Shown here one piece after another: positions 1 to 64,000 of a DNA stretch of 64,000 nt. Origin of the DNA: Luteibacter mycovicinus (GTDB taxonomy: Bacteria; Pseudomonadota; Gammaproteobacteria; Xanthomonadales; Rhodanobacteraceae); assembly GCF_000745235.1 (NCBI RefSeq), contig NZ_JQNL01000001.1, positions 3,218,001-3,282,000 on the forward strand, read 5' to 3'. The first letter of the stretch is position 1; every line of letters starts with the position of its first letter. The notes below the pieces were generated by a model that was not told the DNA's origin, ran no database searches, and saw only the letters and a list, made by a program, of their open reading frames with translations. Both the position numbers and the translations under genes were made by a program.

Positions 1-606
1 GATCATGATGACGTCCGGGGCCTCGCGCATCGCGTTCTTCAGCGCCTCGTGATAGCTGTGGGTATCCAGTCCCACCTCACGCTGGTTGACGATGGAGCGC
101 TTGTGCCGGTGCAGGTACTCGATCGGGTCCTCGATGGTGAGGATATGGCCCGAACTGTTGCTGTTGCGGTGGTCGAGCATGGCCGCCAGGGTGGTGGACT
201 TGCCCGAGCCGGTGGCGCCTACGACCAGGATCAGGCCGCGTGGCTCCATGATCAGATCGCGGAAAATCGTCGGCAGCTGCAGTTCTTCCAGCGAGGGGAT
301 CTCGCTCTTGATGGCACGGATGACCATGCCGATCTCGCCGCGCTGCTTGAACACGTTGATACGGAAGCGGCCGGCTTCCTTCACGGCCAGGGCCATGTTC
401 AGCTCGAGATCGCGCTCGAACTGCGGCACCTGACCCTCGTCCATGAGCGAATAGGCGATCTTCTTGACCATGCCGCTCGGCAGGCCGGTATTTCCCAACG
501 GGTACAGCTTGCCTTCCACCTTGATGTTCACAGGGGCGCCGGTCGTCAGGAACATATCCGACGCGCCCTTGTCCACCATCAGCTTAAGGAAATAACCGAT
601 ATCCAC
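1..606 (-). CDS. pilU: Type IV pilus twitching ATPase PilU (partial, C-terminus off the window)
   Basis: This is the N-terminal 202 codons of a PilT/PilU-family hexameric ATPase, which powers retraction of type IV pili at the inner membrane. The Walker A motif GATGSGKST is complete. It is followed by the family stretch TIEDPIEYLHRHKRS and, at the window edge, ALKNAMREAPDVIMI. That last wording (KNAMREAPDV) fits PilU better than PilT. The N-terminus FLKLMVDKGASDMFLTTGAP also matches PilU. I chose GTG at 606 because an in-frame TAG lies directly upstream and the family N-terminus begins there. It is divergent from the lipoprotein gene at 703. The remainder, including the Walker B and His-box regions, lies outside the window. 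Confidence 0.93.
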   Translation of the reverse strand, partial: MDIGYFLKLMVDKGASDMFLTTGAPVNIKVEGKLYPLGNTGLPSGMVKKIAYSLMDEGQVPQFERDLELNMALAVKEAGRFRINVFKQRGEIGMVIRAIKSEIPSLEELQLPTIFRDLIMEPRGLILVVGATGSGKSTTLAAMLDHRNSNSSGHILTIEDPIEYLHRHKRSIVNQREVGLDTHSYHEALKNAMREAPDVIMI

Positions 607-702
607 CTAAACCCCCGGACGTTCATTACAATCGAGTCGAGGTCATAGCCTGACCGTTATATATATCGACAATATCTCGCAAACCTGTACGAGGAACGAG
701 TG

Positions 703-1260
703 ATGGTGCACAACTTGCCGTCGAAAGCCCTTTCCAAGGGCCGCCGGCTCATTGCTCAGGCCGCCCTGGGCCTTGGTATCGCTACGCTCGCCGGCTGTGC
801 CAGCGCCCCCCCACCCGACGGCTCGATGAACCAGGCACTGGCCCAGCTGCAGGCTGCCAGAGACGCCGGAGCGGCCGATTATGCGCCGGTCGATCTCGAT
901 TATGCGCAGGGAAAATTCCGTCAGGCGCAGGCCGCGATGGCCAGCCGCAAGTACGACGAGGCGGCGGTGCTCGCCGACGAGTCGCGTGCCGACAGCGAAC
1001 TGGCCCGGGCCAAGGCCCGTCTGGGTGCCGCCCGCGCCCAGAACACGGCCAAGAGTCAGGAAAACTCCCGCATGCGCGTCGAGATGATCGACAACCATGC
1101 CAACGACACGGTGCCCATCCCGACCAACGTGCAGGAAACCGAATCGGTCCTGCCCGAGCCGACGGACAGCACGCAGCCGCCGGTCGGTGGTCAGACCCAG
1201 CCCCTGAATGACAATTCGGGCAACCAGATCCAGCCGTCCACCAACCAGGGAGGCCAGTGA
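703..1260 (+). CDS. DUF4398-type lipoprotein
   Basis: This is a 185-residue predicted outer-membrane lipoprotein. A basic N-terminus and hydrophobic stretch end in the lipobox LAGC, with Cys near residue 28. The mature part has the alanine-rich helical pattern of DUF4398 proteins (AARDAGAADYAPVDLDYAQ followed by KYDEAAVLADESRADSELA). A low-complexity Pro/Gln/Asn tail follows. The ATG at 703 is preferred to GTG at 700 because GAGGA at 691-695 is then at a normal distance. The stop overlaps the next start (TGATG at 1258-1262), so the two genes are translationally coupled. The molecular function of the family is not established. Homologues often sit beside or are fused to OmpA-like domains, which suggests an envelope-structural role. 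Confidence 0.8.
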   Translation: MVHNLPSKALSKGRRLIAQAALGLGIATLAGCASAPPPDGSMNQALAQLQAARDAGAADYAPVDLDYAQGKFRQAQAAMASRKYDEAAVLADESRADSELARAKARLGAARAQNTAKSQENSRMRVEMIDNHANDTVPIPTNVQETESVLPEPTDSTQPPVGGQTQPLNDNSGNQIQPSTNQGGQ

Positions 1261-1916
1261 TGAAGCGTTCGACCCTCCTTACCTCCGCGCTGGCCCTTGC
1301 GCTTGCCACGGGCAGTGCCATGGCCGCCACGGACGACCTGGACATCCGCCGTCTCAACTCGAGCCTGGACCAGCTGTCGTCAGACCCGGTGCTGGGCAAT
1401 TACGCCCAGGCTGAACAGGCTCGCGCCCGCGAAGCGATCAGCCAGATGGCCCAGTTCCGTCCCAAGGACAAGGAGCACGGCCATTTGCTGTATGTCGCCG
1501 AGCGCCGGGTGGACATCGCCAAGGCGATGGCCCAGTACCAGGATGCTCAGGCCAAGAGCGCCCAGCTGGACCGCGAGCACGACGCCATCCTGCTGGAGGC
1601 CAGTCGGCTCGACGCCGAGATGGCCCGTCGCCAGCTCGAGCAGCAGCGTGCCCAGAACCAGATGATCCAGGAAGAGGCCGCCCGCCTGCAGCAGCAGGGC
1701 GTCGACTATGCCCAGGCGCTGGAGCAGGCCAAGGCTGAAGGCGACAAGGCCAAACAGGTCGCCGCGGCACAGGCCAAGGTGGCTAACGCCGCCAAGAAGC
1801 AGGCCGCGCTGGCCGAGGCCGCCGCGCGCGCCATGCGCGATATGAACTCGTCCGACGGTGGGGCGCCAGCCTCCACGCCTGCACCGAAAAAGAGCAAGAA
1901 AACCGACGGCAACTGA
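1260..1916 (+). CDS. Periplasmic coiled-coil protein, DUF4398-like
   Basis: This 218-residue protein has a clear signal peptide with the cleavage motif AMA after about residue 22. The N-terminal mature part (PVLGNYAQAEQARAREAIS) resembles the DUF4398 repeat of the lipoprotein upstream. The remainder is a long charged Ala/Gln/Glu-rich helix (roughly residues 90-190) likely to form a coiled coil, and it ends in a Lys-rich tail. Its ATG overlaps the stop of the lipoprotein gene, and GGGAGG at 1248-1252 provides the ribosome site. Related proteins often end in an OmpA peptidoglycan-binding domain; this one stops before such a domain. The two genes very likely act together in the envelope, but the function is unknown. 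Confidence 0.72.
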   Translation: MKRSTLLTSALALALATGSAMAATDDLDIRRLNSSLDQLSSDPVLGNYAQAEQARAREAISQMAQFRPKDKEHGHLLYVAERRVDIAKAMAQYQDAQAKSAQLDREHDAILLEASRLDAEMARRQLEQQRAQNQMIQEEAARLQQQGVDYAQALEQAKAEGDKAKQVAAAQAKVANAAKKQAALAEAAARAMRDMNSSDGGAPASTPAPKKSKKTDGN

Positions 1917-1964
1917 GAAATATCGCTCTTGCAGGCGTATGGCTAGCGGAGTAGCTTCGGTCTC

Positions 1965-1992
1965 CCGGCACCCGAAAAATTCAGGGTGCCGG
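1965..1992. other. Hairpin downstream of the DUF4398 pair
   Basis: A perfect 9-bp stem (CCGGCACCC at 1965-1973 with GGGTGCCGG at 1984-1992) encloses an A-rich 10-base loop. There is no T-run on either strand, so it is not a typical intrinsic terminator. It could limit 3' decay of the DUF4398 transcript. Apart from this, the 165 bases up to the next gene show no coding signal. Confidence 0.45.
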
Positions 1993-2081
1993 TCCTGCCG
2001 GAGCATGCGAAGAACTAGCCCGCATGGCTCCCCTCACGACCTGCCCGCGCATCGGGCCGATCCCACCGCGAGGAGTTTGCA

Positions 2082-2309
2082 ATGTTCGAAAACCAGCAGC
2101 GCGACGACGTCGACAAGTTCATCCACGCCAGTGCGGAAACCCGTCGTCTCTTCTATCGCCACCAGGAACTCGATACCAAGTTGCATGACGCCAATATCGG
2201 CTGTCTGCCTATCGACGACGCAAGCCTTGTGGGCCTCAAGAGGGAAAAGCTGCAGGCGAAGGAAAAGCTCCAACGAATGTGGGATAGGTGGCAACAGTCG
2301 CCACACTGA
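2082..2309 (+). CDS. YdcH-family small protein (DUF465)
   Basis: This 75-residue, highly charged helical protein has the YdcH/DUF465 pattern: FIHASAETRRLFYRHQELDTKLHD, then a second helix LKREKLQAKEKLQRMWD. That is two antiparallel helices expected to form a short coiled-coil hairpin. The length is usual for the family, whose function is not established. The ribosome site GAGGAG lies about 9 bases before the ATG. It is a single-gene transcript with a good terminator just downstream at 2339. Confidence 0.8.
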   Translation: MFENQQRDDVDKFIHASAETRRLFYRHQELDTKLHDANIGCLPIDDASLVGLKREKLQAKEKLQRMWDRWQQSPH

Positions 2310-2338
2310 CCACCCACAATCAGTTCATTAATTGACCG

Positions 2339-2364
2339 ACGGGCGCCGAAAGGTGCCCGTTTTG
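2339..2364 (+). terminator. Intrinsic terminator after the YdcH-like gene
   Basis: A 9-bp stem (ACGGGCGCC paired with GGTGCCCGT, one G-T pair) is capped by a GAAA tetraloop and followed by a short T-run. Confidence 0.8.
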
Positions 2365-2368
2365 CATG

Positions 2369-2392
2369 TGTAGGAGCGCGCCCTGCGCGCGA
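2369..2392 (+). repeat. REP-like palindromic repeat, copy 1
   Basis: This 24-base unit begins TGTAGGAGCGCG and ends GCGCGCGA. It recurs identically, in inverted orientation, at 62052-62075, and in diverged form at 62112-62134. It has the form of the dispersed GTAGGAGC-type repeats of Xanthomonadales and pseudomonads. It lies in the intergenic space after a terminator, as REP units usually do. Confidence 0.7.
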
Positions 2393-2517
2393 CCCTCCCC
2401 TACGCCCTTTCGCCTCCGCCGATCAGCCGGGCATCCGTTCACGGGCACACCCTTTATGATGTGCGCCCATAGGGCGAGGTCGCAGGGGCCGCGCCGTTCC
2501 AGACGATTGGAGTTTCA

Positions 2518-3888
<1,371 letters not shown>

Positions 3889-3903
3889 TAAGGATTCTGA
3901 ACC

Positions 3904-5736
3904 ATGTGTGGAATCGTCGCCGCTGTCGCCCAGCGTGATATCGCACCCATTCTGATCGCTGGCCTCAAAGCCCTCGAGTATCGCGGCTACGATTCCGCGG
4001 GCATGGCCATCGCGGACGCCGGCGAGATTCGCCGGGTGCGTGCGAAGGGCAAGGTTCGCGAGATGGAAGCGCTGTACGACGCCGATCCCGTCCCCGGTGG
4101 CACTGGCATCGCACACACGCGCTGGGCCACGCACGGCGTGCCCAGCGAAAAGAACGCGCATCCGCACGTACAGGGCCGGATCGCTATCGTGCACAACGGC
4201 ATCATCGAGAACTACGCGTCGCTGCGTGAAGGTCTGAAGGCGAAGGGTCGTACCTTCCATTCCGAGACCGATACGGAAGTGATGGGCGCGGTCATCGATG
4301 AGCACGTGCAGGCCGGCAAGCCGCTGCGCGAAGCGGTTACCGCCGCCGTGCGCGAACTCGAAGGCGCCTACGCCATCGCGGTGATGAGCCTGGACGAGCC
4401 CGAGCGCATCGTCGGTGCCCGCCGCGGCTGCCCGCTGCTGGTCGGCATCGGCATCGGTGAGCACTTCCTCGGATCGGACGCGCAGGCGCTGATCAAGGTC
4501 ACCAACCGGATGATGTACCTCGAGGAAGACGACGTCGTCGAGATCACCCGTGAAACCGTCGAGGTGTTCGATCTCGACGGCAAGCGCGTCGACCGCACCG
4601 CGCACGAGAGCGAGATCAGTGCCGACTCAGTCGAGCGCGGCGAATACCGCCACTACATGCAGAAGGAGATCTTCGAGCAGCCGCGTGCCGTGGCCGACAC
4701 GCTCGAAGGGCGCATCGGTCCGCACGGGGTGTTGCCCAATATCTTCGGCATCGACGCCGACCCGATCCTCGACAAGACGCACGCCATCCATATCGTGGCC
4801 TGCGGTACGAGCTACCACGCCGGTATGGTCGCCAAGTACTGGATCGAGGAATTCGCCCGTATCCCGGTCGTCGTCGAAGTGGCCAGCGAATACCGCTACC
4901 GCGATGTCGTCGTGCCCGAGAACACGCTGTTCGTCGCCGTCTCCCAGTCGGGCGAAACCGCCGATACCCTGGCGGCCATGCGTGAATCGCGTCGTCGCGG
5001 TTATCTCGCTACGTTCGCCATCTGCAACGTGCCCGAGTCGTCCGTCGTGCGTGAGTCCGATCTGCGTCTGATGACGCGAGCGGGCCCGGAGATCGGCGTA
5101 GCCTCCACCAAGGCTTTTACCACCCAGCTCACCGCGTTCGCGCTGCTGGCGCTGGATCTCGGTCGTCGTCGTGGACTCGACAACGCAAAGTACCTCGAGC
5201 ACTGCAAGGAATTGCAGTCGCTGCCGCGCTATATTGAGAATGCGCTGAAAAGTGAGCCGGAGATCGTCACGATCGCCGACCACTTCGTGGCCAAGCAGCA
5301 TGCGCTGTTCCTGGGGCGTGGTGCGCAGTTCCCGGTGGCACTCGAAGGCTCGCTCAAGCTGAAGGAAATCTCGTACATCCACGCCGAGGCTTATCCGGCG
5401 GGCGAACTGAAGCACGGCCCGTTGGCGCTGGTCGACGAAAATATGCCGATCGTGGCCGTGGCCCCGAATGGTCCGCTGTTGGACAAGCTGAAGTCCAACC
5501 TGCAGGAAGTTCGCGCACGTGGTGGTGAGCTGATCGTCTTCGCCGACGAGCGCGCGGAGCTGGACGAGGATTCGCAGGACAACATCGCGACGGTGCGTGT
5601 CGACGGCGGTGGCGATCTGATCGCGCCGGCCGTGTTTACCATTCCGATGCAGCTGCTTGCGTACCACGTGGCTGTCATGCGCGGGACGGATGTGGATCAG
5701 CCGCGTAACCTGGCCAAGTCGGTGACCGTGGAATGA
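3904..5736 (+). CDS. glmS: Glutamine-fructose-6-phosphate aminotransferase (isomerizing)
   Basis: GlmS makes glucosamine-6-phosphate from fructose-6-phosphate and glutamine, the entry point to peptidoglycan and LPS amino sugars. The 610-residue length is standard. Cys2 of MCGIVAAVAQRD is the glutaminase nucleophile. The N-terminal class II amidotransferase domain covers about residues 2-220. Two SIS isomerase domains follow (CGTSYHAG and SQSGETADT in the first, GRGAQFPVALEGSLKLKE in the second), and the canonical C-terminus AKSVTVE is intact. AAGGA precedes the ATG. The stop shares ATGA with the start of a decayed acyltransferase gene, so glmS was probably once co-transcribed with a surface-sugar gene. 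Confidence 0.97.
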   Translation: MCGIVAAVAQRDIAPILIAGLKALEYRGYDSAGMAIADAGEIRRVRAKGKVREMEALYDADPVPGGTGIAHTRWATHGVPSEKNAHPHVQGRIAIVHNGIIENYASLREGLKAKGRTFHSETDTEVMGAVIDEHVQAGKPLREAVTAAVRELEGAYAIAVMSLDEPERIVGARRGCPLLVGIGIGEHFLGSDAQALIKVTNRMMYLEEDDVVEITRETVEVFDLDGKRVDRTAHESEISADSVERGEYRHYMQKEIFEQPRAVADTLEGRIGPHGVLPNIFGIDADPILDKTHAIHIVACGTSYHAGMVAKYWIEEFARIPVVVEVASEYRYRDVVVPENTLFVAVSQSGETADTLAAMRESRRRGYLATFAICNVPESSVVRESDLRLMTRAGPEIGVASTKAFTTQLTAFALLALDLGRRRGLDNAKYLEHCKELQSLPRYIENALKSEPEIVTIADHFVAKQHALFLGRGAQFPVALEGSLKLKEISYIHAEAYPAGELKHGPLALVDENMPIVAVAPNGPLLDKLKSNLQEVRARGGELIVFADERAELDEDSQDNIATVRVDGGGDLIAPAVFTIPMQLLAYHVAVMRGTDVDQPRNLAKSVTVE

Positions 5737-6015
5737 GTGATGCGCCGTCGATTCACGCGACGGCCGACGTCCAAGCGCTGAAGCTCGGCGCCCGGACCCG
5801 CGTCTCGTATGCAGCGGTCGCGGGTGAGGCCAGATGCTTTCTCGCAAACACATGTACGGCGAGGGGCCTCGATTGAGAGTGAGGCAACCATCCTGCCTGG
5901 TATTGAGATCGGCGAACGGGCCACGGTGGGTGCTGGCGCCGTGGTGACGCACGATGTTCCGGCTAGGGGGATCGTGATGCGGTCACTGGCACGAATCACT
6001 GGCTACGCGGCTTGA
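5733..6015 (+). pseudogene. Remnant of a left-handed beta-helix (hexapeptide) acyltransferase
   Basis: The start of a WbbJ/FdtC-like sugar acyltransferase overlaps the glmS stop by ATGA and reads MSDAPSIHATADVQALKLG, then breaks and reaches a stop at 5874-5876. A different frame, from about 5850 to 6015, carries the C-terminal end of the same family: RRGASIESEATILPGIEIG and then VGAGAVVTHDVPARGIV. Intact members are usually about 150-200 residues, so much of the central hexapeptide-repeat part has been deleted along with the frame change. The loss looks recent, because both ends are still easily recognised. The original product may have acylated an amino sugar for the O-antigen, but this is inferred from context only. 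Confidence 0.75.
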
Positions 6016-6156
6016 GGGAGGGGCAGTCCCCGCCGTTATCTCAAGGTTTCGCGGTCGACGAGCGTGACGTCACCTTTCTCGAGTACTCGGATAGAATGCA
6101 GTGTGACCGGGGATCTGGTTGCATCCGCGGCCACACCTGATCGGTTTCGCGAATGA

Positions 6157-7584
6157 TCAGTCGGTCAATCGATATACGGCAGCGGGAAGATCGCCGAAGT
6201 CGACAGTGATCGCATTGGTGCTCTGACCTACGGTCTCCCATAGGCCGGATCCAAAGTTAAGTCTCTCGATTTTGGTCCGCCACTTGTTGAGGCCGGTCGG
6301 CACTGATGACACTGTGCCGTTAGGCCTAGTCACGAATATGACGATGTCGCTCCCGCCACTCTGACTGGCGAACTCGCTTGCCATGATGTTTTCGGAAGGC
6401 AGCCAGCCGACCATCGATCCGCTGGTTACTCCAAGCCAAGGTGCAACGAAGTCGACGTAGTCGTATCCCCTGAGAGCGTCTTGCACTTGATGGGTGAATC
6501 CGAAAACGCTTTCCTGTTCGATGGCGATATCTCTCGGTTCGTTGTTCGCGTCCAACATGCCGAAGTTCTGGCCTTGATCATGGCTCAGGAAGTTCGCTGT
6601 TCCTCGTCCACCGAACGCATAAAAGAAAGCGGCATACCAACGGAGATCGCGAAAAGATGCGTGCTCCGGGCTGTCGGGTGAACCGTTCGGAACGCTCAAC
6701 TGGTAGTTCTGTAGGTATGCAATGGGAACAATGCCCCGCGCATTTGCCTGCTGAGCGATTACGCTCATGTTGGCAGTCATGAGCTGCTCCCGTGCAACTG
6801 AGCAAGTTCGTAGCTTCGCGTTGAAGGGGTACAAGTCGAAGGCAACGTAGTCTGGCTTTATCGCGTCGAGTGCTGACGTGACGTAATGTGTGTAGCGATC
6901 TGTCATCGCCACGAGCTTAGTCCGGTCCGAAATGGAGTTCGTCGCGCAGCTCACGCCATAAGCTTCCGGTTCAATGGCTCCCGCTACGCCATTATCCGGG
7001 CCAGAACCATTTAGTGCAGCATCGTTTGCGTTAGCCGGGAGAAGATTTACGAATACCTTCAAGTCGGCTAACGCCGGTACCTTACGCACGCAGGCGGCAA
7101 GAGCACCTAAGTTTGCATGATCAGGGCGTGACGGCTCATCCTTTAACTGCAATCCAACGAATGATGTAGGGTGGCTCACCTTCAAGGGGATTAGGAATTT
7201 TTCAATTCTCTCGGAGGTGTACGTCGCACAATCGAACGTGCCGTCGGCTCCAACCGCTGCTTCGAAGGACCATCGCTCATAGGTCAGGAACTTCGCAGAT
7301 TTCGCGTCGATTGCGTCGGCTATTACTTCGGCTTCCTCTGGAAGCGCGGAAGGGATCATGAAGTATTCGACGCCTGCTCGCTGCAGGTTCTGAATGACCT
7401 TTAGCGCCTGATCTGGGCGCGTCAAATAACACGTCGCGGCGTTTGGAGTGCCGACGGGGCACCCCTTGGATGAATCGAGCATCGCGAATGAGCCGCTAGG
7501 AAGTGGCGCCGTAGCGATGGCTTGTCCTGCCAAGAGGTAAGCGATTACGGGCGCAGCGAGCGAGCGAATTTTCCTGTACGCCAT
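6157..7584 (-). CDS. Secreted TIM-barrel protein resembling a glycoside hydrolase
   Basis: This 475-residue exported protein begins at ATG 7584, which is preceded by AAGGAAA; an upstream in-frame extension lacks a ribosome site. The signal peptide ends near AIATA. The body has alternating strand and helix segments typical of a (beta/alpha)8 barrel, with acidic residues at strand ends (VGLQLKDEPS, DYVAFDLYPF). A beta-rich C-terminal domain follows (ITVDFGDLPAAVYRLTD), an arrangement seen in GH42-like and related glycosidases. I cannot name the family or confirm a catalytic pair. Base composition is clearly less GC-rich than neighbouring glmS and gmd, suggesting acquisition. It lies between polysaccharide genes, so a surface or secreted glycan is a reasonable substrate guess. 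Confidence 0.65.
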   Translation of the reverse strand: MAYRKIRSLAAPVIAYLLAGQAIATAPLPSGSFAMLDSSKGCPVGTPNAATCYLTRPDQALKVIQNLQRAGVEYFMIPSALPEEAEVIADAIDAKSAKFLTYERWSFEAAVGADGTFDCATYTSERIEKFLIPLKVSHPTSFVGLQLKDEPSRPDHANLGALAACVRKVPALADLKVFVNLLPANANDAALNGSGPDNGVAGAIEPEAYGVSCATNSISDRTKLVAMTDRYTHYVTSALDAIKPDYVAFDLYPFNAKLRTCSVAREQLMTANMSVIAQQANARGIVPIAYLQNYQLSVPNGSPDSPEHASFRDLRWYAAFFYAFGGRGTANFLSHDQGQNFGMLDANNEPRDIAIEQESVFGFTHQVQDALRGYDYVDFVAPWLGVTSGSMVGWLPSENIMASEFASQSGGSDIVIFVTRPNGTVSSVPTGLNKWRTKIERLNFGSGLWETVGQSTNAITVDFGDLPAAVYRLTD

Positions 7585-7623
7585 ATCTTTTCCTTGATTG
7601 GTATAGACGAACATCCCGGGTAG

Positions 7624-9757
<2,134 letters not shown>

Positions 9758-9825
9758 TTCCCGATTCCTTGAGGCCAGCGGCGTCCTCGGTGAAAATGGG
9801 GCTCGATCCTTCCCGGACATGCCCC

Positions 9826-11169
9826 ATGAAGTGCTTCAAAGCCTACGACATTCGCGGTCGGGTTCCCGACGAGCTGAATGAGGACGTCGCCTACCGGGTT
9901 GGCCGCGCGTTCGCCCGGACCGTGGGCCCCGGACAGGTTGTGGTCGGTTACGACATCCGGCTGGACAGCCCGACGCTTGCCGCCGCCGTTGTTCGTGGCC
10001 TGAACGACGAGGGGCGCGACGCGATCGATATCGGCTTGTGTGGCACGGAAGAGGTCTACTTCCAGACCTTTCATCGCAACGTCGCCGGCGGGATCATGGT
10101 GACGGCGAGCCATAATCCGATCGACTACAACGGGATGAAGCTGGTTCGCGAGGGTGCTCGTCCCATCAGCGGAGATACTGGCCTGCGCGATATCGAGCGG
10201 ATGGTCGAGGAAAATACTTTCGGCGAGGGTGCGACATCTCGCGGTGCCGTGGATCATGACCACGATAAGTCCGCATACATCGCTCATTTGCTCGGCTATA
10301 TCGACGTGGCGGCTTTGGCGCCGTTGAAGATCGTCGTAAATGCCGGGAATGGCGGAGCGGGAGGCATCATCGACTTGCTCGATGCGCACCTGCCTTTTGA
10401 GTTCATCCGGGTGAACCACGAACCGGACGGCACCTTCCCGAACGGTATTCCCAATCCTCTGCTTCCGGAGAATCGTGATGCGACGGCGCACGCGGTGGTG
10501 ACTCACGGAGCGGATTTCGGTATCGCATGGGACGGCGACTTCGATCGGTGCTTCCTGTTCGATGCCCGCGGCACCTTCATAGAGGGCTATTACGTCGTCG
10601 GCCTGCTCGCCGCACAGCTTCTGGAGAAGCATCCCGGAGCAAAGATCATCCACGATCCCCGCTTGACCTGGAACACCATCGACATGGTGACGCAAGCGGG
10701 GGGCGTACCGATCGAGAGCAAGACGGGCCATGCCTTCATCAAGGAGCGTATGCGCGCCGAGGATGCAATCTACGGCGGTGAGATGAGTGCCCATCACTAT
10801 TTTCGCGAGTTCGCCTATTGCGACTCGGGGATGATTCCGTGGTTGCTCGTCGCGGAGCGGGTGTCCCGGAGTGGCGTGAGTCTCGCCCAGATGTTGGCAA
10901 AACGCATGGCGGCCTATCCCTGCAGCGGCGAGGTCAACTTTGTTGTCGCGAATGCCGCCGAGACGGTCGCGCGGGTCATGGCGTTTTATGACGACATGCA
11001 GCCGGCCATCGATCGCGTGGATGGCATCAGCGCCGACTTTGGCGACTGGCGGTTCAATCTGCGGTCGTCGAATACCGAGCCGTTGCTCCGTCTGAACGTG
11101 GAGGCGCGTGGCGACGCTGCACTTATGCGGTCGCGCACCGCGGAAATTTCGTCGTTGATCGGGCAATGA
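9826..11169 (+). CDS. manB: Phosphomannomutase (phosphoglucomutase family)
   Basis: This 447-residue alpha-D-phosphohexomutase interconverts mannose-6-phosphate and mannose-1-phosphate for GDP-mannose synthesis. The four family signatures are present: the phosphoserine loop TASHNP with Ser95, the metal site DGDFDR, the sugar loop [10 protein letters not shown], and the phosphate loop RSSNTEP. Start ATG 9826 gives the canonical N-terminus [11 protein letters not shown]. It follows rmd after 68 bases and converges on manC. Bifunctional phosphoglucomutase activity, as in XanA, is possible and cannot be told from sequence. Confidence 0.92.
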
Positions 11170-11172
11170 AAA

Positions 11173-11195
11173 AGGGGCCCCGCGGCCCCTCGTTC
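11173..11195 (-). terminator. Terminator between convergent manB and manC
   Basis: A GC-rich 7-bp stem (AGGGGCC / GGCCCCT) lies 3 bases past the manB stop. Read on the minus strand it is followed by a T-run, so it serves mainly the rfbBACD-manC transcript. It may also act weakly for manB. Confidence 0.7.
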
Positions 11196-11216
11196 TTTAC
11201 TGCGATTGAGACGGTA

Positions 11217-12629
11217 TCAGGCGCGACCGTAAACGTCGTCGAACCTGACGATATCGTCTTCGCCCAGATAGGCGCCCGACTGTACTTCGATCAACTCAAC
11301 CGGCACTTTGCCCGGGTTGCGCAGACGGTGGCGGCTGCCCAGCGGCAGATAGGTACTCTGGTTCTCCGCCAGCAGGAATACCTTATCGTCGCAAGTTACT
11401 TCCGCAACGCCCTTGACCACGATCCAGTGCTCGGCACGGTGGTGGTGCATCTGCAGGCTGAGCGCGGCACCGGGTTTGACCACAATGCGTTTGACCTGAA
11501 AACGGTCGCCCGACTCCAGTGAGTCGTAGCTTCCCCAGGGGCGACGCACCACGCGGTGAAGATCATGCTCGCTGCGGCCGGCAGCCTTCAGTTGCTCGAC
11601 GATCTTCTTCACGTCCTGGGAAGCATCCCGTCGCGCGACGAGCGTCGCATCCGGCGTCGTCACGACCACGACGTCCTCGAGCCCGATCGTCGCCACCAGG
11701 TGGCGATCATGCGACCGAATGAGCGATCCCTTCGTGTCGAGCGCAATGACGTCGCCTTCGAAGTGATTGCCGTCGGCATCTTTCTCGGCGGCCATCCACA
11801 ATGCGTCCCATGAGCCGATATCGCTCCACCCACAGCCGACGGGCACGACGGCCGCTCGTGCGGTCTTTTCCATGACGGCATAGTCGATGGAATCGCTGGG
11901 GGCGGCGGCGAATGCCTCTGTATCCAGGCGAATGAAGTCGAGGTCGGTGTTGGCCCTGGCGAAGGCGGCCTTCGCTGCGTCGAGCATGGCGGGAGCATGC
12001 TGTTGCAACTCGTCGAGATAGCGCGACGCCTGAAACAGGAACATGCCCGAGTTCCAGTCGTATTCTCCGCTGGCCAGATAGCCCTCGGCCACTTCGAGCT
12101 TTGGCTTCTCGACGAACTCGGCGACGCGGAAGGTATCGCCTTCGAGTCCGTCGCCACGACGGATGTAGCCGAAGCCGGTTTCCGCGCGGTCCGGCCGGAT
12201 CCCGAAGGTTACCAGCCAGCCCTGTTCGGCAAGAGACCGGGCACGGGCCACCGAATTCGTGAAGGCGTCGGTGTCACCGATCAGATGGTCGGCGGGCAGG
12301 ACCAGGATAAGAGCGTCCGCATCGCGTTCGATGGCCTGGAGGGCGCCGACCGCGATCGCGGGCGCCGTGTTGCGGGCCACGGGCTCGAGCAGGATGTTTG
12401 CATCGACGATGTGCAGTTCCTGCAGCTGCTCCGCGGCGAGGAAACGCTGCTCGTCGCTGGCGACCACAATCGGGGCGGCCGCATCCGGGAGCGCAGCCGC
12501 ACGCAGGAGTGTCTGTTGAAACAGCGTTTCCTTGCCTGCCAGCGATAAGAACTGCTTGGGCAGGTTACGGCGCGAGATCGGCCACAGGCGCGTGCCGCTA
12601 CCACCGCTGAGGATAAGAGGAATCAACAT
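11217..12629 (-). CDS. manC: Mannose-1-phosphate guanylyltransferase / mannose-6-phosphate isomerase
   Basis: This 470-residue bifunctional enzyme makes GDP-mannose. The N-terminal nucleotidyltransferase starts with GGSGTRLWP (residues 9-17) and contains FVEKP and the DWNSGMFLF motif. The C-terminal cupin isomerase domain includes RPWGSYDSLE and the metal-site region LQMHHHRAEHWIVVKG. Start ATG 12629 is preceded by GAGG, and the protein then begins exactly at the family N-terminus. It is the last gene of the minus-strand rfbBACD operon, 7 bases after rfbD. It feeds gmd/rmd encoded convergently. Confidence 0.95.
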   Translation of the reverse strand: MLIPLILSGGSGTRLWPISRRNLPKQFLSLAGKETLFQQTLLRAAALPDAAAPIVVASDEQRFLAAEQLQELHIVDANILLEPVARNTAPAIAVGALQAIERDADALILVLPADHLIGDTDAFTNSVARARSLAEQGWLVTFGIRPDRAETGFGYIRRGDGLEGDTFRVAEFVEKPKLEVAEGYLASGEYDWNSGMFLFQASRYLDELQQHAPAMLDAAKAAFARANTDLDFIRLDTEAFAAAPSDSIDYAVMEKTARAAVVPVGCGWSDIGSWDALWMAAEKDADGNHFEGDVIALDTKGSLIRSHDRHLVATIGLEDVVVVTTPDATLVARRDASQDVKKIVEQLKAAGRSEHDLHRVVRRPWGSYDSLESGDRFQVKRIVVKPGAALSLQMHHHRAEHWIVVKGVAEVTCDDKVFLLAENQSTYLPLGSRHRLRNPGKVPVELIEVQSGAYLGEDDIVRFDDVYGRA

Positions 12630-12636
12630 ACTTGCC

Positions 12637-13569
12637 TCACTGGTTCGAAAGCTGATCGAGCGTCGCGTTAAGCCCATCGCGCCAGTCGGCCAGGGGATAT
12701 CCGAAGGTGGTGGCGAAACTGGCGTTGGCCAGCACCGAATAGGCCGGGCGTTTGGCAGGCGTCGGGAACTCGCTACTGGGGATCGCGTGAACGGTCGGCC
12801 GTTTGGCGAGCAGGCCCCTGGCAGCGGCGCCCTCGAAAATGGCGTCGGCGAACCCGTGCCATGTGGTCTGGCCCGACGCGGTCAAGTGGTACGTGCCCGT
12901 CAACGCCCTGCGCCCGGTCTCCGATGCCGCCAGATACCGGTCGATGGCGGCCAGCGTGCCCTCGACGATCAGCGTGGTCGTCGTCGGCGTGCCGCTCTGG
13001 TCGGCGACAACCCGCAGTTCGTCCCGGTCCGCGCCAAGTCGGAGCATGGTGCGGAGGAAATTGTTACCCACGGCCGAGTAGACCCACGCCGTGCGCAGGA
13101 TGAGGTGAGCCGCGTCGCTGTTACGGAGCGCTTCTTCCCCCGCAAGCTTGCTCCGGCCATAGGCGCCCTGCGGACTTGTGGTCGCGTCCGGGGCGTAAGG
13201 TGTCGACGCGTCGCCGGGGAACACGTAATCGGTCGAATAGTGGACAACCAGAGCGCCCTGACGGGCGGCCCAGTGACCGATGACGCCGAGCGCTTCACCG
13301 TTGACGCGCGTCGCGTTGGCTTCGTCGCTCTCCGCTTTGTCCACTGCCGTATAGGCGGCGGTATTGACGACGATATCGGGGCGTTCCGCATCGAGCAGAG
13401 CTTCGAGTGCGCTGAGGTCACCCAGGTCACCCACGACACCGCGAGCCGCGGCGACGGTCAGTACGCCGTCACGCGAGGCGGCCGCGAGCTCGCCGCGCTT
13501 CGCGAGGCCGCCCTGACTCAGGAAGGTCTGGCCAAGCTGGCCGTTGGCGCCGAGCAACAGGATCTTCAC
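12637..13569 (-). CDS. rfbD: dTDP-4-dehydrorhamnose reductase
   Basis: RfbD (RmlD) reduces dTDP-4-keto-L-rhamnose to dTDP-L-rhamnose, the last step of the pathway. The 310-residue protein has the Rossmann motif GANGQLGQ at residues 7-14, the family signature VNTAAYTAVDKAE, STDYVFPG, and the catalytic Tyr137/Lys141 in YGRSK. The start overlaps the stop of rfbC by four bases (ATGA). Length is normal. Confidence 0.95.
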   Translation of the reverse strand: MKILLLGANGQLGQTFLSQGGLAKRGELAAASRDGVLTVAAARGVVGDLGDLSALEALLDAERPDIVVNTAAYTAVDKAESDEANATRVNGEALGVIGHWAARQGALVVHYSTDYVFPGDASTPYAPDATTSPQGAYGRSKLAGEEALRNSDAAHLILRTAWVYSAVGNNFLRTMLRLGADRDELRVVADQSGTPTTTTLIVEGTLAAIDRYLAASETGRRALTGTYHLTASGQTTWHGFADAIFEGAAARGLLAKRPTVHAIPSSEFPTPAKRPAYSVLANASFATTFGYPLADWRDGLNATLDQLSNQ

Positions 13570-14123
13570 GGCCGGAACTCCGGCAGGCGGTCCTCGGCGA
13601 TATCCGCCAGCAACGGCGCCTTCCTGTCCTTGTCGGAAAGGAGCGGCTCCGAGATCGGCCAGTCCACGCCAATGGCGGGATCGTCCCAGCGGACGCCGCC
13701 GTCGGCTTGCGCGTTATAAAGGTCGGTGCACTGATAGGAGAAGGTGGCGTGCTCGGAAACGACGCAAAAGCCGTGCGCGAAGCCCTCCGGGATCCAGAAG
13801 TGACGATGGTTCTCCGCCGTGAGCATGACACCGGCCCACTTGCCGAACGTGGGCGAGCCGCGACGGATGTCGACGGCCACGTCATAGACTTCGCCCTCAA
13901 GCACGCTGACCAGCTTGCCCTGGGGATTCGGCCACTGATAGTGAAGCCCGCGAAGCACGCCACGGGCCGACCGCGACACATTGGACTGAACGAAGCGGCG
14001 GTCGATGCCGGCTTCGCGGTACTTCGCTTCGTTATAGCTTTCGTAGAAGAACCCACGGCTGTCACCGAAGACCTGAGGTTCGATCACGATGCAGCCGGGC
14101 AGGGAGGTTTCGGTGAACTTCAT
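13566..14123 (-). CDS. rfbC: dTDP-4-dehydrorhamnose 3,5-epimerase
   Basis: RfbC (RmlC) epimerises C3 and C5 of the 4-keto sugar. The 185-residue cupin has catalytic His61 in LRGLHYQ and Tyr130 in SYQCTDLYN, together with [13 protein letters not shown] and IPEGFAHGF. The start is set by the family N-terminus ([16 protein letters not shown]). It overlaps rfbA and rfbD by four bases each, indicating tight translational coupling. Confidence 0.96.
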
Positions 14124-15004
14124 CCGACGTAGCCTTGCTTGATCAGATTCTGGAGGTACTGGCCGTAGCCGGTCTTGGCGAGGGGCTCGGCGAGCCTGAG
14201 CAGTTGCTCGGCGTCGATCCACTTGTTGACGTAGGCGATCTCTTCCGGGCAGCAGACCTTGAGGCCCTGGCGGTTTTCGATCGTCTGGATGTATTCGCCA
14301 GCCTCCATCAACGACTCGTGCGTGCCCGTGTCCAGCCACGCATAGCCACGTCCGAGCTGCTCGAGGTGCAGCGACTGGTCGTCGAGGTAGCAACGATTGA
14401 GGTCGGTGATCTCCAGCTCGCCGCGCGGCGAAGGCCTGAGATTGGCTGCATAGTCGACCGCCCGGTTGTCGTAGAAATACAGACCGGTGACGGCATAGCT
14501 CGACTTGGGCTTGACCGGCTTCTCTTCCAGGCCAATGACCTTGCCGTTCGCATCGAATTCGGCCACGCCATAGCGTTCCGGGTCCTTCACAAAGTAACCG
14601 AACACGGTGGCACCGCTTTCGCGGGAGGCCGCACGCTTCATGCGCTCGGTCAGGCCGACACCGTAGAAGATGTTGTCGCCCAGAACCAGGCAGCTGGGAT
14701 CGTTGCCGATGAAGTCCTTGCCGATGATGAACGCCTGGGCGAGGCCATCCGGAGAGGGCTGCACGGCGTAGGTGATGTTGATGCCCCACTGGCTTCCGTC
14801 GCCTAGCAGGCGCTGGAACAGCTCCTGCTCATGCGGGGTGTTGATCACCAGGACATCCCGGATGCCGGCCAGCATCAGGGTCGCCAGCGGGTAATAGATC
14901 ATCGGCTTGTCATACACCGGCAGCAGCTGCTTGCTGACCGCTTTGGTGATCGGATAGAGCCGGGTGCCGGAACCGCCGGCGAGAATGATGCCCTTGGTCG
15001 TCAT
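14120..15004 (-). CDS. rfbA: Glucose-1-phosphate thymidylyltransferase
   Basis: RfbA (RmlA) forms dTDP-glucose from dTTP and glucose-1-phosphate. The 294-residue protein has the nucleotide-binding signature GGSGTRLYP, then KPMIYYPL, and [10 protein letters not shown] with the metal-binding aspartate. [20 protein letters not shown] is also typical. ATG 15004 overlaps the rfbB stop by four bases and gives the canonical N-terminus. Confidence 0.96.
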
Positions 15005-16050
15005 GAGCCGAGTCGCTCCAGCTGGTAGCTGCCGTCGAGGATGCCCTGGACCCACGGCCGGTTATCGAGATACCACTGCACCGTGGCGCGGATGCCCGAT
15101 TCGAACGTGTGTTCCGGCGTCCAGCCGAGTTCGTCCTTCAGCTTGCTCGCATCAATCGCGTAGCGACGGTCGTGGCCCGGGCGGTCCCGGACAAAGGTGA
15201 TGAGGCCCTCATGCGGCTTGCCGTCGGCCAGCGGGGCGACCTCGTCAAGGATCGCGCAGATGGTCTTCACGACCGCGATGTTCGCGCGCTCGGAGTTGCC
15301 GCCGACGTTGTATGTCTCACCTATGCGGCCCGCGTCGAGGACACGACGGATGGCGCTGCAGTGATCTTCTACGTAAAGCCAGTCGCGAACGTTGAGGCCA
15401 TCGCCGTAGACAGGCAGGGCCTCACCGGCCAGCGCCTTCTGAATGACCAGCGGAATGAGCTTCTCCGGGAACTGGTAGGGGCCGTAGTTGTTGGAGCAGT
15501 TGGTCGTCAAGACCGGCAGGCCGTACGTGTGGTGGAAGGCGCGGACCAGGTGGTCGGACGCGGCCTTCGAGGCGGAGTAGGGCGAATTCGGTGCGTATGG
15601 CGTGGTTTCCGTGAAGAACCCTTCCGCGCCGAGCGAGCCGTAGACCTCATCGGTCGACACGTGGAGGAAGCGGAATGCCTTGCCGGCGGCTTCGTCCAGT
15701 CCGCGCCAATAGTCGCGGGTGGATTCGAGCAGGCCCAGAGTACCGACCACGTTGGTTTCGATGAAGGCGGCCGGGCCGTCGATGGAGCGGTCGACGTGGC
15801 TTTCAGCGGCGAAGTTGACGACCGCATCGGGGCGGTGTTCAGCCAGCAGGCGGGCGATCAGGTCGCGGTCGCCGATGTCGCCGTGAACGAAGACGTGGCG
15901 TTCGTCTCCCTCCAGGGAGGTGAGTGTTCGGAGATTCCCGGCATACGTCAGCTTGTCGAGATTGATGACGCGGTCGCCTGCGGCCACGGCCTGGAGCACG
16001 AAATTGGCGCCGATAAAGCCGGCGCCGCCCGTAACAAGAAGAGTTTTCAT
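15001..16050 (-). CDS. rfbB: dTDP-glucose 4,6-dehydratase
   Basis: RfbB (RmlB) converts dTDP-glucose to the 4-keto-6-deoxy sugar. The 349-residue extended short-chain enzyme shows [11 protein letters not shown] at the N-terminus, the catalytic triple Thr133-Asp134-Glu135 in STDEVYG, and Tyr158/Lys162 in YSASK. AAGGA precedes ATG 16050; an in-frame extension to 16074 has no family similarity. It is the first gene of the rfbBACD-manC operon and is divergent from metB. Confidence 0.96.
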
Positions 16051-16244
16051 ACCGTCCTTTTCATTTCGAGTCACCTAAAAGCGAACCCGGTCAGCATCGC
16101 GCCCGTTTCAAACTGTGCCGCCAGCCGTTCGCCGTAAATTCGTCTTCCGGCGTAGCGGGTTGCCAAGTGTAATATGTCCCACTGGCAGGAGCAGATCGAA
16201 TGTAACTTTGACCTGAATGCCGGTTTATAAATCAAGGAAAATCA

Positions 16245-17408
16245 ATGCCTTCCAAGAAAGTGGTGGAATTGGGCCTCGGCACGCGTGCCATCCATGCTGG
16301 CCAGAGCCCCGATCCCAGTACCGGCGCGATCATGACTCCGATCTACGCCACCTCGACCTATGTTCAGTCCAGCCCGGGCAAGCATCAGGGCTTCGAGTAC
16401 TCACGCACCCAAAATCCGACGCGTATGGCATATGAGCGATGTGTCGCCGATCTGGAAGGTGGTGTCGCCGGTTTTGCATTTGCGTCCGGCCTCGCCGCGG
16501 CCGCGACCGTGCTGGACTTGCTCGACTCCGGTAGCCACGTCATCGCGATGGATGACCTATACGGTGGCTCGTACAGGCTGTTCGAGCGCGTCCGGCGCCG
16601 GAGTGCCGGTCTGGACTTCACATTCGTCGACCTAAATGACACAGCCGCCCTGAAGGCTGCAGTCAAGCCGAACACCCGGATGATCTGGGTTGAAACGCCC
16701 ACGAACCCGATGCTGAAGCTCGTCGACCTTCGCGCGATCAATGCGTTCGCGAAAAAGCATGGGCTGATCGTCGTTGTGGACAACACGTTCTGCTCCCCCA
16801 TGCTGCAAAGGCCTGTCGAATGGGGAGCCGATCTCGTCCTGCATTCCGCCACCAAATATCTGAACGGCCATTCCGATATCGTGGGTGGAATCGTCGTCGC
16901 CGCGAACCCGGAACTCGCGGAGCAGATGGCCTTCCTGCAGAACTCGGTTGGAGCGATCGCCGGTCCCTTCGACGCCTTTCTTGCCATGCGTGGTCTCAAA
17001 ACACTACATCTGCGCATGCGGCAGCACTGCGAAAGCGCACTGGATCTGGCGAAGTGGCTCGAGGCGCATGCGCAGGTAAGCCGTGTGATCTATCCAGGCC
17101 TGAAAAGCCATGCCCAGCACGGACTGGCGCGTCGCCAGATGGACGGATTCGGAGGAATTATTTCCGTCGAGGTAAAGGGCGGTCTTAGCAAAGCTCGCCG
17201 CGTGCTCGAGCGTTGCCAACTGTTCGCTTTGGCTGAATCTCTCGGCGGCGTCGAGAGTCTGATCGAACATCCCGCGATCATGACCCATGCTTCCATTCCG
17301 CCCGCTAATCGGAAGCGCCTGGGCATCTCGGATAGCCTGATCCGCCTTTCTGTCGGCGTCGAAGACGTTGAAGACCTTCGCCACGAGCTCAGCCTGGCGC
17401 TGCGTTGA
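16245..17408 (+). CDS. metB: Cystathionine gamma-lyase / gamma-synthase family PLP enzyme
   Basis: This 387-residue member of the Cys/Met metabolism PLP family has the PLP lysine Lys204 in SATKYLNGHSD, YSRTQNPTR near the N-terminus, and GGVESLIEHPAIMTH near the end. Gamma-synthase and gamma-lyase cannot be separated safely by eye. With a cystathionine beta-synthase at 2518, a gamma-lyase role in making cysteine is plausible. CAAGGAAAA precedes the ATG. The gene is the left border of the O-antigen locus; in Xanthomonas the LPS locus is known to lie between metB and etfA. No convincing tandem MetJ boxes are visible in the 194-base upstream region. Confidence 0.9.
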   Translation: MPSKKVVELGLGTRAIHAGQSPDPSTGAIMTPIYATSTYVQSSPGKHQGFEYSRTQNPTRMAYERCVADLEGGVAGFAFASGLAAAATVLDLLDSGSHVIAMDDLYGGSYRLFERVRRRSAGLDFTFVDLNDTAALKAAVKPNTRMIWVETPTNPMLKLVDLRAINAFAKKHGLIVVVDNTFCSPMLQRPVEWGADLVLHSATKYLNGHSDIVGGIVVAANPELAEQMAFLQNSVGAIAGPFDAFLAMRGLKTLHLRMRQHCESALDLAKWLEAHAQVSRVIYPGLKSHAQHGLARRQMDGFGGIISVEVKGGLSKARRVLERCQLFALAESLGGVESLIEHPAIMTHASIPPANRKRLGISDSLIRLSVGVEDVEDLRHELSLALR

Positions 17409-17436
17409 CCGACACTTCTTGATTTCGATGGTGAAC

Positions 17437-18288
17437 ATGACTGCCTTTTCAACACAAATAGACGCAAAGAAGTCACCCCGACTTCGCGCGCTCCTCAATC
17501 CCTTCTCAGCTTTGCTGTGGCATCGATCACTGGTGTGGGAACTGAGTAAACGCGACGTTCTCGGCCGCTATCGCGGTGCGAGCTTTGGCTTGCTTTGGGC
17601 TCTTATCAGCCCCTTCCTGGTGCTTGGCGTGTATACCTTCGCCTTCGGCTTTGTCATGAAGAACAAGTGGCCGCAGGTCGAGGGAGGACAGACTCACTTC
17701 TCGATTATCCTTTTCGTCGCGCTGATCGTTCATGGGCTCTTTTCCGAGTGCCTCACGCGTTCTCCCTCGTTGGTCGTCTCACAGCCCAACTTCGTGAAGA
17801 AAGTAATCTTTCCCCTTCAGATTCTTCCGTGGCCGATGTTGCTTTCCGCACTCTTCCACGCGTTCATGAATCTTATGGTCTTCATGCTGCTTCGCCTATT
17901 CATGGAAGGCACAATCGCATGGACCATTATCTTCTTCCCCGTTGTGATCCTTCCGCTGGCGATGCTCTCGCTCGGTGTGGCGTGGGCCCTTGCAGCCTTA
18001 GGGGTGTACCTGCGCGATATCGGCCAGATCACGGGTGTTATGTCGACCGCGCTCCTTTTCATGTCTTCGGCGATGATCCCACTTTCCTCGGTGCCGGCCT
18101 CGTACCGCGGCTGGTTCGAGCTCAATCCGTTGACGTTTATCATCGATCAGGCCCGTGAAGTCTGCCTCTGGCAACATATGCCGGATTGGCAAGGGTTGGG
18201 AATCTACGCAGTCATCGCGCTTGCGGTGATGTACGCAGGCTATGGGTGGTTTGCTTCGACACAAAGAGGATTCGCTGATGTCCTCTGA
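17437..18288 (+). CDS. wzm: O-antigen ABC transporter permease Wzm
   Basis: This is an inner-membrane permease of about 283 residues with six hydrophobic segments. It has the ABC-2 family pattern LVWELSKRDVLGRYRGASFGLLWALISPF near the N-terminus and LNPLTFIIDQAREV before the last segments. It would export lipid-linked O-polysaccharide to the periplasm with Wzt. The start is uncertain: ATG 17437 follows GGTGAAC, while ATG 17428 would add three residues. It follows metB after 28 bases and overlaps wzt by 11 bases. Base composition drops from here on, marking the variable part of the locus. Confidence 0.9.
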   Translation: MTAFSTQIDAKKSPRLRALLNPFSALLWHRSLVWELSKRDVLGRYRGASFGLLWALISPFLVLGVYTFAFGFVMKNKWPQVEGGQTHFSIILFVALIVHGLFSECLTRSPSLVVSQPNFVKKVIFPLQILPWPMLLSALFHAFMNLMVFMLLRLFMEGTIAWTIIFFPVVILPLAMLSLGVAWALAALGVYLRDIGQITGVMSTALLFMSSAMIPLSSVPASYRGWFELNPLTFIIDQAREVCLWQHMPDWQGLGIYAVIALAVMYAGYGWFASTQRGFADVL

Positions 18289-19600
18289 TAAGGCGATCTC
18301 TGTCGAGCAGGTCACCAAGGCCTTTCCGATCTACGACAAGCCACATCATCGCTTGATGCAGATGCTCAGTCCCGCATCGCGTAAGCATCGCTGGTTCAGG
18401 CAGTTTCATGCGCTCCGCGGCGTCTCCTTCGACGTAGGTCGTGGCGAGACCGTGGGCATTATCGGTCGCAACGGATCCGGTAAGTCCACGTTACTTCAAA
18501 TTATCTGTGGGACCCTTGCTCCGTCGACGGGCTCACTTGAAGTTAAAGGCCGTGTTGCGGCACTGCTCGAGCTCGGCGCAGGATTCAATCCGGATTTTAC
18601 CGGTCGCGAAAATGTGTACCTCAACGGAAGCCTGCTCGGGCTGTCGAAGGTGGAGATCGATGACCGCTTTGAAGACATTCTGTCATTCGCCGGTATCGGA
18701 GAGTTCATCGACCAGCCGGTCAAAACCTATTCCAGCGGCATGTACGTTCGCCTTGCGTTTGCCGTCGCGAGCAATGTCACACCTGACATACTTATCGTCG
18801 ACGAAGCACTTGCCGTGGGCGACGCGAAGTTTCAGGCGAAGTGTTTCGCGCGCCTGAAGAACCTCCGCGACGCAGGTACTACAATTCTTTTCGTTTCGCA
18901 TTCGACCGAGCAGATCGTGACTCATTGCGACCGCGCCGTCTTGCTCGACGGCGGCGTGGTTTTGTCTGATGGCGAACCGAAGATCGTTGTAAATCAGTAC
19001 CTCGATCTTCTTTTCGGAGTGGATAAACCTGCTGTCGAAGCGGACGCCTTGTCCATGACGGACGAGGGAGATGGTGCTCATGATGGCTTTATGAGTTCCG
19101 AAGGCGACGAGCACTCTGATCCGTTCTCTACCCGTCCCAACTACAACGCGCACGAATACCGTTGGGGTGATCGACGCGCACTTATTCGCGATTTTTCGTT
19201 GAACGTAGGTGGCGTTCAAAACCCATCGTCGGTATCGACAGGCGATCACGCGAGCCTGGCAATTGCCATCGAGTTTGAACAGACAGTGCATCGCCCCATT
19301 CTCGGTGTCGCCATCAAAAACAAAGAGGGGGTGACAGTGTACGCCACTAACTCCGAGATGCTCGATTCGAATGAGATTCCTCTACTTGGCGAATCCGGAA
19401 CTTCAGTTCGCATCGATATCAACTTCACTTGCGCAATGGGTGCGGGCGATTACTTCATATCCCTTGGTGTAGCGAGTCGTGACGGTTCGGAAGTAATTCC
19501 CCACGATCGACGCTATGACGCGATCCATATGCATGTGCTTGGATCCACATTTGTTGGATTCAGCAATCTGGAACTCCAGATGCGTCCGTCGGCCAACTGA
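18278..19600 (+). CDS. wzt: O-antigen ABC transporter ATPase Wzt with C-terminal carbohydrate-binding domain
   Basis: This 440-residue protein has an N-terminal ABC ATPase (about residues 1-245): Walker A GRNGSGKST at 63-71, signature region KTYSSGMYVRLAFAVA, and Walker B ILIVDEALAVGD. A C-terminal extension of about 170 residues is rich in beta strands. Such extensions in E. coli O8/O9a Wzt recognise the modified non-reducing end of the finished chain before export. That implies a terminal modification here, for which the methyltransferase at the start of the next gene is the candidate. AGAGGA precedes ATG 18278 inside the end of wzm. Confidence 0.93.
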   Translation: MSSDKAISVEQVTKAFPIYDKPHHRLMQMLSPASRKHRWFRQFHALRGVSFDVGRGETVGIIGRNGSGKSTLLQIICGTLAPSTGSLEVKGRVAALLELGAGFNPDFTGRENVYLNGSLLGLSKVEIDDRFEDILSFAGIGEFIDQPVKTYSSGMYVRLAFAVASNVTPDILIVDEALAVGDAKFQAKCFARLKNLRDAGTTILFVSHSTEQIVTHCDRAVLLDGGVVLSDGEPKIVVNQYLDLLFGVDKPAVEADALSMTDEGDGAHDGFMSSEGDEHSDPFSTRPNYNAHEYRWGDRRALIRDFSLNVGGVQNPSSVSTGDHASLAIAIEFEQTVHRPILGVAIKNKEGVTVYATNSEMLDSNEIPLLGESGTSVRIDINFTCAMGAGDYFISLGVASRDGSEVIPHDRRYDAIHMHVLGSTFVGFSNLELQMRPSAN

Positions 19601-19610
19601 AGAAAATATT

Positions 19611-22600
19611 ATGAAAGAAACAATGAGAGCATCGTTGGCGGCGCGTTATGATCTTCATTCGAATCTCTGGCTCCGAAAGGGCGAGCCGGAGGCTTTTGCC
19701 TACTCTGATGGTGATGAGACCGAGAATCGGATTCACGACATTATTGCGGCGGCGGGCGATGTTTCGCTCTTTTCTTACGAACTGAAAGCCGCTCAGACGG
19801 ACTGGGCATCCCGATATCATCTGAGTGCCACGCGCGCCAACCTGCTCAGGCCCCTGGCTTCCATTTTGTCCGGCTCCACGATGGAGATTGGTTCGGGTTG
19901 TGGAGCTATTTCACGCTTTCTTGGCGAGCTCGGTGGCGATGTCGTTGGTATTGAGGGGAGTCCGCGTCGGGCTGCCATCGCCGCGTCGCGATGCAGGGAT
20001 CTTCCAAACGTGAACATCGTCAACGAAGTCTTTGATGACCTTGTGGTCGATGAGAAATTCGACGCGGTTACCTTGATCGGCGTGCTTGAGTACTCCTCGA
20101 TTTTCGGTAAAGGTACCAACCCAGCGCTTACGTGGCTCAAGAAGGCGTACGAAAGCCTCAACGACGGCGGGCATCTTGTCATTGCGATCGAGAACCAGCT
20201 GGGTCTTAAATACCTCGCGGGCATGCCTGAAGATCACCTCGCGAAGGCGATGTTCGGTATCAATGATCTCTACGGCGAAGGCACGGCGACGACGTACGGC
20301 CGCGTCGAGCTATCAGGATTGCTAGCCGAGGCCGGGTTCGGTTCTGTGGAAGTGGCCCTGCCGTTTCCCGATTATAAGCTCCCAACATCGGTATTGCTTC
20401 CCCGGTCGTACGATTCCACCTACCCATCGTTTGACGCATCCGCTTTCGCCAGACAGAGCGTGGCAGCCGACGCACAGTTGATCCATGCGCCCTTGTTTTC
20501 GCTTGGGCAGGCATGGGGTGTGGTTGGTCGAAATCACTTGCTTCCTGATCTCGCAAATTCGTTCCTCTTTGTTGCGCGAAAAGGAACAGTCCCGGCGGCG
20601 TGGGCTACATCGGGTGCTATCGCGCACCACTTTTCAACTGAGCGCTTGCCTCCCTACTGCAAGCAGGTCGATTTCGTCCCGACTGAAGCTGGCATTAATG
20701 TCAAGAAAACGAGGCTTGCGCCGGATAGTCATAGTGAGCAAATGCGTCCAATATCGCTCGTTATCGCCGATGAGCCATATATTCCGGGCGCCAATCATTG
20801 CGATCGCTTTGAGCGAATCGTATCGGCGCAGGGTTGGGGGATTGCGGAGGTCGCTGAGTGGCTCGGCGAGTGGCAAGAGGCACTCGATGAGCTGCTGCTG
20901 ACACATGGGGTGCGGGGCCCGCACCACGTGCATTCGATGCTCCCGGATTGGGCGATCGACGCCCTTCCGCGCAATCTGATGCGGAGTGCGTCAGGTGCTT
21001 GGCACTTCATTGATCTTGAATGGGAGTGGAAGGCAGGGGTCGAGTACGGTTACCTTGCCTATCGAGCTATCACGGTTGCGATGGCATCGCTAACGGCGAT
21101 TGCCGCCCCCGCACTGAAGCGCCACCGATTTATTCGTGAGGTGATGCTCGACGTCCTGGCTGCGCGGGGTATGAGCATATCGTCCGCTGACATCGAGCGC
21201 TATGTTGAGCTCGATGGCGTCCTTAGGAAACTAGCCTTCGGCGTGAGCGCCGACTTTACATCGCGTGACTTCGGTGCGTTCGAAGTGGCGGTGATGCCCG
21301 ATGTGACCTCGCTCGTGATAGATGCCGCAAGTGAGGCTCGTGCCAGCGCCTTTAGCGATCTCACCGAGGCTGGCGGAGTCGTGGAGGAGAGCGCACTTGA
21401 AAGTCTGGTTCTGCTGCGAGAGCGTGAAAACGCGGAGCTTGCTGCCGAGCTGGGCTCTCTGCGCGCCGAGCTTGCAACCGCAACCTGCGAGCGAGACGCG
21501 CAACAGCGGCGGAGCTGTGAGCTTTCTGATGAGATTGACGCCTTACGGCACGACATAGCGTTCGTGCATCACGCGCATGCCGCGACACAGCACTCGTATG
21601 TTGAGCTTCAGTCGCATTTGGCTTCCGTCTTATCGTCAAAGAGCTGGCGCTTGATGGCTCCGCTTCGCATTGCGAGACGCTCCCTGAAGCCCGGTGGACT
21701 TCGCATTGAGGCAGGGCGTGCCGCCCGTGCCGCCTTCCGCGCCATGCCTGGAAATCATGAGGGAAAGCGCCGCCTGAAGGAGTCAATCCTTAATATCATC
21801 GAGCACTTCCGTAGTGGTCGATCACGCGTCGGAGAGCCTGAAGCTGAAGAAGCTACCAGCAGCCTCCCCCCAGAGTCTGTACAGGCACGAGTTGTCTCGA
21901 CTCCTGCGGCCGACGAGTACGTTTCGATCGCTGCGTCCCCGGTTCGGCCGTGGGAGATCGATGTCCGCCTGATCGCGTTCTACCTACCCCAGTTTCATCC
22001 CATCGCTGAGAATGACGCGTGGTGGGGGCGTGGCTTCACTGAATGGACCAATGTCACCAAGGCCCGGCCTCAGTACCCGGGACATCATCAGCCCCAGCTT
22101 CCGGGGGAGCTGGGGTTCTACGATCTGCGTTTGATCGACGTGATGCGTCAGCAGGTTGATCTCGCCAAGCTCTACGGTATAGCCGGATTCTGCTTTCACT
22201 ACTATTGGTTCGGGGGGCGTCGTCTTCTCGAGCGGCCGGTTAATCAGTTTCTGGAAAGTGATATCGATTTCCCTTTCTGCATCTGCTGGGCAAATGAAAA
22301 CTGGACGCGACGCTGGGATGGTATGGACGGTGAGATTCTCATTGGCCAGGCTCATTCTGAAGCCGACGACCTTGCCTTTATCGAAGCCTTGATTCCCCTG
22401 CTTCGTGACAAGCGCTATATCCACGTAAATGGGAAGCCGCTAATTGTGGTCTACCGTCCCTCTGTGCTGCCTGATGCGGCAGCGACAGTAGGGCGTTGGC
22501 GCAAATATTGCCGCGAGGCTGGCGTGGGCGAGATTTTCATGGGTATGGTCCAGTTCGATGTAGACGACCCTCGCACGTACGGCTTCGATGCGGCGATTGA

Positions 22601-25022
22601 ATTCCCACCTCATAAACTGGCAAGAAATCTCCCCGCGATCAACGACGAGATCGATGGGTTGGCTTCGGATTTTGCGGGTACCGTCATTGACTACGAAGCG
22701 ATCTGCGACAGAGCCGCAGAGGTCGAAGACGAAGGGTTTAATCTGTTCCGCGGTGTCTTTCCCTCGTGGGATAACGAAGCACGGAAGCCCGGCCGCGGAT
22801 ATCTTTTTCACGGAGCCACGCCCGAGCGCTATGGACGTTGGTTGCGCCAAGGGCTCGACTTTGCGCGCAGGCATCCTGTCGAAGGCGAAAAGATCGTTTT
22901 CGTTAATGCCTGGAACGAGTGGGCCGAAGGTGCTCACCTTGAACCAGATCGTCGTTATGGTTACGCGTTTCTGCAAGCTACCCGTGATGCATTGGTAAGC
23001 GCGCATGGCGATTTAGGACCTTCCAGGCGGCTGATTCTTGTAACGCACGACGCCCATCCGCACGGCGCACAGTACCTCACATTAAATATCGCTCGAGAAT
23101 TACGCGAGGTTTTTCACGTCCAGCTAGACATCGTTTGTTTAGGAGAAGGTCCTCTTATAGAGAAATTCTGTAGATTCGGGGACGTGCATCTTCTGGCCGG
23201 TCTGCCGCAGGATGGTGCGGAGGCAAAGGAACTTGTTGATCGATTGGCGGCGAAGGCCAGTCATGCCGTAGTAAATTCGACCGTTTCCGGTCTCTTCGCC
23301 GGCGCTATGGCGGATGCTGGAATTGAAATCGCGACCCTGGTTCATGAAATGCCGGGCGTCATCAGGCAATACCATGTGGAAGAGCATGCGAGAGTCATCG
23401 CGGCTGTTTCGCGTCGTGTTCTGTTTCCTTCCGAGGTTGTCCGCGACGGCTTTCTTCAGTTCGCTCAGGTTCCAGACACGGCCTCGGAGATTCGTCCGCA
23501 AGGCCTTTTTACGCGAAGCCCCTGGCGCGGAATGCGGGACCGGGCTATTCCTCGGGCGAACTTACGAGAGAAACTCGGTATTGCTTCCAGTGATCAGGTT
23601 GTTCTGTCTGTTGGCTATGCCGATCTACGCAAGGGCGCCGATCTCTTCGTCGAGGCGGCGTTGCAGATTCTAGCGTCCCGGAATGACGTTCAATTCGTTT
23701 GGGTGGGACACGCCGATGACAATCTCCTGGCATCGCTGACACCGAAGATCTCGGACGCTGGCTTCTCACATAACTTTCATTTTGTGGGGATGGACTTTAA
23801 TACGGCGGACTATTACGCCGGAGCTGATCTCTACGTCCTTGCATCTCGAGAGGATCCGTTTCCTTCCGTCGTGCTTGAGGCGCTTTCTGTAGGACTTCCG
23901 GTGGTGGCGTTCGCTTCCTCGGGAGGAGCAAGAGACATTCTGAGTCGTGGATGCGGATTGTTGGTCCACGAGCAGACATCGGGCTCATTGGCTTCCACTG
24001 TAGCGAATGTGCTCCTGGACGGTAAGCTTCTTAAGCGCCTCGGTGACGTTGGAATGCACTTGGTCGCAACCGAATTCTCGTTTCGACGGTACGTATTTAC
24101 CTTGCTGGACGCATGCGGATTGCCGGTTCCAAAGGTTAGTGCGGTCGTTCCGAACTATAACTACGCGCATCTTCTAGGCGAGCGGCTTCGTTCGATCGAC
24201 GCCCAGACGCTACCTGTCTATGAGTTGATCGTGCTCGACGATGGTTCGACGGACGGCAGCATAGATGCTCTGGACCGACTGCGTCCGACCCTGGACACCG
24301 AATTTGTTGTCGTTGCCAATACGATTAATAGCGGCTCCGTCTTTCGCCAGTGGATGCGTGGCGCCCAGCTCGCGCAGGGTGAGTATCTCTGGATCGCGGA
24401 GGCAGATGATGCGTGCGAGCCGAGATTCCTTCAGGAAGTCCTGCCGGTGATGATCAGTGACCCGGGCGTCGTCCTCTCCTTTTCTCAGTCCCGGCAGATT
24501 GATGATGGAGGTCATGTGATAGCGGACGACTACCTTGGGTATACGAACGACGTCGACGGTCATCGATGGCGAGCCGATTATGTCAATGATGGGGCGGATG
24601 AAATTGCCACTGCGCTGTCAATCAAGAACACCATTCCAAACGTAAGCGCCGTGGTTTTCCGTACGACAGCGGTGCGGCAGGTGCTCGAGCAGGAGATTGA
24701 AGACATTGCGTCTTTCAGGATCGCTGGGGATTGGCTCACCTACATGCTGGTCGCCTCTGGAGGACGCGTCGCGTTCACGGCGAAGGCTCTGAACCACCAT
24801 CGACGGCATGCCGCAAGCATAACGCTCGGGTCGGATCAACTGCCGCACCTCCAAGAAATTCTCAGGGTGCAAGAGATAGCCCGAAGCCGTTTCGATGTTC
24901 CCGTTGGGCAAGCCGAGCGTGCATGGCAGTACGCAGAGGGGCTGTATCAGCAGTTTGGCATGGCATCTCCAGCCAGCCCTACCTTAGGGGCTCGACCTGA
25001 CTTGGCGCACTTCCGTCCCTGA
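19611..25022 (+). CDS. Giant methyltransferase / coiled-coil / triple glycosyltransferase-like protein
   Basis: This 1803-residue cytoplasmic protein has several modules. (a) About residues 60-250 are a SAM methyltransferase (EIGSGCGAISRFL from residue 92). (b) About 260-580 are a middle domain with FIDLEWEW near 468, resembling the domain that follows the methyltransferase in WbdD-like proteins. (c) About 590-680 are a heptad-like coiled coil ending in SSKSWRLMAPLR. (d) About 785-1125 are a WbsX/GH99-like domain (LIAFYLPQFHP at 787, NAWNEWAEG at 1099). (e) About 1139-1500 are a GT4-type transferase (EDPFPSVVLEALSVG at 1414). (f) About 1506-1745 are a GT2 transferase (VSAVVPNYNY, DDGSTDGS, AEADD). 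The start is ATG 19611, 11 bases after wzt; ATG 19623 is possible. It probably builds and perhaps caps the O-chain. Donors and linkages cannot be read from sequence. Confidence 0.85.
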   Translation: MKETMRASLAARYDLHSNLWLRKGEPEAFAYSDGDETENRIHDIIAAAGDVSLFSYELKAAQTDWASRYHLSATRANLLRPLASILSGSTMEIGSGCGAISRFLGELGGDVVGIEGSPRRAAIAASRCRDLPNVNIVNEVFDDLVVDEKFDAVTLIGVLEYSSIFGKGTNPALTWLKKAYESLNDGGHLVIAIENQLGLKYLAGMPEDHLAKAMFGINDLYGEGTATTYGRVELSGLLAEAGFGSVEVALPFPDYKLPTSVLLPRSYDSTYPSFDASAFARQSVAADAQLIHAPLFSLGQAWGVVGRNHLLPDLANSFLFVARKGTVPAAWATSGAIAHHFSTERLPPYCKQVDFVPTEAGINVKKTRLAPDSHSEQMRPISLVIADEPYIPGANHCDRFERIVSAQGWGIAEVAEWLGEWQEALDELLLTHGVRGPHHVHSMLPDWAIDALPRNLMRSASGAWHFIDLEWEWKAGVEYGYLAYRAITVAMASLTAIAAPALKRHRFIREVMLDVLAARGMSISSADIERYVELDGVLRKLAFGVSADFTSRDFGAFEVAVMPDVTSLVIDAASEARASAFSDLTEAGGVVEESALESLVLLRERENAELAAELGSLRAELATATCERDAQQRRSCELSDEIDALRHDIAFVHHAHAATQHSYVELQSHLASVLSSKSWRLMAPLRIARRSLKPGGLRIEAGRAARAAFRAMPGNHEGKRRLKESILNIIEHFRSGRSRVGEPEAEEATSSLPPESVQARVVSTPAADEYVSIAASPVRPWEIDVRLIAFYLPQFHPIAENDAWWGRGFTEWTNVTKARPQYPGHHQPQLPGELGFYDLRLIDVMRQQVDLAKLYGIAGFCFHYYWFGGRRLLERPVNQFLESDIDFPFCICWANENWTRRWDGMDGEILIGQAHSEADDLAFIEALIPLLRDKRYIHVNGKPLIVVYRPSVLPDAAATVGRWRKYCREAGVGEIFMGMVQFDVDDPRTYGFDAAIEFPPHKLARNLPAINDEIDGLASDFAGTVIDYEAICDRAAEVEDEGFNLFRGVFPSWDNEARKPGRGYLFHGATPERYGRWLRQGLDFARRHPVEGEKIVFVNAWNEWAEGAHLEPDRRYGYAFLQATRDALVSAHGDLGPSRRLILVTHDAHPHGAQYLTLNIARELREVFHVQLDIVCLGEGPLIEKFCRFGDVHLLAGLPQDGAEAKELVDRLAAKASHAVVNSTVSGLFAGAMADAGIEIATLVHEMPGVIRQYHVEEHARVIAAVSRRVLFPSEVVRDGFLQFAQVPDTASEIRPQGLFTRSPWRGMRDRAIPRANLREKLGIASSDQVVLSVGYADLRKGADLFVEAALQILASRNDVQFVWVGHADDNLLASLTPKISDAGFSHNFHFVGMDFNTADYYAGADLYVLASREDPFPSVVLEALSVGLPVVAFASSGGARDILSRGCGLLVHEQTSGSLASTVANVLLDGKLLKRLGDVGMHLVATEFSFRRYVFTLLDACGLPVPKVSAVVPNYNYAHLLGERLRSIDAQTLPVYELIVLDDGSTDGSIDALDRLRPTLDTEFVVVANTINSGSVFRQWMRGAQLAQGEYLWIAEADDACEPRFLQEVLPVMISDPGVVLSFSQSRQIDDGGHVIADDYLGYTNDVDGHRWRADYVNDGADEIATALSIKNTIPNVSAVVFRTTAVRQVLEQEIEDIASFRIAGDWLTYMLVASGGRVAFTAKALNHHRRHAASITLGSDQLPHLQEILRVQEIARSRFDVPVGQAERAWQYAEGLYQQFGMASPASPTLGARPDLAHFRP

Positions 25023-25039
25023 GTGGCGGGATGCTCGCT

Positions 25040-25060
25040 ACCCTAGGCTAGTACTAGGGT
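25040..25060. other. Inverted repeat before the epimerase gene
   Basis: ACCCTAG (25040-25046) and CTAGGGT (25054-25060) form a perfect 7-bp stem with a 7-base loop in the short gap after the giant gene. No T-run follows. It could modulate expression of the downstream epimerase, but nothing else supports a role. Confidence 0.35.
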
Positions 25061-25071
25061 GGCGGGTAGTC

Positions 25072-26034
25072 ATGGGTATACTTCGCAAGAAGTTATTTGG
25101 AGTCGCGCACGTGGTTGTATTGGTTATTGGTGGAAACGGGTTTATCGGGTCGCGCCTGACCGAGCGGCTGCGTGGGCGGGGAGTGGATGTTCGCATTTTG
25201 GATGCGGGCATCCCTCGACCTGATTTTGACTGGCAGGGAATCGACTATCGCAGGGGATCACTAGCGGAGCGCGGGGCGATTCTTGAGTCGCTAAATGGTG
25301 TGAATGTGGTGGTGCACTGTGCCAGCAGTACCGTGCCCAGTACTTCAAATCTCGATCCTGTTGGCGATGTCCAACAAAATCTTGTCGGGGCCATCAATGT
25401 TCTGGAGGCCATGCGCCAAGTTGGCGTCGGCCGCATCGTTTACCTTTCATCTGGGGGCACGGTCTACGGCGATCCCATAGAGGAGCCGATTCCAGAAAGC
25501 CACGAGCTAAATCCGATCTCATCTTATGGCGTCGTCAAGGTTGCTATCGAGAAGTATCTGTCGATGTATCGCTCCTTGTATGGGATCCAATCAGTCATTC
25601 TCAGGCCGTCCAATCCGTATGGCCCGGGTCAGCTATCCACAGGAGTCCAAGGCCTTATTGCTTCCTTTCTTGGTAAAATCTTGTCGGGCGAGACCCTTCC
25701 CATCTGGGGAGATGGCGAGATAGTCAGAGACTATCTCTACATAGACGATCTCATCGACATGCTTTGCCTCGCGGTCCTGCGCTGTGAAACGGGGATCTTC
25801 AACGTTGGGAGCGGTCAAGGACAGTCGGTAAACGATATCGTCGCCGCGATAGCCTCGGCGACGGGCTTCATGCCCGAGATCGTTCGCATGGAGGCGCGAA
25901 GCTTTGACGTAAAAAGAGTTGTACTGGACGTGTCTCGTGCCCGCGACGTATTTGGCTGGACGCCGCGCACGACCCTGTCAGATGGAATTCAGTTGGCCTG
26001 GAAGTGGCTGAAGCAAAGTCGCGCGCCGGAGTAG
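25072..26034 (+). CDS. NAD-dependent sugar-nucleotide epimerase/dehydratase
   Basis: This extended short-chain dehydrogenase has the Rossmann motif GGNGFIGSRL, catalytic Tyr and Lys in SYGVVK, LRPSNPYGPGQ, and the C-terminal FGWTPRTTLSDGI. Its nearest type by eye is a UDP-glucose/UDP-GlcNAc 4-epimerase; the exact substrate is not readable. The start is uncertain. ATG 25072 gives 320 residues but has a poor ribosome site. GTG 25111, eight bases after GGAG, gives 307 residues and starts right at the Rossmann fold. It probably supplies a sugar donor for the O-antigen enzymes around it. Confidence 0.85.
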   Translation: MGILRKKLFGVAHVVVLVIGGNGFIGSRLTERLRGRGVDVRILDAGIPRPDFDWQGIDYRRGSLAERGAILESLNGVNVVVHCASSTVPSTSNLDPVGDVQQNLVGAINVLEAMRQVGVGRIVYLSSGGTVYGDPIEEPIPESHELNPISSYGVVKVAIEKYLSMYRSLYGIQSVILRPSNPYGPGQLSTGVQGLIASFLGKILSGETLPIWGDGEIVRDYLYIDDLIDMLCLAVLRCETGIFNVGSGQGQSVNDIVAAIASATGFMPEIVRMEARSFDVKRVVLDVSRARDVFGWTPRTTLSDGIQLAWKWLKQSRAPE

Positions 26035-26101
26035 GCACGCGCTACGAGTGGGGCGGCCGTGCGTACGCGCAGGTTTTCTTGGGGGAAGAACAGGTGAAGA
26101 A

Positions 26102-27289
26102 ATGAATCGGCTGTCCGTGGCAGAGGCACAAAGGATCGAGTTGGACAGCGTGGAAGAGCGCGTTGTCACATCGCGTCCCCGTCTTGACTTTATGGACGCC
26201 CTGCGCGGGCTGGCTGCCAGTTACGTCGTGCTGTACCACATGGTGTTGCTGCCGATGCCGAACCTCCCAGTCCCACCTTGGCTGGCGGCGTTTGCCGGAA
26301 ATGGCGGCTCCGGCGTGACGTTGTTTTTTGTTGCGAGCACTTTCTCACTGTTCTACACCATGCCGTCGCGGTTGAAGGAGCCAACGCCCCGCATCAGCTT
26401 TTACTTGCACAGGCTGTTTCGAATAGCGCCGCTTTTCTACGCAGTGGTTTTGGCTTCAATGCTGCGAGACTATCTCGTGTTCGGCGTCTCTCATTCAGGC
26501 TGGGAAGTTGCCGGAATGGTCACCTTCATCTTTAATCTTATCCCTGGACATCAGGAGAGCTTTGTGTGGGCAGGATGGACGATCGGCGTCGAAATGCTGT
26601 TCTACGCAGCGTTTCCTGCGATTTACGCGCGCGTGCGAACCATCTACGGGGCGATCGCCTTCTTCCTGGTGACTCTCATCGCCTGGAACGTCCTTATTGT
26701 TTTTCTGCCAATGGTCCCCCTTAGCGACGTGCAGCGCGCCTCGGTCCTTCAGTGGTTCGTATTGCGCCATCTCCCGATATTTGCCATCGGAGGCATCTGC
26801 TTCTATGCCCTCCAAACGCATTTGAAGTCAGGTTCACGTTCTCAATCTCAAGCCTCCTTAGGTGCCATGCTTGTGTTGCTTGCTATGTTTCTATACATGG
26901 CGCTTCTTTCATCCTGGCTACCGAATATATTCGGCGCTCAATACTACTGGCAGGGCGTTGTTTACGGTTTGGCCGTATGTGGACTTTGTCTCTGGCCATG
27001 GTCACTGCTTGTGAACAGGTTGACTATGTTTTTGGGAAAGATCAGCTACTCGCTTTACCTTATTCATCCCACGGTCATCTACTTCTTAACCCCTGCGTAC
27101 CGTAATATCTACTCGCACGTACCGAGGGCGTCGCTTGCTCTCGCTGCTTGTCTCGCATTGACTCTGGCGGTCGCTAGTCTTATTTCCTACGTTACTTATC
27201 GATTGGTCGAAGAGCCTTCCATCAAGGTGGGCAGGCGGCTGTATGCGCGATTCAGAAATCAGCAATCGCCGAAGGCGTCCGCCGCATGA
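26102..27289 (+). CDS. Acyltransferase 3 family (OafA/WecH-like) membrane protein
   Basis: This 395-residue integral membrane protein has about ten hydrophobic segments. The family N-terminus RLDFMDALRGLAASYVVLYH contains the conserved Arg and His of acyltransferase 3 enzymes. ISFYLHRLFRIAPLFY, WTIGVEMLFYAAFP and GKISYSLYLIHPTVIY are also typical. It would transfer an acyl group, usually acetyl, to O-antigen sugars across the inner membrane. Start ATG 26102 is preceded by a GAAGAA stretch; an upstream in-frame extension shows no similarity. Confidence 0.9.
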   Translation: MNRLSVAEAQRIELDSVEERVVTSRPRLDFMDALRGLAASYVVLYHMVLLPMPNLPVPPWLAAFAGNGGSGVTLFFVASTFSLFYTMPSRLKEPTPRISFYLHRLFRIAPLFYAVVLASMLRDYLVFGVSHSGWEVAGMVTFIFNLIPGHQESFVWAGWTIGVEMLFYAAFPAIYARVRTIYGAIAFFLVTLIAWNVLIVFLPMVPLSDVQRASVLQWFVLRHLPIFAIGGICFYALQTHLKSGSRSQSQASLGAMLVLLAMFLYMALLSSWLPNIFGAQYYWQGVVYGLAVCGLCLWPWSLLVNRLTMFLGKISYSLYLIHPTVIYFLTPAYRNIYSHVPRASLALAACLALTLAVASLISYVTYRLVEEPSIKVGRRLYARFRNQQSPKASAA

Positions 27290-27377
27290 AGGAATTTCGC
27301 ATCGACTTTCACCCTGGAACAGTGCCTTCAGGTGAAGAGTTACTACCGCATCATCTTTGCTCGGCTTCTGACCTCAC

Positions 27378-29534
27378 ATGAACATCACTTCAAGCCAAGG
27401 CTTCGACTCATCGCAGCCTCGCGTCCGTCGATTCATTACTGCGATCCTGTTCGCCTGGTTTGCGATTTCGGCGTACGGCATCTGGGCATATGCCAGCCGT
27501 GAAACCGAGCCTCCGGTTTTTGATGCATTGTCGTACGTTCAGAAGGCGCAAGCGTTCTGGGCCGCAGTCGGCTCCGGCCATCTTTTTAATCCATTCAATC
27601 TCGAACCACCTATCCGTCCGTTCGGCACAGTTTTCTTCACGCATCCGTACGGATTTACGGAAGACTTCAGACCGTTCTATTTTCTTTCGGAATTTCTGCC
27701 GGGAGTGATTCTCGTACTCTCGCTGGCTATCGTGGCCGGGCGCAACGCATGGCGTAATGCACGCGAGACGTGGTTCGTTGGCATAGTTTTGATCGTCGCA
27801 GGAAGCCTCCCATCGTATTATCAGTTCGCGTCGGCCGAAGGCGTGCCCATCATGGGTACGTGGGGCTTCGTCGACACGCTATTTGGTGCACTCGGCGCTC
27901 TCGCGATGGCATTTGCGACTCGTGCGAAGCCGAGTTCCTGGATGCGCGACACGTTTGTTTCCGCGTCGTTGGCCGTTCTGACCATTCTCGTTAAGCCCGC
28001 TGGGCTAACTCTTATGTTGCTGATAGCTGGCTCCTGGGGGCTTATGGGATTGGGCGCCACGCTGAGGCGTAACTTGGCGCGCGCGGCCCTGCTTAAGGGC
28101 ATATCGGTATACCTCGTTATTTACGGGTCCACAGCGCTGGTTTTGTATCACTCCGCGTATTTCTCAAAGGAGAACTACCTTTACGGTCTCAGTAGCATGA
28201 AGCTGCTGCATGCTGCACAGGTCACCTCTCCCACGGTGAGCCAGATCTTTGCGAAGCTCCATCTCGCATTCGGCGTACCGTTGACGATCATTCTGATCGC
28301 GGCCGTAGGATTTACCGTCTGGCAGCGCCAATGGGAGCGGCTAGGCGTTGCGCTCGTTTGCCTGGCTGGAGGGTTCTGGCTGTGGTTGGGCCAAACCAAT
28401 ATAGAGCACGTCCGATACTTTTTCCCCTTTCCGATCATGGCGCTTACGGCGGCGCTACCAGCATTGACGCATTCTTCCGCTACGTTTCCAAGGCTGGTCA
28501 CTGCAGGCAGTGCACTTCTTCTGGTACCAACCGTTATCATTGCTTGGCTTCTGCTCAGCGCGAATCCGTCACCGCGCCTCGAAAGAATCGTCGGCACAAA
28601 TCTTTCAACAAATCTCCATGCCGCTGAGGTCGCGCAGGGGCGGGCACTTGCATCCATTCTTGCGGCAGATCCTTCGCATAGTAGTATCGTGTATTACTGC
28701 GGCGTTGCTCCGAAGGTGAAGGCATTCGAGGCGGTGATGGATTGGAATCGCGTCCTGGGTTTGAAGGGCGGAAACTCTAACCCCGCGCTGCCGATCGACT
28801 GGGTGCGCGAGCACGCTTATCGTCTAGATGAGGTGATACGGGCGAAATACGTTGTCTTCGAGCCCTACGAACACCCAGATCAGGCCTCTGCCAGCCTGCC
28901 GGTGGCGGATGACTTCGACAAGGAGCAGGTAGTCGTCCGCGCATGGTTATCTTCGTTGAATGAGGCGTCGGGTGTTCGGATTATTTCCGACGACGGTGTT
29001 CGGGTCTTGGAGATCGTGGATCCGATGAAGGTGGCGACGGCAGCTTCTCGTGATCTGCTTCCGCATCACATTTTCCGACAAGTGTTCCTCGATGGATTTA
29101 CCGAGCGTAGCTTCCTCTCTCCGGCCGAAGCGCAAGGGTTGTCTGGGAACAGGCTAGCTGCGCCCCTCGAGCTGCGCTGGGACGGGCAGGTGGTGGCTTT
29201 GATGGACGCTGTTCTGGTAAGTGCGAACACGGATGGCACAAGGTTGTTTGACATTTACATTCATCAACAAAAAGCGTTGCCAGAGCCCGGTTCGGGCTGG
29301 ACGGTGTTCGTGCATGCGATGGATGATGCAGGTGAAATTGAGCAGGCGTACGTGTCCTATAAAGATTCGCTGTTGTCCCCCAGCGGCGACGTTCACTATC
29401 GTTTGTCCTTACCTGTGACTTCTAGGTCGCCAGTCCGGTATGCCGTGGGCATCTTCCGCCACGGAGTTGGCCGTGAAGATAGCTTCCTTACCAGCGAGGG
29501 CGGTGACTGGGACGGGCGCCGCCATGTCCTCTGA
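27378..29534 (+). CDS. GT-C type membrane glycosyltransferase with periplasmic C-terminal domain
   Basis: This 718-residue protein has about 10-11 hydrophobic segments up to about residue 400. An acidic motif in the first periplasmic loop (PPVFDALSYVQKA) is as expected for polyprenyl-phosphate-sugar-dependent GT-C enzymes. About 300 soluble residues follow, ending in beta-rich sequence. It resembles the serotype-specific GtrC-type transferases only in topology, and I do not recognise a named family. The next two genes encode a GtrA-like flippase and a GtrB/DPM1-like transferase in overlapping frames, which strongly suggests a three-gene module for side-chain glycosylation in the periplasm. 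Confidence 0.75.
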   Translation: MNITSSQGFDSSQPRVRRFITAILFAWFAISAYGIWAYASRETEPPVFDALSYVQKAQAFWAAVGSGHLFNPFNLEPPIRPFGTVFFTHPYGFTEDFRPFYFLSEFLPGVILVLSLAIVAGRNAWRNARETWFVGIVLIVAGSLPSYYQFASAEGVPIMGTWGFVDTLFGALGALAMAFATRAKPSSWMRDTFVSASLAVLTILVKPAGLTLMLLIAGSWGLMGLGATLRRNLARAALLKGISVYLVIYGSTALVLYHSAYFSKENYLYGLSSMKLLHAAQVTSPTVSQIFAKLHLAFGVPLTIILIAAVGFTVWQRQWERLGVALVCLAGGFWLWLGQTNIEHVRYFFPFPIMALTAALPALTHSSATFPRLVTAGSALLLVPTVIIAWLLLSANPSPRLERIVGTNLSTNLHAAEVAQGRALASILAADPSHSSIVYYCGVAPKVKAFEAVMDWNRVLGLKGGNSNPALPIDWVREHAYRLDEVIRAKYVVFEPYEHPDQASASLPVADDFDKEQVVVRAWLSSLNEASGVRIISDDGVRVLEIVDPMKVATAASRDLLPHHIFRQVFLDGFTERSFLSPAEAQGLSGNRLAAPLELRWDGQVVALMDAVLVSANTDGTRLFDIYIHQQKALPEPGSGWTVFVHAMDDAGEIEQAYVSYKDSLLSPSGDVHYRLSLPVTSRSPVRYAVGIFRHGVGREDSFLTSEGGDWDGRRHVL

Positions 29535-29988
29535 AGAAGAGCCGACGCATGGGCATTGGATCGTTGAGCGGTGCCCTCGTGCGCTCAGGCGTTTCTTGCG
29601 CAGAAGACCAATGTGGCTCGTTGAGGTTGTCCTTTTTTTGGCGGTCGGGGGGGCGCAGCTCACGCTCGACTGGATTGTCTACGTTGTACTTTCCTACGGA
29701 ACGTTGCCTGTGGCCGTCGCGAACATAATCGCGCGCATGAGTGGCGCATCCCTGGGCTTCTGGTTGAATCGAAAAGTAACATTTCCGGGCGCTGATGGTC
29801 GTGTTGGGCGAAGTCATTTCTTGCGTTTTTCAGCATTTTGGGTCGTCGCGACCTTCTTCAGTACCGCGATCCTCGAAGCTGCTAGATGGCACTATGGTCT
29901 TGAGGCTTCGTGGTTGGTTAAACCCGCGATTGAAGCCGTACTGGCTGTAGCGAGTTACCTGATCTCCAAATATTGGATTTATCGATGA
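29524..29988 (+). CDS. GtrA-family membrane protein
   Basis: This 154-residue protein has four hydrophobic segments and the GtrA pattern: FLAVGGAQLTLDWIVYVVL, then GASLGFWLNRKVTF and a C-terminal YLISKYWIYR. GtrA-type proteins are thought to flip polyprenyl-phosphate-linked sugars to the periplasm. Start ATG 29524 lies inside the last codons of the GT-C gene and has no strong ribosome site, suggesting coupled translation. The stop overlaps the next start (ATGA at 29985). Confidence 0.88.
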   Translation: MSSEEEPTHGHWIVERCPRALRRFLRRRPMWLVEVVLFLAVGGAQLTLDWIVYVVLSYGTLPVAVANIIARMSGASLGFWLNRKVTFPGADGRVGRSHFLRFSAFWVVATFFSTAILEAARWHYGLEASWLVKPAIEAVLAVASYLISKYWIYR

Positions 29989-30992
29989 CAGCGACCCATG
30001 TTGTGCCAATCGCGAAGGCTGCTGGCCTCGAAGATATCCGAGTAGCGGTCGTAATCCCTGCCTATAAGGTTTCGCGGCACATCGTTGATGTGGTGAGATC
30101 AGTGCTTCCATACTGCGATCACGTGTTCGTGATCGATGATTGTTGTCCGGAGGGCTCCGGGAAACTCGTTGAGTCAACTTTCGTGGATCCCCGTGTCGTG
30201 GTGCTTTTTAACGAGCAGAACGCGGGCGTGGGTGGTGCCGTTATGAACGGGTACCGCGCCGCCGTGGCTGCAGGAGTCGACGTCATCGTAAAAGTCGATG
30301 GTGATGGGCAGATGGATGCCTCACTTCTTCCCGAGTTTGCCTTGCCGATTGCGCGAGGCGAGGCTGACTACACGAAGGGAAACCGTTTCTTCGATTTGAA
30401 GAACATTGGCGCGATGCCGCCAATGCGGATATTCGGGAACGCCGCACTCTCGTTTATGGCGAAGCTATCGACGGGATATTGGGATATCTTTGATCCGACG
30501 AACGGCTATACGGCCATACATTCCGACGTCGCGCGCCAGCTGCCCTATGATCGTATAAGCCAACGGTATTTTTTTGAAACGGATCTCATGTTTCGCCTGA
30601 ATACATTGCGGGCGGCTGTAGTCGATATTCCGATGGATGCGAAATATGGCGACGAGGTCAGCAATCTGCATATTCGCCGTATCTTGGGCGAATTCTTGTT
30701 TAAACACGCGAAGAATTTCTTTAAGCGTATTTTTTATAACTATTTTCTTCGTGACGTGTCACTTGCTTCGGTCGAGCTGGTTCTTTCCATGATCCTGCTC
30801 GCTTTTGCGGCGATTTTTGGTGGTGGCCATTGGGTTTCGTCCGCATCTGGCGGTCGAGCGACCCCTGTTGGCACCATTATGATCACGGCAGTCAGTCTCA
30901 TCTGGGGGCTTCAGCTTCTACTGGCTTTCATTGGGTACGATATTTCAACGGTTCCCCGCCGGGCTATTCATAAGCGAGTTCGACGAAACTAA
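29985..30992 (+). CDS. Polyprenyl-phosphate glycosyltransferase (GtrB/DPM1-like GT2)
   Basis: This 335-residue GT2 enzyme has VAVVIPAYKVSRHI, FVIDDCCPEGSG in place of the usual DDGS, VDGDGQMD as the DxD site, and DPTNGYTAIHSD. Two C-terminal hydrophobic segments (about 250-315) anchor it. It would charge undecaprenyl phosphate with a sugar on the cytoplasmic face for the GtrA flippase and GT-C transferase encoded just upstream. Four-base overlap with the GtrA gene supports a joint function. Confidence 0.88.
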   Translation: MTATHVVPIAKAAGLEDIRVAVVIPAYKVSRHIVDVVRSVLPYCDHVFVIDDCCPEGSGKLVESTFVDPRVVVLFNEQNAGVGGAVMNGYRAAVAAGVDVIVKVDGDGQMDASLLPEFALPIARGEADYTKGNRFFDLKNIGAMPPMRIFGNAALSFMAKLSTGYWDIFDPTNGYTAIHSDVARQLPYDRISQRYFFETDLMFRLNTLRAAVVDIPMDAKYGDEVSNLHIRRILGEFLFKHAKNFFKRIFYNYFLRDVSLASVELVLSMILLAFAAIFGGGHWVSSASGGRATPVGTIMITAVSLIWGLQLLLAFIGYDISTVPRRAIHKRVRRN

Positions 30993-30998
30993 ATACGT

Positions 30999-31712
30999 TC
31001 ATCGTTTCATGATCACGAAGACCTCGTTGAACTCGGCTTCTATGCCCTTGTCGCGGTCGATCGTGTTGTACGTTACGACGGGAGAATTTACCCAGTTGCT
31101 TGCGACGCGCTCAAAGTCGAAGCCGTAATCCCAGGTAACTAAAGCCCTTCCGTCACCTACTGGGCTGCCGTGGTATTCCTCCGGAAGAAAGTGCTCGATG
31201 TCGCCGGACGGGCGCAATACGGCGCGGCAGCGCGACTTTGCAAGATCGGGATGTTTGGGTGCAGTGAATATGTGCGCCCCACCGGGCTTGAGGGTTCGTT
31301 GAATTTCTCGAAGTGCCAAATCGGGTCGGAATACGTGCTCAAGAACATCCTGTGTGACAAAAAGATCAAGACTGCGGTCCTTCAGCGTAAGCTTTTCGAT
31401 GTTCTCGCACCTGACACCGTCCTTTACCGACCCTAGGGGCACGCCGGGCAGATATTGAGAGGACTCGTAACGTTTGCTGTGGTGCACCAGCATGGGAGGG
31501 GCAGGCGATGACTCGTGCAGACGCTGCTTTCGCCAGCGAGGATAGAGGAGATCGAGTACGGTGATTAAATGCCGCTGCCGCGGAATTGAACCGCATCGGT
31601 CACATCTGTAATCCTCGCGCAACCATGTACCGTGCACCGTAAAGTTGGTCGCGGAGCGACAGCATGGGCAGTAACCTTCGTGTGATCGCAGCGTTTCGCC
31701 AATCGACGACAT
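30999..31712 (-). CDS. SAM-dependent methyltransferase with N-terminal cysteine cluster
   Basis: This 237-residue protein begins with two CxxC pairs (CPCC about residue 15 and CDRC about residue 37), likely a zinc ribbon. A Methyltransf_11-like domain follows, with SLDLFVTQDVLEHVFRPDLAL and LKPGGAHIFTAP. The usual glycine-rich SAM loop at the start of the methyltransferase fold is not obvious. CAGGGAG precedes the ATG. It is the last gene before etfA and runs towards the GtrB-like gene, 6 bases apart. A role in O-antigen modification is inferred from position. Confidence 0.78.
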   Translation of the reverse strand: MSSIGETLRSHEGYCPCCRSATNFTVHGTWLREDYRCDRCGSIPRQRHLITVLDLLYPRWRKQRLHESSPAPPMLVHHSKRYESSQYLPGVPLGSVKDGVRCENIEKLTLKDRSLDLFVTQDVLEHVFRPDLALREIQRTLKPGGAHIFTAPKHPDLAKSRCRAVLRPSGDIEHFLPEEYHGSPVGDGRALVTWDYGFDFERVASNWVNSPVVTYNTIDRDKGIEAEFNEVFVIMKR

Positions 31713-32019
31713 AAATAACTCCCTGTAAGAATCAAAGGCGATGCCTAATGATTTTCACGGGAACATAGCACAGCGCTGCATTTGGAATCCGCCACGGCGC
31801 CAAGGCGAGCGGTCTATGAGGCGAGATCCCGATGTGGGAGCTACGTGGCTGTACGGCTACGGTCGCGGCCAAGGAGTCGCTCGTGAGCGTTCAGCCCACG
31901 AGCGCAGGAAGAATACAGGCGATCTGTCTATCTATAATCGGACGACGCACGACGCGATGTCCGTGCGAATGTCGGCGGCCGCAACGGTGATTCGTCCGAC
32001 CTTCAACCCATAAGGCCTA
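31713..32019. other. Intergenic region between the O-antigen cluster and etfA
   Basis: These 307 bases hold no convincing gene. A 90-codon open frame on the plus strand (31741-32013) lacks a ribosome site and similarity. The only structure I see is an 8-bp inverted repeat (CGCTCGTG at 31878-31885 with CACGAGCG at 31897-31904) and a TATAAT at 31933-31938 without a matching -35. This is the right junction of the variable locus. Confidence 0.6.
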
Positions 32020-32958
32020 CTAAAGAGCAGCCTCGAGTTCCGGCAGGATCTTGAATAGATCCCCGACAAGGCCGATATCCGCGATCTCAAAGATCGGCGC
32101 CTCACCGTCCTTATTGATGGCGACGATCGTGCCTGCGTCCTTGATCCCCGTCAGATGCTGGATGGCACCCGAGATACCAATGGCGATGTAAAGCTCCGGA
32201 GCGATGATCTTCCCGGTCTGGCCGACCTGCATTTCGTTCGGAACGTAGCCGGCGTCAACCGCCGCACGCGACGCACCCACGCCCGCACCGATCTTGTCGG
32301 CGAACTTATAGATGATGTCGAAGTTTTCCTTCGAACCCACGCCGCGTCCGCCCGAAACGACCTTCGGCGCACCCTGGAGGTCTGGACGGTCGCTCTTGCC
32401 CTGCTGCAGGTTCACGAAGCGGGTGTGCGAGGGCAGGGCAGCATCGATCGTCAGGGCCTCGACGGAAGCCGAGCCGTTGGAGGCGGCGGCCGGCCACGAG
32501 GCCGTGCGGATCGTTGCGACGACAGTCGAGGCCGCGTCCACTTCGACGGTGACGATGGCGTTGCCGGCGTAGATCGGGCGCTTGAAGCTGTGCGGGCCTT
32601 CCACAGTCATGACGTCGCTGACCTGCGAGACGCCCAGCAGAGCCGCCACGCGGGGGGCGAGGTCCTTACCGAAGGTGGTCGAGGGGACGAACACATGGCT
32701 GTAGCCTGCCGCCGCCTTGGCAATCTGCGGAGCCAGGATGGCTGCGAGGGCATGGGCGTTTTCAGAGCGGGCGACCGTCAGTACTTTGCTGACACCGTCG
32801 ATCTTCGCGGCTTCCGCGGCGATGGCATCCGGAGCGTCAGACAGGACGATGACGTCGATGGCTTCCGGCTTGACGGCCGAGGCGGCGCTGACCGCACGTG
32901 CAGTGGCACCGTTGAGCTTGCCGTCGAGGTGTTCAGCGATAACGAGGATCTTGGACAT
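32020..32958 (-). CDS. etfA: Electron transfer flavoprotein alpha subunit
   Basis: EtfA (312 residues) binds the catalytic FAD of the ETF heterodimer that passes electrons from acyl-CoA dehydrogenases to ETF-ubiquinone oxidoreductase. The C-terminal FAD domain shows [51 protein letters not shown] and [15 protein letters not shown]. Start ATG 32958 follows GGAGAA and gives [16 protein letters not shown]. It is 22 bases after etfB. It forms the right border of the LPS hotspot. Confidence 0.97.
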
Positions 32959-32980
32959 ATCGATTCTCCGGTCGGCTGCT

Positions 32981-33727
32981 TTACAGCAGGCCCTTCTGCT
33001 TGAGGGCCGCGACGAGCTCGGCGGCATCCTTCACCATCACACCCTTGCTGCGCTTGGGCGGGGCGGCGTAGTGAGTGGTCTTGATGTGGTCTGCTGCGTC
33101 GACGCCCAGGGAGCCCAGTTCGATCACATCGATCGGCTTGGACTTGGCCTTCATGATGTCCGGCAGCTTGATGAAGCGCGGTTCGTTGAGACGCAGGTCC
33201 GTCGTGATCACGGCGGGCAGGTCGGCTTCGATCGTCTCGAGGCCGGCATCCACCTCGCGGGTGACCGTGGCCTTGCCGTCAGCGATCTCAACCTTGCCAG
33301 CGAAGGTCGCCTGGGGTCGATCCCACAGGGCCGCCAGCATCTGGCCGGTCTGATTGGCATCGTCGTCGATGGCCTGCTTGCCGAGGATCACCAGACCCGG
33401 CTGTTCTTTTTCGATCAGCTTCAGGAAGGTACGGGCGGCGGTAAGCGGGGACACCGCGTCCGAGGTCTGAACGTGGATCGCCCGGTTGGCGCCCATGGCC
33501 AGGCCGTTACGCAGGTGGGCCGTCAGGTCGGCGGGACCGATGCCCACGACGATGACCTCCTCGGCCACGCCCTTCTCGCGAAGGCGCAGGGCCTCTTCCA
33601 GGGCGATATCGTCGAACGGGTTGGCGGAGAGCTTGACGCCGTCCGTGACCACACCGGTGCCGTCGGGCTTAACCTGAATGCGGACGTTGTAGTCCACGAC
33701 GCGCTTGTAGCCGACAAGAATCTTCAT
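32981..33727 (-). CDS. etfB: Electron transfer flavoprotein beta subunit
   Basis: EtfB is the 248-residue AMP-binding partner of EtfA. The typical stretches MKILVGYKRVVDYNVRI, NPFDDIALEEALRLRE, LVILGKQAIDDDANQTGQM and EIADGKATVTREVDAGLE are present. It is the first gene of etfBA. The 95-base space upstream contains only a short CTGGAA/TTCCAG hairpin. The ETF-QO gene lies about 4 kb away across an inserted polysaccharide region. Confidence 0.97.
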   Translation of the reverse strand: MKILVGYKRVVDYNVRIQVKPDGTGVVTDGVKLSANPFDDIALEEALRLREKGVAEEVIVVGIGPADLTAHLRNGLAMGANRAIHVQTSDAVSPLTAARTFLKLIEKEQPGLVILGKQAIDDDANQTGQMLAALWDRPQATFAGKVEIADGKATVTREVDAGLETIEADLPAVITTDLRLNEPRFIKLPDIMKAKSKPIDVIELGSLGVDAADHIKTTHYAAPPKRSKGVMVKDAAELVAALKQKGLL

Positions 33728-33822
33728 TCGGGGTTCCTGTGAAATCGCCTGGAAGGCTGGTTCCAGGCGTGGGTTGGATGCACATTCTAGTCCGGGGAGA
33801 GATATACCGCAGGAGTTTGCGC

Positions 33823-35880
33823 CTACGCTTTTTTGGCGTAGGCATACGGCCCTTCCGGTTCCGGCTCGCCAATAAGCGACGCGACTGTCGTTTGCCTATA
33901 GCCAGATTGCAGTGCGGACAGGGAAACGACGCGTTCGACAGCGTGAGCCATGGTGCCGTCCACTTGCCCGCTTTCAGATTCGAATTCTGCCTCCGAAAGG
34001 GGCGCGTCAATGAGACTAGTCAGGGCAGAGAGGCGGCACCAGAACATGCTGCCTGCCACGAAGGAGTCCTCTTCGGTTTTCGGCTGATTTATGCCCATGA
34101 GTGCGCAAAGGTAAGCCACGTTGGCTGCATTCATGCCCCAATAGAAACTCAATGGCTGAACGTGTCCTTCGGGAGCGACGACGCCTAGCATTTTGTCATC
34201 GGCGAATGCGCGGACAACGGCATGTGCCCGACTCGGCGATGCAAGGCGTTCCAGCAGTTCCGAGCGCCACGCACTCCCGTCCTGCCGGTGGGTCGACCGC
34301 TTAGTGTGCAGTTTGAGTACAACATCTTCGCCTTCGTCAAGCAGTCGCGTGGCTAGCCGCAGGAAGGGCAGAATGTCTCGCCCCCGGTTCGGGGAGACGA
34401 CAAATTCTGCGTCCAGCCCGAGCCTCGTCGCCTCGCGCCGTACAGCGCTCTCCCGTTCCGTAGGAACAGTCAAGATGATCCGAAAGGAAAGCCCGGTCTC
34501 GCGAAGAACCGTGATGATCTCCTCGAGAAGCTCCTGGTACCAGACGTGAATCACTGCACAAGGACGGCTCGTCCGGGGCATTGGTGGAGACATGGCCCGG
34601 CGCAGCGCTTCAAGCCATGCAAATCCGAACCTCGCATCGGGTTCCAGAATGGCGCCCTCGGCCCACTCGTTCCATGCATTGACAAAGACAAGGGGGGCTG
34701 TGGGAGAACGCCGGCGCGCAGTACTTATCGCGGAGCGCGCCCAGTCTGAGAAAGCGCGGGGCGTCGCACGAACGAAGCTGAAGCCCTTGCCGCTCTTCCG
34801 GGCCTCGTTGTCCCAGCCTGGATTGATGCAGGGATACAGTCGGTACGACGGGTCGGGAGCCTCCATGGCCTTGGTCGCGAGATCACGCCAGTCGAATATA
34901 TGTCCCTGATAATCGGCATTGATCAGACGAAACTGCCCTGTCACGGGCGTGAGATTTGCCTGGTTCGGAGGAAATGCTACTGCAGCGTCAAAGCCGATAG
35001 CCTCTGGAGGCATCCGGTCAAAGCTCTGGGCATATGCGAGATGAATCTCACCGACGCCATTGTTGCGGCACCATTCGCGCCAGCGCTTCGCGGTAGCGGC
35101 CGCATCTGCGAAAAGGCCCGGGCGGTAGACGAGAAGTATTGGCTTCCCGTCCACTCGAAGATAGCGAGGATCTTTCAGGTAGACCGATATGTACTCGATA
35201 AATGCCAGATCGTCCTCATCGCTGTGCTCCTGGCCGATGAGGATGTCGTCCTCGAGCCCATCCCAGCGTCGCGACCAGTTCTCATTAGCCCAGCAGAGAC
35301 ATAGCGGCAGGTCGAGCGTAGGGTCGTCCAGCCACTGGCGGAGTGGCCGCTCGAGCAATGTCTTACCTGCAAACCAGTAAAAGTACATGCAGAAGGCCGC
35401 CACGCCGTACTCTCGAGCGAACTGCATCTGCTTGCGCATGACATCGGGCACTCGCAAGTCGTAATACCCGAGATCCGCAGGAACTCGCGGCTGCAGTTGC
35501 CCTTCAAATTGTGGGAGAGCTCGGCCAACGTTCCGCCATTCCGTGAACCCGGCACCCCACCAGTGATCGTTCTCAGGAATGGGATGAAACTGAGGCAAAT
35601 AAAACGCAACTATCGTTGCGGGCAGGGTCGGTGGCAGTGGCTCGACGTTGCGGCTCTGAAACGTCACTGCGCGATGGGCCGCCTGATCAAATGGTCGGCG
35701 GGTAGTCGCATGCCCTTCATCGTGGGGAGCGAGACCTTGGTGTGACGGCGCAAGAATGCCCAGCGTGCGTATGAACCATGCGCGCATGCGAATGCGTGTC
35801 GATTCATTCAGGGGGATCGCGCGGAAGATTGCACGTAAGCTTCGGAAAATGACGGTCCTGACCAACTTGGATTTTTCCAT
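33823..35880 (-). CDS. WbsX/GH99-like and RgpF-like fusion protein
   Basis: This 685-residue protein has a basic N-terminal segment, then a WbsX/GH99-like domain at about residues 88-420 (IVAFYLPQFHPIPENDHWW, NAWNEWAEG at 401). An RgpF (rhamnan synthesis F)-like domain follows at about 440-670 (AVIHVWYQELLEEI, FVVSPNRGRDILPFL, LKLHTKRSTHR). The first domain is clearly homologous to residues 785-1125 of the giant protein at 19611, sharing WWGxGFTEW and CWANENWxRRWDG. RgpF-type proteins act in rhamnose polymer synthesis, which fits the rhamnose precursor genes here. No good ribosome site precedes ATG 35880. Confidence 0.82.
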   Translation of the reverse strand: MEKSKLVRTVIFRSLRAIFRAIPLNESTRIRMRAWFIRTLGILAPSHQGLAPHDEGHATTRRPFDQAAHRAVTFQSRNVEPLPPTLPATIVAFYLPQFHPIPENDHWWGAGFTEWRNVGRALPQFEGQLQPRVPADLGYYDLRVPDVMRKQMQFAREYGVAAFCMYFYWFAGKTLLERPLRQWLDDPTLDLPLCLCWANENWSRRWDGLEDDILIGQEHSDEDDLAFIEYISVYLKDPRYLRVDGKPILLVYRPGLFADAAATAKRWREWCRNNGVGEIHLAYAQSFDRMPPEAIGFDAAVAFPPNQANLTPVTGQFRLINADYQGHIFDWRDLATKAMEAPDPSYRLYPCINPGWDNEARKSGKGFSFVRATPRAFSDWARSAISTARRRSPTAPLVFVNAWNEWAEGAILEPDARFGFAWLEALRRAMSPPMPRTSRPCAVIHVWYQELLEEIITVLRETGLSFRIILTVPTERESAVRREATRLGLDAEFVVSPNRGRDILPFLRLATRLLDEGEDVVLKLHTKRSTHRQDGSAWRSELLERLASPSRAHAVVRAFADDKMLGVVAPEGHVQPLSFYWGMNAANVAYLCALMGINQPKTEEDSFVAGSMFWCRLSALTSLIDAPLSEAEFESESGQVDGTMAHAVERVVSLSALQSGYRQTTVASLIGEPEPEGPYAYAKKA

Positions 35881-36040
35881 GTGTCACTTAAGAGGTAGCG
35901 GCGACCGGCTTGAGACGACTCGGTCGGACCAGTTCTGAATTGTAGCTGGGCTTGACGCAGATTGCGCAGGCGCACCATGTCCGGAAGTCGGTCGAAATCT
36001 GAGATGATTCAAAGGTATCCTGTTAAGGCGTTAACGGTCG

Positions 36041-37045
36041 ATGAGTCATTCCGCTGCCCCAAAGGGACGTCCGCTGAAAACCAGCGTCGTCGTTTGCACT
36101 TACAACGGTCAGGCCTATGTTGCCGAGCAGCTGAATAGCCTTCTCGCTCAGAGTCGCACTCCTGATGAGATTGTAATCGGGGACGACGCGTCTGATGATG
36201 AGACCTGGTCGCTCGTCTGCGACTTTGTTGCTCGGGCGGAAGGTCGCGGTATCACAGCTATTGCGTTTCGGAACGCACGCCGGGTCGGTTACGTAGAGAA
36301 TTTTTCGCGAACGTTGCGCTCGGCGGTGGGAGATGTGATCTTCCTTCGCGATCAGGATGATGTTTGGCACGCCGACAAAGTCGCCGTCATGACGGCGTCG
36401 TTCGAGCACGATCCGGCGTTGCTGTTTGCGCATTCAGACGCAAGGCTGGTAGATCAGGGAGGGGGCTATCTGGGACATTGTTTGTTTTATGCGCTGGAAG
36501 TGACAAAACGTGAACTCGATGGTATCGATTCCGGAGGAGCGTTTGAGGTCTATCTGCGCCGCAACCTCGCGACAGGCGCCGCGTCAGCATTTCGCCGCTC
36601 GCTTCTGACGATGGCGCAGCCGCTTCCCCAAGAGTGGGTTCATGATGCTTGGTTGGTCGTAGTTGCTGCAGCTACCGGGCGAGTATCCATTGTCGCCGAT
36701 TGCCTTATTGACTATCGGCAGCACCCGAAAAACCAGATTGGGGTGGCACGGCGCAGCGTGAAACAGCGGGTAAGCGACCTATTCAGAGCGCGTAATGAGA
36801 CCATCACAAATACCGCAGATCGGCTGGGTGTCCTCATCGCACGCTTCGAGGAGGTGGATGCCTCGAATGAGCATATCGACAGTGTTCGCTCCATGCGCGA
36901 CCATCTGCGTCGGCGCCTCGTTATCGGCACTCAATCCCTCTGGCACCGCGTCCCCAGTGTCATCCAAGAATGGTCCACCGGCCGCTACACCCGCTTCGGC
37001 ACCGGTATCCGCTCCGCCCTGCGCGACCTTCTGAGAATCGGCTGA
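36041..37045 (+). CDS. GT2 family glycosyltransferase
   Basis: This 334-residue protein has an N-terminal GT2 domain: VVVCTYNGQAYVAEQLNSLL, the UDP-binding GDDASDDETW, and the acidic site LRDQDDVW. HDAWLVVVAAATG and DYRQHPKNQIG are typical of rhamnosyl or related transferases in polysaccharide loci (RfbF-like). It is divergent from the WbsX/RgpF gene and overlaps the next GT2 gene by one base (TGATG). The ATG lacks a strong ribosome site. Its last 30 or so codons switch abruptly to the very high GC and C-ending codon use of the host. Confidence 0.87.
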   Translation: MSHSAAPKGRPLKTSVVVCTYNGQAYVAEQLNSLLAQSRTPDEIVIGDDASDDETWSLVCDFVARAEGRGITAIAFRNARRVGYVENFSRTLRSAVGDVIFLRDQDDVWHADKVAVMTASFEHDPALLFAHSDARLVDQGGGYLGHCLFYALEVTKRELDGIDSGGAFEVYLRRNLATGAASAFRRSLLTMAQPLPQEWVHDAWLVVVAAATGRVSIVADCLIDYRQHPKNQIGVARRSVKQRVSDLFRARNETITNTADRLGVLIARFEEVDASNEHIDSVRSMRDHLRRRLVIGTQSLWHRVPSVIQEWSTGRYTRFGTGIRSALRDLLRIG

Positions 37046-37977
37046 TGTCCGCCACCACCCCCCACATCGCCATCCTCCTCGCCACCTACAACGGCGCCCA
37101 CCACCTCCCCGAACAACTCGACTCCATCATCGCCCAGACCCACACCGACTGGACGATCCACGTCTCCGATGACGGCTCCACCGACGATACGCTGGCCATC
37201 CTGCTGACCTATCGCGAACGCCTCGGCGCCGACCGCATGGTTCTGTGGCAAGGCCCGCGCGCTGGCTACTCGCGTAATTTCATGTCGATGCTTCACCGCG
37301 AAGGCATCGATGGCGACTACCTGGCCTTCAGCGATCAGGACGACATCTGGGATACGGACAAGCTCGAAAAAGCGCTCGCCGCGATCGTCGCGGCAGGGCA
37401 GGAGCAGGCGGCTCTCTACGGCGGCAGGTCCCGCCTCGTCGATGAGGCGGGCAAGCCCTTCGGCATGTCGCCGCTGTTCGCCCGGCGTCCATCCTTCGCC
37501 AATGCGCTGGTACAGAGTCTGGCCGGTGGCAACACCATGCTGATCAACCGGCGTGCCCGTGCGCTCATGTGCCGCGCGCCGGAGACAGCGAAGGTCGTCT
37601 CGCACGACTGGTGGGCGTATCTGGTCGTCTCAGGCGCGGGTGGCCTGGTCATCTACGACCGCGAGCCGACCATCGGCTATCGCCAGCACGCCGAAAACAT
37701 CATCGGTTCCAACGCGGGCTTCGGCGCACGGCTGCGCCGCATGGCCGACATGGTCGGTGGCCGCCATCGCGAGTGGAACGACTTCAATGTCGAACTGCTG
37801 GCAGGAATGCGCGACGATCTCAGCGATGAGAATCGCCAGCGCTTCGATCGCTTCGTCGCCGGTCGGTCGGGTTGGCTGTTGCCACGCGCGTGGAACTTCG
37901 CCCGTGCGGGGCTCTATCGCCAGACCGCCATCGGCAACGCGGGCCTCGTGCTGGCCGCGTTGCTCGGTCGCCTCTGA
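37045..37977 (+). CDS. GT2 family glycosyltransferase
   Basis: This 310-residue GT2 paralogue of the preceding protein has IAILLATYNGAHHLPEQLDS, DDGSTDDT, SDQDDIWDTDK, SHDWWAYLVVSGAGG and GYRQHAENIIG. Unlike the gene before it, the whole coding sequence has host-like high GC, so it may be the older resident and the upstream gene the arrival. The start is fixed by the TGATG overlap. It converges on the ETF-QO gene with a 3-base gap inside a palindrome. Confidence 0.88.
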   Translation: MSATTPHIAILLATYNGAHHLPEQLDSIIAQTHTDWTIHVSDDGSTDDTLAILLTYRERLGADRMVLWQGPRAGYSRNFMSMLHREGIDGDYLAFSDQDDIWDTDKLEKALAAIVAAGQEQAALYGGRSRLVDEAGKPFGMSPLFARRPSFANALVQSLAGGNTMLINRRARALMCRAPETAKVVSHDWWAYLVVSGAGGLVIYDREPTIGYRQHAENIIGSNAGFGARLRRMADMVGGRHREWNDFNVELLAGMRDDLSDENRQRFDRFVAGRSGWLLPRAWNFARAGLYRQTAIGNAGLVLAALLGRL

Positions 37978-37987
37978 TCGTCAGAGG
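37971..37987. terminator. Palindrome joining two convergent stop codons
   Basis: CCTCTGA and TCAGAGG form a 7-bp perfect stem with a 3-base loop and contain the stop codons of both convergent genes. It may act as a small bidirectional transcription barrier, but there is no T-run. Confidence 0.3.
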
Positions 37988-39588
37988 TTCTGATAATTCG
38001 GCCCGGACCCGCCCTCAGGCGTCACCCAGGTAATGATCTGATATGGGTCCTTGATATCGCACGTCTTACAATGCACGCAGTTCGCCGAATTGATCTGCAG
38101 CCGCCTACCGCCCTCATCCTGCACCATCTCGTAAACCCCCGCCGGGCAGAACTTCTCGCACGGATTGCCATACTCGGTCGTGCACCGGTCGATGCAGATC
38201 GAGGTGTCGGCCACCTTCAGATGCACCGGCTGGTCCTCATCGTGGTCGGTCGCCGCGAAATACACGCTGGCGAGCCGGTCTCGCGGTGCCAGTGTGCGGT
38301 CGACGTAGTCCTTCTTCGGGGTCTCGTACTGGCCGAGCTTGCCCAGCAACGACCAGTCCGCGTGGTTCTTCAGCGTCCACGGCGAGCGGCCGCCGGTCAC
38401 GGTTTCCCACGCGGCGTTGATCAGGCCGAACCACAGACCCTTGTTGAAGCCGGGGCGGATGTTGCGCACCTTCTTCAGTTCGGCGACGACCGCCGAGTCA
38501 CGCAGGGCCGCATCCCAGCCGGCGGGCGAGAGCTGCGATGCCACGAGATGTTCCGCGGCGAGCATGCCCGAGGCCATCGCCTGGTGCGTGCCCTTGATCT
38601 TGGGCACGTTGACCAGACCGGCGGAGTCGCCGATGAGGATCGCGCCCGGCATCTCCACCTTCGGCAGGGACTGCGCGCCGCCTTCGACGATGGCACGCGC
38701 GCCGGCGGAAACGATCGTGCCGCCCTCGAGCAGGCCCTTCACGTTCGGGTGGTGCTTGAACTGCTGGAACGCCTCGAACGGCGAGAATTTGGGATCGGGA
38801 TAATCGAGGCCGACGACAAAGCCGATGGCCACGCGATCGTTGTCGAGGTGATAGAGGAAGCTGCCGCCGTAGGTGTCGTTGGCGAGCGGCCAGCCGGCGG
38901 TGTGCACCACCTTGCCGGCTTCGCCGCGGCCGGGCTGCAGCTGCCAGAGCTCCTTGATGCCGATGCCGTAGGTCTGCGGGTCGCTGTCCTTATCGAGGTC
39001 GAAGTGCCTGATCAGCGCCTTGCTGATGTGTCCGCGGCAGCCTTCGGCCAGCACGGTGACCTTCGCGCGGATGTCGATGCCTTCGGTATAGCCGGGTTTG
39101 TGCGTGCCATCGCGTGCCACGCCCATGTCGCCGATGCGCACGCCGTTCACCGCGCCGCTCTCGTCGAACAGCGCCTCGGCGGCCGCATAGCCGGGAAAGA
39201 CGTCAACGCCCAGCGCTTCCGCCTGAGGCGCCAGCCACGCGCAGAGTGCGCCGAGGCTGACGATGACGTTGCCGTGGTTGTTCATCTGCGGCGGCGTCAC
39301 CGGCAGCTTGCTGCCCGAGGCGTGGTCGCGCAGCAGCCAGAACTCGTCCTTCGTCACCGGCACGCAGACCGGCGGGGGCGCCTTGCGCCATTCCGGCAGC
39401 AGGCGGTCGAGGGGCGCCGTCTCGATCACCGCGCCGGAGAGAATCTGCGCGCCGATCGTGGATGCCTTCTCGATCACGCAGACGGTGATCTCCGGATTGA
39501 GTTGTTTCGTACGCATCGCGAACGCGAGACCGGCGGGGCCGGCCCCGACGACGACGAGGTCGTATTCCATGGTTTCGCGTTCGCTCAT
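37981..39588 (-). CDS. Electron transfer flavoprotein-ubiquinone oxidoreductase
   Basis: ETF-QO (about 535 residues) passes electrons from ETF to ubiquinone at the inner membrane. The FAD-binding motif VVVGAGPAGLAFAMR is near the N-terminus. Membrane/quinone region features such as GIGIKELWQL and GGSFLYHLDNDRVAIGFVVG are present. The C-terminal 4Fe-4S cysteines sit in CTTEYGNPCEKFCPAGVYE and NCVHCKTCDIKDP. Start ATG 39588 is preferred; TTG 39603 and ATG 39570 are alternatives. Its partner genes etfBA are 4 kb away, on the same strand, beyond the polysaccharide insertion. Confidence 0.95.
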   Translation of the reverse strand: MSERETMEYDLVVVGAGPAGLAFAMRTKQLNPEITVCVIEKASTIGAQILSGAVIETAPLDRLLPEWRKAPPPVCVPVTKDEFWLLRDHASGSKLPVTPPQMNNHGNVIVSLGALCAWLAPQAEALGVDVFPGYAAAEALFDESGAVNGVRIGDMGVARDGTHKPGYTEGIDIRAKVTVLAEGCRGHISKALIRHFDLDKDSDPQTYGIGIKELWQLQPGRGEAGKVVHTAGWPLANDTYGGSFLYHLDNDRVAIGFVVGLDYPDPKFSPFEAFQQFKHHPNVKGLLEGGTIVSAGARAIVEGGAQSLPKVEMPGAILIGDSAGLVNVPKIKGTHQAMASGMLAAEHLVASQLSPAGWDAALRDSAVVAELKKVRNIRPGFNKGLWFGLINAAWETVTGGRSPWTLKNHADWSLLGKLGQYETPKKDYVDRTLAPRDRLASVYFAATDHDEDQPVHLKVADTSICIDRCTTEYGNPCEKFCPAGVYEMVQDEGGRRLQINSANCVHCKTCDIKDPYQIITWVTPEGGSGPNYQNL

Positions 39589-39751
39589 GGCTGGCTCACT
39601 CAAACTCGGCTGGCTGGGGAGGGTTGACCTGGCATTGTCCGTTTTCGCCGCCAGAGGGGCAAATGGCGCGTTTCAAACACGTTCGCGTCATAAAGCCTTG
39701 CATGACTTTCACATATCGCGTTCATAATCGCCCCAAGCGCAAGGAGAGTTC

Positions 39752-41152
39752 ATGAATACGATGCCGCCGGTCGCCGATAACGACATGCGCCGCGCCACGC
39801 TACTGCAGATTCTGCACTGGCTGGCTATTGGAAGGGTCCAGCCCCAGGCCCTGTCCGACGTTTACCAGGACGCGATCGAGCGTCTGAACCCGCGTCTGAA
39901 TGCTTTTTCCGATTACAGCGTTTCCCTGATCCAGGAGCAGTCGCTGGCCGCCGACCGGCGTCGCCGGGACGGTGTGATCGGTCGCCTCGACGGCATGCCG
40001 ATCGCCATCAAGGACAATTTCGACGTCGCCGGCGTGCCGACGCGCGCGGGTATGCGGCGCCGCACCGTCGTACCGGAGGAAGATGCGCATGTCGTGGCGC
40101 GCCTGCGTGCCTCAGGCGCGGTGCTGCTTGGCAAGACCAATATGGATGAAGGCGCGCTCGGCCTTACCACGAACAACCCGTTTCATGGCGCGACGCACAA
40201 TCCGCACCGGCTCGGTTACACGGCGGGCGGTTCGTCCGGCGGTGCGGCCGCGGCGGTGGCCTCCGGCATGGCCGTGGCCGCCATCGGCTCGGACAGTCTC
40301 GGTTCGATCCGCGTTCCTGCGAGCTACTGCGGCATCTACGCCCTCAAGCCGACGCACGGCGAAATTTCCGCGCGTGGCCTGGTGCCGGCCGCGCGGCGGC
40401 TCGATGCGGTGGGCCTGCTGGCGCGCGGCGTCGACGACCTCACGGTCCTGCTGCAGACGCTCGCCGGCTATGACGCGGACGATCCGCGCTCGCGCCGCCG
40501 TCGTGTCGCGTTCTCGCCGCCGGACTGGGAGCCAGGCAACCTGCGTGCCGGTTTCCTGCCCGATCTGGCGGCGGTGGGCGTCGAGCGTGACGTGATCGAC
40601 GTGTTCGAAGCCGCGCTGGCGCGCCTGCAGGGCGAGCTCGGCGAACGTCGCAGTGTCGACTTCTCCGACTGGGATTTCGCGAAGACGCGTCGTGCCGGCC
40701 TGCTGCTGATGGAAGCGGAGATGATCAACACCTTCGCGGCCGAGCTGGCCGATGAGGCCTATCCGGTCTCGAACGGTTTCCGCGACATGGTTGGTTTTGC
40801 GACGAAGAAATCCGCCGCTGAATACGCGGCGGCCGATCTTGTCCTGGACGCGGCGACGCTCAAGATGCGTCGTCTGTTCGCCCAGGTCGACGTTCTGGTG
40901 CTTCCGACCACGCCGCAGGGCGCGTTCCCGCTGGATGGCCCGGTCCCGGCGTCGCAGGCGGATCTGTGCGGTTTTGCCAGCCTGGCCGGTTGTCCGGCTG
41001 TGAGTATCCCCATGGGTACGTTGCCCAACGGCCTGCCCATCGGTATGCAGCTGATCGGCGCGCGCGGTTCCGACCTGCGTCTGCTCGAACTGGCCGCTGT
41101 CTGCGCGTCGTCGCTGGATGCCGAGCCGACGTATCCGGTGGAGCCCGCCTGA
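39752..41152 (+). CDS. Amidase signature family enzyme
   Basis: This 466-residue hydrolase of the amidase signature family has the catalytic Lys in PIAIKDNFDVAGVPT, the cis-Ser in GGSSGGAAAAVASG and the nucleophile Ser in SDSLGSIRVPASYCG. The usual GTDTGGSIR reads GSDSLGSIR, a mild deviation that keeps the serine. The absence of GatB/C neighbours and the loose C-terminus argue against GatA; the physiological amide is unknown. AAGGAGAG is 4-5 bases before the ATG. The stop overlaps the start region of the AlkB-like gene. Confidence 0.88.
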   Translation: MNTMPPVADNDMRRATLLQILHWLAIGRVQPQALSDVYQDAIERLNPRLNAFSDYSVSLIQEQSLAADRRRRDGVIGRLDGMPIAIKDNFDVAGVPTRAGMRRRTVVPEEDAHVVARLRASGAVLLGKTNMDEGALGLTTNNPFHGATHNPHRLGYTAGGSSGGAAAAVASGMAVAAIGSDSLGSIRVPASYCGIYALKPTHGEISARGLVPAARRLDAVGLLARGVDDLTVLLQTLAGYDADDPRSRRRRVAFSPPDWEPGNLRAGFLPDLAAVGVERDVIDVFEAALARLQGELGERRSVDFSDWDFAKTRRAGLLLMEAEMINTFAAELADEAYPVSNGFRDMVGFATKKSAAEYAAADLVLDAATLKMRRLFAQVDVLVLPTTPQGAFPLDGPVPASQADLCGFASLAGCPAVSIPMGTLPNGLPIGMQLIGARGSDLRLLELAAVCASSLDAEPTYPVEPA

Positions 41153-41736
41153 TCCCGGACTGGCAGCGTATCGATCTGCCCGGCGCCGACGTGACGTTTG
41201 CGCCGGCCTGGTTGCCGCGCGAGGAAGCCGACGCGCTGTTCGATGCGCTGCGTGACCGTCTGCCCTGGGAGGTTCACCGTATCCGCATGTTCGGGCGGGT
41301 CGTGGACTCGCCGCGACTCAGTGCCTGGATCGGCGACGAAGCGGCGACGTACCGCTACTCGGGGACGCGCTTCGCGCCGCGGCCCTGGACGCCGGCGTTA
41401 CTCGCGTTGCGCGATCGCGTGGCGGCGGCGTGCGATGCGTCGTTCAACAGCGTGCTGGCGAATCTCTATCGCGATGGATCCGACCGGATGGGCTGGCACA
41501 GCGATGACGAGCCGGAGCTTGGCGCGGCACCGGTGATCGCCTCGGTCAGCCTGGGAGCGGAGCGTACGTTTCGCTTCCGCGCGAAGACAGGGGGCGAGCC
41601 AGTCGCCATCGCGCTGCCGCATGGCAGCCTGTTACGGATGGGCGGAGAGACCCAGCGGCTCTATAAGCACGAGCTGCCGGTCAGGAAGCGGGTGGCGGAG
41701 GCTCGGCTCAATCTGACCTTCCGGAACATCGCCTAG
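41149..41736 (+). CDS. AlkB-like 2-oxoglutarate/Fe(II) dioxygenase with non-standard start
   Basis: This protein of about 195 residues repairs alkylated nucleic acid bases by oxidative dealkylation. The iron site is HSDDE (His and Asp of the HxD motif) with a distal His near YKHELPV. The 2-oxoglutarate Arg is in RLNLTFRNI, and LANLYRDGSDRMGWH is typical of short AlkB homologues. No ATG, GTG or TTG exists in frame at the expected N-terminus. A strong GGTGGAG site (41137-41143) stands 5 bases before CTG 41149, which overlaps the amidase stop as CTGA. I take CTG as the likely start. GTG 41191 would remove part of the conserved N-terminal strand. Confidence 0.8.
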   Translation: MIPDWQRIDLPGADVTFAPAWLPREEADALFDALRDRLPWEVHRIRMFGRVVDSPRLSAWIGDEAATYRYSGTRFAPRPWTPALLALRDRVAAACDASFNSVLANLYRDGSDRMGWHSDDEPELGAAPVIASVSLGAERTFRFRAKTGGEPVAIALPHGSLLRMGGETQRLYKHELPVRKRVAEARLNLTFRNIA

Positions 41737-41750
41737 CGTCGCCAACCGGG

Positions 41751-42368
41751 TTACCGATGCTCCTGCTCCCGGGACGCCAACGTCCAGCTCACCACATCCC
41801 GCGACACCTTGTCCATCGCCCGCCCGAACGCCTCGACCACCTGCGGCACTTCTTTCCCGCTGACCGGCTCGTGCACCTCGAACCGTCGCGACGCGACGAT
41901 CTGATGCTTCCGCGTACTGGCGAGAATCGCATCGAAGCGAATCACCACTTCCGGCGCGCCACCGACATATTCGGTCTGGAACGCGGCGAGCGACCCGCCC
42001 AGTTCGACGTCCGCGCCCAGATTGCTGTCATCGGTACTGATGGCTGAAACACGCCCGCTGTCCCGGAACGCATCGGCAAAGCGATCGCGAACCAGATGCG
42101 GCACGCTGTCCGCCCAGCGCGCGCCCGCGTACACCGTAATGGTGTTCGCTTCGGGCACTACCGCGATGCGCGCATTGTCCAGCGCGCGCGGTGCATTGGG
42201 TGAGGCGATACGTAGCGACCAGCTGACCGGCGTCGCCGCCGAGGCGGCGGGTCGTGCGCCGGGCGCCGCGGGTAACGTATAGATACGTGGCGTTTCCGCC
42301 TTCGGCAGGATCGAGCAACCGGCCAGCAGGGCGATGAGCAGTGGAGCGGCGAAGCGGGCACGGCTCAT
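41751..42368 (-). CDS. ABC-type transport auxiliary lipoprotein (PqiC/DUF330-like)
   Basis: This 205-residue lipoprotein has lipobox LLAGC at about residue 18. The fold pattern (RIYTLPA near the start, NTITVYAGARWADSVPHLVRDRF, and a terminal helix) matches the lipoprotein component of MCE transport systems. It would sit in the outer membrane or periplasm and assist lipid transfer. It overlaps the MCE gene by four bases and is last in the operon. Confidence 0.87.
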   Translation of the reverse strand: MSRARFAAPLLIALLAGCSILPKAETPRIYTLPAAPGARPAASAATPVSWSLRIASPNAPRALDNARIAVVPEANTITVYAGARWADSVPHLVRDRFADAFRDSGRVSAISTDDSNLGADVELGGSLAAFQTEYVGGAPEVVIRFDAILASTRKHQIVASRRFEVHEPVSGKEVPQVVEAFGRAMDKVSRDVVSWTLASREQEHR

Positions 42369-43303
42369 GGCGTGAACTCCTTGGTCTTCTCGCGGCCGAA
42401 CAGGTAGCCGCTGGGGTTTTCGTCGAGACGGCGGGTGATCGAGCGCAGCGAACCCAGCGTGTCGCGCAGCTCACGCAATGCCGGAGCGAGGTCGCCCAGA
42501 CTGGCGGCGCCGCCATTGATCGCATCGGCATTGTCATTGAGCAGGCGATCGACGGAGGCCATCGAATGCTCCAGTGACGCCATCGCCCGCTGCGCGCTCT
42601 CCAGCGTCGCCTTGCCCTGGCCTTCGACCAGGCCGTTGGCGTTGTGCACCAGCGTGCGGCTCTCGGCGAGGGTGGCGCTCGCTTCCTGCGTCGTCGTATT
42701 CAGCTGCCTGATGAGCGAGCGGATGTCCTCGCGCTCGTCGGCGATGACCGCGGTGGTCTTGTCCAGATGATCCAGCGTGCGCTCGATGCGCTGCACGTTG
42801 CCCTTCGACAGCAGATCCTTGGCCTGCGCGGCAGCCTGGCTGATGTTGGTGATCAGGTCTTCGCCGCCGGCGAGGAGTCGCGCGAGCGGGGACGGGTCGG
42901 CCATGATGACCGGCACTTCGCCGTCATGACCCACCAGCAGCGGGCTGCCGGGCGAACCGCCGGAAAGCTGGATGATGGCCACACCGGTCACACCCGTGAC
43001 GGCCAGCTTGGCGTGCGTGTCCTTGCGCAACGGTGTGTCGCCGGTCAGGCGGACACGGGCGAGCACACGGCGCGGGTCTTCGGGATCCAGACGCAGCTGC
43101 GTGACATCGCCGAGGCGGATGCCGTTGTACTGCACCGCGCCGCCCTTCGACAGGCCGGTGACCGCCTCGTTGAACACGATGTCGTAATAGTTCCACTCCT
43201 GATCGGAGTGCGCCTTGGCCAGCCAGACCCCGAAGGCCAGGCCGAACAGGACGACGAGGACCGCGAACAGTCCTATCAAGACGTGGTGGGCACGCGTTTC
43301 CAT
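42365..43303 (-). CDS. mlaD: MCE-domain lipid transport protein (MlaD-like)
   Basis: This 312-residue protein has one N-terminal membrane anchor (residues 10-30). A single MCE domain follows (VTGLSKGGAVQYNGIRLGDV, DTPLRKDTHAKLAVTGVTG, IIQLSGGSPGSPLL), then a long helical C-terminal region (about 150-310). It is longer than E. coli MlaD (about 183 residues), like the MCE proteins of alternative Mla-type systems. It should form the periplasmic ring that binds phospholipid. Confidence 0.9.
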   Translation of the reverse strand: METRAHHVLIGLFAVLVVLFGLAFGVWLAKAHSDQEWNYYDIVFNEAVTGLSKGGAVQYNGIRLGDVTQLRLDPEDPRRVLARVRLTGDTPLRKDTHAKLAVTGVTGVAIIQLSGGSPGSPLLVGHDGEVPVIMADPSPLARLLAGGEDLITNISQAAAQAKDLLSKGNVQRIERTLDHLDKTTAVIADEREDIRSLIRQLNTTTQEASATLAESRTLVHNANGLVEGQGKATLESAQRAMASLEHSMASVDRLLNDNADAINGGAASLGDLAPALRELRDTLGSLRSITRRLDENPSGYLFGREKTKEFTP

Positions 43304-43306
43304 GAC

Positions 43307-44092
43307 TCAGTCCTTGCCTCGGTGGGCGGCGAGGGTGGCCGCGCGACCGCGCGGTCCGTTGAAGTAGGCCTGGACCCAGGCGTCGTCGGTGCGGGCGACC
43401 TCATTGATCGGCGCCGCGGCGAGCACGCGCCGCTGCGACAACACGGCGACGCGGTCGCAGGTGGAATACAAGGTGTCCAGATCGTGGGTGACCAGAAAAA
43501 CCGTGAGACCGAGCGCGTCGCGCAGCGTGACGAGGAGGCTGTCGAACGCCGCCGCGCTGATCGGGTCGAGTCCCGCGGTCGGCTCGTCGAGAAACAGGAT
43601 CTCGGGATCCAGCGCCAGCGCGCGGGCCAGTGCCGCGCGCTTGATCATGCCGCCCGACAGTTGCGACGGATACTTGCGACCCGCATCCACCGGCAGGCCG
43701 GACAAGGCCAGCTTGACGCCCGCCAGCCGCTGCGCGTCCAGGCGGTCGAGACCGGCGTGTTCGACGAGCGGGAGCGCGACGTTCTCGGCGACCGTCAACG
43801 ACGAGAACAGCGCGCCACTCTGGAACAGCACGCCGAAACGACGCTCCACGAGCGACCGTTTTTCCGCCGGCAGCGAAAGCAGGTCTTGCCCGAAGACCCG
43901 CACTTCACCAGCAACCGGTCGAACGAGCCCGACGATGGTCCGCAGCAGGACCGACTTGCCGGTACCCGATCCACCGACGACGCCGATGATCTCGCCCCGG
44001 TAGACATCGAGGTCGAGGTTCTCGTGCACGGTCTGCGCGCCGAAGCGATTGACCAGGCCACGCACTTCGATGACGGTTTCGCGCGCGCTCAC
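43307..44092 (-). CDS. mlaF: MCE-system ABC ATPase (MlaF-like)
   Basis: This 261-residue ATPase drives the MCE lipid transporter. Walker A is GGSGTGKS at 40-47, the signature is LSGGMIKRAALARAL, and Walker B with the switch region is ILFLDEPTAGLDPISA. Length and motif wording are those of MlaF. It overlaps mlaE by four bases and is followed by mlaD after 3 bases. Confidence 0.93.
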   Translation of the reverse strand: MSARETVIEVRGLVNRFGAQTVHENLDLDVYRGEIIGVVGGSGTGKSVLLRTIVGLVRPVAGEVRVFGQDLLSLPAEKRSLVERRFGVLFQSGALFSSLTVAENVALPLVEHAGLDRLDAQRLAGVKLALSGLPVDAGRKYPSQLSGGMIKRAALARALALDPEILFLDEPTAGLDPISAAAFDSLLVTLRDALGLTVFLVTHDLDTLYSTCDRVAVLSQRRVLAAAPINEVARTDDAWVQAYFNGPRGRAATLAAHRGKD

Positions 44093-45231
44093 CAGCCCAT
44101 CTCCATATAGAAGAGGGCGGCGAGGGCATCGAGCAGGATCACCACGAAGATGGACTGCACCACCGCCGAGGTGGTGTGCTCGCCGACGGACTGCGCACTG
44201 CCTGATACCTTGAAGCCTTCCATGCAGCCGATCACCCCGATCATGAACGCGAAGACGGGCGCCTTGGCGATGCCGACCAGAAACTGGGTCAGCGAGATGT
44301 CGGCCTGGAACATCGACAGGAACATCGACGGCGACATCTTCAGCACCGCCATGCAGACCACGCCGCCGCCGACGATGCCGGCGATCATGGCGATGAAGGT
44401 GAGCAGGGGCAGGGCGATCAGCAGGGCGAGCACGCGGGGCAGAACGAGGAGTTCGACCGGGTCCAGTCCCAGCGTGCGGATGGCGTCGATCTCTTCCCGC
44501 GCCTTCATCGAACCGATCTGCGCGGTGAAGGCGCTCGCGGTCCGGCCGGCAAGCAGGATCGAGGTCAGCAGGACGCCGAACTCGCGCAGGAAGGCGAAGC
44601 CGATCAGGTCGACGGTGAAGATGCTGGCGCCGTAGCTGGCCAGCGCGGTCGAGCCGAGGAAGGCGACCACCGCACCGACCATGAAGGAGAGCAGCGCCAG
44701 GATCGGTACCGCGTCCAGGCCGGTCTGCTCGATATGCGACACCAGTGAGGTGACCCGCCAGCGCTTCGGCTGCCAGACGGTGGCGAGAAATCCCTGCAGG
44801 GTGATGCCGATGAAAGCCAGCAGCTTCGCGGTCTGTTTCCAGGAACCTTCGAGCGACCTGCCGATCCGCTCCAGTGCTTCGACGAAGCCGGCGTCACGCT
44901 TGCGCTTCACGCCCTTGCAGTAGGCGTCGATGGCATCGCCCACGGTCTTCAGCAGCGCGCGCCGCGCAGCGGGCAGGTCCTCATGCTGGGCCAGTTGCTG
45001 GGTGCGTGCGCTGCCGAGCAGTTCGGCGATGACGAAGGCGCCGGAGGTGTCCATCGCGCCGAGCCGCGCGATGTCGACGGCGACCTCCGCCCCGATCGAT
45101 CCGGCCAGTTCGTTGGCGCGACGCTGCAGGGCGGGATAGTGGGCGAGCGTCCAGTCGCCCGAGATCGACAGTCGTTCGCCCGCCGCGTCGCGGGTCAGGG
45201 TGGCGGAGCCGGGGGCGGGTGCCGTCGTCAT
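44089..45231 (-). CDS. mlaE: MCE-system permease (MlaE-like) with N-terminal STAS domain
   Basis: This 380-residue protein fuses a STAS domain (about 10-100, VDIARLGAMDTSGAFVIAEL, like MlaB) to a MlaE permease (about 140-380). The permease shows LREFGVLLTSILLAGRTASAFTAQIG and MKAREEIDAIRTLGLDP. The fusion replaces a separate MlaB subunit. It is first in the operon mlaE-mlaF-mlaD-lipoprotein, which lacks MlaC, so it belongs to the alternative MCE-ABC type. Confidence 0.93.
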   Translation of the reverse strand: MTTAPAPGSATLTRDAAGERLSISGDWTLAHYPALQRRANELAGSIGAEVAVDIARLGAMDTSGAFVIAELLGSARTQQLAQHEDLPAARRALLKTVGDAIDAYCKGVKRKRDAGFVEALERIGRSLEGSWKQTAKLLAFIGITLQGFLATVWQPKRWRVTSLVSHIEQTGLDAVPILALLSFMVGAVVAFLGSTALASYGASIFTVDLIGFAFLREFGVLLTSILLAGRTASAFTAQIGSMKAREEIDAIRTLGLDPVELLVLPRVLALLIALPLLTFIAMIAGIVGGGVVCMAVLKMSPSMFLSMFQADISLTQFLVGIAKAPVFAFMIGVIGCMEGFKVSGSAQSVGEHTTSAVVQSIFVVILLDALAALFYMEMGW

Positions 45232-45271
45232 GGAAGGAAGGCTACCTTAGTCCGGACGTGTTGCGCTGCGA

Positions 45272-45301
45272 TTGGCCTTATCTGTCGTCGGACCGGATAA
45301 T
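45272..45301 (+). promoter_or_regulatory. Possible sigma-70 promoter of gcvT
   Basis: TTGGCC (45272-45277) and GATAAT (45296-45301), 18 bases apart, precede gcvT by about 40 bases. No glycine riboswitch motif is visible in this leader. Confidence 0.35.
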
Positions 45302-45342
45302 ACGGGGCTGTATCCCACCGCCATCCCCCGCAAGGTACTCCG

Positions 45343-46449
45343 ATGACCGAAAAGACCGAACTCAACGCCACCCACCGTGAACTCGGTGCCCGCATGGTCG
45401 ACTTCGGCGGCTGGGACATGCCGATCGCCTACGGCTCGCAGATCGAAGAACACCACGCCGTCCGCAAGGACGCCGGCATGTTCGACGTGTCGCACATGAC
45501 GGTCGTCGACCTGACCGGCGAGCGGGTCCGTCCCTTTCTTCGCAAGCTGGTCGCCAACAATGTCGACAAGCTGGCCAAATCGGGCAAGGCGCTCTACACC
45601 TGCATGCTCGACGAGAACGGCGGTGTCATCGACGACCTCATCGTCTACTTCCTGCGCGAGGATTTTTTCCGTCTGGTCGTCAATGCGGCGACGCGCGTCA
45701 AGGATCTCGCGTGGATCACGAAGCAGGCGGCGGCCTTCGACGTCACCGTCCGTGAGCGCCCCGAGTTCGGCATGATCGCGGTGCAGGGGCCGAACGCCCG
45801 ACAGAAGCTGATCGCACTGCTGCCCGAGGACGTCCGCGAGAAGGCGACGAAGCTGGGCAAGTTCGCCGCCATCGAGGTCGAAGGTCCCAACGGCATGCCG
45901 TTGTTCCTCGCCCGCACCGGTTACACGGGTGAAGACGGCTTCGAAGTCGTCGTACCGAACAGCCGCGTGGTCGAGCTGTGGAACCTGCTGCGCGAGGCGG
46001 GCGTCGCCCCGGCGGGTCTGGGTGCGCGCGACACCCTGCGCCTCGAAGCCGGCATGAATCTCTACGGTCAGGACATGGACGAAACGGTCACGCCATGGGA
46101 AGCCGCGCTGGCCTGGACGATCTCGCTCGACGAAGGCCGCGACTTCATCGGCCGCGCCGCGCTGGAGTCGCAGAAGGCTGACGGGGTGTCACGTGTCATG
46201 GTCGGTCTGGTGATGGACGAGAAGGGCGTGCTCCGTCACGGCCAGAAAGTTCTCACGGCTATCGGCGACGGCGAGATTCTTTCCGGCGGCTTCGCACCGA
46301 CGCTCGGCAAGTCGGTCGCCTTCGCCCGCATTCCGGTCGGCGAGCACGGCGACGTGCGCGTGGACATCCGCGGTCGCGAGATTCCGGTGCGCGTGGTCAG
46401 GTTCCCGTTCGTCCGTGACGGCCAGCCCATGCCCGGCATCGCCGACTGA
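45343..46449 (+). CDS. gcvT: Glycine cleavage system T protein (aminomethyltransferase)
   Basis: GcvT (368 residues) releases ammonia from the aminomethyl-lipoyl H protein and makes methylene-tetrahydrofolate. Typical stretches are [52 protein letters not shown] and [27 protein letters not shown] precedes the ATG. gcvH lies 2 kb downstream on the same strand, separated by two secreted-protein genes on the opposite strand. Confidence 0.96.
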
Positions 46450-46454
46450 CGTAC

Positions 46455-46468
46455 ACATATATATATGT
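46455..46468. other. Perfect 14-bp AT palindrome between convergent genes
   Basis: ACATATATATATGT is fully self-complementary and fills the 18-base gap between the gcvT stop and the stop of the convergent gene. It is strikingly AT-rich for this genome. It may be a weak bidirectional hairpin or a protein-binding site. Confidence 0.4.
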
Positions 46469-46941
46469 CAGCGTGCGGACGCCGCGCCCGGCTCCAGTGA
46501 CAGGACGGCGTTGCCCGCTGCGCCGTTCTGCAGCAGATATTTGCGTTGCGGCTGGATGACGTAGAAGGTATCCACATGCGCGACGTCCTCGCCGGACGTG
46601 CGGTCATAGATGTGCAGCGTGACGTAGCCGCCGGTGAAGCGGCGCCAGTCCACCAACGGATAGGACCTGTCATACCAGGTCCGATCCCGCTTGACCCAGG
46701 GCAGGGGATGGACTTCGGTCCGCGGCTTGCCGTCCTGACCGGTCCCGGAAACCACGACAAAAATCGACGCCTCGCCGAGCGAATCGGGATGTTTGTCGTC
46801 GCGAAGCAGGATGCGCCGCAGCATGGTGGTGGCTTCCGGGGTTGGCGAATGACCGATCGTCACGGCACGCGCGGTCGACGGTACGCTCGCGACCGCGGTC
46901 AGCAGGAAAAGAAGAAACGTCGTGCCTGGTGGCAGGTGCAT
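46468..46941 (-). CDS. Small secreted protein related to its neighbour (DUF3103-like module)
   Basis: This 157-residue protein has a signal peptide (cleavage near ARA, residue 26). The core EASIFVVVSGTGQDGKPRTEV, then LPWVKRDRTWYDRSYPLVDW, VTLHIYDR and VDTFYVIQ matches, in order, the C-terminal part of the protein encoded at 46996. The match suggests duplication of that domain followed by independent secretion. GGAG lies 8 bases before the ATG. The function is unknown. Confidence 0.72.
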   Translation of the reverse strand: MHLPPGTTFLLFLLTAVASVPSTARAVTIGHSPTPEATTMLRRILLRDDKHPDSLGEASIFVVVSGTGQDGKPRTEVHPLPWVKRDRTWYDRSYPLVDWRRFTGGYVTLHIYDRTSGEDVAHVDTFYVIQPQRKYLLQNGAAGNAVLSLEPGAASAR

Positions 46942-46995
46942 CGTTTTGCTCCATGGGAAGAAAGGCCGGGATGGCGTGCCACCCCGGCCTTCTCG

Positions 46996-48159
46996 TCAAC
47001 GCTGGCGGACCTCGTAGGGCGCCAGGACCATTTTCACTTCGCCGCGGGCGCCGATCAGCGGAGCGTTCTTGCTGCCGTAATCGTGCCCGCGCTCCAGCAC
47101 GTAGAACGAATCGATGTAGTCCGTGCTGTTTTCGAACCACGAACTCTCCATCGCGCCGAGTATCTTCTGGCCGATCCTGGAGATGCCCGCCACGATGAGC
47201 GCGGGCGGAGCCGCCGGCGACACGACCAGCGCGGTGTCGCCCACCGCCTCCGTCAGGGCGGACGCAAGCTTCTGGAAGTTGACGTTGCCGTCGTCTTCAA
47301 AGAACTGCACGTTGACGTAGTTGGTGCCGAACTGTGTCCAGTTGATCAGGTCCTGTCTCGGCGTATACCAGCGCTTGTCGTGGTCGAGCCAGGGCATGTC
47401 CTGGGTGACGACGACGGGTTTACCGGCGGCATCGACGCCGGACACGACAGCAAACACCTCGGCATCGCCCTGAATGTTGGGCTCGTGATCCTTCTCCAGA
47501 TAGATTTCCTTGAGGATGGTCAGCAACTCGCCCTTCGTTTCGCTAGCGTCAGCCCGGGCGAAGGTCGTTAGTCGACGACTTGACGAAGCGCCACGCGCCG
47601 CCTCATTGAGTACGGCCATGCCTGCCTGCACAGCGGCGGTACCGTCGGTTTCCACCAGGAGCATGGGGATGTCGGGAGCCTGGTCGATCGCGAAGCTGTG
47701 TCGCTTACCCTCGGGATCGAACGCGACGACCTGTTTCTTGCCGGTCGAACCGTCGCTGGTCACGGCGGCGGTCCAGAAGCCGCGAAGACTCCTGGGTTGC
47801 GGATGTGCGCCCAGACCGTGGACACGCACGCTGGCGATATGGCCGAGCCTGCCCTCGAGGCCGCGCAGGTGGACAGCCTGTCGGTCGAGGTCGAGCATGT
47901 CGTCCACGACGTCCTGCTTGCCATCGGCGACCGCGGTCTGGGCGTAGTCGTTGAGAATTTCCGCCAATGGGGCCTTACCGTTACCCAGATGGTCACGGAT
48001 GGCGGTATCGAGGGCGGGCTGGTGGAGGATCGAGGCGAGGTCGCGTGCCAGTGCGACGCGTGCGTCGCCGGGGGAGGAAACGTCCGTCGCCATCAGCGAC
48101 GGCGAGAGCGCGACGGCGATGAGGGCTGCAAGGCAGGTCATCCTGGTTTTCCGTGTCAT
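46996..48159 (-). CDS. Secreted protein of unknown function (possibly DUF3103)
   Basis: This 387-residue exported protein has its signal peptide cleavage near SLMA. I place the start at ATG 48159 because GGAG lies 6 bases upstream; ATG 48171 is possible. The N-terminal helical part (DLASILHQPALDTAIRDHL) is followed by a beta-rich region. The module shared with the small downstream protein comes last (AEVFAVVSGVDAAGKP, MPWLDHDKRWYTPRQDLINW, DSFYVLERGHDYG). DUF3103 membership is my recollection, not a search result. The pair is probably co-transcribed (54-base gap) and sits between gcvT and gcvH. Confidence 0.72.
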   Translation of the reverse strand: MTRKTRMTCLAALIAVALSPSLMATDVSSPGDARVALARDLASILHQPALDTAIRDHLGNGKAPLAEILNDYAQTAVADGKQDVVDDMLDLDRQAVHLRGLEGRLGHIASVRVHGLGAHPQPRSLRGFWTAAVTSDGSTGKKQVVAFDPEGKRHSFAIDQAPDIPMLLVETDGTAAVQAGMAVLNEAARGASSSRRLTTFARADASETKGELLTILKEIYLEKDHEPNIQGDAEVFAVVSGVDAAGKPVVVTQDMPWLDHDKRWYTPRQDLINWTQFGTNYVNVQFFEDDGNVNFQKLASALTEAVGDTALVVSPAAPPALIVAGISRIGQKILGAMESSWFENSTDYIDSFYVLERGHDYGSKNAPLIGARGEVKMVLAPYEVRQR

Positions 48160-48440
48160 AAGGTTCTCCATGGGGAATGGGGCGGGCGACGTCGGAGGTC
48201 GCCTTCGTGGTTCAGCTCGATTGGCCGAGCTGGTTGTCAGCGTATGCCCGCGTGTTCGCTCGCGCTGCGAGCGAAGCCTTAGGTTCATGTAGGGGACTTC
48301 GTAGCCCTAGGGCAGGCGAACGCCCGCAGCCGCGCATTGCGCCCGCGTTTCTCCCAGACGCTTTCGCGAAACGCGCGGACCGGCGACAATTGGCCGTCGC
48401 ACCAACGCACACCCCGTCCCGAGACAACGAGGAACACCCC
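48160..48440. other. Divergent intergenic region upstream of gcvH
   Basis: The region holds a perfect 9-bp hairpin (TTCGCTCGC at 48255-48263 with GCGAGCGAA at 48267-48275, 3-base loop). No riboswitch consensus or coding signal is visible. It must contain promoters for both the secreted-protein pair and gcvH, but no convincing -35/-10 pair stands out. Confidence 0.5.
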
Positions 48441-48836
48441 ATGAGCGAAATCCCCGGCGATCTGAAATTTGCAAAAACCCACGAGTGGGTCCGCGTCGAA
48501 CAGGACGGCACGGTCACCGTCGGCATCTCCGACCATGCGCAGGGCGCACTGGGCGATCTGGTCTACGTCGAGTTGCCGGAAGTGGGCAGCAGCGTGCAGG
48601 CAGGCAGCAGCACGGCGGTCGTCGAGTCGGTCAAGGCCGCCTCCGATATCTACGCGCCGGTGTCGGGCGAAGTGACCGAGGTGAACACGGTACTTGCCGA
48701 CAAGCCGGAAACGATCAACGAAGATGCGTACGAGGGTGGCTGGATCTTCAAACTGAAGATCGCAGACAAGAGCGAACTCGACGAGCTGATGACAGCCGAC
48801 GAGTACGCCGAGCATGCCGAGAACGACGACCACTGA
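48441..48836 (+). CDS. gcvH: Glycine cleavage system H protein
   Basis: GcvH (131 residues) carries the aminomethyl group between P and T proteins on a lipoyl lysine. Lys65 in [12 protein letters not shown] is the lipoylation site. [26 protein letters not shown] and [14 protein letters not shown] are the family markers. GAGGAAC precedes the ATG, and a strong terminator follows the stop. gcvP is not in the window. Confidence 0.97.
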
Positions 48837-48860
48837 TCGACTCGCCGACGCTTCACCCCG

Positions 48861-48890
48861 ATGCCGGTCGTCTTCGACCGGCATTTTTTT
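48861..48890 (+). terminator. Intrinsic terminator of gcvH
   Basis: A perfect 10-bp stem (ATGCCGGTCG / CGACCGGCAT) has a TCTT loop and is followed by seven T residues. Confidence 0.93.
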
Positions 48891-49211
48891 GTCCGGGAGG
48901 GGTCTTCGGCGAAAATTTTTTTTCGCCTCAGTCGTGTTCCGTTCATCCCCGAAATTCGCCTCCCGATGGATGGTGACCGGAGCGACGACGCGCGCTGTCG
49001 CGGTGCGATGCGATTGCGGCGTTTTTTTTGAACGAACAAAAAAACGCCTTTATTTAAGGTGTTTTTTGAACCGCATAAGAGATGCGGTGTGTTTTGAATG
49101 GAAGTCCATTAGTGCCTTGCTAATGCCGAAGGTGCGTCGGGGATAAACCCGGTGGACTTCCCGATCGTCCGGTATGTGTCCGCAACGTCTTCAATTTAGA
49201 GCCAAAATTTA
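48891..49211 (+). ncRNA. Candidate structured RNA or leader region upstream of metJ
   Basis: This gene-free region carries a chain of hairpins. GGCGAAAA/TTTTCGCC lies at 48908-48927. An 11-bp A/T-rich stem with GGC ends lies at 49018-49028 / 49038-49048. CCGCAT/ATGCGG at 49071-49087 is followed by a T-rich stretch. GGAAGTCCA (49100-49108) pairs with TGGACTTCC (49153-49161), with a small internal stem CATTAG/CTAATG competing for two bases. The T-rich hairpins could end a small transcript, and the last structure could be part of a metJ leader. No known riboswitch consensus was recognised. Confidence 0.35.
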
Positions 49212-49240
49212 TTGACAGCGGAAATGTTCAGGAATAGCTT
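49212..49240 (+). promoter_or_regulatory. Possible promoter of the metJ fusion gene
   Basis: A perfect TTGACA (49212-49217) is followed after 17 bases by TAGCTT, a poor -10. A single MetJ-box-like CAACGTCT occurs 20 bases upstream (49183-49190), but a tandem repeat, as MetJ operators need, is not seen. Confidence 0.35.
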
Positions 49241-49267
49241 TTGCGTCAATTGACGGGGAACCCGGAA

Positions 49268-49909
49268 ATGGAAACAGGAAAATTCGTCAGGCCGTATGTG
49301 GAGCATGGTTCGAAAGCGGGTGCGGTACGCAAGATCACCGTCTCGATTCCGCTGCACATACTCCGCCTGCTATCCGATGAACGTACTCGCCGCCAGGTGA
49401 ACAATTTGAGGCACGCTACGAACAGCGACCTGCTGGTCGAAGCGTTCCTCCACGCTTTTACTGGGCAACCACTGCCAACTGATGAGGAGCTGAAGAGAAC
49501 TATGGCCACTGCCAAGAAAGCCACTGCCAAGAAGTCCGCCGCCAAGAAAGCGACGAAGAAGTCCACCGTAAAGAAGACGGCCGCGCGCAAGTCGCCGGCG
49601 AAGAAGGCTTCGACCCGTAAGGTCGCGGTCAAGAAGGCTGCGACCCGCAAGTCGCCGGCCAAGAAGGCCACCGCCAAGAAGGCTGCGGTCAAGAAGGTCG
49701 CCCGCAAGGCGTCCACCCGTAAGGTCGCTGCCAAGAAGGCAGTCAAGAAGGCTTCCGTAAAGAAGGCCTCCGTCAAGAAGACCGCTCGCAAGGCTGCTCC
49801 GCGTAAGGCTGCCGCCCCGCGTAAGGCTGCCTCGAAGAAGGTCGCCGCAGCGAAGGTCGTTCGCGCGACCAAGACCGCCAAGGCACCCCGGGCCGCCAAG
49901 GCCAAGTAA
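49268..49909 (+). CDS. metJ: MetJ methionine repressor fused to a histone H1-like Lys/Ala tail
   Basis: Residues 1-78 are a clear MetJ ribbon-helix-helix repressor: [20 protein letters not shown], then [20 protein letters not shown] and [13 protein letters not shown]. The E. coli DNA-contact Lys/Thr pair (here Lys22, Thr24) and SAM-pocket residues Arg41, Glu58 and Phe64 are kept. E. coli MetJ is 104 residues. Here the final part is replaced from residue 79 by about 135 residues of [11 protein letters not shown] and ARKA repeats, like AlgP and bacterial H1 proteins. The frame is continuous. ATG 49268 is chosen by alignment with MetJ; TTG 49241 is also possible. An internal ATG at 49502, with GAGGAG upstream, could yield the basic tail alone. 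The expected role is SAM-dependent repression of met genes plus non-specific DNA binding. Confidence 0.88.
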
Positions 49910-50179
49910 GCGTTACCTTCCAATAAGAAAGTACGTTTCCGAATTATCTCCCCGCGGTGCCCAGCGCGGGGAGACACTTCGAAACCTTGACCCCGGCTTG
50001 CCGGGGTTATTCATTGATGGGGTTCGCAGAATATCTCCCCCGGAAAAGCTCCTAGGGCGTCGCGCTGGATTCACGCGGCCATTACGGTTACCTTGTCGCC
50101 ACATCGCGCTGCGGGGGACGGGGGGTCCACCGCGTCAAGCCATCAGGGGGCGCGCGCCTTGCGGAGTCGTACGACCGCC
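49910..50179. terminator. Intergenic region with two terminator-like hairpins after metJ
   Basis: A 10-bp stem (TCTCCCCGCG at 49947-49956 with CGCGGGGAGA at 49965-49974) is followed by a second stem (ACCCCGGC at 49990-49997 with GCCGGGGT at 50000-50007) and a T-containing stretch. These probably end the metJ transcript. The remainder upstream of the TonB-like gene shows no coding signal. Confidence 0.5.
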
Positions 50180-51208
50180 ATGGATAACCGTCCACCCTTT
50201 ATCGATCGCCGCCAGCGTGGCGCGGTCAGTCCCGTGACGCTCGCCGTCATCGGCATCGTCGTCGCGCTCGCCGTTGCGGCCTGGTTCCTGATCGTCAAGC
50301 CTTACCGCGACGCCCGCGCCGCGGAGACGCCCGCGCCGGTAGCGGTGCAGAAGGCTGCCGCGACCGGCGTGGCCCCGCCGGCCAACGTCGATGCACTCAG
50401 CGTCGACCAGCTGCTGGCCGAAGCGCGTACCGCCATGAACGAGCAGCGCCTCGTCGCCCCGGCGGGCAACAATGCCTTCGAGTTCTATATGAAGGTGCTG
50501 CAGAAGCAGCCCGGCAACCCGGTCGCCGCGGATGCGCTGCGCGAGACCTTCTCCTACGGCTCAGCCGCGACGGAGCAGACGATCAACCAGCGCGACTTCA
50601 ATGAAGCGCAGCGCGAGATCGACCTGCTCGCCAAGGCCGACCCCGAGAACTACACCCTGACCATCCTGCGTTCGAAGCTCGATGCACAGCGCAAGACGCT
50701 GGACCGCGAGCAGCAGCAGGCGGTCGATGCGCAGAAGGCTCAGCAGGTCGCGCAGCAGAATGCCGCCGCCACCCAGCGTCAGCAGGCCGAACAGGCCGCC
50801 GCGGCCATCGAGGCGCAGCGCGCGCAGGCCGCACGCGAGCAGGCGGCTCGTGTCGCTCAGGCGCAGCAGGCGGTGCCCGTCGCCGCACCCGTCGCACGAC
50901 CGGCCGCCGCGCCGGCTGCCTCGGAGGGCGGGGCCATCAGCGATGCCGTCCTTATCCGTCAGGTCAACCCGCGCTATCCGACTGCCGCGATGCGTGCGAA
51001 TCAGGAAGGCTGGGTCGACGTCGAGCTGACCGTCGGTCCCGACGGTCGCGTTGCGAACGTCAACGTGGTCGACGCTCAGCCGAAGCATATCTTCGACCGC
51101 TCCGCGATCGACGCCGTCAGCCGCTGGGAGTACAAGGCCGCCACACGCAACGGCGAACCGATGACCGTCACCCTGCGCCGCCGCCTGCAGTTCAACCTCG
51201 GCCGGTAA
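50180..51208 (+). CDS. TonB-family energy transducer-like protein
   Basis: This 342-residue protein has one N-terminal membrane segment (about residues 18-38), an alanine/glutamine-rich coiled-coil periplasmic region (about 165-250), and a TonB C-terminal domain. That domain shows RQVNPRYPTAAMRANQEGWVDVELTVGPDGRV and AIDAVSRWEYKAATRNGEP. The usual Pro/Lys spacer is replaced by the Gln/Ala helix, and a helical repeat-like region lies before it. It may couple the proton gradient to outer-membrane transport, though ExbB/D are not adjacent. ATG 50180 has only a distant GGAG. Confidence 0.85.
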   Translation: MDNRPPFIDRRQRGAVSPVTLAVIGIVVALAVAAWFLIVKPYRDARAAETPAPVAVQKAAATGVAPPANVDALSVDQLLAEARTAMNEQRLVAPAGNNAFEFYMKVLQKQPGNPVAADALRETFSYGSAATEQTINQRDFNEAQREIDLLAKADPENYTLTILRSKLDAQRKTLDREQQQAVDAQKAQQVAQQNAAATQRQQAEQAAAAIEAQRAQAAREQAARVAQAQQAVPVAAPVARPAAAPAASEGGAISDAVLIRQVNPRYPTAAMRANQEGWVDVELTVGPDGRVANVNVVDAQPKHIFDRSAIDAVSRWEYKAATRNGEPMTVTLRRRLQFNLGR

Positions 51209-51235
51209 GTCACCACACCAGCCGCGCAAAAAAGG

Positions 51236-51260
51236 AACGGCCCCTCGGGGCCGTTTCTTT
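51236..51260 (+). terminator. Intrinsic terminator after the TonB-like gene
   Basis: An 8-bp stem (AACGGCCC / GGGCCGTT) has a CTCG loop and is followed by TTCTTTT. Confidence 0.85.
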
Positions 51261-51331
51261 TGGGCTACAGGTCGTATGAAAACGATCACGGTCGCCGTAA
51301 CCTGGTGAAAGCCCGGAAGCCGGAACCTCGT

Positions 51332-52693
51332 TTACTCCGGCTTCTTCTTTTTCTTCACCGCCTTGACCGGTGCCGCCTTCTTCACGGGCGCCGCCTTGCC
51401 TTTCGCTTTGGTTTTCGTGGCAGGCGCCGCCTTGGCCACCGGCGCCGCGCGCACGCTTCCTTCCACACCCGCCCAGTCGACGTGGTTGAGCCCAAGCAGG
51501 CTGTCGAACACCATCGGCATCAGACCCGCCGGGACCGGACCCGCACCGTTCCACATGGTCACGACACCGGCGTGATACTTGGGAAAGAAGCCGATCATCG
51601 TGCGATAGCCAGAGACCGCGCCCGCATGGAAGATCAGGTCTTCATTGGCGTACTTGAATACGCGCCAGCCCAGCGCGTAGTGCGCGTCGGTGACACGCGC
51701 GCGTCGCCAGGGCAGCGAGTGAACTTCCGACGGCGTGGCCACCTCGGGCGCGTGCAGTACGTCCAGCGATGGCGTCGGCAGGACGTCCGGACGTCCGCCC
51801 ATCTGGGCCATCAGCCACTGCTCCATGTCGCGCAGGCTGGCGTTGACGCCAGCGGCGGGGGCGACACGGTAGTAACTGTCGTTGGGCTCGTAGGGAATCC
51901 AGTTGTGCGGACCGCCGCGATGCGGGCGTGCCCAGCTCTTGCTGGCTTCGAGCGCGTCGCGGCCGTAGCTGGCGGTGGTCATGCCCAGCGGGGCGAAGAT
52001 GCGGCGTTCGACCTGTCGAAAGAAATAATCGCCGGTGGTGGCGTAGATGACGTCGCCGATCATGCTGAAGGCGACGTTCTGGTAGCCGTAGCACGCGCCC
52101 ACCTTGCAGGAGAGGTCCACCTCGTCCAGTTTGCGGACGAGCTCCTCGTAGGGAGCGTCGGCCTCGAGCATGTTGTCGTACGTGTTGCGCGGCAGACCGA
52201 GGCGCTGGCCGAGGATGTCGCGCACGGTCGCCTGCTGCGCCGCCTCCATGTCCTTGAGCTTGAAATACGGAATGGTGTCGATCAGCTTGGTGTCCCAGCT
52301 GAGAAAGCCTTCACGGACCAGCACGGCGGTGACGCCCGTGGCGAAGGCCTTCGACAGCGACGCCAGGCGGAACACGGTTTCCGGTGTGGCGGCTTCTTTC
52401 GTCTTCGCGTTGGCGTAGCCGATGGCGCGCTCGTACACGACCTTGTCGTCGACGATAACGGCGGTGACGATCGCGGGGGCGGCGTCGCGGGCTTCGGCCG
52501 CGTCCATCCAGCGGTTGTAGTTCTCGATCGTTTCCTTCACGCGCTCCGCAGGCAGCTTTTCCGACGTCGGGTCGACATGGACGACCGGGGGTTTCTGCGG
52601 CGGCTTCTGCGGCGGCGGAGCGGCGAGGGCGAAGGGGGCGGTGGCGGCGCAGGCGAGCGCACAGGCCAGCAGGGAGGCGGATCGAAACGACAT
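51332..52693 (-). CDS. Secreted serine beta-lactamase-family hydrolase with basic C-terminal tail
   Basis: This 453-residue exported protein has a signal peptide ending near ALA (residue 25). The class C/penicillin-binding fold shows the SxxK nucleophile Ser112-Lys115 in ASLSKAF, a tyrosine motif in CYGYQNVAF, and FHAGAVSGY in place of the KTG box. The final 30 or so residues are a Pro/Ala/Lys tail ending in a run of five lysines, unusual for this family. It is more likely an esterase or D-aminopeptidase-like enzyme than a resistance beta-lactamase. ATG 52693 gives the best signal peptide. Confidence 0.87.
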   Translation of the reverse strand: MSFRSASLLACALACAATAPFALAAPPPQKPPQKPPVVHVDPTSEKLPAERVKETIENYNRWMDAAEARDAAPAIVTAVIVDDKVVYERAIGYANAKTKEAATPETVFRLASLSKAFATGVTAVLVREGFLSWDTKLIDTIPYFKLKDMEAAQQATVRDILGQRLGLPRNTYDNMLEADAPYEELVRKLDEVDLSCKVGACYGYQNVAFSMIGDVIYATTGDYFFRQVERRIFAPLGMTTASYGRDALEASKSWARPHRGGPHNWIPYEPNDSYYRVAPAAGVNASLRDMEQWLMAQMGGRPDVLPTPSLDVLHAPEVATPSEVHSLPWRRARVTDAHYALGWRVFKYANEDLIFHAGAVSGYRTMIGFFPKYHAGVVTMWNGAGPVPAGLMPMVFDSLLGLNHVDWAGVEGSVRAAPVAKAAPATKTKAKGKAAPVKKAAPVKAVKKKKKPE

Positions 52694-52746
52694 GCTATTC
52701 TCGCGAAAGCGAGGCGTGACGGACACGCCGAAGGGAGGGAAACGTC

Positions 52747-52884
52747 ATGGGATGGATCGTTTTTCTGATCATCGTCGCGGTCATTGTCGTGTACTTCATC
52801 GCTGTCTACAACGGACGGCAGACTTCACACAAACGACGACCCGGTTCCCCTTCACGATCCGGTGCCCGCGGCGAGCCGTGCTAG
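52747..52884 (+). pseudogene. LemA-like membrane leader, truncated
   Basis: A 45-codon frame has a very strong ribosome site (GGGAGGG) and begins MGWIVFLIIVAVIVVYFIA, then VYNG. This is the transmembrane start of LemA-family proteins (typically about 180-200 residues). It then becomes unrelated basic sequence and stops, and the coiled-coil part of LemA is absent. It may be a decayed lemA or a surviving small membrane protein. It lies directly before the transporter gene at 52919. Confidence 0.55.
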
Positions 52885-52918
52885 GCTTCTCGCGCATCCC
52901 GCCGACCCCGGACCCACC

Positions 52919-54214
52919 GTGAACGAACGTCGACCCTTCGCCAGGGATGAAGCGAGGACCCTCACGCTCTCCGTCATCGCCTTCTTCTTCGTGATGACGT
53001 CGTACTACGTGCTCCGTCCGGTGCGCGATCAGCTCGCTGGCGCGGCCGGATCGCAGTCGTTGCCGCAGTTCTACGCGATCGTCTTCGTGGTGATGCTGGC
53101 GCTGACACCGGTCTTCGGCTGGCTGGTCTCGCGATTTCCGCGCAAGCTGGTGATCGGCAGCAGCTACGTCTTCTTCGCCGCTTCGATGCTCGCGTTCATC
53201 CCGGCCTTCGTCGCCCAGGACCGCATCGGCGCGGTGGCGCTGGGGCGGATCTTCTTCGTCTGGGTCAGTGTGTTCAATCTCTTTGTCGTGTCGCTCTTCT
53301 GGAGCTTCATGGCGGATGTCTACCGCAGCCAGCAGGCGCGGCTGATGTTCCCGTTCATCGCGGCCGGTGGCATGGCGGGCGCGCTGCTCGGCCCCTTACT
53401 GACACGGCTGCTCGTCCAGCGCCTCGGTGTGCCCGCGATGCTCGTCGTCTCCGCGGCGTTCCTGCTGCTGGCGCTGGGCGCACTGCTCGCGCTCTCGGCA
53501 CGGCGTGACCTGAACGATGAAAGCGAAGGCGCGCCGGTGGGCGGATCGATCCTGCAAGGCGCGAAGGCGGCGTTCTCGCAGCCGTTCCTGCGGTACATGC
53601 TCGTGCTGATGCTGCTCGGCGACGGCATCGCCACGATGGGCTATACGCTGATGGCGGATTACACCAAGGGGCATTTCGCCGACAACGCGGCACGCACGGC
53701 CTTCTATGCCGATCTCGATCTGTGGACCAACTGCTTCGGTGCGTTGCTGCAGCTGACGCTCACCCCGCTGATCATGCGCGGGCTGGGCGTGGTCTGGGCC
53801 ATGGTTCTGCCAGCGCTGGTCAATATGGTGCTGCTGCTCGGCCTGTCGGTGCTCGGACTGATCGACCTGCACGTCTTCGGCTGGACGGTGCCGGTGATCG
53901 CGATCGTGCTGGTCGGCTCGCGCGGCATGACCTACGGCATGACCAAGCCGGCGTCCGACGCGCTGTACACCCGCACGCCGCGCGAAGTGCGCTACAAGGG
54001 CAAGAACTTCATCGAGACCGCTGTCTGGCGCTTCGGCGATTTGGTGGTGACGTCGGGACTCGTCGCCATACGTGGCGCGGGTGTGGGCATCACGGCGATC
54101 GGCCTGACCGCCGCGGGTCTCGCCTGCGTGGCGGCCGAGATGGGCCGACGTGCGGCGAAATCGCCCGACCTGCTACCCGAGCAACGCGACGACGCGACCC
54201 GGTCTAGCTCGTGA
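52919..54214 (+). CDS. MFS / Tlc (NTP-NDP exchange)-like transporter
   Basis: This 431-residue protein has about 12 membrane segments. The early stretch FFFVMTSYYVLRPVRDQL and the later SDALYTRTPREVRYKGKNFIETAVWRFGD are the signatures of the group annotated as ATP/ADP-antiporter-like MFS proteins in free-living bacteria. The transported substrate is not known, and nucleotide exchange should not be assumed. The start is GTG 52919. The stop overlaps the convergent CBS gene by 11 bases. Confidence 0.82.
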   Translation: MNERRPFARDEARTLTLSVIAFFFVMTSYYVLRPVRDQLAGAAGSQSLPQFYAIVFVVMLALTPVFGWLVSRFPRKLVIGSSYVFFAASMLAFIPAFVAQDRIGAVALGRIFFVWVSVFNLFVVSLFWSFMADVYRSQQARLMFPFIAAGGMAGALLGPLLTRLLVQRLGVPAMLVVSAAFLLLALGALLALSARRDLNDESEGAPVGGSILQGAKAAFSQPFLRYMLVLMLLGDGIATMGYTLMADYTKGHFADNAARTAFYADLDLWTNCFGALLQLTLTPLIMRGLGVVWAMVLPALVNMVLLLGLSVLGLIDLHVFGWTVPVIAIVLVGSRGMTYGMTKPASDALYTRTPREVRYKGKNFIETAVWRFGDLVVTSGLVAIRGAGVGITAIGLTAAGLACVAAEMGRRAAKSPDLLPEQRDDATRSSS

Positions 54215-54632
54215 TGTAGCTCTCCAGCTGATTGATCGTCTCGCGCTGTTCGGAGATCACGGCTTTGACCAGATCGCCGATGGACACGACGCCCACGAGC
54301 CTCGTGCCGTCGAGCACGGGCAGGTGGCGAAGTCGCCCGTCGGTGCACAGCCGCATGCATTCATCCACCGTGGCGTCGCTGGCGACCGTGATGACGCTGG
54401 CCGTCATGATCTCGGCCACCGGCGTGTCGCGTGAGGACCGGTCCTTCAGGATGACCTTGCGCGCATAGTCGCGCTCGGAAACGATGCCGACCAGTTCACT
54501 GCCCTTGATGACCACGAGCGCGCCGACGTTCTTATCGGCCATTTGCTGGATAGCCTCGTAGACCGAGGCATCGGGTGCCACGGCGTAGACGGCTTTGCCC
54601 TTGCCTTCCAGGAGGTGCTTGACCTGCTGCAT
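54204..54632 (-). CDS. Two-CBS-domain protein
   Basis: This 142-residue protein consists of two CBS motifs (YAVAPDASVYEAIQQMADKN, LVGIVSERDYARKVIL; VASDATVDECMRLCTDG, LVGVVSIGDLVKAVI). Stand-alone CBS pairs bind adenosine nucleotides or NAD(H) and act as regulatory sensors. The partner is unknown. It is the last gene of a short minus-strand group that may include the GT2 gene upstream. Confidence 0.88.
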   Translation of the reverse strand: MQQVKHLLEGKGKAVYAVAPDASVYEAIQQMADKNVGALVVIKGSELVGIVSERDYARKVILKDRSSRDTPVAEIMTASVITVASDATVDECMRLCTDGRLRHLPVLDGTRLVGVVSIGDLVKAVISEQRETINQLESYITS

Positions 54633-54674
54633 GCTCGACTCTCCGCTGCCGCGCGGCGTGCCGCCGCCAGGAGA

Positions 54675-55652
54675 TCAGTCTACGCCGGGTGCGCGCGGGC
54701 GAGGGTAACGATCAGGTGAAGAGGGCGCGCCGCGCCGCGACTCGACGTAGTAGATCGGCCGGCGCTTGGATTCGGCGTAGGTACGGCCGATGTACTCGCC
54801 GATGACGCCCAGAGCCAGCAGCTGGGCGCCGCCCAGAAAGAGGATCACCACCAGCAGTGTGGGGTAGCCGCGTACGGGGTCGCCCCAGATGCACACCTTG
54901 AGCAGCACCCATACGCCGTAGAGAAAGGCCAGGCCCGCGGCGGACACCCCGAGCCAGGTGGCGATACGCAGCGGTGCCGTGGAGAACGAGGTGATGCCCT
55001 CGACGGCGAGGTTGCCCAGGCGCCAGTAATTCCACTTGGTCGTACCGGCGTGGCGGGCGTCGCGGTGATAGACCACGGAGGTCTGCCGGTAGCCGATCCA
55101 GGCAAACAATCCCTTCATGAATCGCTGGCGCTCGCGCAGGCCGTGCAGTGCCTCGACCGCGCGGCGCGAGAGCAGGCGGAAGTCGCCCGTGTCGCGCGGA
55201 AGCGGTGTGTCGGCCACCCGTTCCATGACGCGGTAAAACGCCGCCGAGGTGAACTTCTTGAAGCGCGTCTCGCCGTCGCGCTCGCCGCGGGTCGCGTAGA
55301 CGACGTCGAAGCCTTCGCGCCAGCGGGCGATGAGGGTGGGGATGAGCTCGGGGGGATCCTGCAGATCCGCATCGATCACGACGACCGCGTCGGCATCCGC
55401 GGCATCGAGACCGGCGGTCATGGCCGCCTCCTTGCCGAAGTTGCGCGACAAGCGCAGCGCGACGACGCGGGCATCCGCCTGGGCGATGCGCTCGATCAGC
55501 GGCCAGGTCTCGTCGCGGCTGCCGTCGTCGATGTAGATCACGCGCGCGTCCGCGTCGAGCCCGTCGAGCACCGCGGCGATGCGTGCGTGGAAGTCGTCGA
55601 TGACCTGCGCTTCGTTATATGCCGGGACGACGATGGCCAGTGAATACGTCAT
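54675..55652 (-). CDS. Membrane GT2 glycosyltransferase (GtrB/ArnC/DPM1-like)
   Basis: This 325-residue protein has a GT2 domain (IVVPAYNEAQVIDDF, IDDGSRDET, NFGKEAAMTAGLD, DADLQDPPE as the DxD region, DTGDFRLLSR) and two C-terminal membrane segments (about 230-300). It would transfer a sugar to polyprenyl phosphate. No flippase or GT-C partner is adjacent, unlike the module at 27.4-31 kb. ATG 55652 is set by the family N-terminus. mtgA lies just upstream on the same strand. Confidence 0.9.
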   Translation of the reverse strand: MTYSLAIVVPAYNEAQVIDDFHARIAAVLDGLDADARVIYIDDGSRDETWPLIERIAQADARVVALRLSRNFGKEAAMTAGLDAADADAVVVIDADLQDPPELIPTLIARWREGFDVVYATRGERDGETRFKKFTSAAFYRVMERVADTPLPRDTGDFRLLSRRAVEALHGLRERQRFMKGLFAWIGYRQTSVVYHRDARHAGTTKWNYWRLGNLAVEGITSFSTAPLRIATWLGVSAAGLAFLYGVWVLLKVCIWGDPVRGYPTLLVVILFLGGAQLLALGVIGEYIGRTYAESKRRPIYYVESRRGAPSSPDRYPRPRAPGVD

Positions 55653-55660
55653 GGTGGCGC

Positions 55661-56401
55661 TCAGCGTACGCGACCGGCGACGGGGGCCGGGCGAGTGAGG
55701 TAGGCCGGGCCGCCGAGCTGGCTCATCTGCTGCGAGATCCACGCCGCGCGCCGCTGAACGTAAGCGCTGGGCGCCTCGGCGTGAAAGCGGCGGGGATTGG
55801 GCAGGACGGCCGCAAGCCGGGCTGCCTGCGACACACCCAGGCGATCGGGCGTGGTGTGAAAGAACGTGTCGCTCGCGGCGCCCACACCGTAGATGCCGTC
55901 ACCGAGCTCCACGATGTTCATGTACACCTCGAGGATGCGCTGCTTCGGCCACAAGGCCTCGATGAGCACGGTGAAATAGGCCTCGGCGCCCTTGCGTACG
56001 AAGCTGCGGCCGTTCCACAGAAACAGGTTCTTGGCGACCTGCTGGCTGATCGTGCTGGCCCCGCGCAGGCGCTTGCCCTCGTCGGCCGCGTCGATCGCGT
56101 CCTGGATGGCATCGACGTCGAAGCCGTGGTGATAGGGGAATTTCTGGTCTTCGCCAGCGACCATGGCCAGGCCCACCTGGGGCGATACGCGCTCCCATGG
56201 CACCCAGTGGTGACGATAGGTGAAGCCGGTTTCTCCGGTGACCAGCGCGGCCACCCGGCGCTCCATGATCATCGCGCTGGTCCACGGCGGCACGAAGCGC
56301 AGCACGACGACCACCAGGACCGACAGTGCGACCCACGAGACGATGAGCAGGCCGGCGAGATGGACGATGCGGCGGGGCAGCGAGCGGGGCGTCGGGCTCA
56401 T
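55661..56401 (-). CDS. mtgA: Monofunctional biosynthetic peptidoglycan transglycosylase
   Basis: MtgA (246 residues) polymerises lipid II glycan strands. One N-terminal membrane anchor (about 15-37) precedes a GT51 domain with catalytic Glu in VAGEDQKFPYHHGFD. GASTISQQVAKNLFLW, RKGAEAYFTVLIEALWPKQRILEVYMN and GAASDTFFHTTPDRLGVSQAA follow. ATG 56401 is chosen because the basic segment and anchor follow directly. It is divergent from hslO. Confidence 0.94.
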   Translation of the reverse strand: MSPTPRSLPRRIVHLAGLLIVSWVALSVLVVVVLRFVPPWTSAMIMERRVAALVTGETGFTYRHHWVPWERVSPQVGLAMVAGEDQKFPYHHGFDVDAIQDAIDAADEGKRLRGASTISQQVAKNLFLWNGRSFVRKGAEAYFTVLIEALWPKQRILEVYMNIVELGDGIYGVGAASDTFFHTTPDRLGVSQAARLAAVLPNPRRFHAEAPSAYVQRRAAWISQQMSQLGGPAYLTRPAPVAGRVR

Positions 56402-56508
56402 GAGGGCACGCGGAAGGAGGATGGCGCAGTATAAAGGGCCTGTGCCCATGCAGGCTTGTCGCCGGGCCGACCCACCCCCATCTCCCGTCGGATCACCAGG
56501 AGGCCACC

Positions 56509-57435
56509 GTGACCGATTCGATCGTCGATACCCTTGCGTCCGAGGACGTGCTGCACCGCTTCCTGCTCGAGAAGGCGGGTGTGCGCGGCGTACTCGTGCG
56601 GCTCGGCGCCAGCTGGCAGGACATCGCCTCGCGCGTCGATTACTCCGCGGAGCTTCGCGACACGCTGGGGCAGGCCGTCGCGGCATCCGCGCTGCTGACC
56701 GGCAACGTCAAGTTCGAAGGCTCGCTGTCCCTGGAGTTCAAGAGTCAGGGCGCGCTGCGCCTCCTCTTCGCGGAATGCACCGACAAGGGCCGCCTCCGCG
56801 GGCTGGCGCGATTCGACGACGGCGACATGCCGGTGACGGACGGCAAGCTCGATCTGAGCGAGCTGCCCGACGCCGCGCTCGCCATCACCATCGGCCAGAT
56901 CGACCGCGGCCGCTATCAGGGGCTGGTCGACCTCGACACGTCGTCCCTCGCCGAGGCGCTGGAGAACTACTTCCTGCGGTCGGAACAGCTGCCCGCGCGC
57001 ATTCTTCTCGCGGCAGATGGCGTGCACGCGGTTGGCCTCATCCTGCAACCGGTAGCGGGAGAGGGCGGACACAGCGCCGCTGAACAGGACGACGACGCCT
57101 GGGAGCGTGTCGGTCACCTGACGGCCACGCTGAGCGCCAGCGAGATGCTGTCGACGCGCCCGGAGGAGCTGCTGTTCCGGCTCTATCACGAGGAAACCGT
57201 GCGACTGTACGAGCCAAAGCCGCTCGCGTTTGGCTGCACGTGTTCACAGGAGCGCGTGGAAGGCATGTTACGCGCGCTGGGGCGCGACGAGGTCGAGGCG
57301 ACCCTCGAGGATCGCGATGGCGAGATCGAGGTGATCTGCGAGTTCTGCGCCACGCGGTATGTGTTCGATCGCGTGGATGCCGAGCGTCTGCTCACGCAGG
57401 CCGAGACCCCTCCCGCCCCCTCGACGCTGCAGTAA
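56509..57435 (+). CDS. hslO: Redox-regulated chaperone Hsp33
   Basis: Hsp33 (308 residues) is a holdase activated by oxidation. The zinc cysteines are Cys243-x-Cys245 (GCTCSQERV) and Cys277-xx-Cys280 (CEFCATRYVF), and the core has GNVKFEGSLSLEFKSQGALRLLFAECT. The start is GTG 56509 behind a full AGGAGG. It converges on the GGDEF-EAL gene with an 8-base gap. Confidence 0.95.
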   Translation: MTDSIVDTLASEDVLHRFLLEKAGVRGVLVRLGASWQDIASRVDYSAELRDTLGQAVAASALLTGNVKFEGSLSLEFKSQGALRLLFAECTDKGRLRGLARFDDGDMPVTDGKLDLSELPDAALAITIGQIDRGRYQGLVDLDTSSLAEALENYFLRSEQLPARILLAADGVHAVGLILQPVAGEGGHSAAEQDDDAWERVGHLTATLSASEMLSTRPEELLFRLYHEETVRLYEPKPLAFGCTCSQERVEGMLRALGRDEVEATLEDRDGEIEVICEFCATRYVFDRVDAERLLTQAETPPAPSTLQ

Positions 57436-57442
57436 ACCGCGC

Positions 57443-60337
57443 TCAGGCATCCAGCGACAGTGGCGCTCCCAGCCACTTGCTCGCTGGCTGTGGCTGCGCG
57501 AACAGAAACCCCTGACCGAACCGGCAGCCGATACGCTGCAGTACCCGCATCTGCGATTCGGTTTCGATGCCCTCGGCGATCACCTGCATGCGCAGCGAGT
57601 CCGCCAGCGCCTGGATGGCCCGGACGACCGCCGTGCTATGCGCCTGATCGTCTTCCGCCGGAAGCTCGATGACAAACGAACGGTCGATCTTCAGCGTCTC
57701 GATCGGATACTGATGCAGATAGCTCAGTGACGAGTACCCGGTACCGAAGTCATCCAGCGCGATGCCGACACCGTGCTCGCGCAGGTGCTCGAGAATACGT
57801 TTGACCTGCGCCGGATTCTCCAGCAGCGCGCGCTCGGTCACCTCGACGCGAATACAGCGCGCGGGTACGCCGTGCTGTGCGAACAGGTCCAGCAACCGCT
57901 GATCGAGATCGGCCGAGCGGAAATGACTGCCCGACACGTTGATGCTGATGAAGCCCTCGTCGCGCGTAAGCGCACGGGCCTGCCGCGCCACCTGCTCGAA
58001 GATCTGCCAGTCGATCGCCTCCGAACAACCGGTGTCCTCGGCAACCGCGAGGAATTCGCCGGGCGGAAGCAAGCCGCGCTCGGGATGGCGCCAGCGCAGC
58101 AGCGCCTCATAGCCGACGACGCGTAAGGTCGCCAGTTCGACGATCGGCTGGAAGAACGGCACGAACTCATTGCGGGTGATCGCCCGCCGGAGGTCGCCCT
58201 CGAGCTCGAGCAGCGAAAGCGCTTCACGGCGCAGGCGATCATCGAAGACGGCGGCGCGATGGCGTCCCTCGTCCTTCGCGCGATACATGGCCGAATCGGC
58301 GTCGCGCAGCAGTTCTTCCGGTCGCGTGTATTCGGGCGTCGGCAGCGCGATACCGATGGATGCGGAGGTGAAGATCTCCTTCGCGCCCAGGCGGAAGGGT
58401 GTCTGCAACTGCGCGATGATGCGCTCCGCGATGTGCGTGGCCGCCTGGGGATCGGTGATGCCCTCGACCAGCACGGCGAACTCGTCGCCGCCCAGACGCG
58501 CGACGACATCGCGCGTCTTCAGGCAGGCACGCACGCGTCCGCCGACCTGGAAGAGGAGATCGTCGCCGACCAGATGACCGACCGAGTCGTTGATCACCTT
58601 GAAACGGTCGAGATCGATGAAGAGCACGGCGAACAGTTCGCCCGGGTTCTCGCGGTAATGGTTGAGCGCCTGCTCGAGTCGCTGCAGGAGCAGCGTGCGG
58701 TTGGGCAGGCCGGTAAGCGAGTCGTGCAGGGTTTCGTATTTCAGCCGGCGTTCGACGCGTTCGCGCTCGGCGATCTGCTCGCGCAGGTCACGGTTGGCCA
58801 GCGCCAGGGCACGGGTGCGCTCGGTGACGCGTCGCTCGAGGCTGGCGTAGGCCTGCTTCAGCGATTCGGTCGTGTACTTGCGCTGCAGCGCGTTGGCGAT
58901 GTGGTAGCTGACGAACGTCAGCAATTCCTGGTCGCGCGCGCTGTACGTGTGTTCGGGCGAATAGCTCTGCACCGCGAGCACGCCCATCGACTTCTCGTTC
59001 CAGATCAGCGGAACGCCCAGCCAGTGCAGTGAGCGCGCGCCGCTGGTGGAAAGGACCTGGTCGCGATTGAGGCGGTCGATCTCGTCGCGATCGGCCAGCA
59101 GCGCCTTGCCGTTACGCAGCACGAATTCGGTGAGGCCACGCCCCAGCTCGCGCGGCTCGCGCACGCCATCGAGTTCGTCGACGGAGTAGGGGAAGGTCAG
59201 CTTGTTCTGGTCTTCCGAGAGCAGCGCGATATAGAAGTTGCGCGCGTAGAGCAGGCCGCCGATGACGCGATGCACGGCGGCATAGAAGTTCTCGATACTG
59301 TCCGACGTATTGGCCAGCTCGGCGATACGGAACAGGGCCGCCTGCAGGCGTTCGCCGCGCTGACGCTGCAGGACCTGCTGGCGCAGCACGCGGTTGGCCT
59401 CACGCAGGGCCGCGGTTCGCGTGGTCACGCGTCGCTCGAGTTCCTCGTGCGCCTGGCGTCGTTCGAGCGCCGTCTGCACGTGCTGCGCGACATAGGTAAG
59501 GAGTTCGCGGTCGTTTTCGCTGTAGTGCGTGTCGTCCCGGTAACTCTGCACCACCAGGGCGCCCACCACGTCGTCACCGCGCTTCATCGGTACGCCGAGC
59601 CAGTCGTCGCTGGGCGGGCCGATGGCCACGCGTGGACCCGGGAGGCTCTTTTCCAGCTCGGAGCTGGCGCCCATCATCGAACGCCCGCTCTGCAGCACGT
59701 GCCAGGTCAGGGAGTTCTCGATCGCGTCGATCAGGCGGATGCCTTCGGGATCCGGTGTGTCGTCGTCGACCGTGTCGACGAAATACGGAAAGCGTACGGT
59801 CCGGTTCTGCGCGTCGTAGAGGACGATGAAGAAGTTTTCGGCGTACATGAGGCTGCCCACGATGCTGTGCAGCGCACTCATCATGTCCTTCATGTTGTGC
59901 TCGGCACCCGCCTGCTCGGCGATGGCGTAGAGCGCGCGTTGCAGCCGTTCGGCCAGCGCCAGGCGCGAGATCGCCTCGTAAAGATTCGCGGTTTCCGCAA
60001 GCTGGCGTAGCCGGGCGGAGGCAAGCCTGCCCAGCCAGGACACCATGTCGATCGAGGCGGAGGCGTCGCGATCGTCGGTGCCGAAGCCCAGCGTCCGCCC
60101 TGACTGCGGGTCGACAGCGAGGTCGAGCGTGGTGCCGGCCGCCATCGGCGCGTCGTCGACGCGCAGCCAGGAGACCCGGGCGTCGGGCAGGAGGCAGCGC
60201 GCGAATGCCTCGCACTCGTCGCGGACCCCATCGGCATCGGCGGCTCTCAGCAGACGCTCGACGGCGTCATGCAGCGGCTCGACCTCCCCTGTGCCGGGTG
60301 TTTGCGATGTCGGGCTTTGGGATGGAGCTATGGTCAT
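57443..60337 (-). CDS. GAF-GAF-GGDEF-EAL cyclic-di-GMP signalling protein
   Basis: This 964-residue cytoplasmic protein has no membrane segment. Two related GAF domains (about 125-295 and 330-490) are each followed by a charged helix (ERRVTTRTAALREANRVLRQQV and ERRVTERTRALALANRDLREQI), pointing to an internal duplication. The GGDEF motif is intact at 616-620 (RLGGDEFAVL). EAL is intact at 744-746 (YEALLRW), with DDFGTGYSS later, so both cyclase and phosphodiesterase activities are possible. The ligand of the GAF domains is unknown. Confidence 0.93.
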   Translation of the reverse strand: MTIAPSQSPTSQTPGTGEVEPLHDAVERLLRAADADGVRDECEAFARCLLPDARVSWLRVDDAPMAAGTTLDLAVDPQSGRTLGFGTDDRDASASIDMVSWLGRLASARLRQLAETANLYEAISRLALAERLQRALYAIAEQAGAEHNMKDMMSALHSIVGSLMYAENFFIVLYDAQNRTVRFPYFVDTVDDDTPDPEGIRLIDAIENSLTWHVLQSGRSMMGASSELEKSLPGPRVAIGPPSDDWLGVPMKRGDDVVGALVVQSYRDDTHYSENDRELLTYVAQHVQTALERRQAHEELERRVTTRTAALREANRVLRQQVLQRQRGERLQAALFRIAELANTSDSIENFYAAVHRVIGGLLYARNFYIALLSEDQNKLTFPYSVDELDGVREPRELGRGLTEFVLRNGKALLADRDEIDRLNRDQVLSTSGARSLHWLGVPLIWNEKSMGVLAVQSYSPEHTYSARDQELLTFVSYHIANALQRKYTTESLKQAYASLERRVTERTRALALANRDLREQIAERERVERRLKYETLHDSLTGLPNRTLLLQRLEQALNHYRENPGELFAVLFIDLDRFKVINDSVGHLVGDDLLFQVGGRVRACLKTRDVVARLGGDEFAVLVEGITDPQAATHIAERIIAQLQTPFRLGAKEIFTSASIGIALPTPEYTRPEELLRDADSAMYRAKDEGRHRAAVFDDRLRREALSLLELEGDLRRAITRNEFVPFFQPIVELATLRVVGYEALLRWRHPERGLLPPGEFLAVAEDTGCSEAIDWQIFEQVARQARALTRDEGFISINVSGSHFRSADLDQRLLDLFAQHGVPARCIRVEVTERALLENPAQVKRILEHLREHGVGIALDDFGTGYSSLSYLHQYPIETLKIDRSFVIELPAEDDQAHSTAVVRAIQALADSLRMQVIAEGIETESQMRVLQRIGCRFGQGFLFAQPQPASKWLGAPLSLDA

Positions 60338-60603
60338 CGCCTGACGAAGATTCCGGTCGTGGTCGGGCCAGTCTATATGCGTTAACGCAACCGTGCGATG
60401 GCCCTTGCAGGTTGCCGAACCCGTTGCGCCCCACGCGCCGCGGTTCCCCCTGTCGTACTAAACGGCAGGTAATCTTTTTCCTGAACCTCGACCGCTCCGG
60501 GGTGTTAGTAAAAAGTAAAACGGGGTATAGTCGAGCCGTCCTCGTCGGGCTGAAGGCGGGGGCACGGGGAGGAAACCTTCAGCCGCTTACGACCAGACCC
60601 GAC
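60338..60603. other. Intergenic region upstream of the outer-membrane-like gene
   Basis: It contains a TATAGT (60526-60531) preceded by an A-rich stretch with repeated GTAAAA, about 75 bases before the gene. No matching -35 is obvious, so an activator or alternative sigma factor may be used. No coding signal was seen. Confidence 0.4.
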
Positions 60604-61563
60604 ATGCGCCGATCCTTACTCACGTTGCTACTTCTGATGCCGCTCGTCGCGGCAGGTCAGAGTGCGTCGGTGGGTCCGGACGCCACGGCGTCCCGTCTGC
60701 TGGCCAAGCAGCCGGATGCCTACGCGCAGACGAGCCAGGGTTCCTTGCCGCTGTGGCGCGCCCCCGATGGCCGGATGCTCGCCATCCAGGCCGACGATCG
60801 CGCCGATCCCAGCAAGCCGTTGGCCCTCCACGCGGTCGATGCCGGCCCCTTCCTGTCCAGTGGCCTGCAGTACGATCTCGGCCCGCGGCTCCAGGCCCAC
60901 GCCAGTGTCAGCGGGCAGGGCTGGGCGAATTCGGCCGAATCCTGCGCCGCCGCGGCGCCGGGTGGGCTCGACAACCGTTGCTACACGCCGGGTGCGCCGC
61001 CGCGCATTGTCGGCAGCGAAGTCGGCGCGACCTACCGTGGCACGGGTTACAGCCTCGGTCTGGGCGTCGGTTCGAGCCGTCCGACGGGTGGTGGCGCGGC
61101 GCTCCCGCGTGTGCTGCCGGGCCTGTCGACCGCATCGGGCCTTCCCATCAGCGCCCTTTCGTCCAGCACCGAGCTCAATGCTCACGGCAGGGTCGATCTC
61201 GGTGCGCGCAGCGGTATAGACGTCGGCGCCAGCGTCGGTCGCATCCGCCTGCTGCCGGGCAATCTGCTGGGCATCGGCTCGGTCGACCAGAAAGCGCTGA
61301 GCTTCGGCGTCGACCGCGGCTCCGTGTCGGGCGCCATCACCGGCCGCACCATGCAGCCGGAAGCCAACATCGTGAATGGCCTGAACCCGGATCGCCGCTG
61401 GAGCGCGGTGGACCTCGGCGTCACCTTCCGCCTGCCATGGCGTGGCGAGCTCTCGGTCGGCGCACAGAACGTCTGGTCCTCGGGCAACGCCCCCGCGAGT
61501 CCGGCGGGTCCAGAGCCCGACTCCTCGCGAACGCCTTACGTCCAGTACCACCAGGACCTCTGA
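60604..61563 (+). CDS. Exported protein with outer-membrane beta-barrel character
   Basis: This 319-residue protein has a signal peptide (cleavage near VAAGQS). Many short alternating strands rich in Gly, Ser and Ala follow (IVGSEVGATYRGTGYSLGLGVG, ELNAHGRVDLGARSGIDVGASVG), consistent with a small beta-barrel or surface protein. The C-terminus lacks the classic final phenylalanine. I recognise no named family. ATG 60604 has a weak ribosome site, but the signal peptide starts there. A terminator follows at once. Confidence 0.68.
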   Translation: MRRSLLTLLLLMPLVAAGQSASVGPDATASRLLAKQPDAYAQTSQGSLPLWRAPDGRMLAIQADDRADPSKPLALHAVDAGPFLSSGLQYDLGPRLQAHASVSGQGWANSAESCAAAAPGGLDNRCYTPGAPPRIVGSEVGATYRGTGYSLGLGVGSSRPTGGGAALPRVLPGLSTASGLPISALSSSTELNAHGRVDLGARSGIDVGASVGRIRLLPGNLLGIGSVDQKALSFGVDRGSVSGAITGRTMQPEANIVNGLNPDRRWSAVDLGVTFRLPWRGELSVGAQNVWSSGNAPASPAGPEPDSSRTPYVQYHQDL

Positions 61564-61565
61564 AC

Positions 61566-61592
61566 GAACCCGCCGCAAGGCGGGTTCTTCGT
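61566..61592 (+). terminator. Intrinsic terminator after the outer-membrane-like gene
   Basis: AACCCGCC and GGCGGGTT form a perfect 8-bp stem (9 with the flanking G-C pair) with a GCAA tetraloop, followed by CTTCGTTT. Confidence 0.85.
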
Positions 61593-61748
61593 TTATGGCG
61601 CTGCGGATGGCAGCCGATCCGGTGGACGCCGGCCCTGCTGACGATCCCGCGGCGGCTGGTCGGCTGGCCGGCTTGGCGGCAATGGCCGAGCTCGGCTCGG
61701 CTTGCGCCATCGCGTTTGGCTTTGTCGCGGTGTGTCGTGTCGTGTTGG

Positions 61749-61990
61749 AGAGACGGCGGGGGTGACCCTCGCGGCCACGCCTTCGGCGACCCCTCAGGGA
61801 AGGGCCGCTACCGCGGCCGTATTTCAATGGCCTTCGGCCGGGTCGGGCTTCGCCTGGGGGTTTTCGAGTCGGCTGTCCCTGCCTCCCCGAAAACGGCCGG
61901 TCATCCCTGACCGGCCCCGCCTGCGCGGCCTTGTCCAGTCGAAGCCCTCGCCTGCGGCTACCGGCCGCGAGGGTCACCCCCGCCGTCTCT
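61749..61990 (+). repeat. Inverted-end structured repeat, copy A
   Basis: This 242-bp element is bounded by a perfect 28-bp inverted repeat (61749-61776 with 61963-61990). The interior can form further hairpins, such as GGCCGGTCA/TGACCGGCC with a TCCC loop and GGCC/GGCC around TTC. It matches the reverse complement of copy B at 62240-62483 over nearly its whole length. It has no transposase and only short accidental reading frames. It looks like a MITE-like or REPIN-like dispersed element. Confidence 0.85.
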
Positions 61991-62051
61991 TTGGTGTACC
62001 GAGGTGGGTTGGTGGTCGAGCGGGGTGTGGCTTCTTCGCTTCGTTGGCTTT

Positions 62052-62134
62052 TCGCGCGCAGGGCGCGCTCCTACAGGCCGCCATGTATCCCACTATTGCG
62101 GTCGCCGTGCGGTAGGAGCGAACCCTGTTCGCGA
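62052..62134. repeat. Pair of inverted REP-like units
   Basis: 62052-62075 is the exact reverse complement of the 24-base unit at 2369-2392. 62112-62134 is a diverged unit in the opposite orientation, starting GTAGGAGCGAACCC. The two face each other across 36 bases, the paired arrangement typical of REP doublets. They lie in the spacer between the two larger repeats. Confidence 0.7.
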
Positions 62135-62239
62135 ACCCTCACCCCGGCTAAGGCGAACGAGGCCATCCGAAACAGGCAGGCGAGCGGTCCCAGCCACGAA
62201 GCGAGCCGCGGCTCGGCCGCACGATGCCTCAGTCCCCCA

Positions 62240-62483
62240 AAGAGCCGGCGGGTGCCACCCTCGCGTCCGGTAGCCGCAGGCGAGGGCTCCGACTGGAAGA
62301 GGCCGCGAGAGCGGGGCCGGTCAAGGATGACCGGCCGTTTTCGGGGAGGCAGGGACAGCCGACTCGAAAACCCCCAGTCGGAGCCCGACCCGGCCGTAGG
62401 CCATTGATACACGGCCGCGGTAGCGGCCTTTCCTTATGGGGTCGCCGCAGGCGTGGACGCGAGGGTGGCACCCGCCGGCTCTT
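62240..62483 (-). repeat. Inverted-end structured repeat, copy B
   Basis: This 244-bp element is bounded by a perfect 29-bp inverted repeat (62240-62268 with 62455-62483), in inverted orientation to copy A. Its terminal arm differs from that of copy A at five positions, but each change is matched on the other arm, so pairing stays perfect. The internal GGCCGGTCA/TGACCGGCC hairpin is also kept, with a changed loop (AGGA). Confidence 0.85.
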
Positions 62484-62571
62484 CAACGCGACATCACACG
62501 CCGCAGCAAGCCCAACGCGAAGGCGACAGCCGAGCCGTAAACCAACTCCGTCCTCAGCCCATCGAAGCGCC

Positions 62572-63480
62572 TCAGCGCCCCTGGCCCCTCAACCGCACGT
62601 CGCCGCTGAACGACTCGACATGAATGAAACCGTTGCCACCGCCCAGGGTGGTCTTCAGTTCCTTACCCGGACCATCGTCACCCTTGGACGGGCTGCCGAA
62701 GTCGCTGCGGATCTCGCCGCTGAAGGTTGAGGCCTCGAGCTTTGCCGAGGTGTCGGTCGGCAGCTGCAGCTGGACATCGCCACTCATCGAGTCGACGTTG
62801 ATCTTGCCGTCGCGTGCCGGGCCACCGGTGACCTGGGTGTCGCCGGAGACCGTGCTGAAGCTCGCTTCCTTCCATGGACCGCCACCGATCGTCATGCGGC
62901 CGGACACCGTCTGGGCCTCGACGCGCTCCGTGACCTGAGGTGCCGTGATGTCGCCGGAGACGGTCTGCAGTTCGGCCTTGTCCGAACGGCCGGCGAGGTC
63001 GATCGTGCCGCTCACCGTCTGCATGCTGACGTTCGGCGATCGCAGGTTGGCGCGAATGCGACCGCTCACGGAGTTGATGTCGATCTTGCCGCCGTCGAGG
63101 CCGTCGACACTGACGGGGGCGCTCACGACATTGATATCGATGGAGACGCCGCGCGGCACGCGCACGTTGAGTACCGTGGGCTGCATGCGGGTGTCGTTGC
63201 CCCAGCTGAACCAGTTGCCTTTCTTCTCGTCGCCATCGACATGGATGTCGACGTTCTGGTCGTTGCCTTCGATCTCGAGCGGACGGGCGCCGTCGCCGAG
63301 CGTGCCGGAGACCTGCACTTGGTTCTTGTCCCAGGCGGTCACCGTGACTTCGCCCTTGACGTTGTCGATGCTTACCTTCGCGGTCGGACGGATGTCTTTC
63401 GACAGGTTGATCGGTGTCGAGGCGAATGCCTGACCGATCGAGAGCGCCAGCAGCAGGGGAGTGAGGTAGAGCGTTTTCAT
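62572..63480 (-). CDS. DUF4097-type secreted beta-strand repeat protein
   Basis: This 302-residue exported protein has a signal peptide ending near AFA (residue 19). It has repeated short strands of the form VSGxI/VSGDI (SVSGRIRANL, TVSGTIDLAG, TVSGDITAPQ, TVSGRMTIGG, TVSGDTQVTG, SMSGDVQLQL, TFSGEIRSDF), which build the DUF4097 beta-solenoid-like fold. It is 24 bases after the anti-sigma-like gene on the same strand and so probably in the ECF sigma operon. The function is unknown, probably envelope-associated. Confidence 0.88.
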   Translation of the reverse strand: MKTLYLTPLLLALSIGQAFASTPINLSKDIRPTAKVSIDNVKGEVTVTAWDKNQVQVSGTLGDGARPLEIEGNDQNVDIHVDGDEKKGNWFSWGNDTRMQPTVLNVRVPRGVSIDINVVSAPVSVDGLDGGKIDINSVSGRIRANLRSPNVSMQTVSGTIDLAGRSDKAELQTVSGDITAPQVTERVEAQTVSGRMTIGGGPWKEASFSTVSGDTQVTGGPARDGKINVDSMSGDVQLQLPTDTSAKLEASTFSGEIRSDFGSPSKGDDGPGKELKTTLGGGNGFIHVESFSGDVRLRGQGR

Positions 63481-63504
63481 AGCGGTTTGTCCTGGCTGTT
63501 CGCG

Positions 63505-63927
63505 TTAGCCGGCTTGCTTTTCAAAATTGCGCAGACGATCGCGCTGGCGTTCGGTACGTAGCAGCAGGCGCTGCAGCGCGGGAGAGTCGGGGGAGTCCTT
63601 CATGGCCTGAGTGAGCTCCATGTGGGCTGCGTCGAGTTCGACCGCCGCGCCGGACAGGCGCGGATCGGCCGGCTTCCAGGGCTGCGTCGTGCTGGCCATG
63701 CCATCGCTGCCGGTGGGCTTGGCCAGATGAAGGCCGACGCCGCCGCTCAGGACCGCGACACCGGCGATGGCGGCGGCCATCAGCCAGGGCTGTGCGCGAC
63801 GCCGACGCGGCTGAGCGATTACGGGCGCTTCGCCGAGGCGGGCGTCGATATCGGCCCACAGGTCGCGATGCGGCGTGACCGGGCGGTTGAGCGAGCGCAT
63901 CTGGCGCAGATAGTCGAGTTCGTTCAT
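63505..63927 (-). CDS. Anti-sigma-factor-like single-pass membrane protein
   Basis: This 140-residue protein has an N-terminal cytoplasmic part (YLRQMRSLNRPVTPHRDLWADIDARL), one membrane segment (about residues 49-67) and a short helical periplasmic part. The topology, and the four-base overlap with the end of an ECF sigma gene, indicate the cognate anti-sigma factor. It lacks a ZAS HxxxCxxC motif. Confidence 0.75.
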   Translation of the reverse strand: MNELDYLRQMRSLNRPVTPHRDLWADIDARLGEAPVIAQPRRRRAQPWLMAAAIAGVAVLSGGVGLHLAKPTGSDGMASTTQPWKPADPRLSGAAVELDAAHMELTQAMKDSPDSPALQRLLLRTERQRDRLRNFEKQAG

Positions 63928-64000
63928 GGCGTCTCTCCCAGTGCGCGGCGGAGGAGCCCGCGCGCACGGTGTAACTGTGCTTTTGAAGACCCCACCGCCA
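63924..64000 (-). CDS. ECF sigma factor (C-terminal end only)
   Basis: The last 25 codons before the window edge read SKAQLHRARGLLRRALGETP. This is the region 4 DNA-recognition helix and tail of an ECF RNA polymerase sigma factor. The stop overlaps the start of the anti-sigma-like gene (ATGA). Confidence 0.85.
   Translation of the reverse strand, partial: AVGSSKAQLHRARGLLRRALGETP

Follow-up and report, generated by a model that had tools for sequence, protein, structure and literature searches.

The window, a 64,000-nucleotide stretch of the Luteibacter mycovicinus genome, carries a gene in which a MetJ repressor is joined to a lysine- and alanine-rich tail. The features of the locus, all on the forward strand, are these:

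48441 to 48836, forward strand: gcvH, the upstream neighbour of metJ-H1, which served as synteny anchor
49212 to 49240, forward strand: promoter-like TTGACA-N17-TAGCTT before metJ, a consensus match that is kept in relatives
49268 to 49909, forward strand: the metJ-H1 fusion gene, 213 codons plus stop
49268 to 49501, forward strand: the MetJ core, residues 1-78, with the equivalents of E. coli Glu39 and Arg42 kept
49460 to 49504, forward strand: a conserved nucleotide element, ACTGGGCAACCACTGCCAACTGATGAGGAGCTG...ATG, which ends in an internal ATG and was recognised from codon conservation and from a similar stretch before standalone H1-like genes
49484 to 49489, forward strand: GAGGAG, Shine-Dalgarno-like in sequence, 12 nt before ATG 49502
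49502 to 49909, forward strand: the H1-like Lys/Ala-rich part, residues 79-213, which would be the free H1-like protein if translation started at ATG 49502

The 213 residues encoded by 49268-49909 are read without an internal stop. Membership in the MetJ family is clear from matches above the curated cut-offs in both Pfam (PF01340, residues 4-88, 125.9 bits, cut-off 25) and NCBIfam (MetJ equivalog NF003622, residues 4-97, 133.1 bits, cut-off 110), and residues 3-87 align with E. coli MetJ (PDB 1CMA). The E. coli-type C-terminal region after the LP segment is absent from the fusion, with the tail in its place. This tail, residues 79-213 (135 aa), is 39% K+R and 32% A, and has no acidic residue. 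Because it scored under the curated cut-offs of HC2 (PF07382; 29.2 bits, cut-off 40) and hist_H1_lk_Burk (NF038053; 28.8 bits, cut-off 80), "H1-like" is used here as a description of tail composition. The gene is the sole MetJ of the complete 4.6-Mb window genome, and the fused proteins carry the name MetJ in the source databases. A structure prediction for the whole protein (mean pLDDT 49.3, pTM 0.14) was set aside, and no conclusion rests on it. Beyond the metJ tail, the window genome holds six more HC2-like stretches (L122-L128), two of which are one neighbouring pair in one frame; one is part of an exonuclease-like protein (L108) and adjoins a two-box site of the kind described below. A beta-lactamase-fold protein at 51335-52693 of the window, reverse strand, has a short lysine/alanine-rich C-terminal tail of its own. 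Before the metJ promoter, at 49099-49163, lies a stable branched hairpin (z -3.66 for 49060-49170). As it precedes the TTGACA site, it was rejected as a metJ leader element; the stretch had no Rfam match at E 1, and a search with 49020-49170 of other Luteibacter loci did not find the hairpin, only a neighbouring terminator-like piece (query 1-54) in six loci.

The fusion is a family trait. Of 197 Rhodanobacteraceae genomes searched, 193 have MetJ, with 26 of 26 genera represented, and 77 metJ genes of the family were read in context, of which two cut by contig ends were left out. All 75 uncut genes have the tail in frame. Given these counts, the fusion is neither a product of chance nor an assembly error. 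The in-frame fusion of MetJ to an H1-like Lys/Ala tail, which the earlier note had described from the letters of the window, is borne out by these genes and by the Pfam and NCBIfam matches, and the frameshift or assembly error joining two genes, which the note had named as the finding that would undo it, is excluded. A programmed frameshift at the MetJ/tail junction was also considered and ruled out, the two parts sharing a single frame in 75/75 genes. The tails of the 75 genes are 29-50% K+R and, with the conserved LP as starting point, measure 42 to 317 residues. Tail length, which the earlier note had wished to see compared between strains, is thus variable. Among the matches listed, the fused form lies on contigs of Dyella, Rhodanobacter, Frateuria, Luteibacter, Dokdonella and Oleiagrimonas.

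Outside the family the picture is different. Across the order, MetJ was found in 53 of 200 genomes, 34 from Rhodanobacteraceae, 13 from family f179 and 6 from f182; none of the 53 belongs to f173 or to f2, the latter identified as the Xanthomonadaceae by the last 75 nt of the L088 leader, which agree with Pseudoxanthomonas daejeonensis. In a class-wide sample MetJ was present in 3 of 274 genomes, the window genome counted in. The architecture, which the earlier note had proposed to search for across the Xanthomonadales, is found in the Rhodanobacteraceae and not in the Xanthomonadaceae genomes examined, which are without MetJ and have the H1-like protein alone. The seven MetJ genes read from f179 and f182 (L034-L037, L084-L086) stop 9 to 25 residues after LP and have no basic tail. 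Because these tail-less genes are also without most of the E. coli-type C-terminal region, we treat that region as variable in the MetJ family.

Is the core still a repressor? Across the 75 genes its residues are kept while the codons vary. Glu39 and Arg42, for which PMC2775130 describes SAM-contact roles in MetJ, are present in the window and retained in 62 of the 75 genes; both are replaced in 12 genes from six genera, and Arg42 alone is replaced in L067. The genes with replaced SAM-contact residues are L038-L046, L059, L060, L067 and L076. Because both contacts are replaced in 12/75 genes, SAM control is possibly not general; met boxes before metX persist in the genera concerned, and in those lacking both contacts the co-repressor may differ or matter less. 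A search of open-licence PMC papers for MetJ with R42C found none.

The window genome has tandem met boxes ahead of a gene taken here to be metX, a name resting on general likeness, an alpha/beta-hydrolase fold and a SAM-I riboswitch. To this gene the best match was collected from one genome per genus in 26 genera; the matches L156-L158 were merely 41-46% identical, and outgroups 44-46%. A tandem AGACGTCT pair precedes metX in every one of the 26 genera, scoring 13 to 16 of 16 matches (p 0.01 or less when the same 640 nt are shuffled 100 times); the site of the window genome is no independent evidence, since it was itself found by box search. Upstream of metX in the MetJ-less genomes (f2, f173), 9 or 10 of 16 box matches are reached in 4/4, and tandem met boxes were found in 0/4. 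A SAM-I riboswitch was present at all 20 metX loci scanned, 16 from MetJ genomes and 4 from MetJ-less ones, out of 30 loci. At L113 1256-1520 and at the metX loci L129-L151 and L156-L158, MetJ operators and a SAM-I riboswitch appear as two SAM controls in series. With both at metX, SAM acts through RNA and, by inference, through MetJ. Because the metX boxes, beside a SAM-I riboswitch, occur in 26/26 genera with MetJ versus 0/4 MetJ-less genomes, the core of the fusion very probably still acts as MetJ.

Genome-wide, boxes with up to two mismatches in 27 MetJ genomes numbered 108 versus 10 for the reversed pattern, and 26 of the 27 genomes had at least one such box (G014 had 0); nine MetJ-less genomes had 0 versus 7 for the reversed pattern. 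At three mismatches the window genome has 17 boxes, eight of them within repeated copies, versus 6 for the reversed pattern. Among the box sites looked at, four in four genomes (L111 in the window genome, L312, L316 and L321) precede similar TonB-dependent receptors, of which L111 and L312 were tested against Pfam Plug; this receptor is a candidate MetJ target. One box site precedes aspartate kinase, and many others have no obvious methionine link. Upstream of metJ itself, tandem boxes at -200 to -160 (p 0.05 or less) were found in 60 of 66 non-Luteibacter rows. In the other six (L031, L041, L058, L064, L065, L076) clear met boxes at -200 to -160 were absent, and the Luteibacter rows (L001 and L047-L056, the window among them) had them in 0 of 11. 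In most other genera the boxes stand at about -165 to -193 of metJ.

These results bear on two alternative views of the protein. The earlier note had supposed that the fusion could be a nucleoid-compacting or long-range-sliding factor linked to SAM level. H1-like proteins bind DNA non-specifically, and a 135-residue tail with 39% K+R and no acidic residue would suit such a factor. Operators that are canonical, enriched and conserved argue instead for a site-specific repressor, and this proposal is an unlikely one. The note had also allowed that only the tail might be translated, from 49502, which would leave the tail as the actual product and reduce MetJ to a leader frame in decay, with little translation or none. 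That Xanthomonadaceae and f173 possess an H1-like gene without MetJ fits such decay, but the MetJ part is held at the protein level in 75 genes while its codons drift, the frame is intact in 75/75 with no break, and met boxes are retained only in MetJ-bearing genomes. MetJ has further been quantified by proteomics in Rhodanobacter thiooxydans FW510-R12, where, in the portion of the source available, it rises with nitrate while four methionine enzymes fall, the form of MetJ being unstated there (PMC12146267). Among the matches listed, R. thiooxydans LCS2 (L172) carries the fused form. We regard a decaying MetJ as very improbable; ATG 49502 appears rather to be a conserved internal start beside the full-length fusion.

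In the ~45 nt of the metJ part that lead up to ATG 49502, the nucleotide sequence is almost frozen, rare codons included. When codons of the 75 genes are numbered relative to the LP in FTGQPLP, drift prevails at codons -62 to -7, and near-freezing sets in at -6, with ACT GGG CAA CCA CTG CCA ACT GAT GAG GAG CTG AGA ... ATG. The identical codon is found in 75/75 fused genes for ACT, 74/75 for GGG, 74/75 for CCA (codon -1), 75/75 for GAG (codon +3) and 67/67 for AGA where the residue is Arg. In metX of the same genera, the shares of the same codons in their codon families are 4.1% for ACT, 6.9% for GGG, 2.8% for CCA and 0.0% for AGA. With one genome per genus, excess synonymous identity was 0.28 for the element versus -0.03 over the remaining core (Mann-Whitney p 5e-6, a value computed on neighbouring codons and related genera, which lack independence). 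The 12-codon window that ranks highest for synonymous identity begins at codon -6. In the tail-less MetJs of families f182 and f179, as in two MetJs of enteric type, the same or a similar peptide is spelled with other codons.

The element is followed by an in-frame ATG in 74 of the 75 genes, at a gap from GAGGAG of 12 nt (64 genes) or 9 nt (10 genes). The sole gene without it, L067, has GTG instead, and most of its element codons are changed. RNA folding of the stretch from -35 to +15 gave a mean of -5.8 kcal/mol versus -11.3 for other metJ windows in 25 genera, with equally open control windows making up 7% on average (0 to 23% by genus) and with the G+C of the stretch slightly lower than that of the controls (0.53 vs 0.57). 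Judged by sequence, there is a conserved internal start codon with a ribosome-binding signal; the element, the ATG, GAGGAG and the low RNA structure are the marks expected of a ribosome start site. Counted against an internal start is the GAGGAG-ATG gap of the window, which at 12 nt exceeds the 6-10 nt of the standalone genes.

To these standalone genes we now turn. A gcvH-anchored search of 20 genomes of the order found a standalone H1-like gene (MATxKK...) nearby in 4/4 genomes of f2 and f173; in the other 16 genomes none was found within about 1.5 kb on each side, one stretch being shorter. In all four f2 and f173 genomes the standalone gene starts at the matching ATG and has the element and the promoter of the fusion gene. 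TTGACA lies 279-321 nt before the ATG in the four leaders and 290 nt before it in the window, and directly before the ATG the f173 leaders have ACTGGGCAAC...ACTAACGAGGAGCTAAGAC and the f2 leaders ACTGGGC...CACTGACGAGGARC. An nhmmer model of the fused element matched the two f173 leaders (1.1e-10 and 2e-9); the best E for shuffled leaders was 1.7, in a control where the model holds five tail codons missing from the shuffled set. A second model, of the rest of metJ (model B), found no trace in the MetJ-less leaders upstream of the element.

By a pattern scan, the element was also seen before standalone genes of Xanthomonas, Stenotrophomonas, Lysobacter and Pseudoxanthomonas, among the matches listed. 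The scan gave at least 118 matches, comprising at least 57 fused genes, at least 53 basic frames with no MetJ before them (L194, at least, being a fused gene cut by a contig end) and at least 8 non-basic frames. While GAGGAG and ATG are present in these matches by construction, CTGGGC is not, and it occurs in 50 of 51 leaders among the matches listed versus 3.7% of shuffles. The leaders of the standalone genes (L087-L089, L092 and the pattern-scan loci) are long, with 279-403 nt from TTGACA to ATG in the 22 measured, and hold several conserved blocks. Consensus folding of 23 MetJ-less leaders gave almost no common structure (-3.9), L164 being empty in the alignment. A search of open-licence PMC for H1-like proteins of Stenotrophomonas or Xanthomonas gave nothing relevant among the matches listed.

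Because Xanthomonadaceae without MetJ keep a standalone gene that shares both the promoter and the sequence before the ATG, ATG 49502 is, by sequence comparison, the orthologous start of that gene. This comparison also bears on how the frozen codons are to be read. The locus could have a single product, the fusion, with the 45 nt serving at the coding level, for example in a rare-codon pause, and with Met79 a mere residue; the element is indeed rich in codons rare in metX of the same genera, and it sits at the domain boundary. Yet it is individual rare codons that are fixed, ACT and AGA among them, and not rareness alone, and neither the conserved ATG nor the low RNA structure is accounted for by a pause. 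Moreover, the element is kept as an untranslated H1 leader in MetJ-less relatives, and since it does not code for MetJ before the standalone genes, codon speed cannot explain its conservation. A single product is accordingly quite unlikely.

Given the orthologous start at ATG 49502, the most likely output of the locus is two proteins: a MetJ-H1 fusion repressor and a free H1-like protein from ATG 49502; we give this reading a probability of about 0.75. It is built on the fusion, its conservation, the operators, the element and the orthologous start, which the sequences themselves show. Translation from 49268 would yield a MetJ repressor with a long positive H1-like tail standing where the usual C-terminal region would be. 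Its core would bind tandem met boxes and repress methionine genes such as metX, presumably with SAM. The tail most likely adds non-specific DNA contacts, perhaps replacing the lost C-terminal region. At the internal ATG 49502, ribosomes would start, or restart, to make a free H1-like nucleoid protein, the element serving as its ribosome-binding region, and in Xanthomonadaceae its orthologue would be the standalone H1-like gene. Somewhat short of even odds, in our view, is a further proposal: that methionine status sets the amounts of tethered MetJ-H1 and of free H1-like protein, the H1 ribosome start lying inside the repressor's coding sequence, and that the 3' end of metJ outlived the loss of MetJ in Xanthomonadaceae as an untranslated H1 leader. 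Met boxes precede metJ in most of the genera read, Luteibacter excepted, as a role for methionine status would have it.

The history of the locus can be read in either direction, and both leave two products. The fusion may already have been present in the common ancestor, after which Xanthomonadaceae and f173 would have lost the MetJ frame but retained the promoter, with the final piece of metJ serving as H1 leader; we favour this loss direction at about three to one. Alternatively, the H1-like gene and its leader are the older, and metJ was inserted behind their promoter, so that the end of the leader became the 3' end of metJ. A promoter common to fused and standalone genes would follow from such an insertion, and so would the middle of the MetJ-less leaders, in which model B found no metJ trace, a result that weakens the loss scenario. 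The 11-residue peptide of the element, on the other hand, is also present in tail-less f182 MetJs, and nearly so in those of f179. The element therefore most likely began as metJ coding sequence, as a leader is unlikely to have spelled that peptide in order by accident, and the insertion is rather improbable.

The published record places MetJ elsewhere. In the portions of the sources available, a 2011 survey confines MetJ to five other gammaproteobacterial orders (PMC3228920), a 2014 survey lists it in none of four Xanthomonadales (PMC4239095), and Xanthomonas campestris is said to be without metJ (PMC6230763). In contrast to the surveys, MetJ is near-universal in the Rhodanobacteraceae, basic-tailed, and acts at a gene also under a SAM-I riboswitch. 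No description of a MetJ-H1 fusion was found in open-licence PMC literature, in agreement with the earlier note's view that this form of MetJ was undescribed. If two products are indeed made, an H1-like chain both tethered and free in one cell is a natural experiment on the role of such tails, and the supply of a nucleoid protein is coupled to a metabolite sensor. The last piece of a coding gene outliving that gene as the leader of another would be a clean example of how coding sequence can become regulatory.

Other bacterial DNA-binding proteins that carry lysine-rich tails are already known. Streptomyces TopA and HupS, as described in the source text available, join a folded DNA-binding domain to a lysine-rich extension, as the fusion does; none of the tailed proteins described there, however, is a metabolite-responsive ribbon-helix-helix repressor, and no internal start is reported for them. 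The standalone H1-like protein (MATKKAAKK...) of Xanthomonas, Stenotrophomonas, Lysobacter and Pseudoxanthomonas shares the tail type, the matching start codon, the element before the ATG and the promoter; it differs in having no MetJ in front and a leader that, upstream of the element, is not recognisably metJ. The short MetJs of f179 and f182 have the same core and likewise miss the E. coli-type C-terminal region, but are without the basic tail and without any frozen codons. E. coli MetJ (PDB 1CMA, 1CMC) is like the fusion in its core, aligned over 3-87, and in its operator type, tandem AGACGTCT; in contrast to it, the fusion lacks the C-terminal region after LP, carries an H1-like tail, and acts beside a SAM-I riboswitch at metX.
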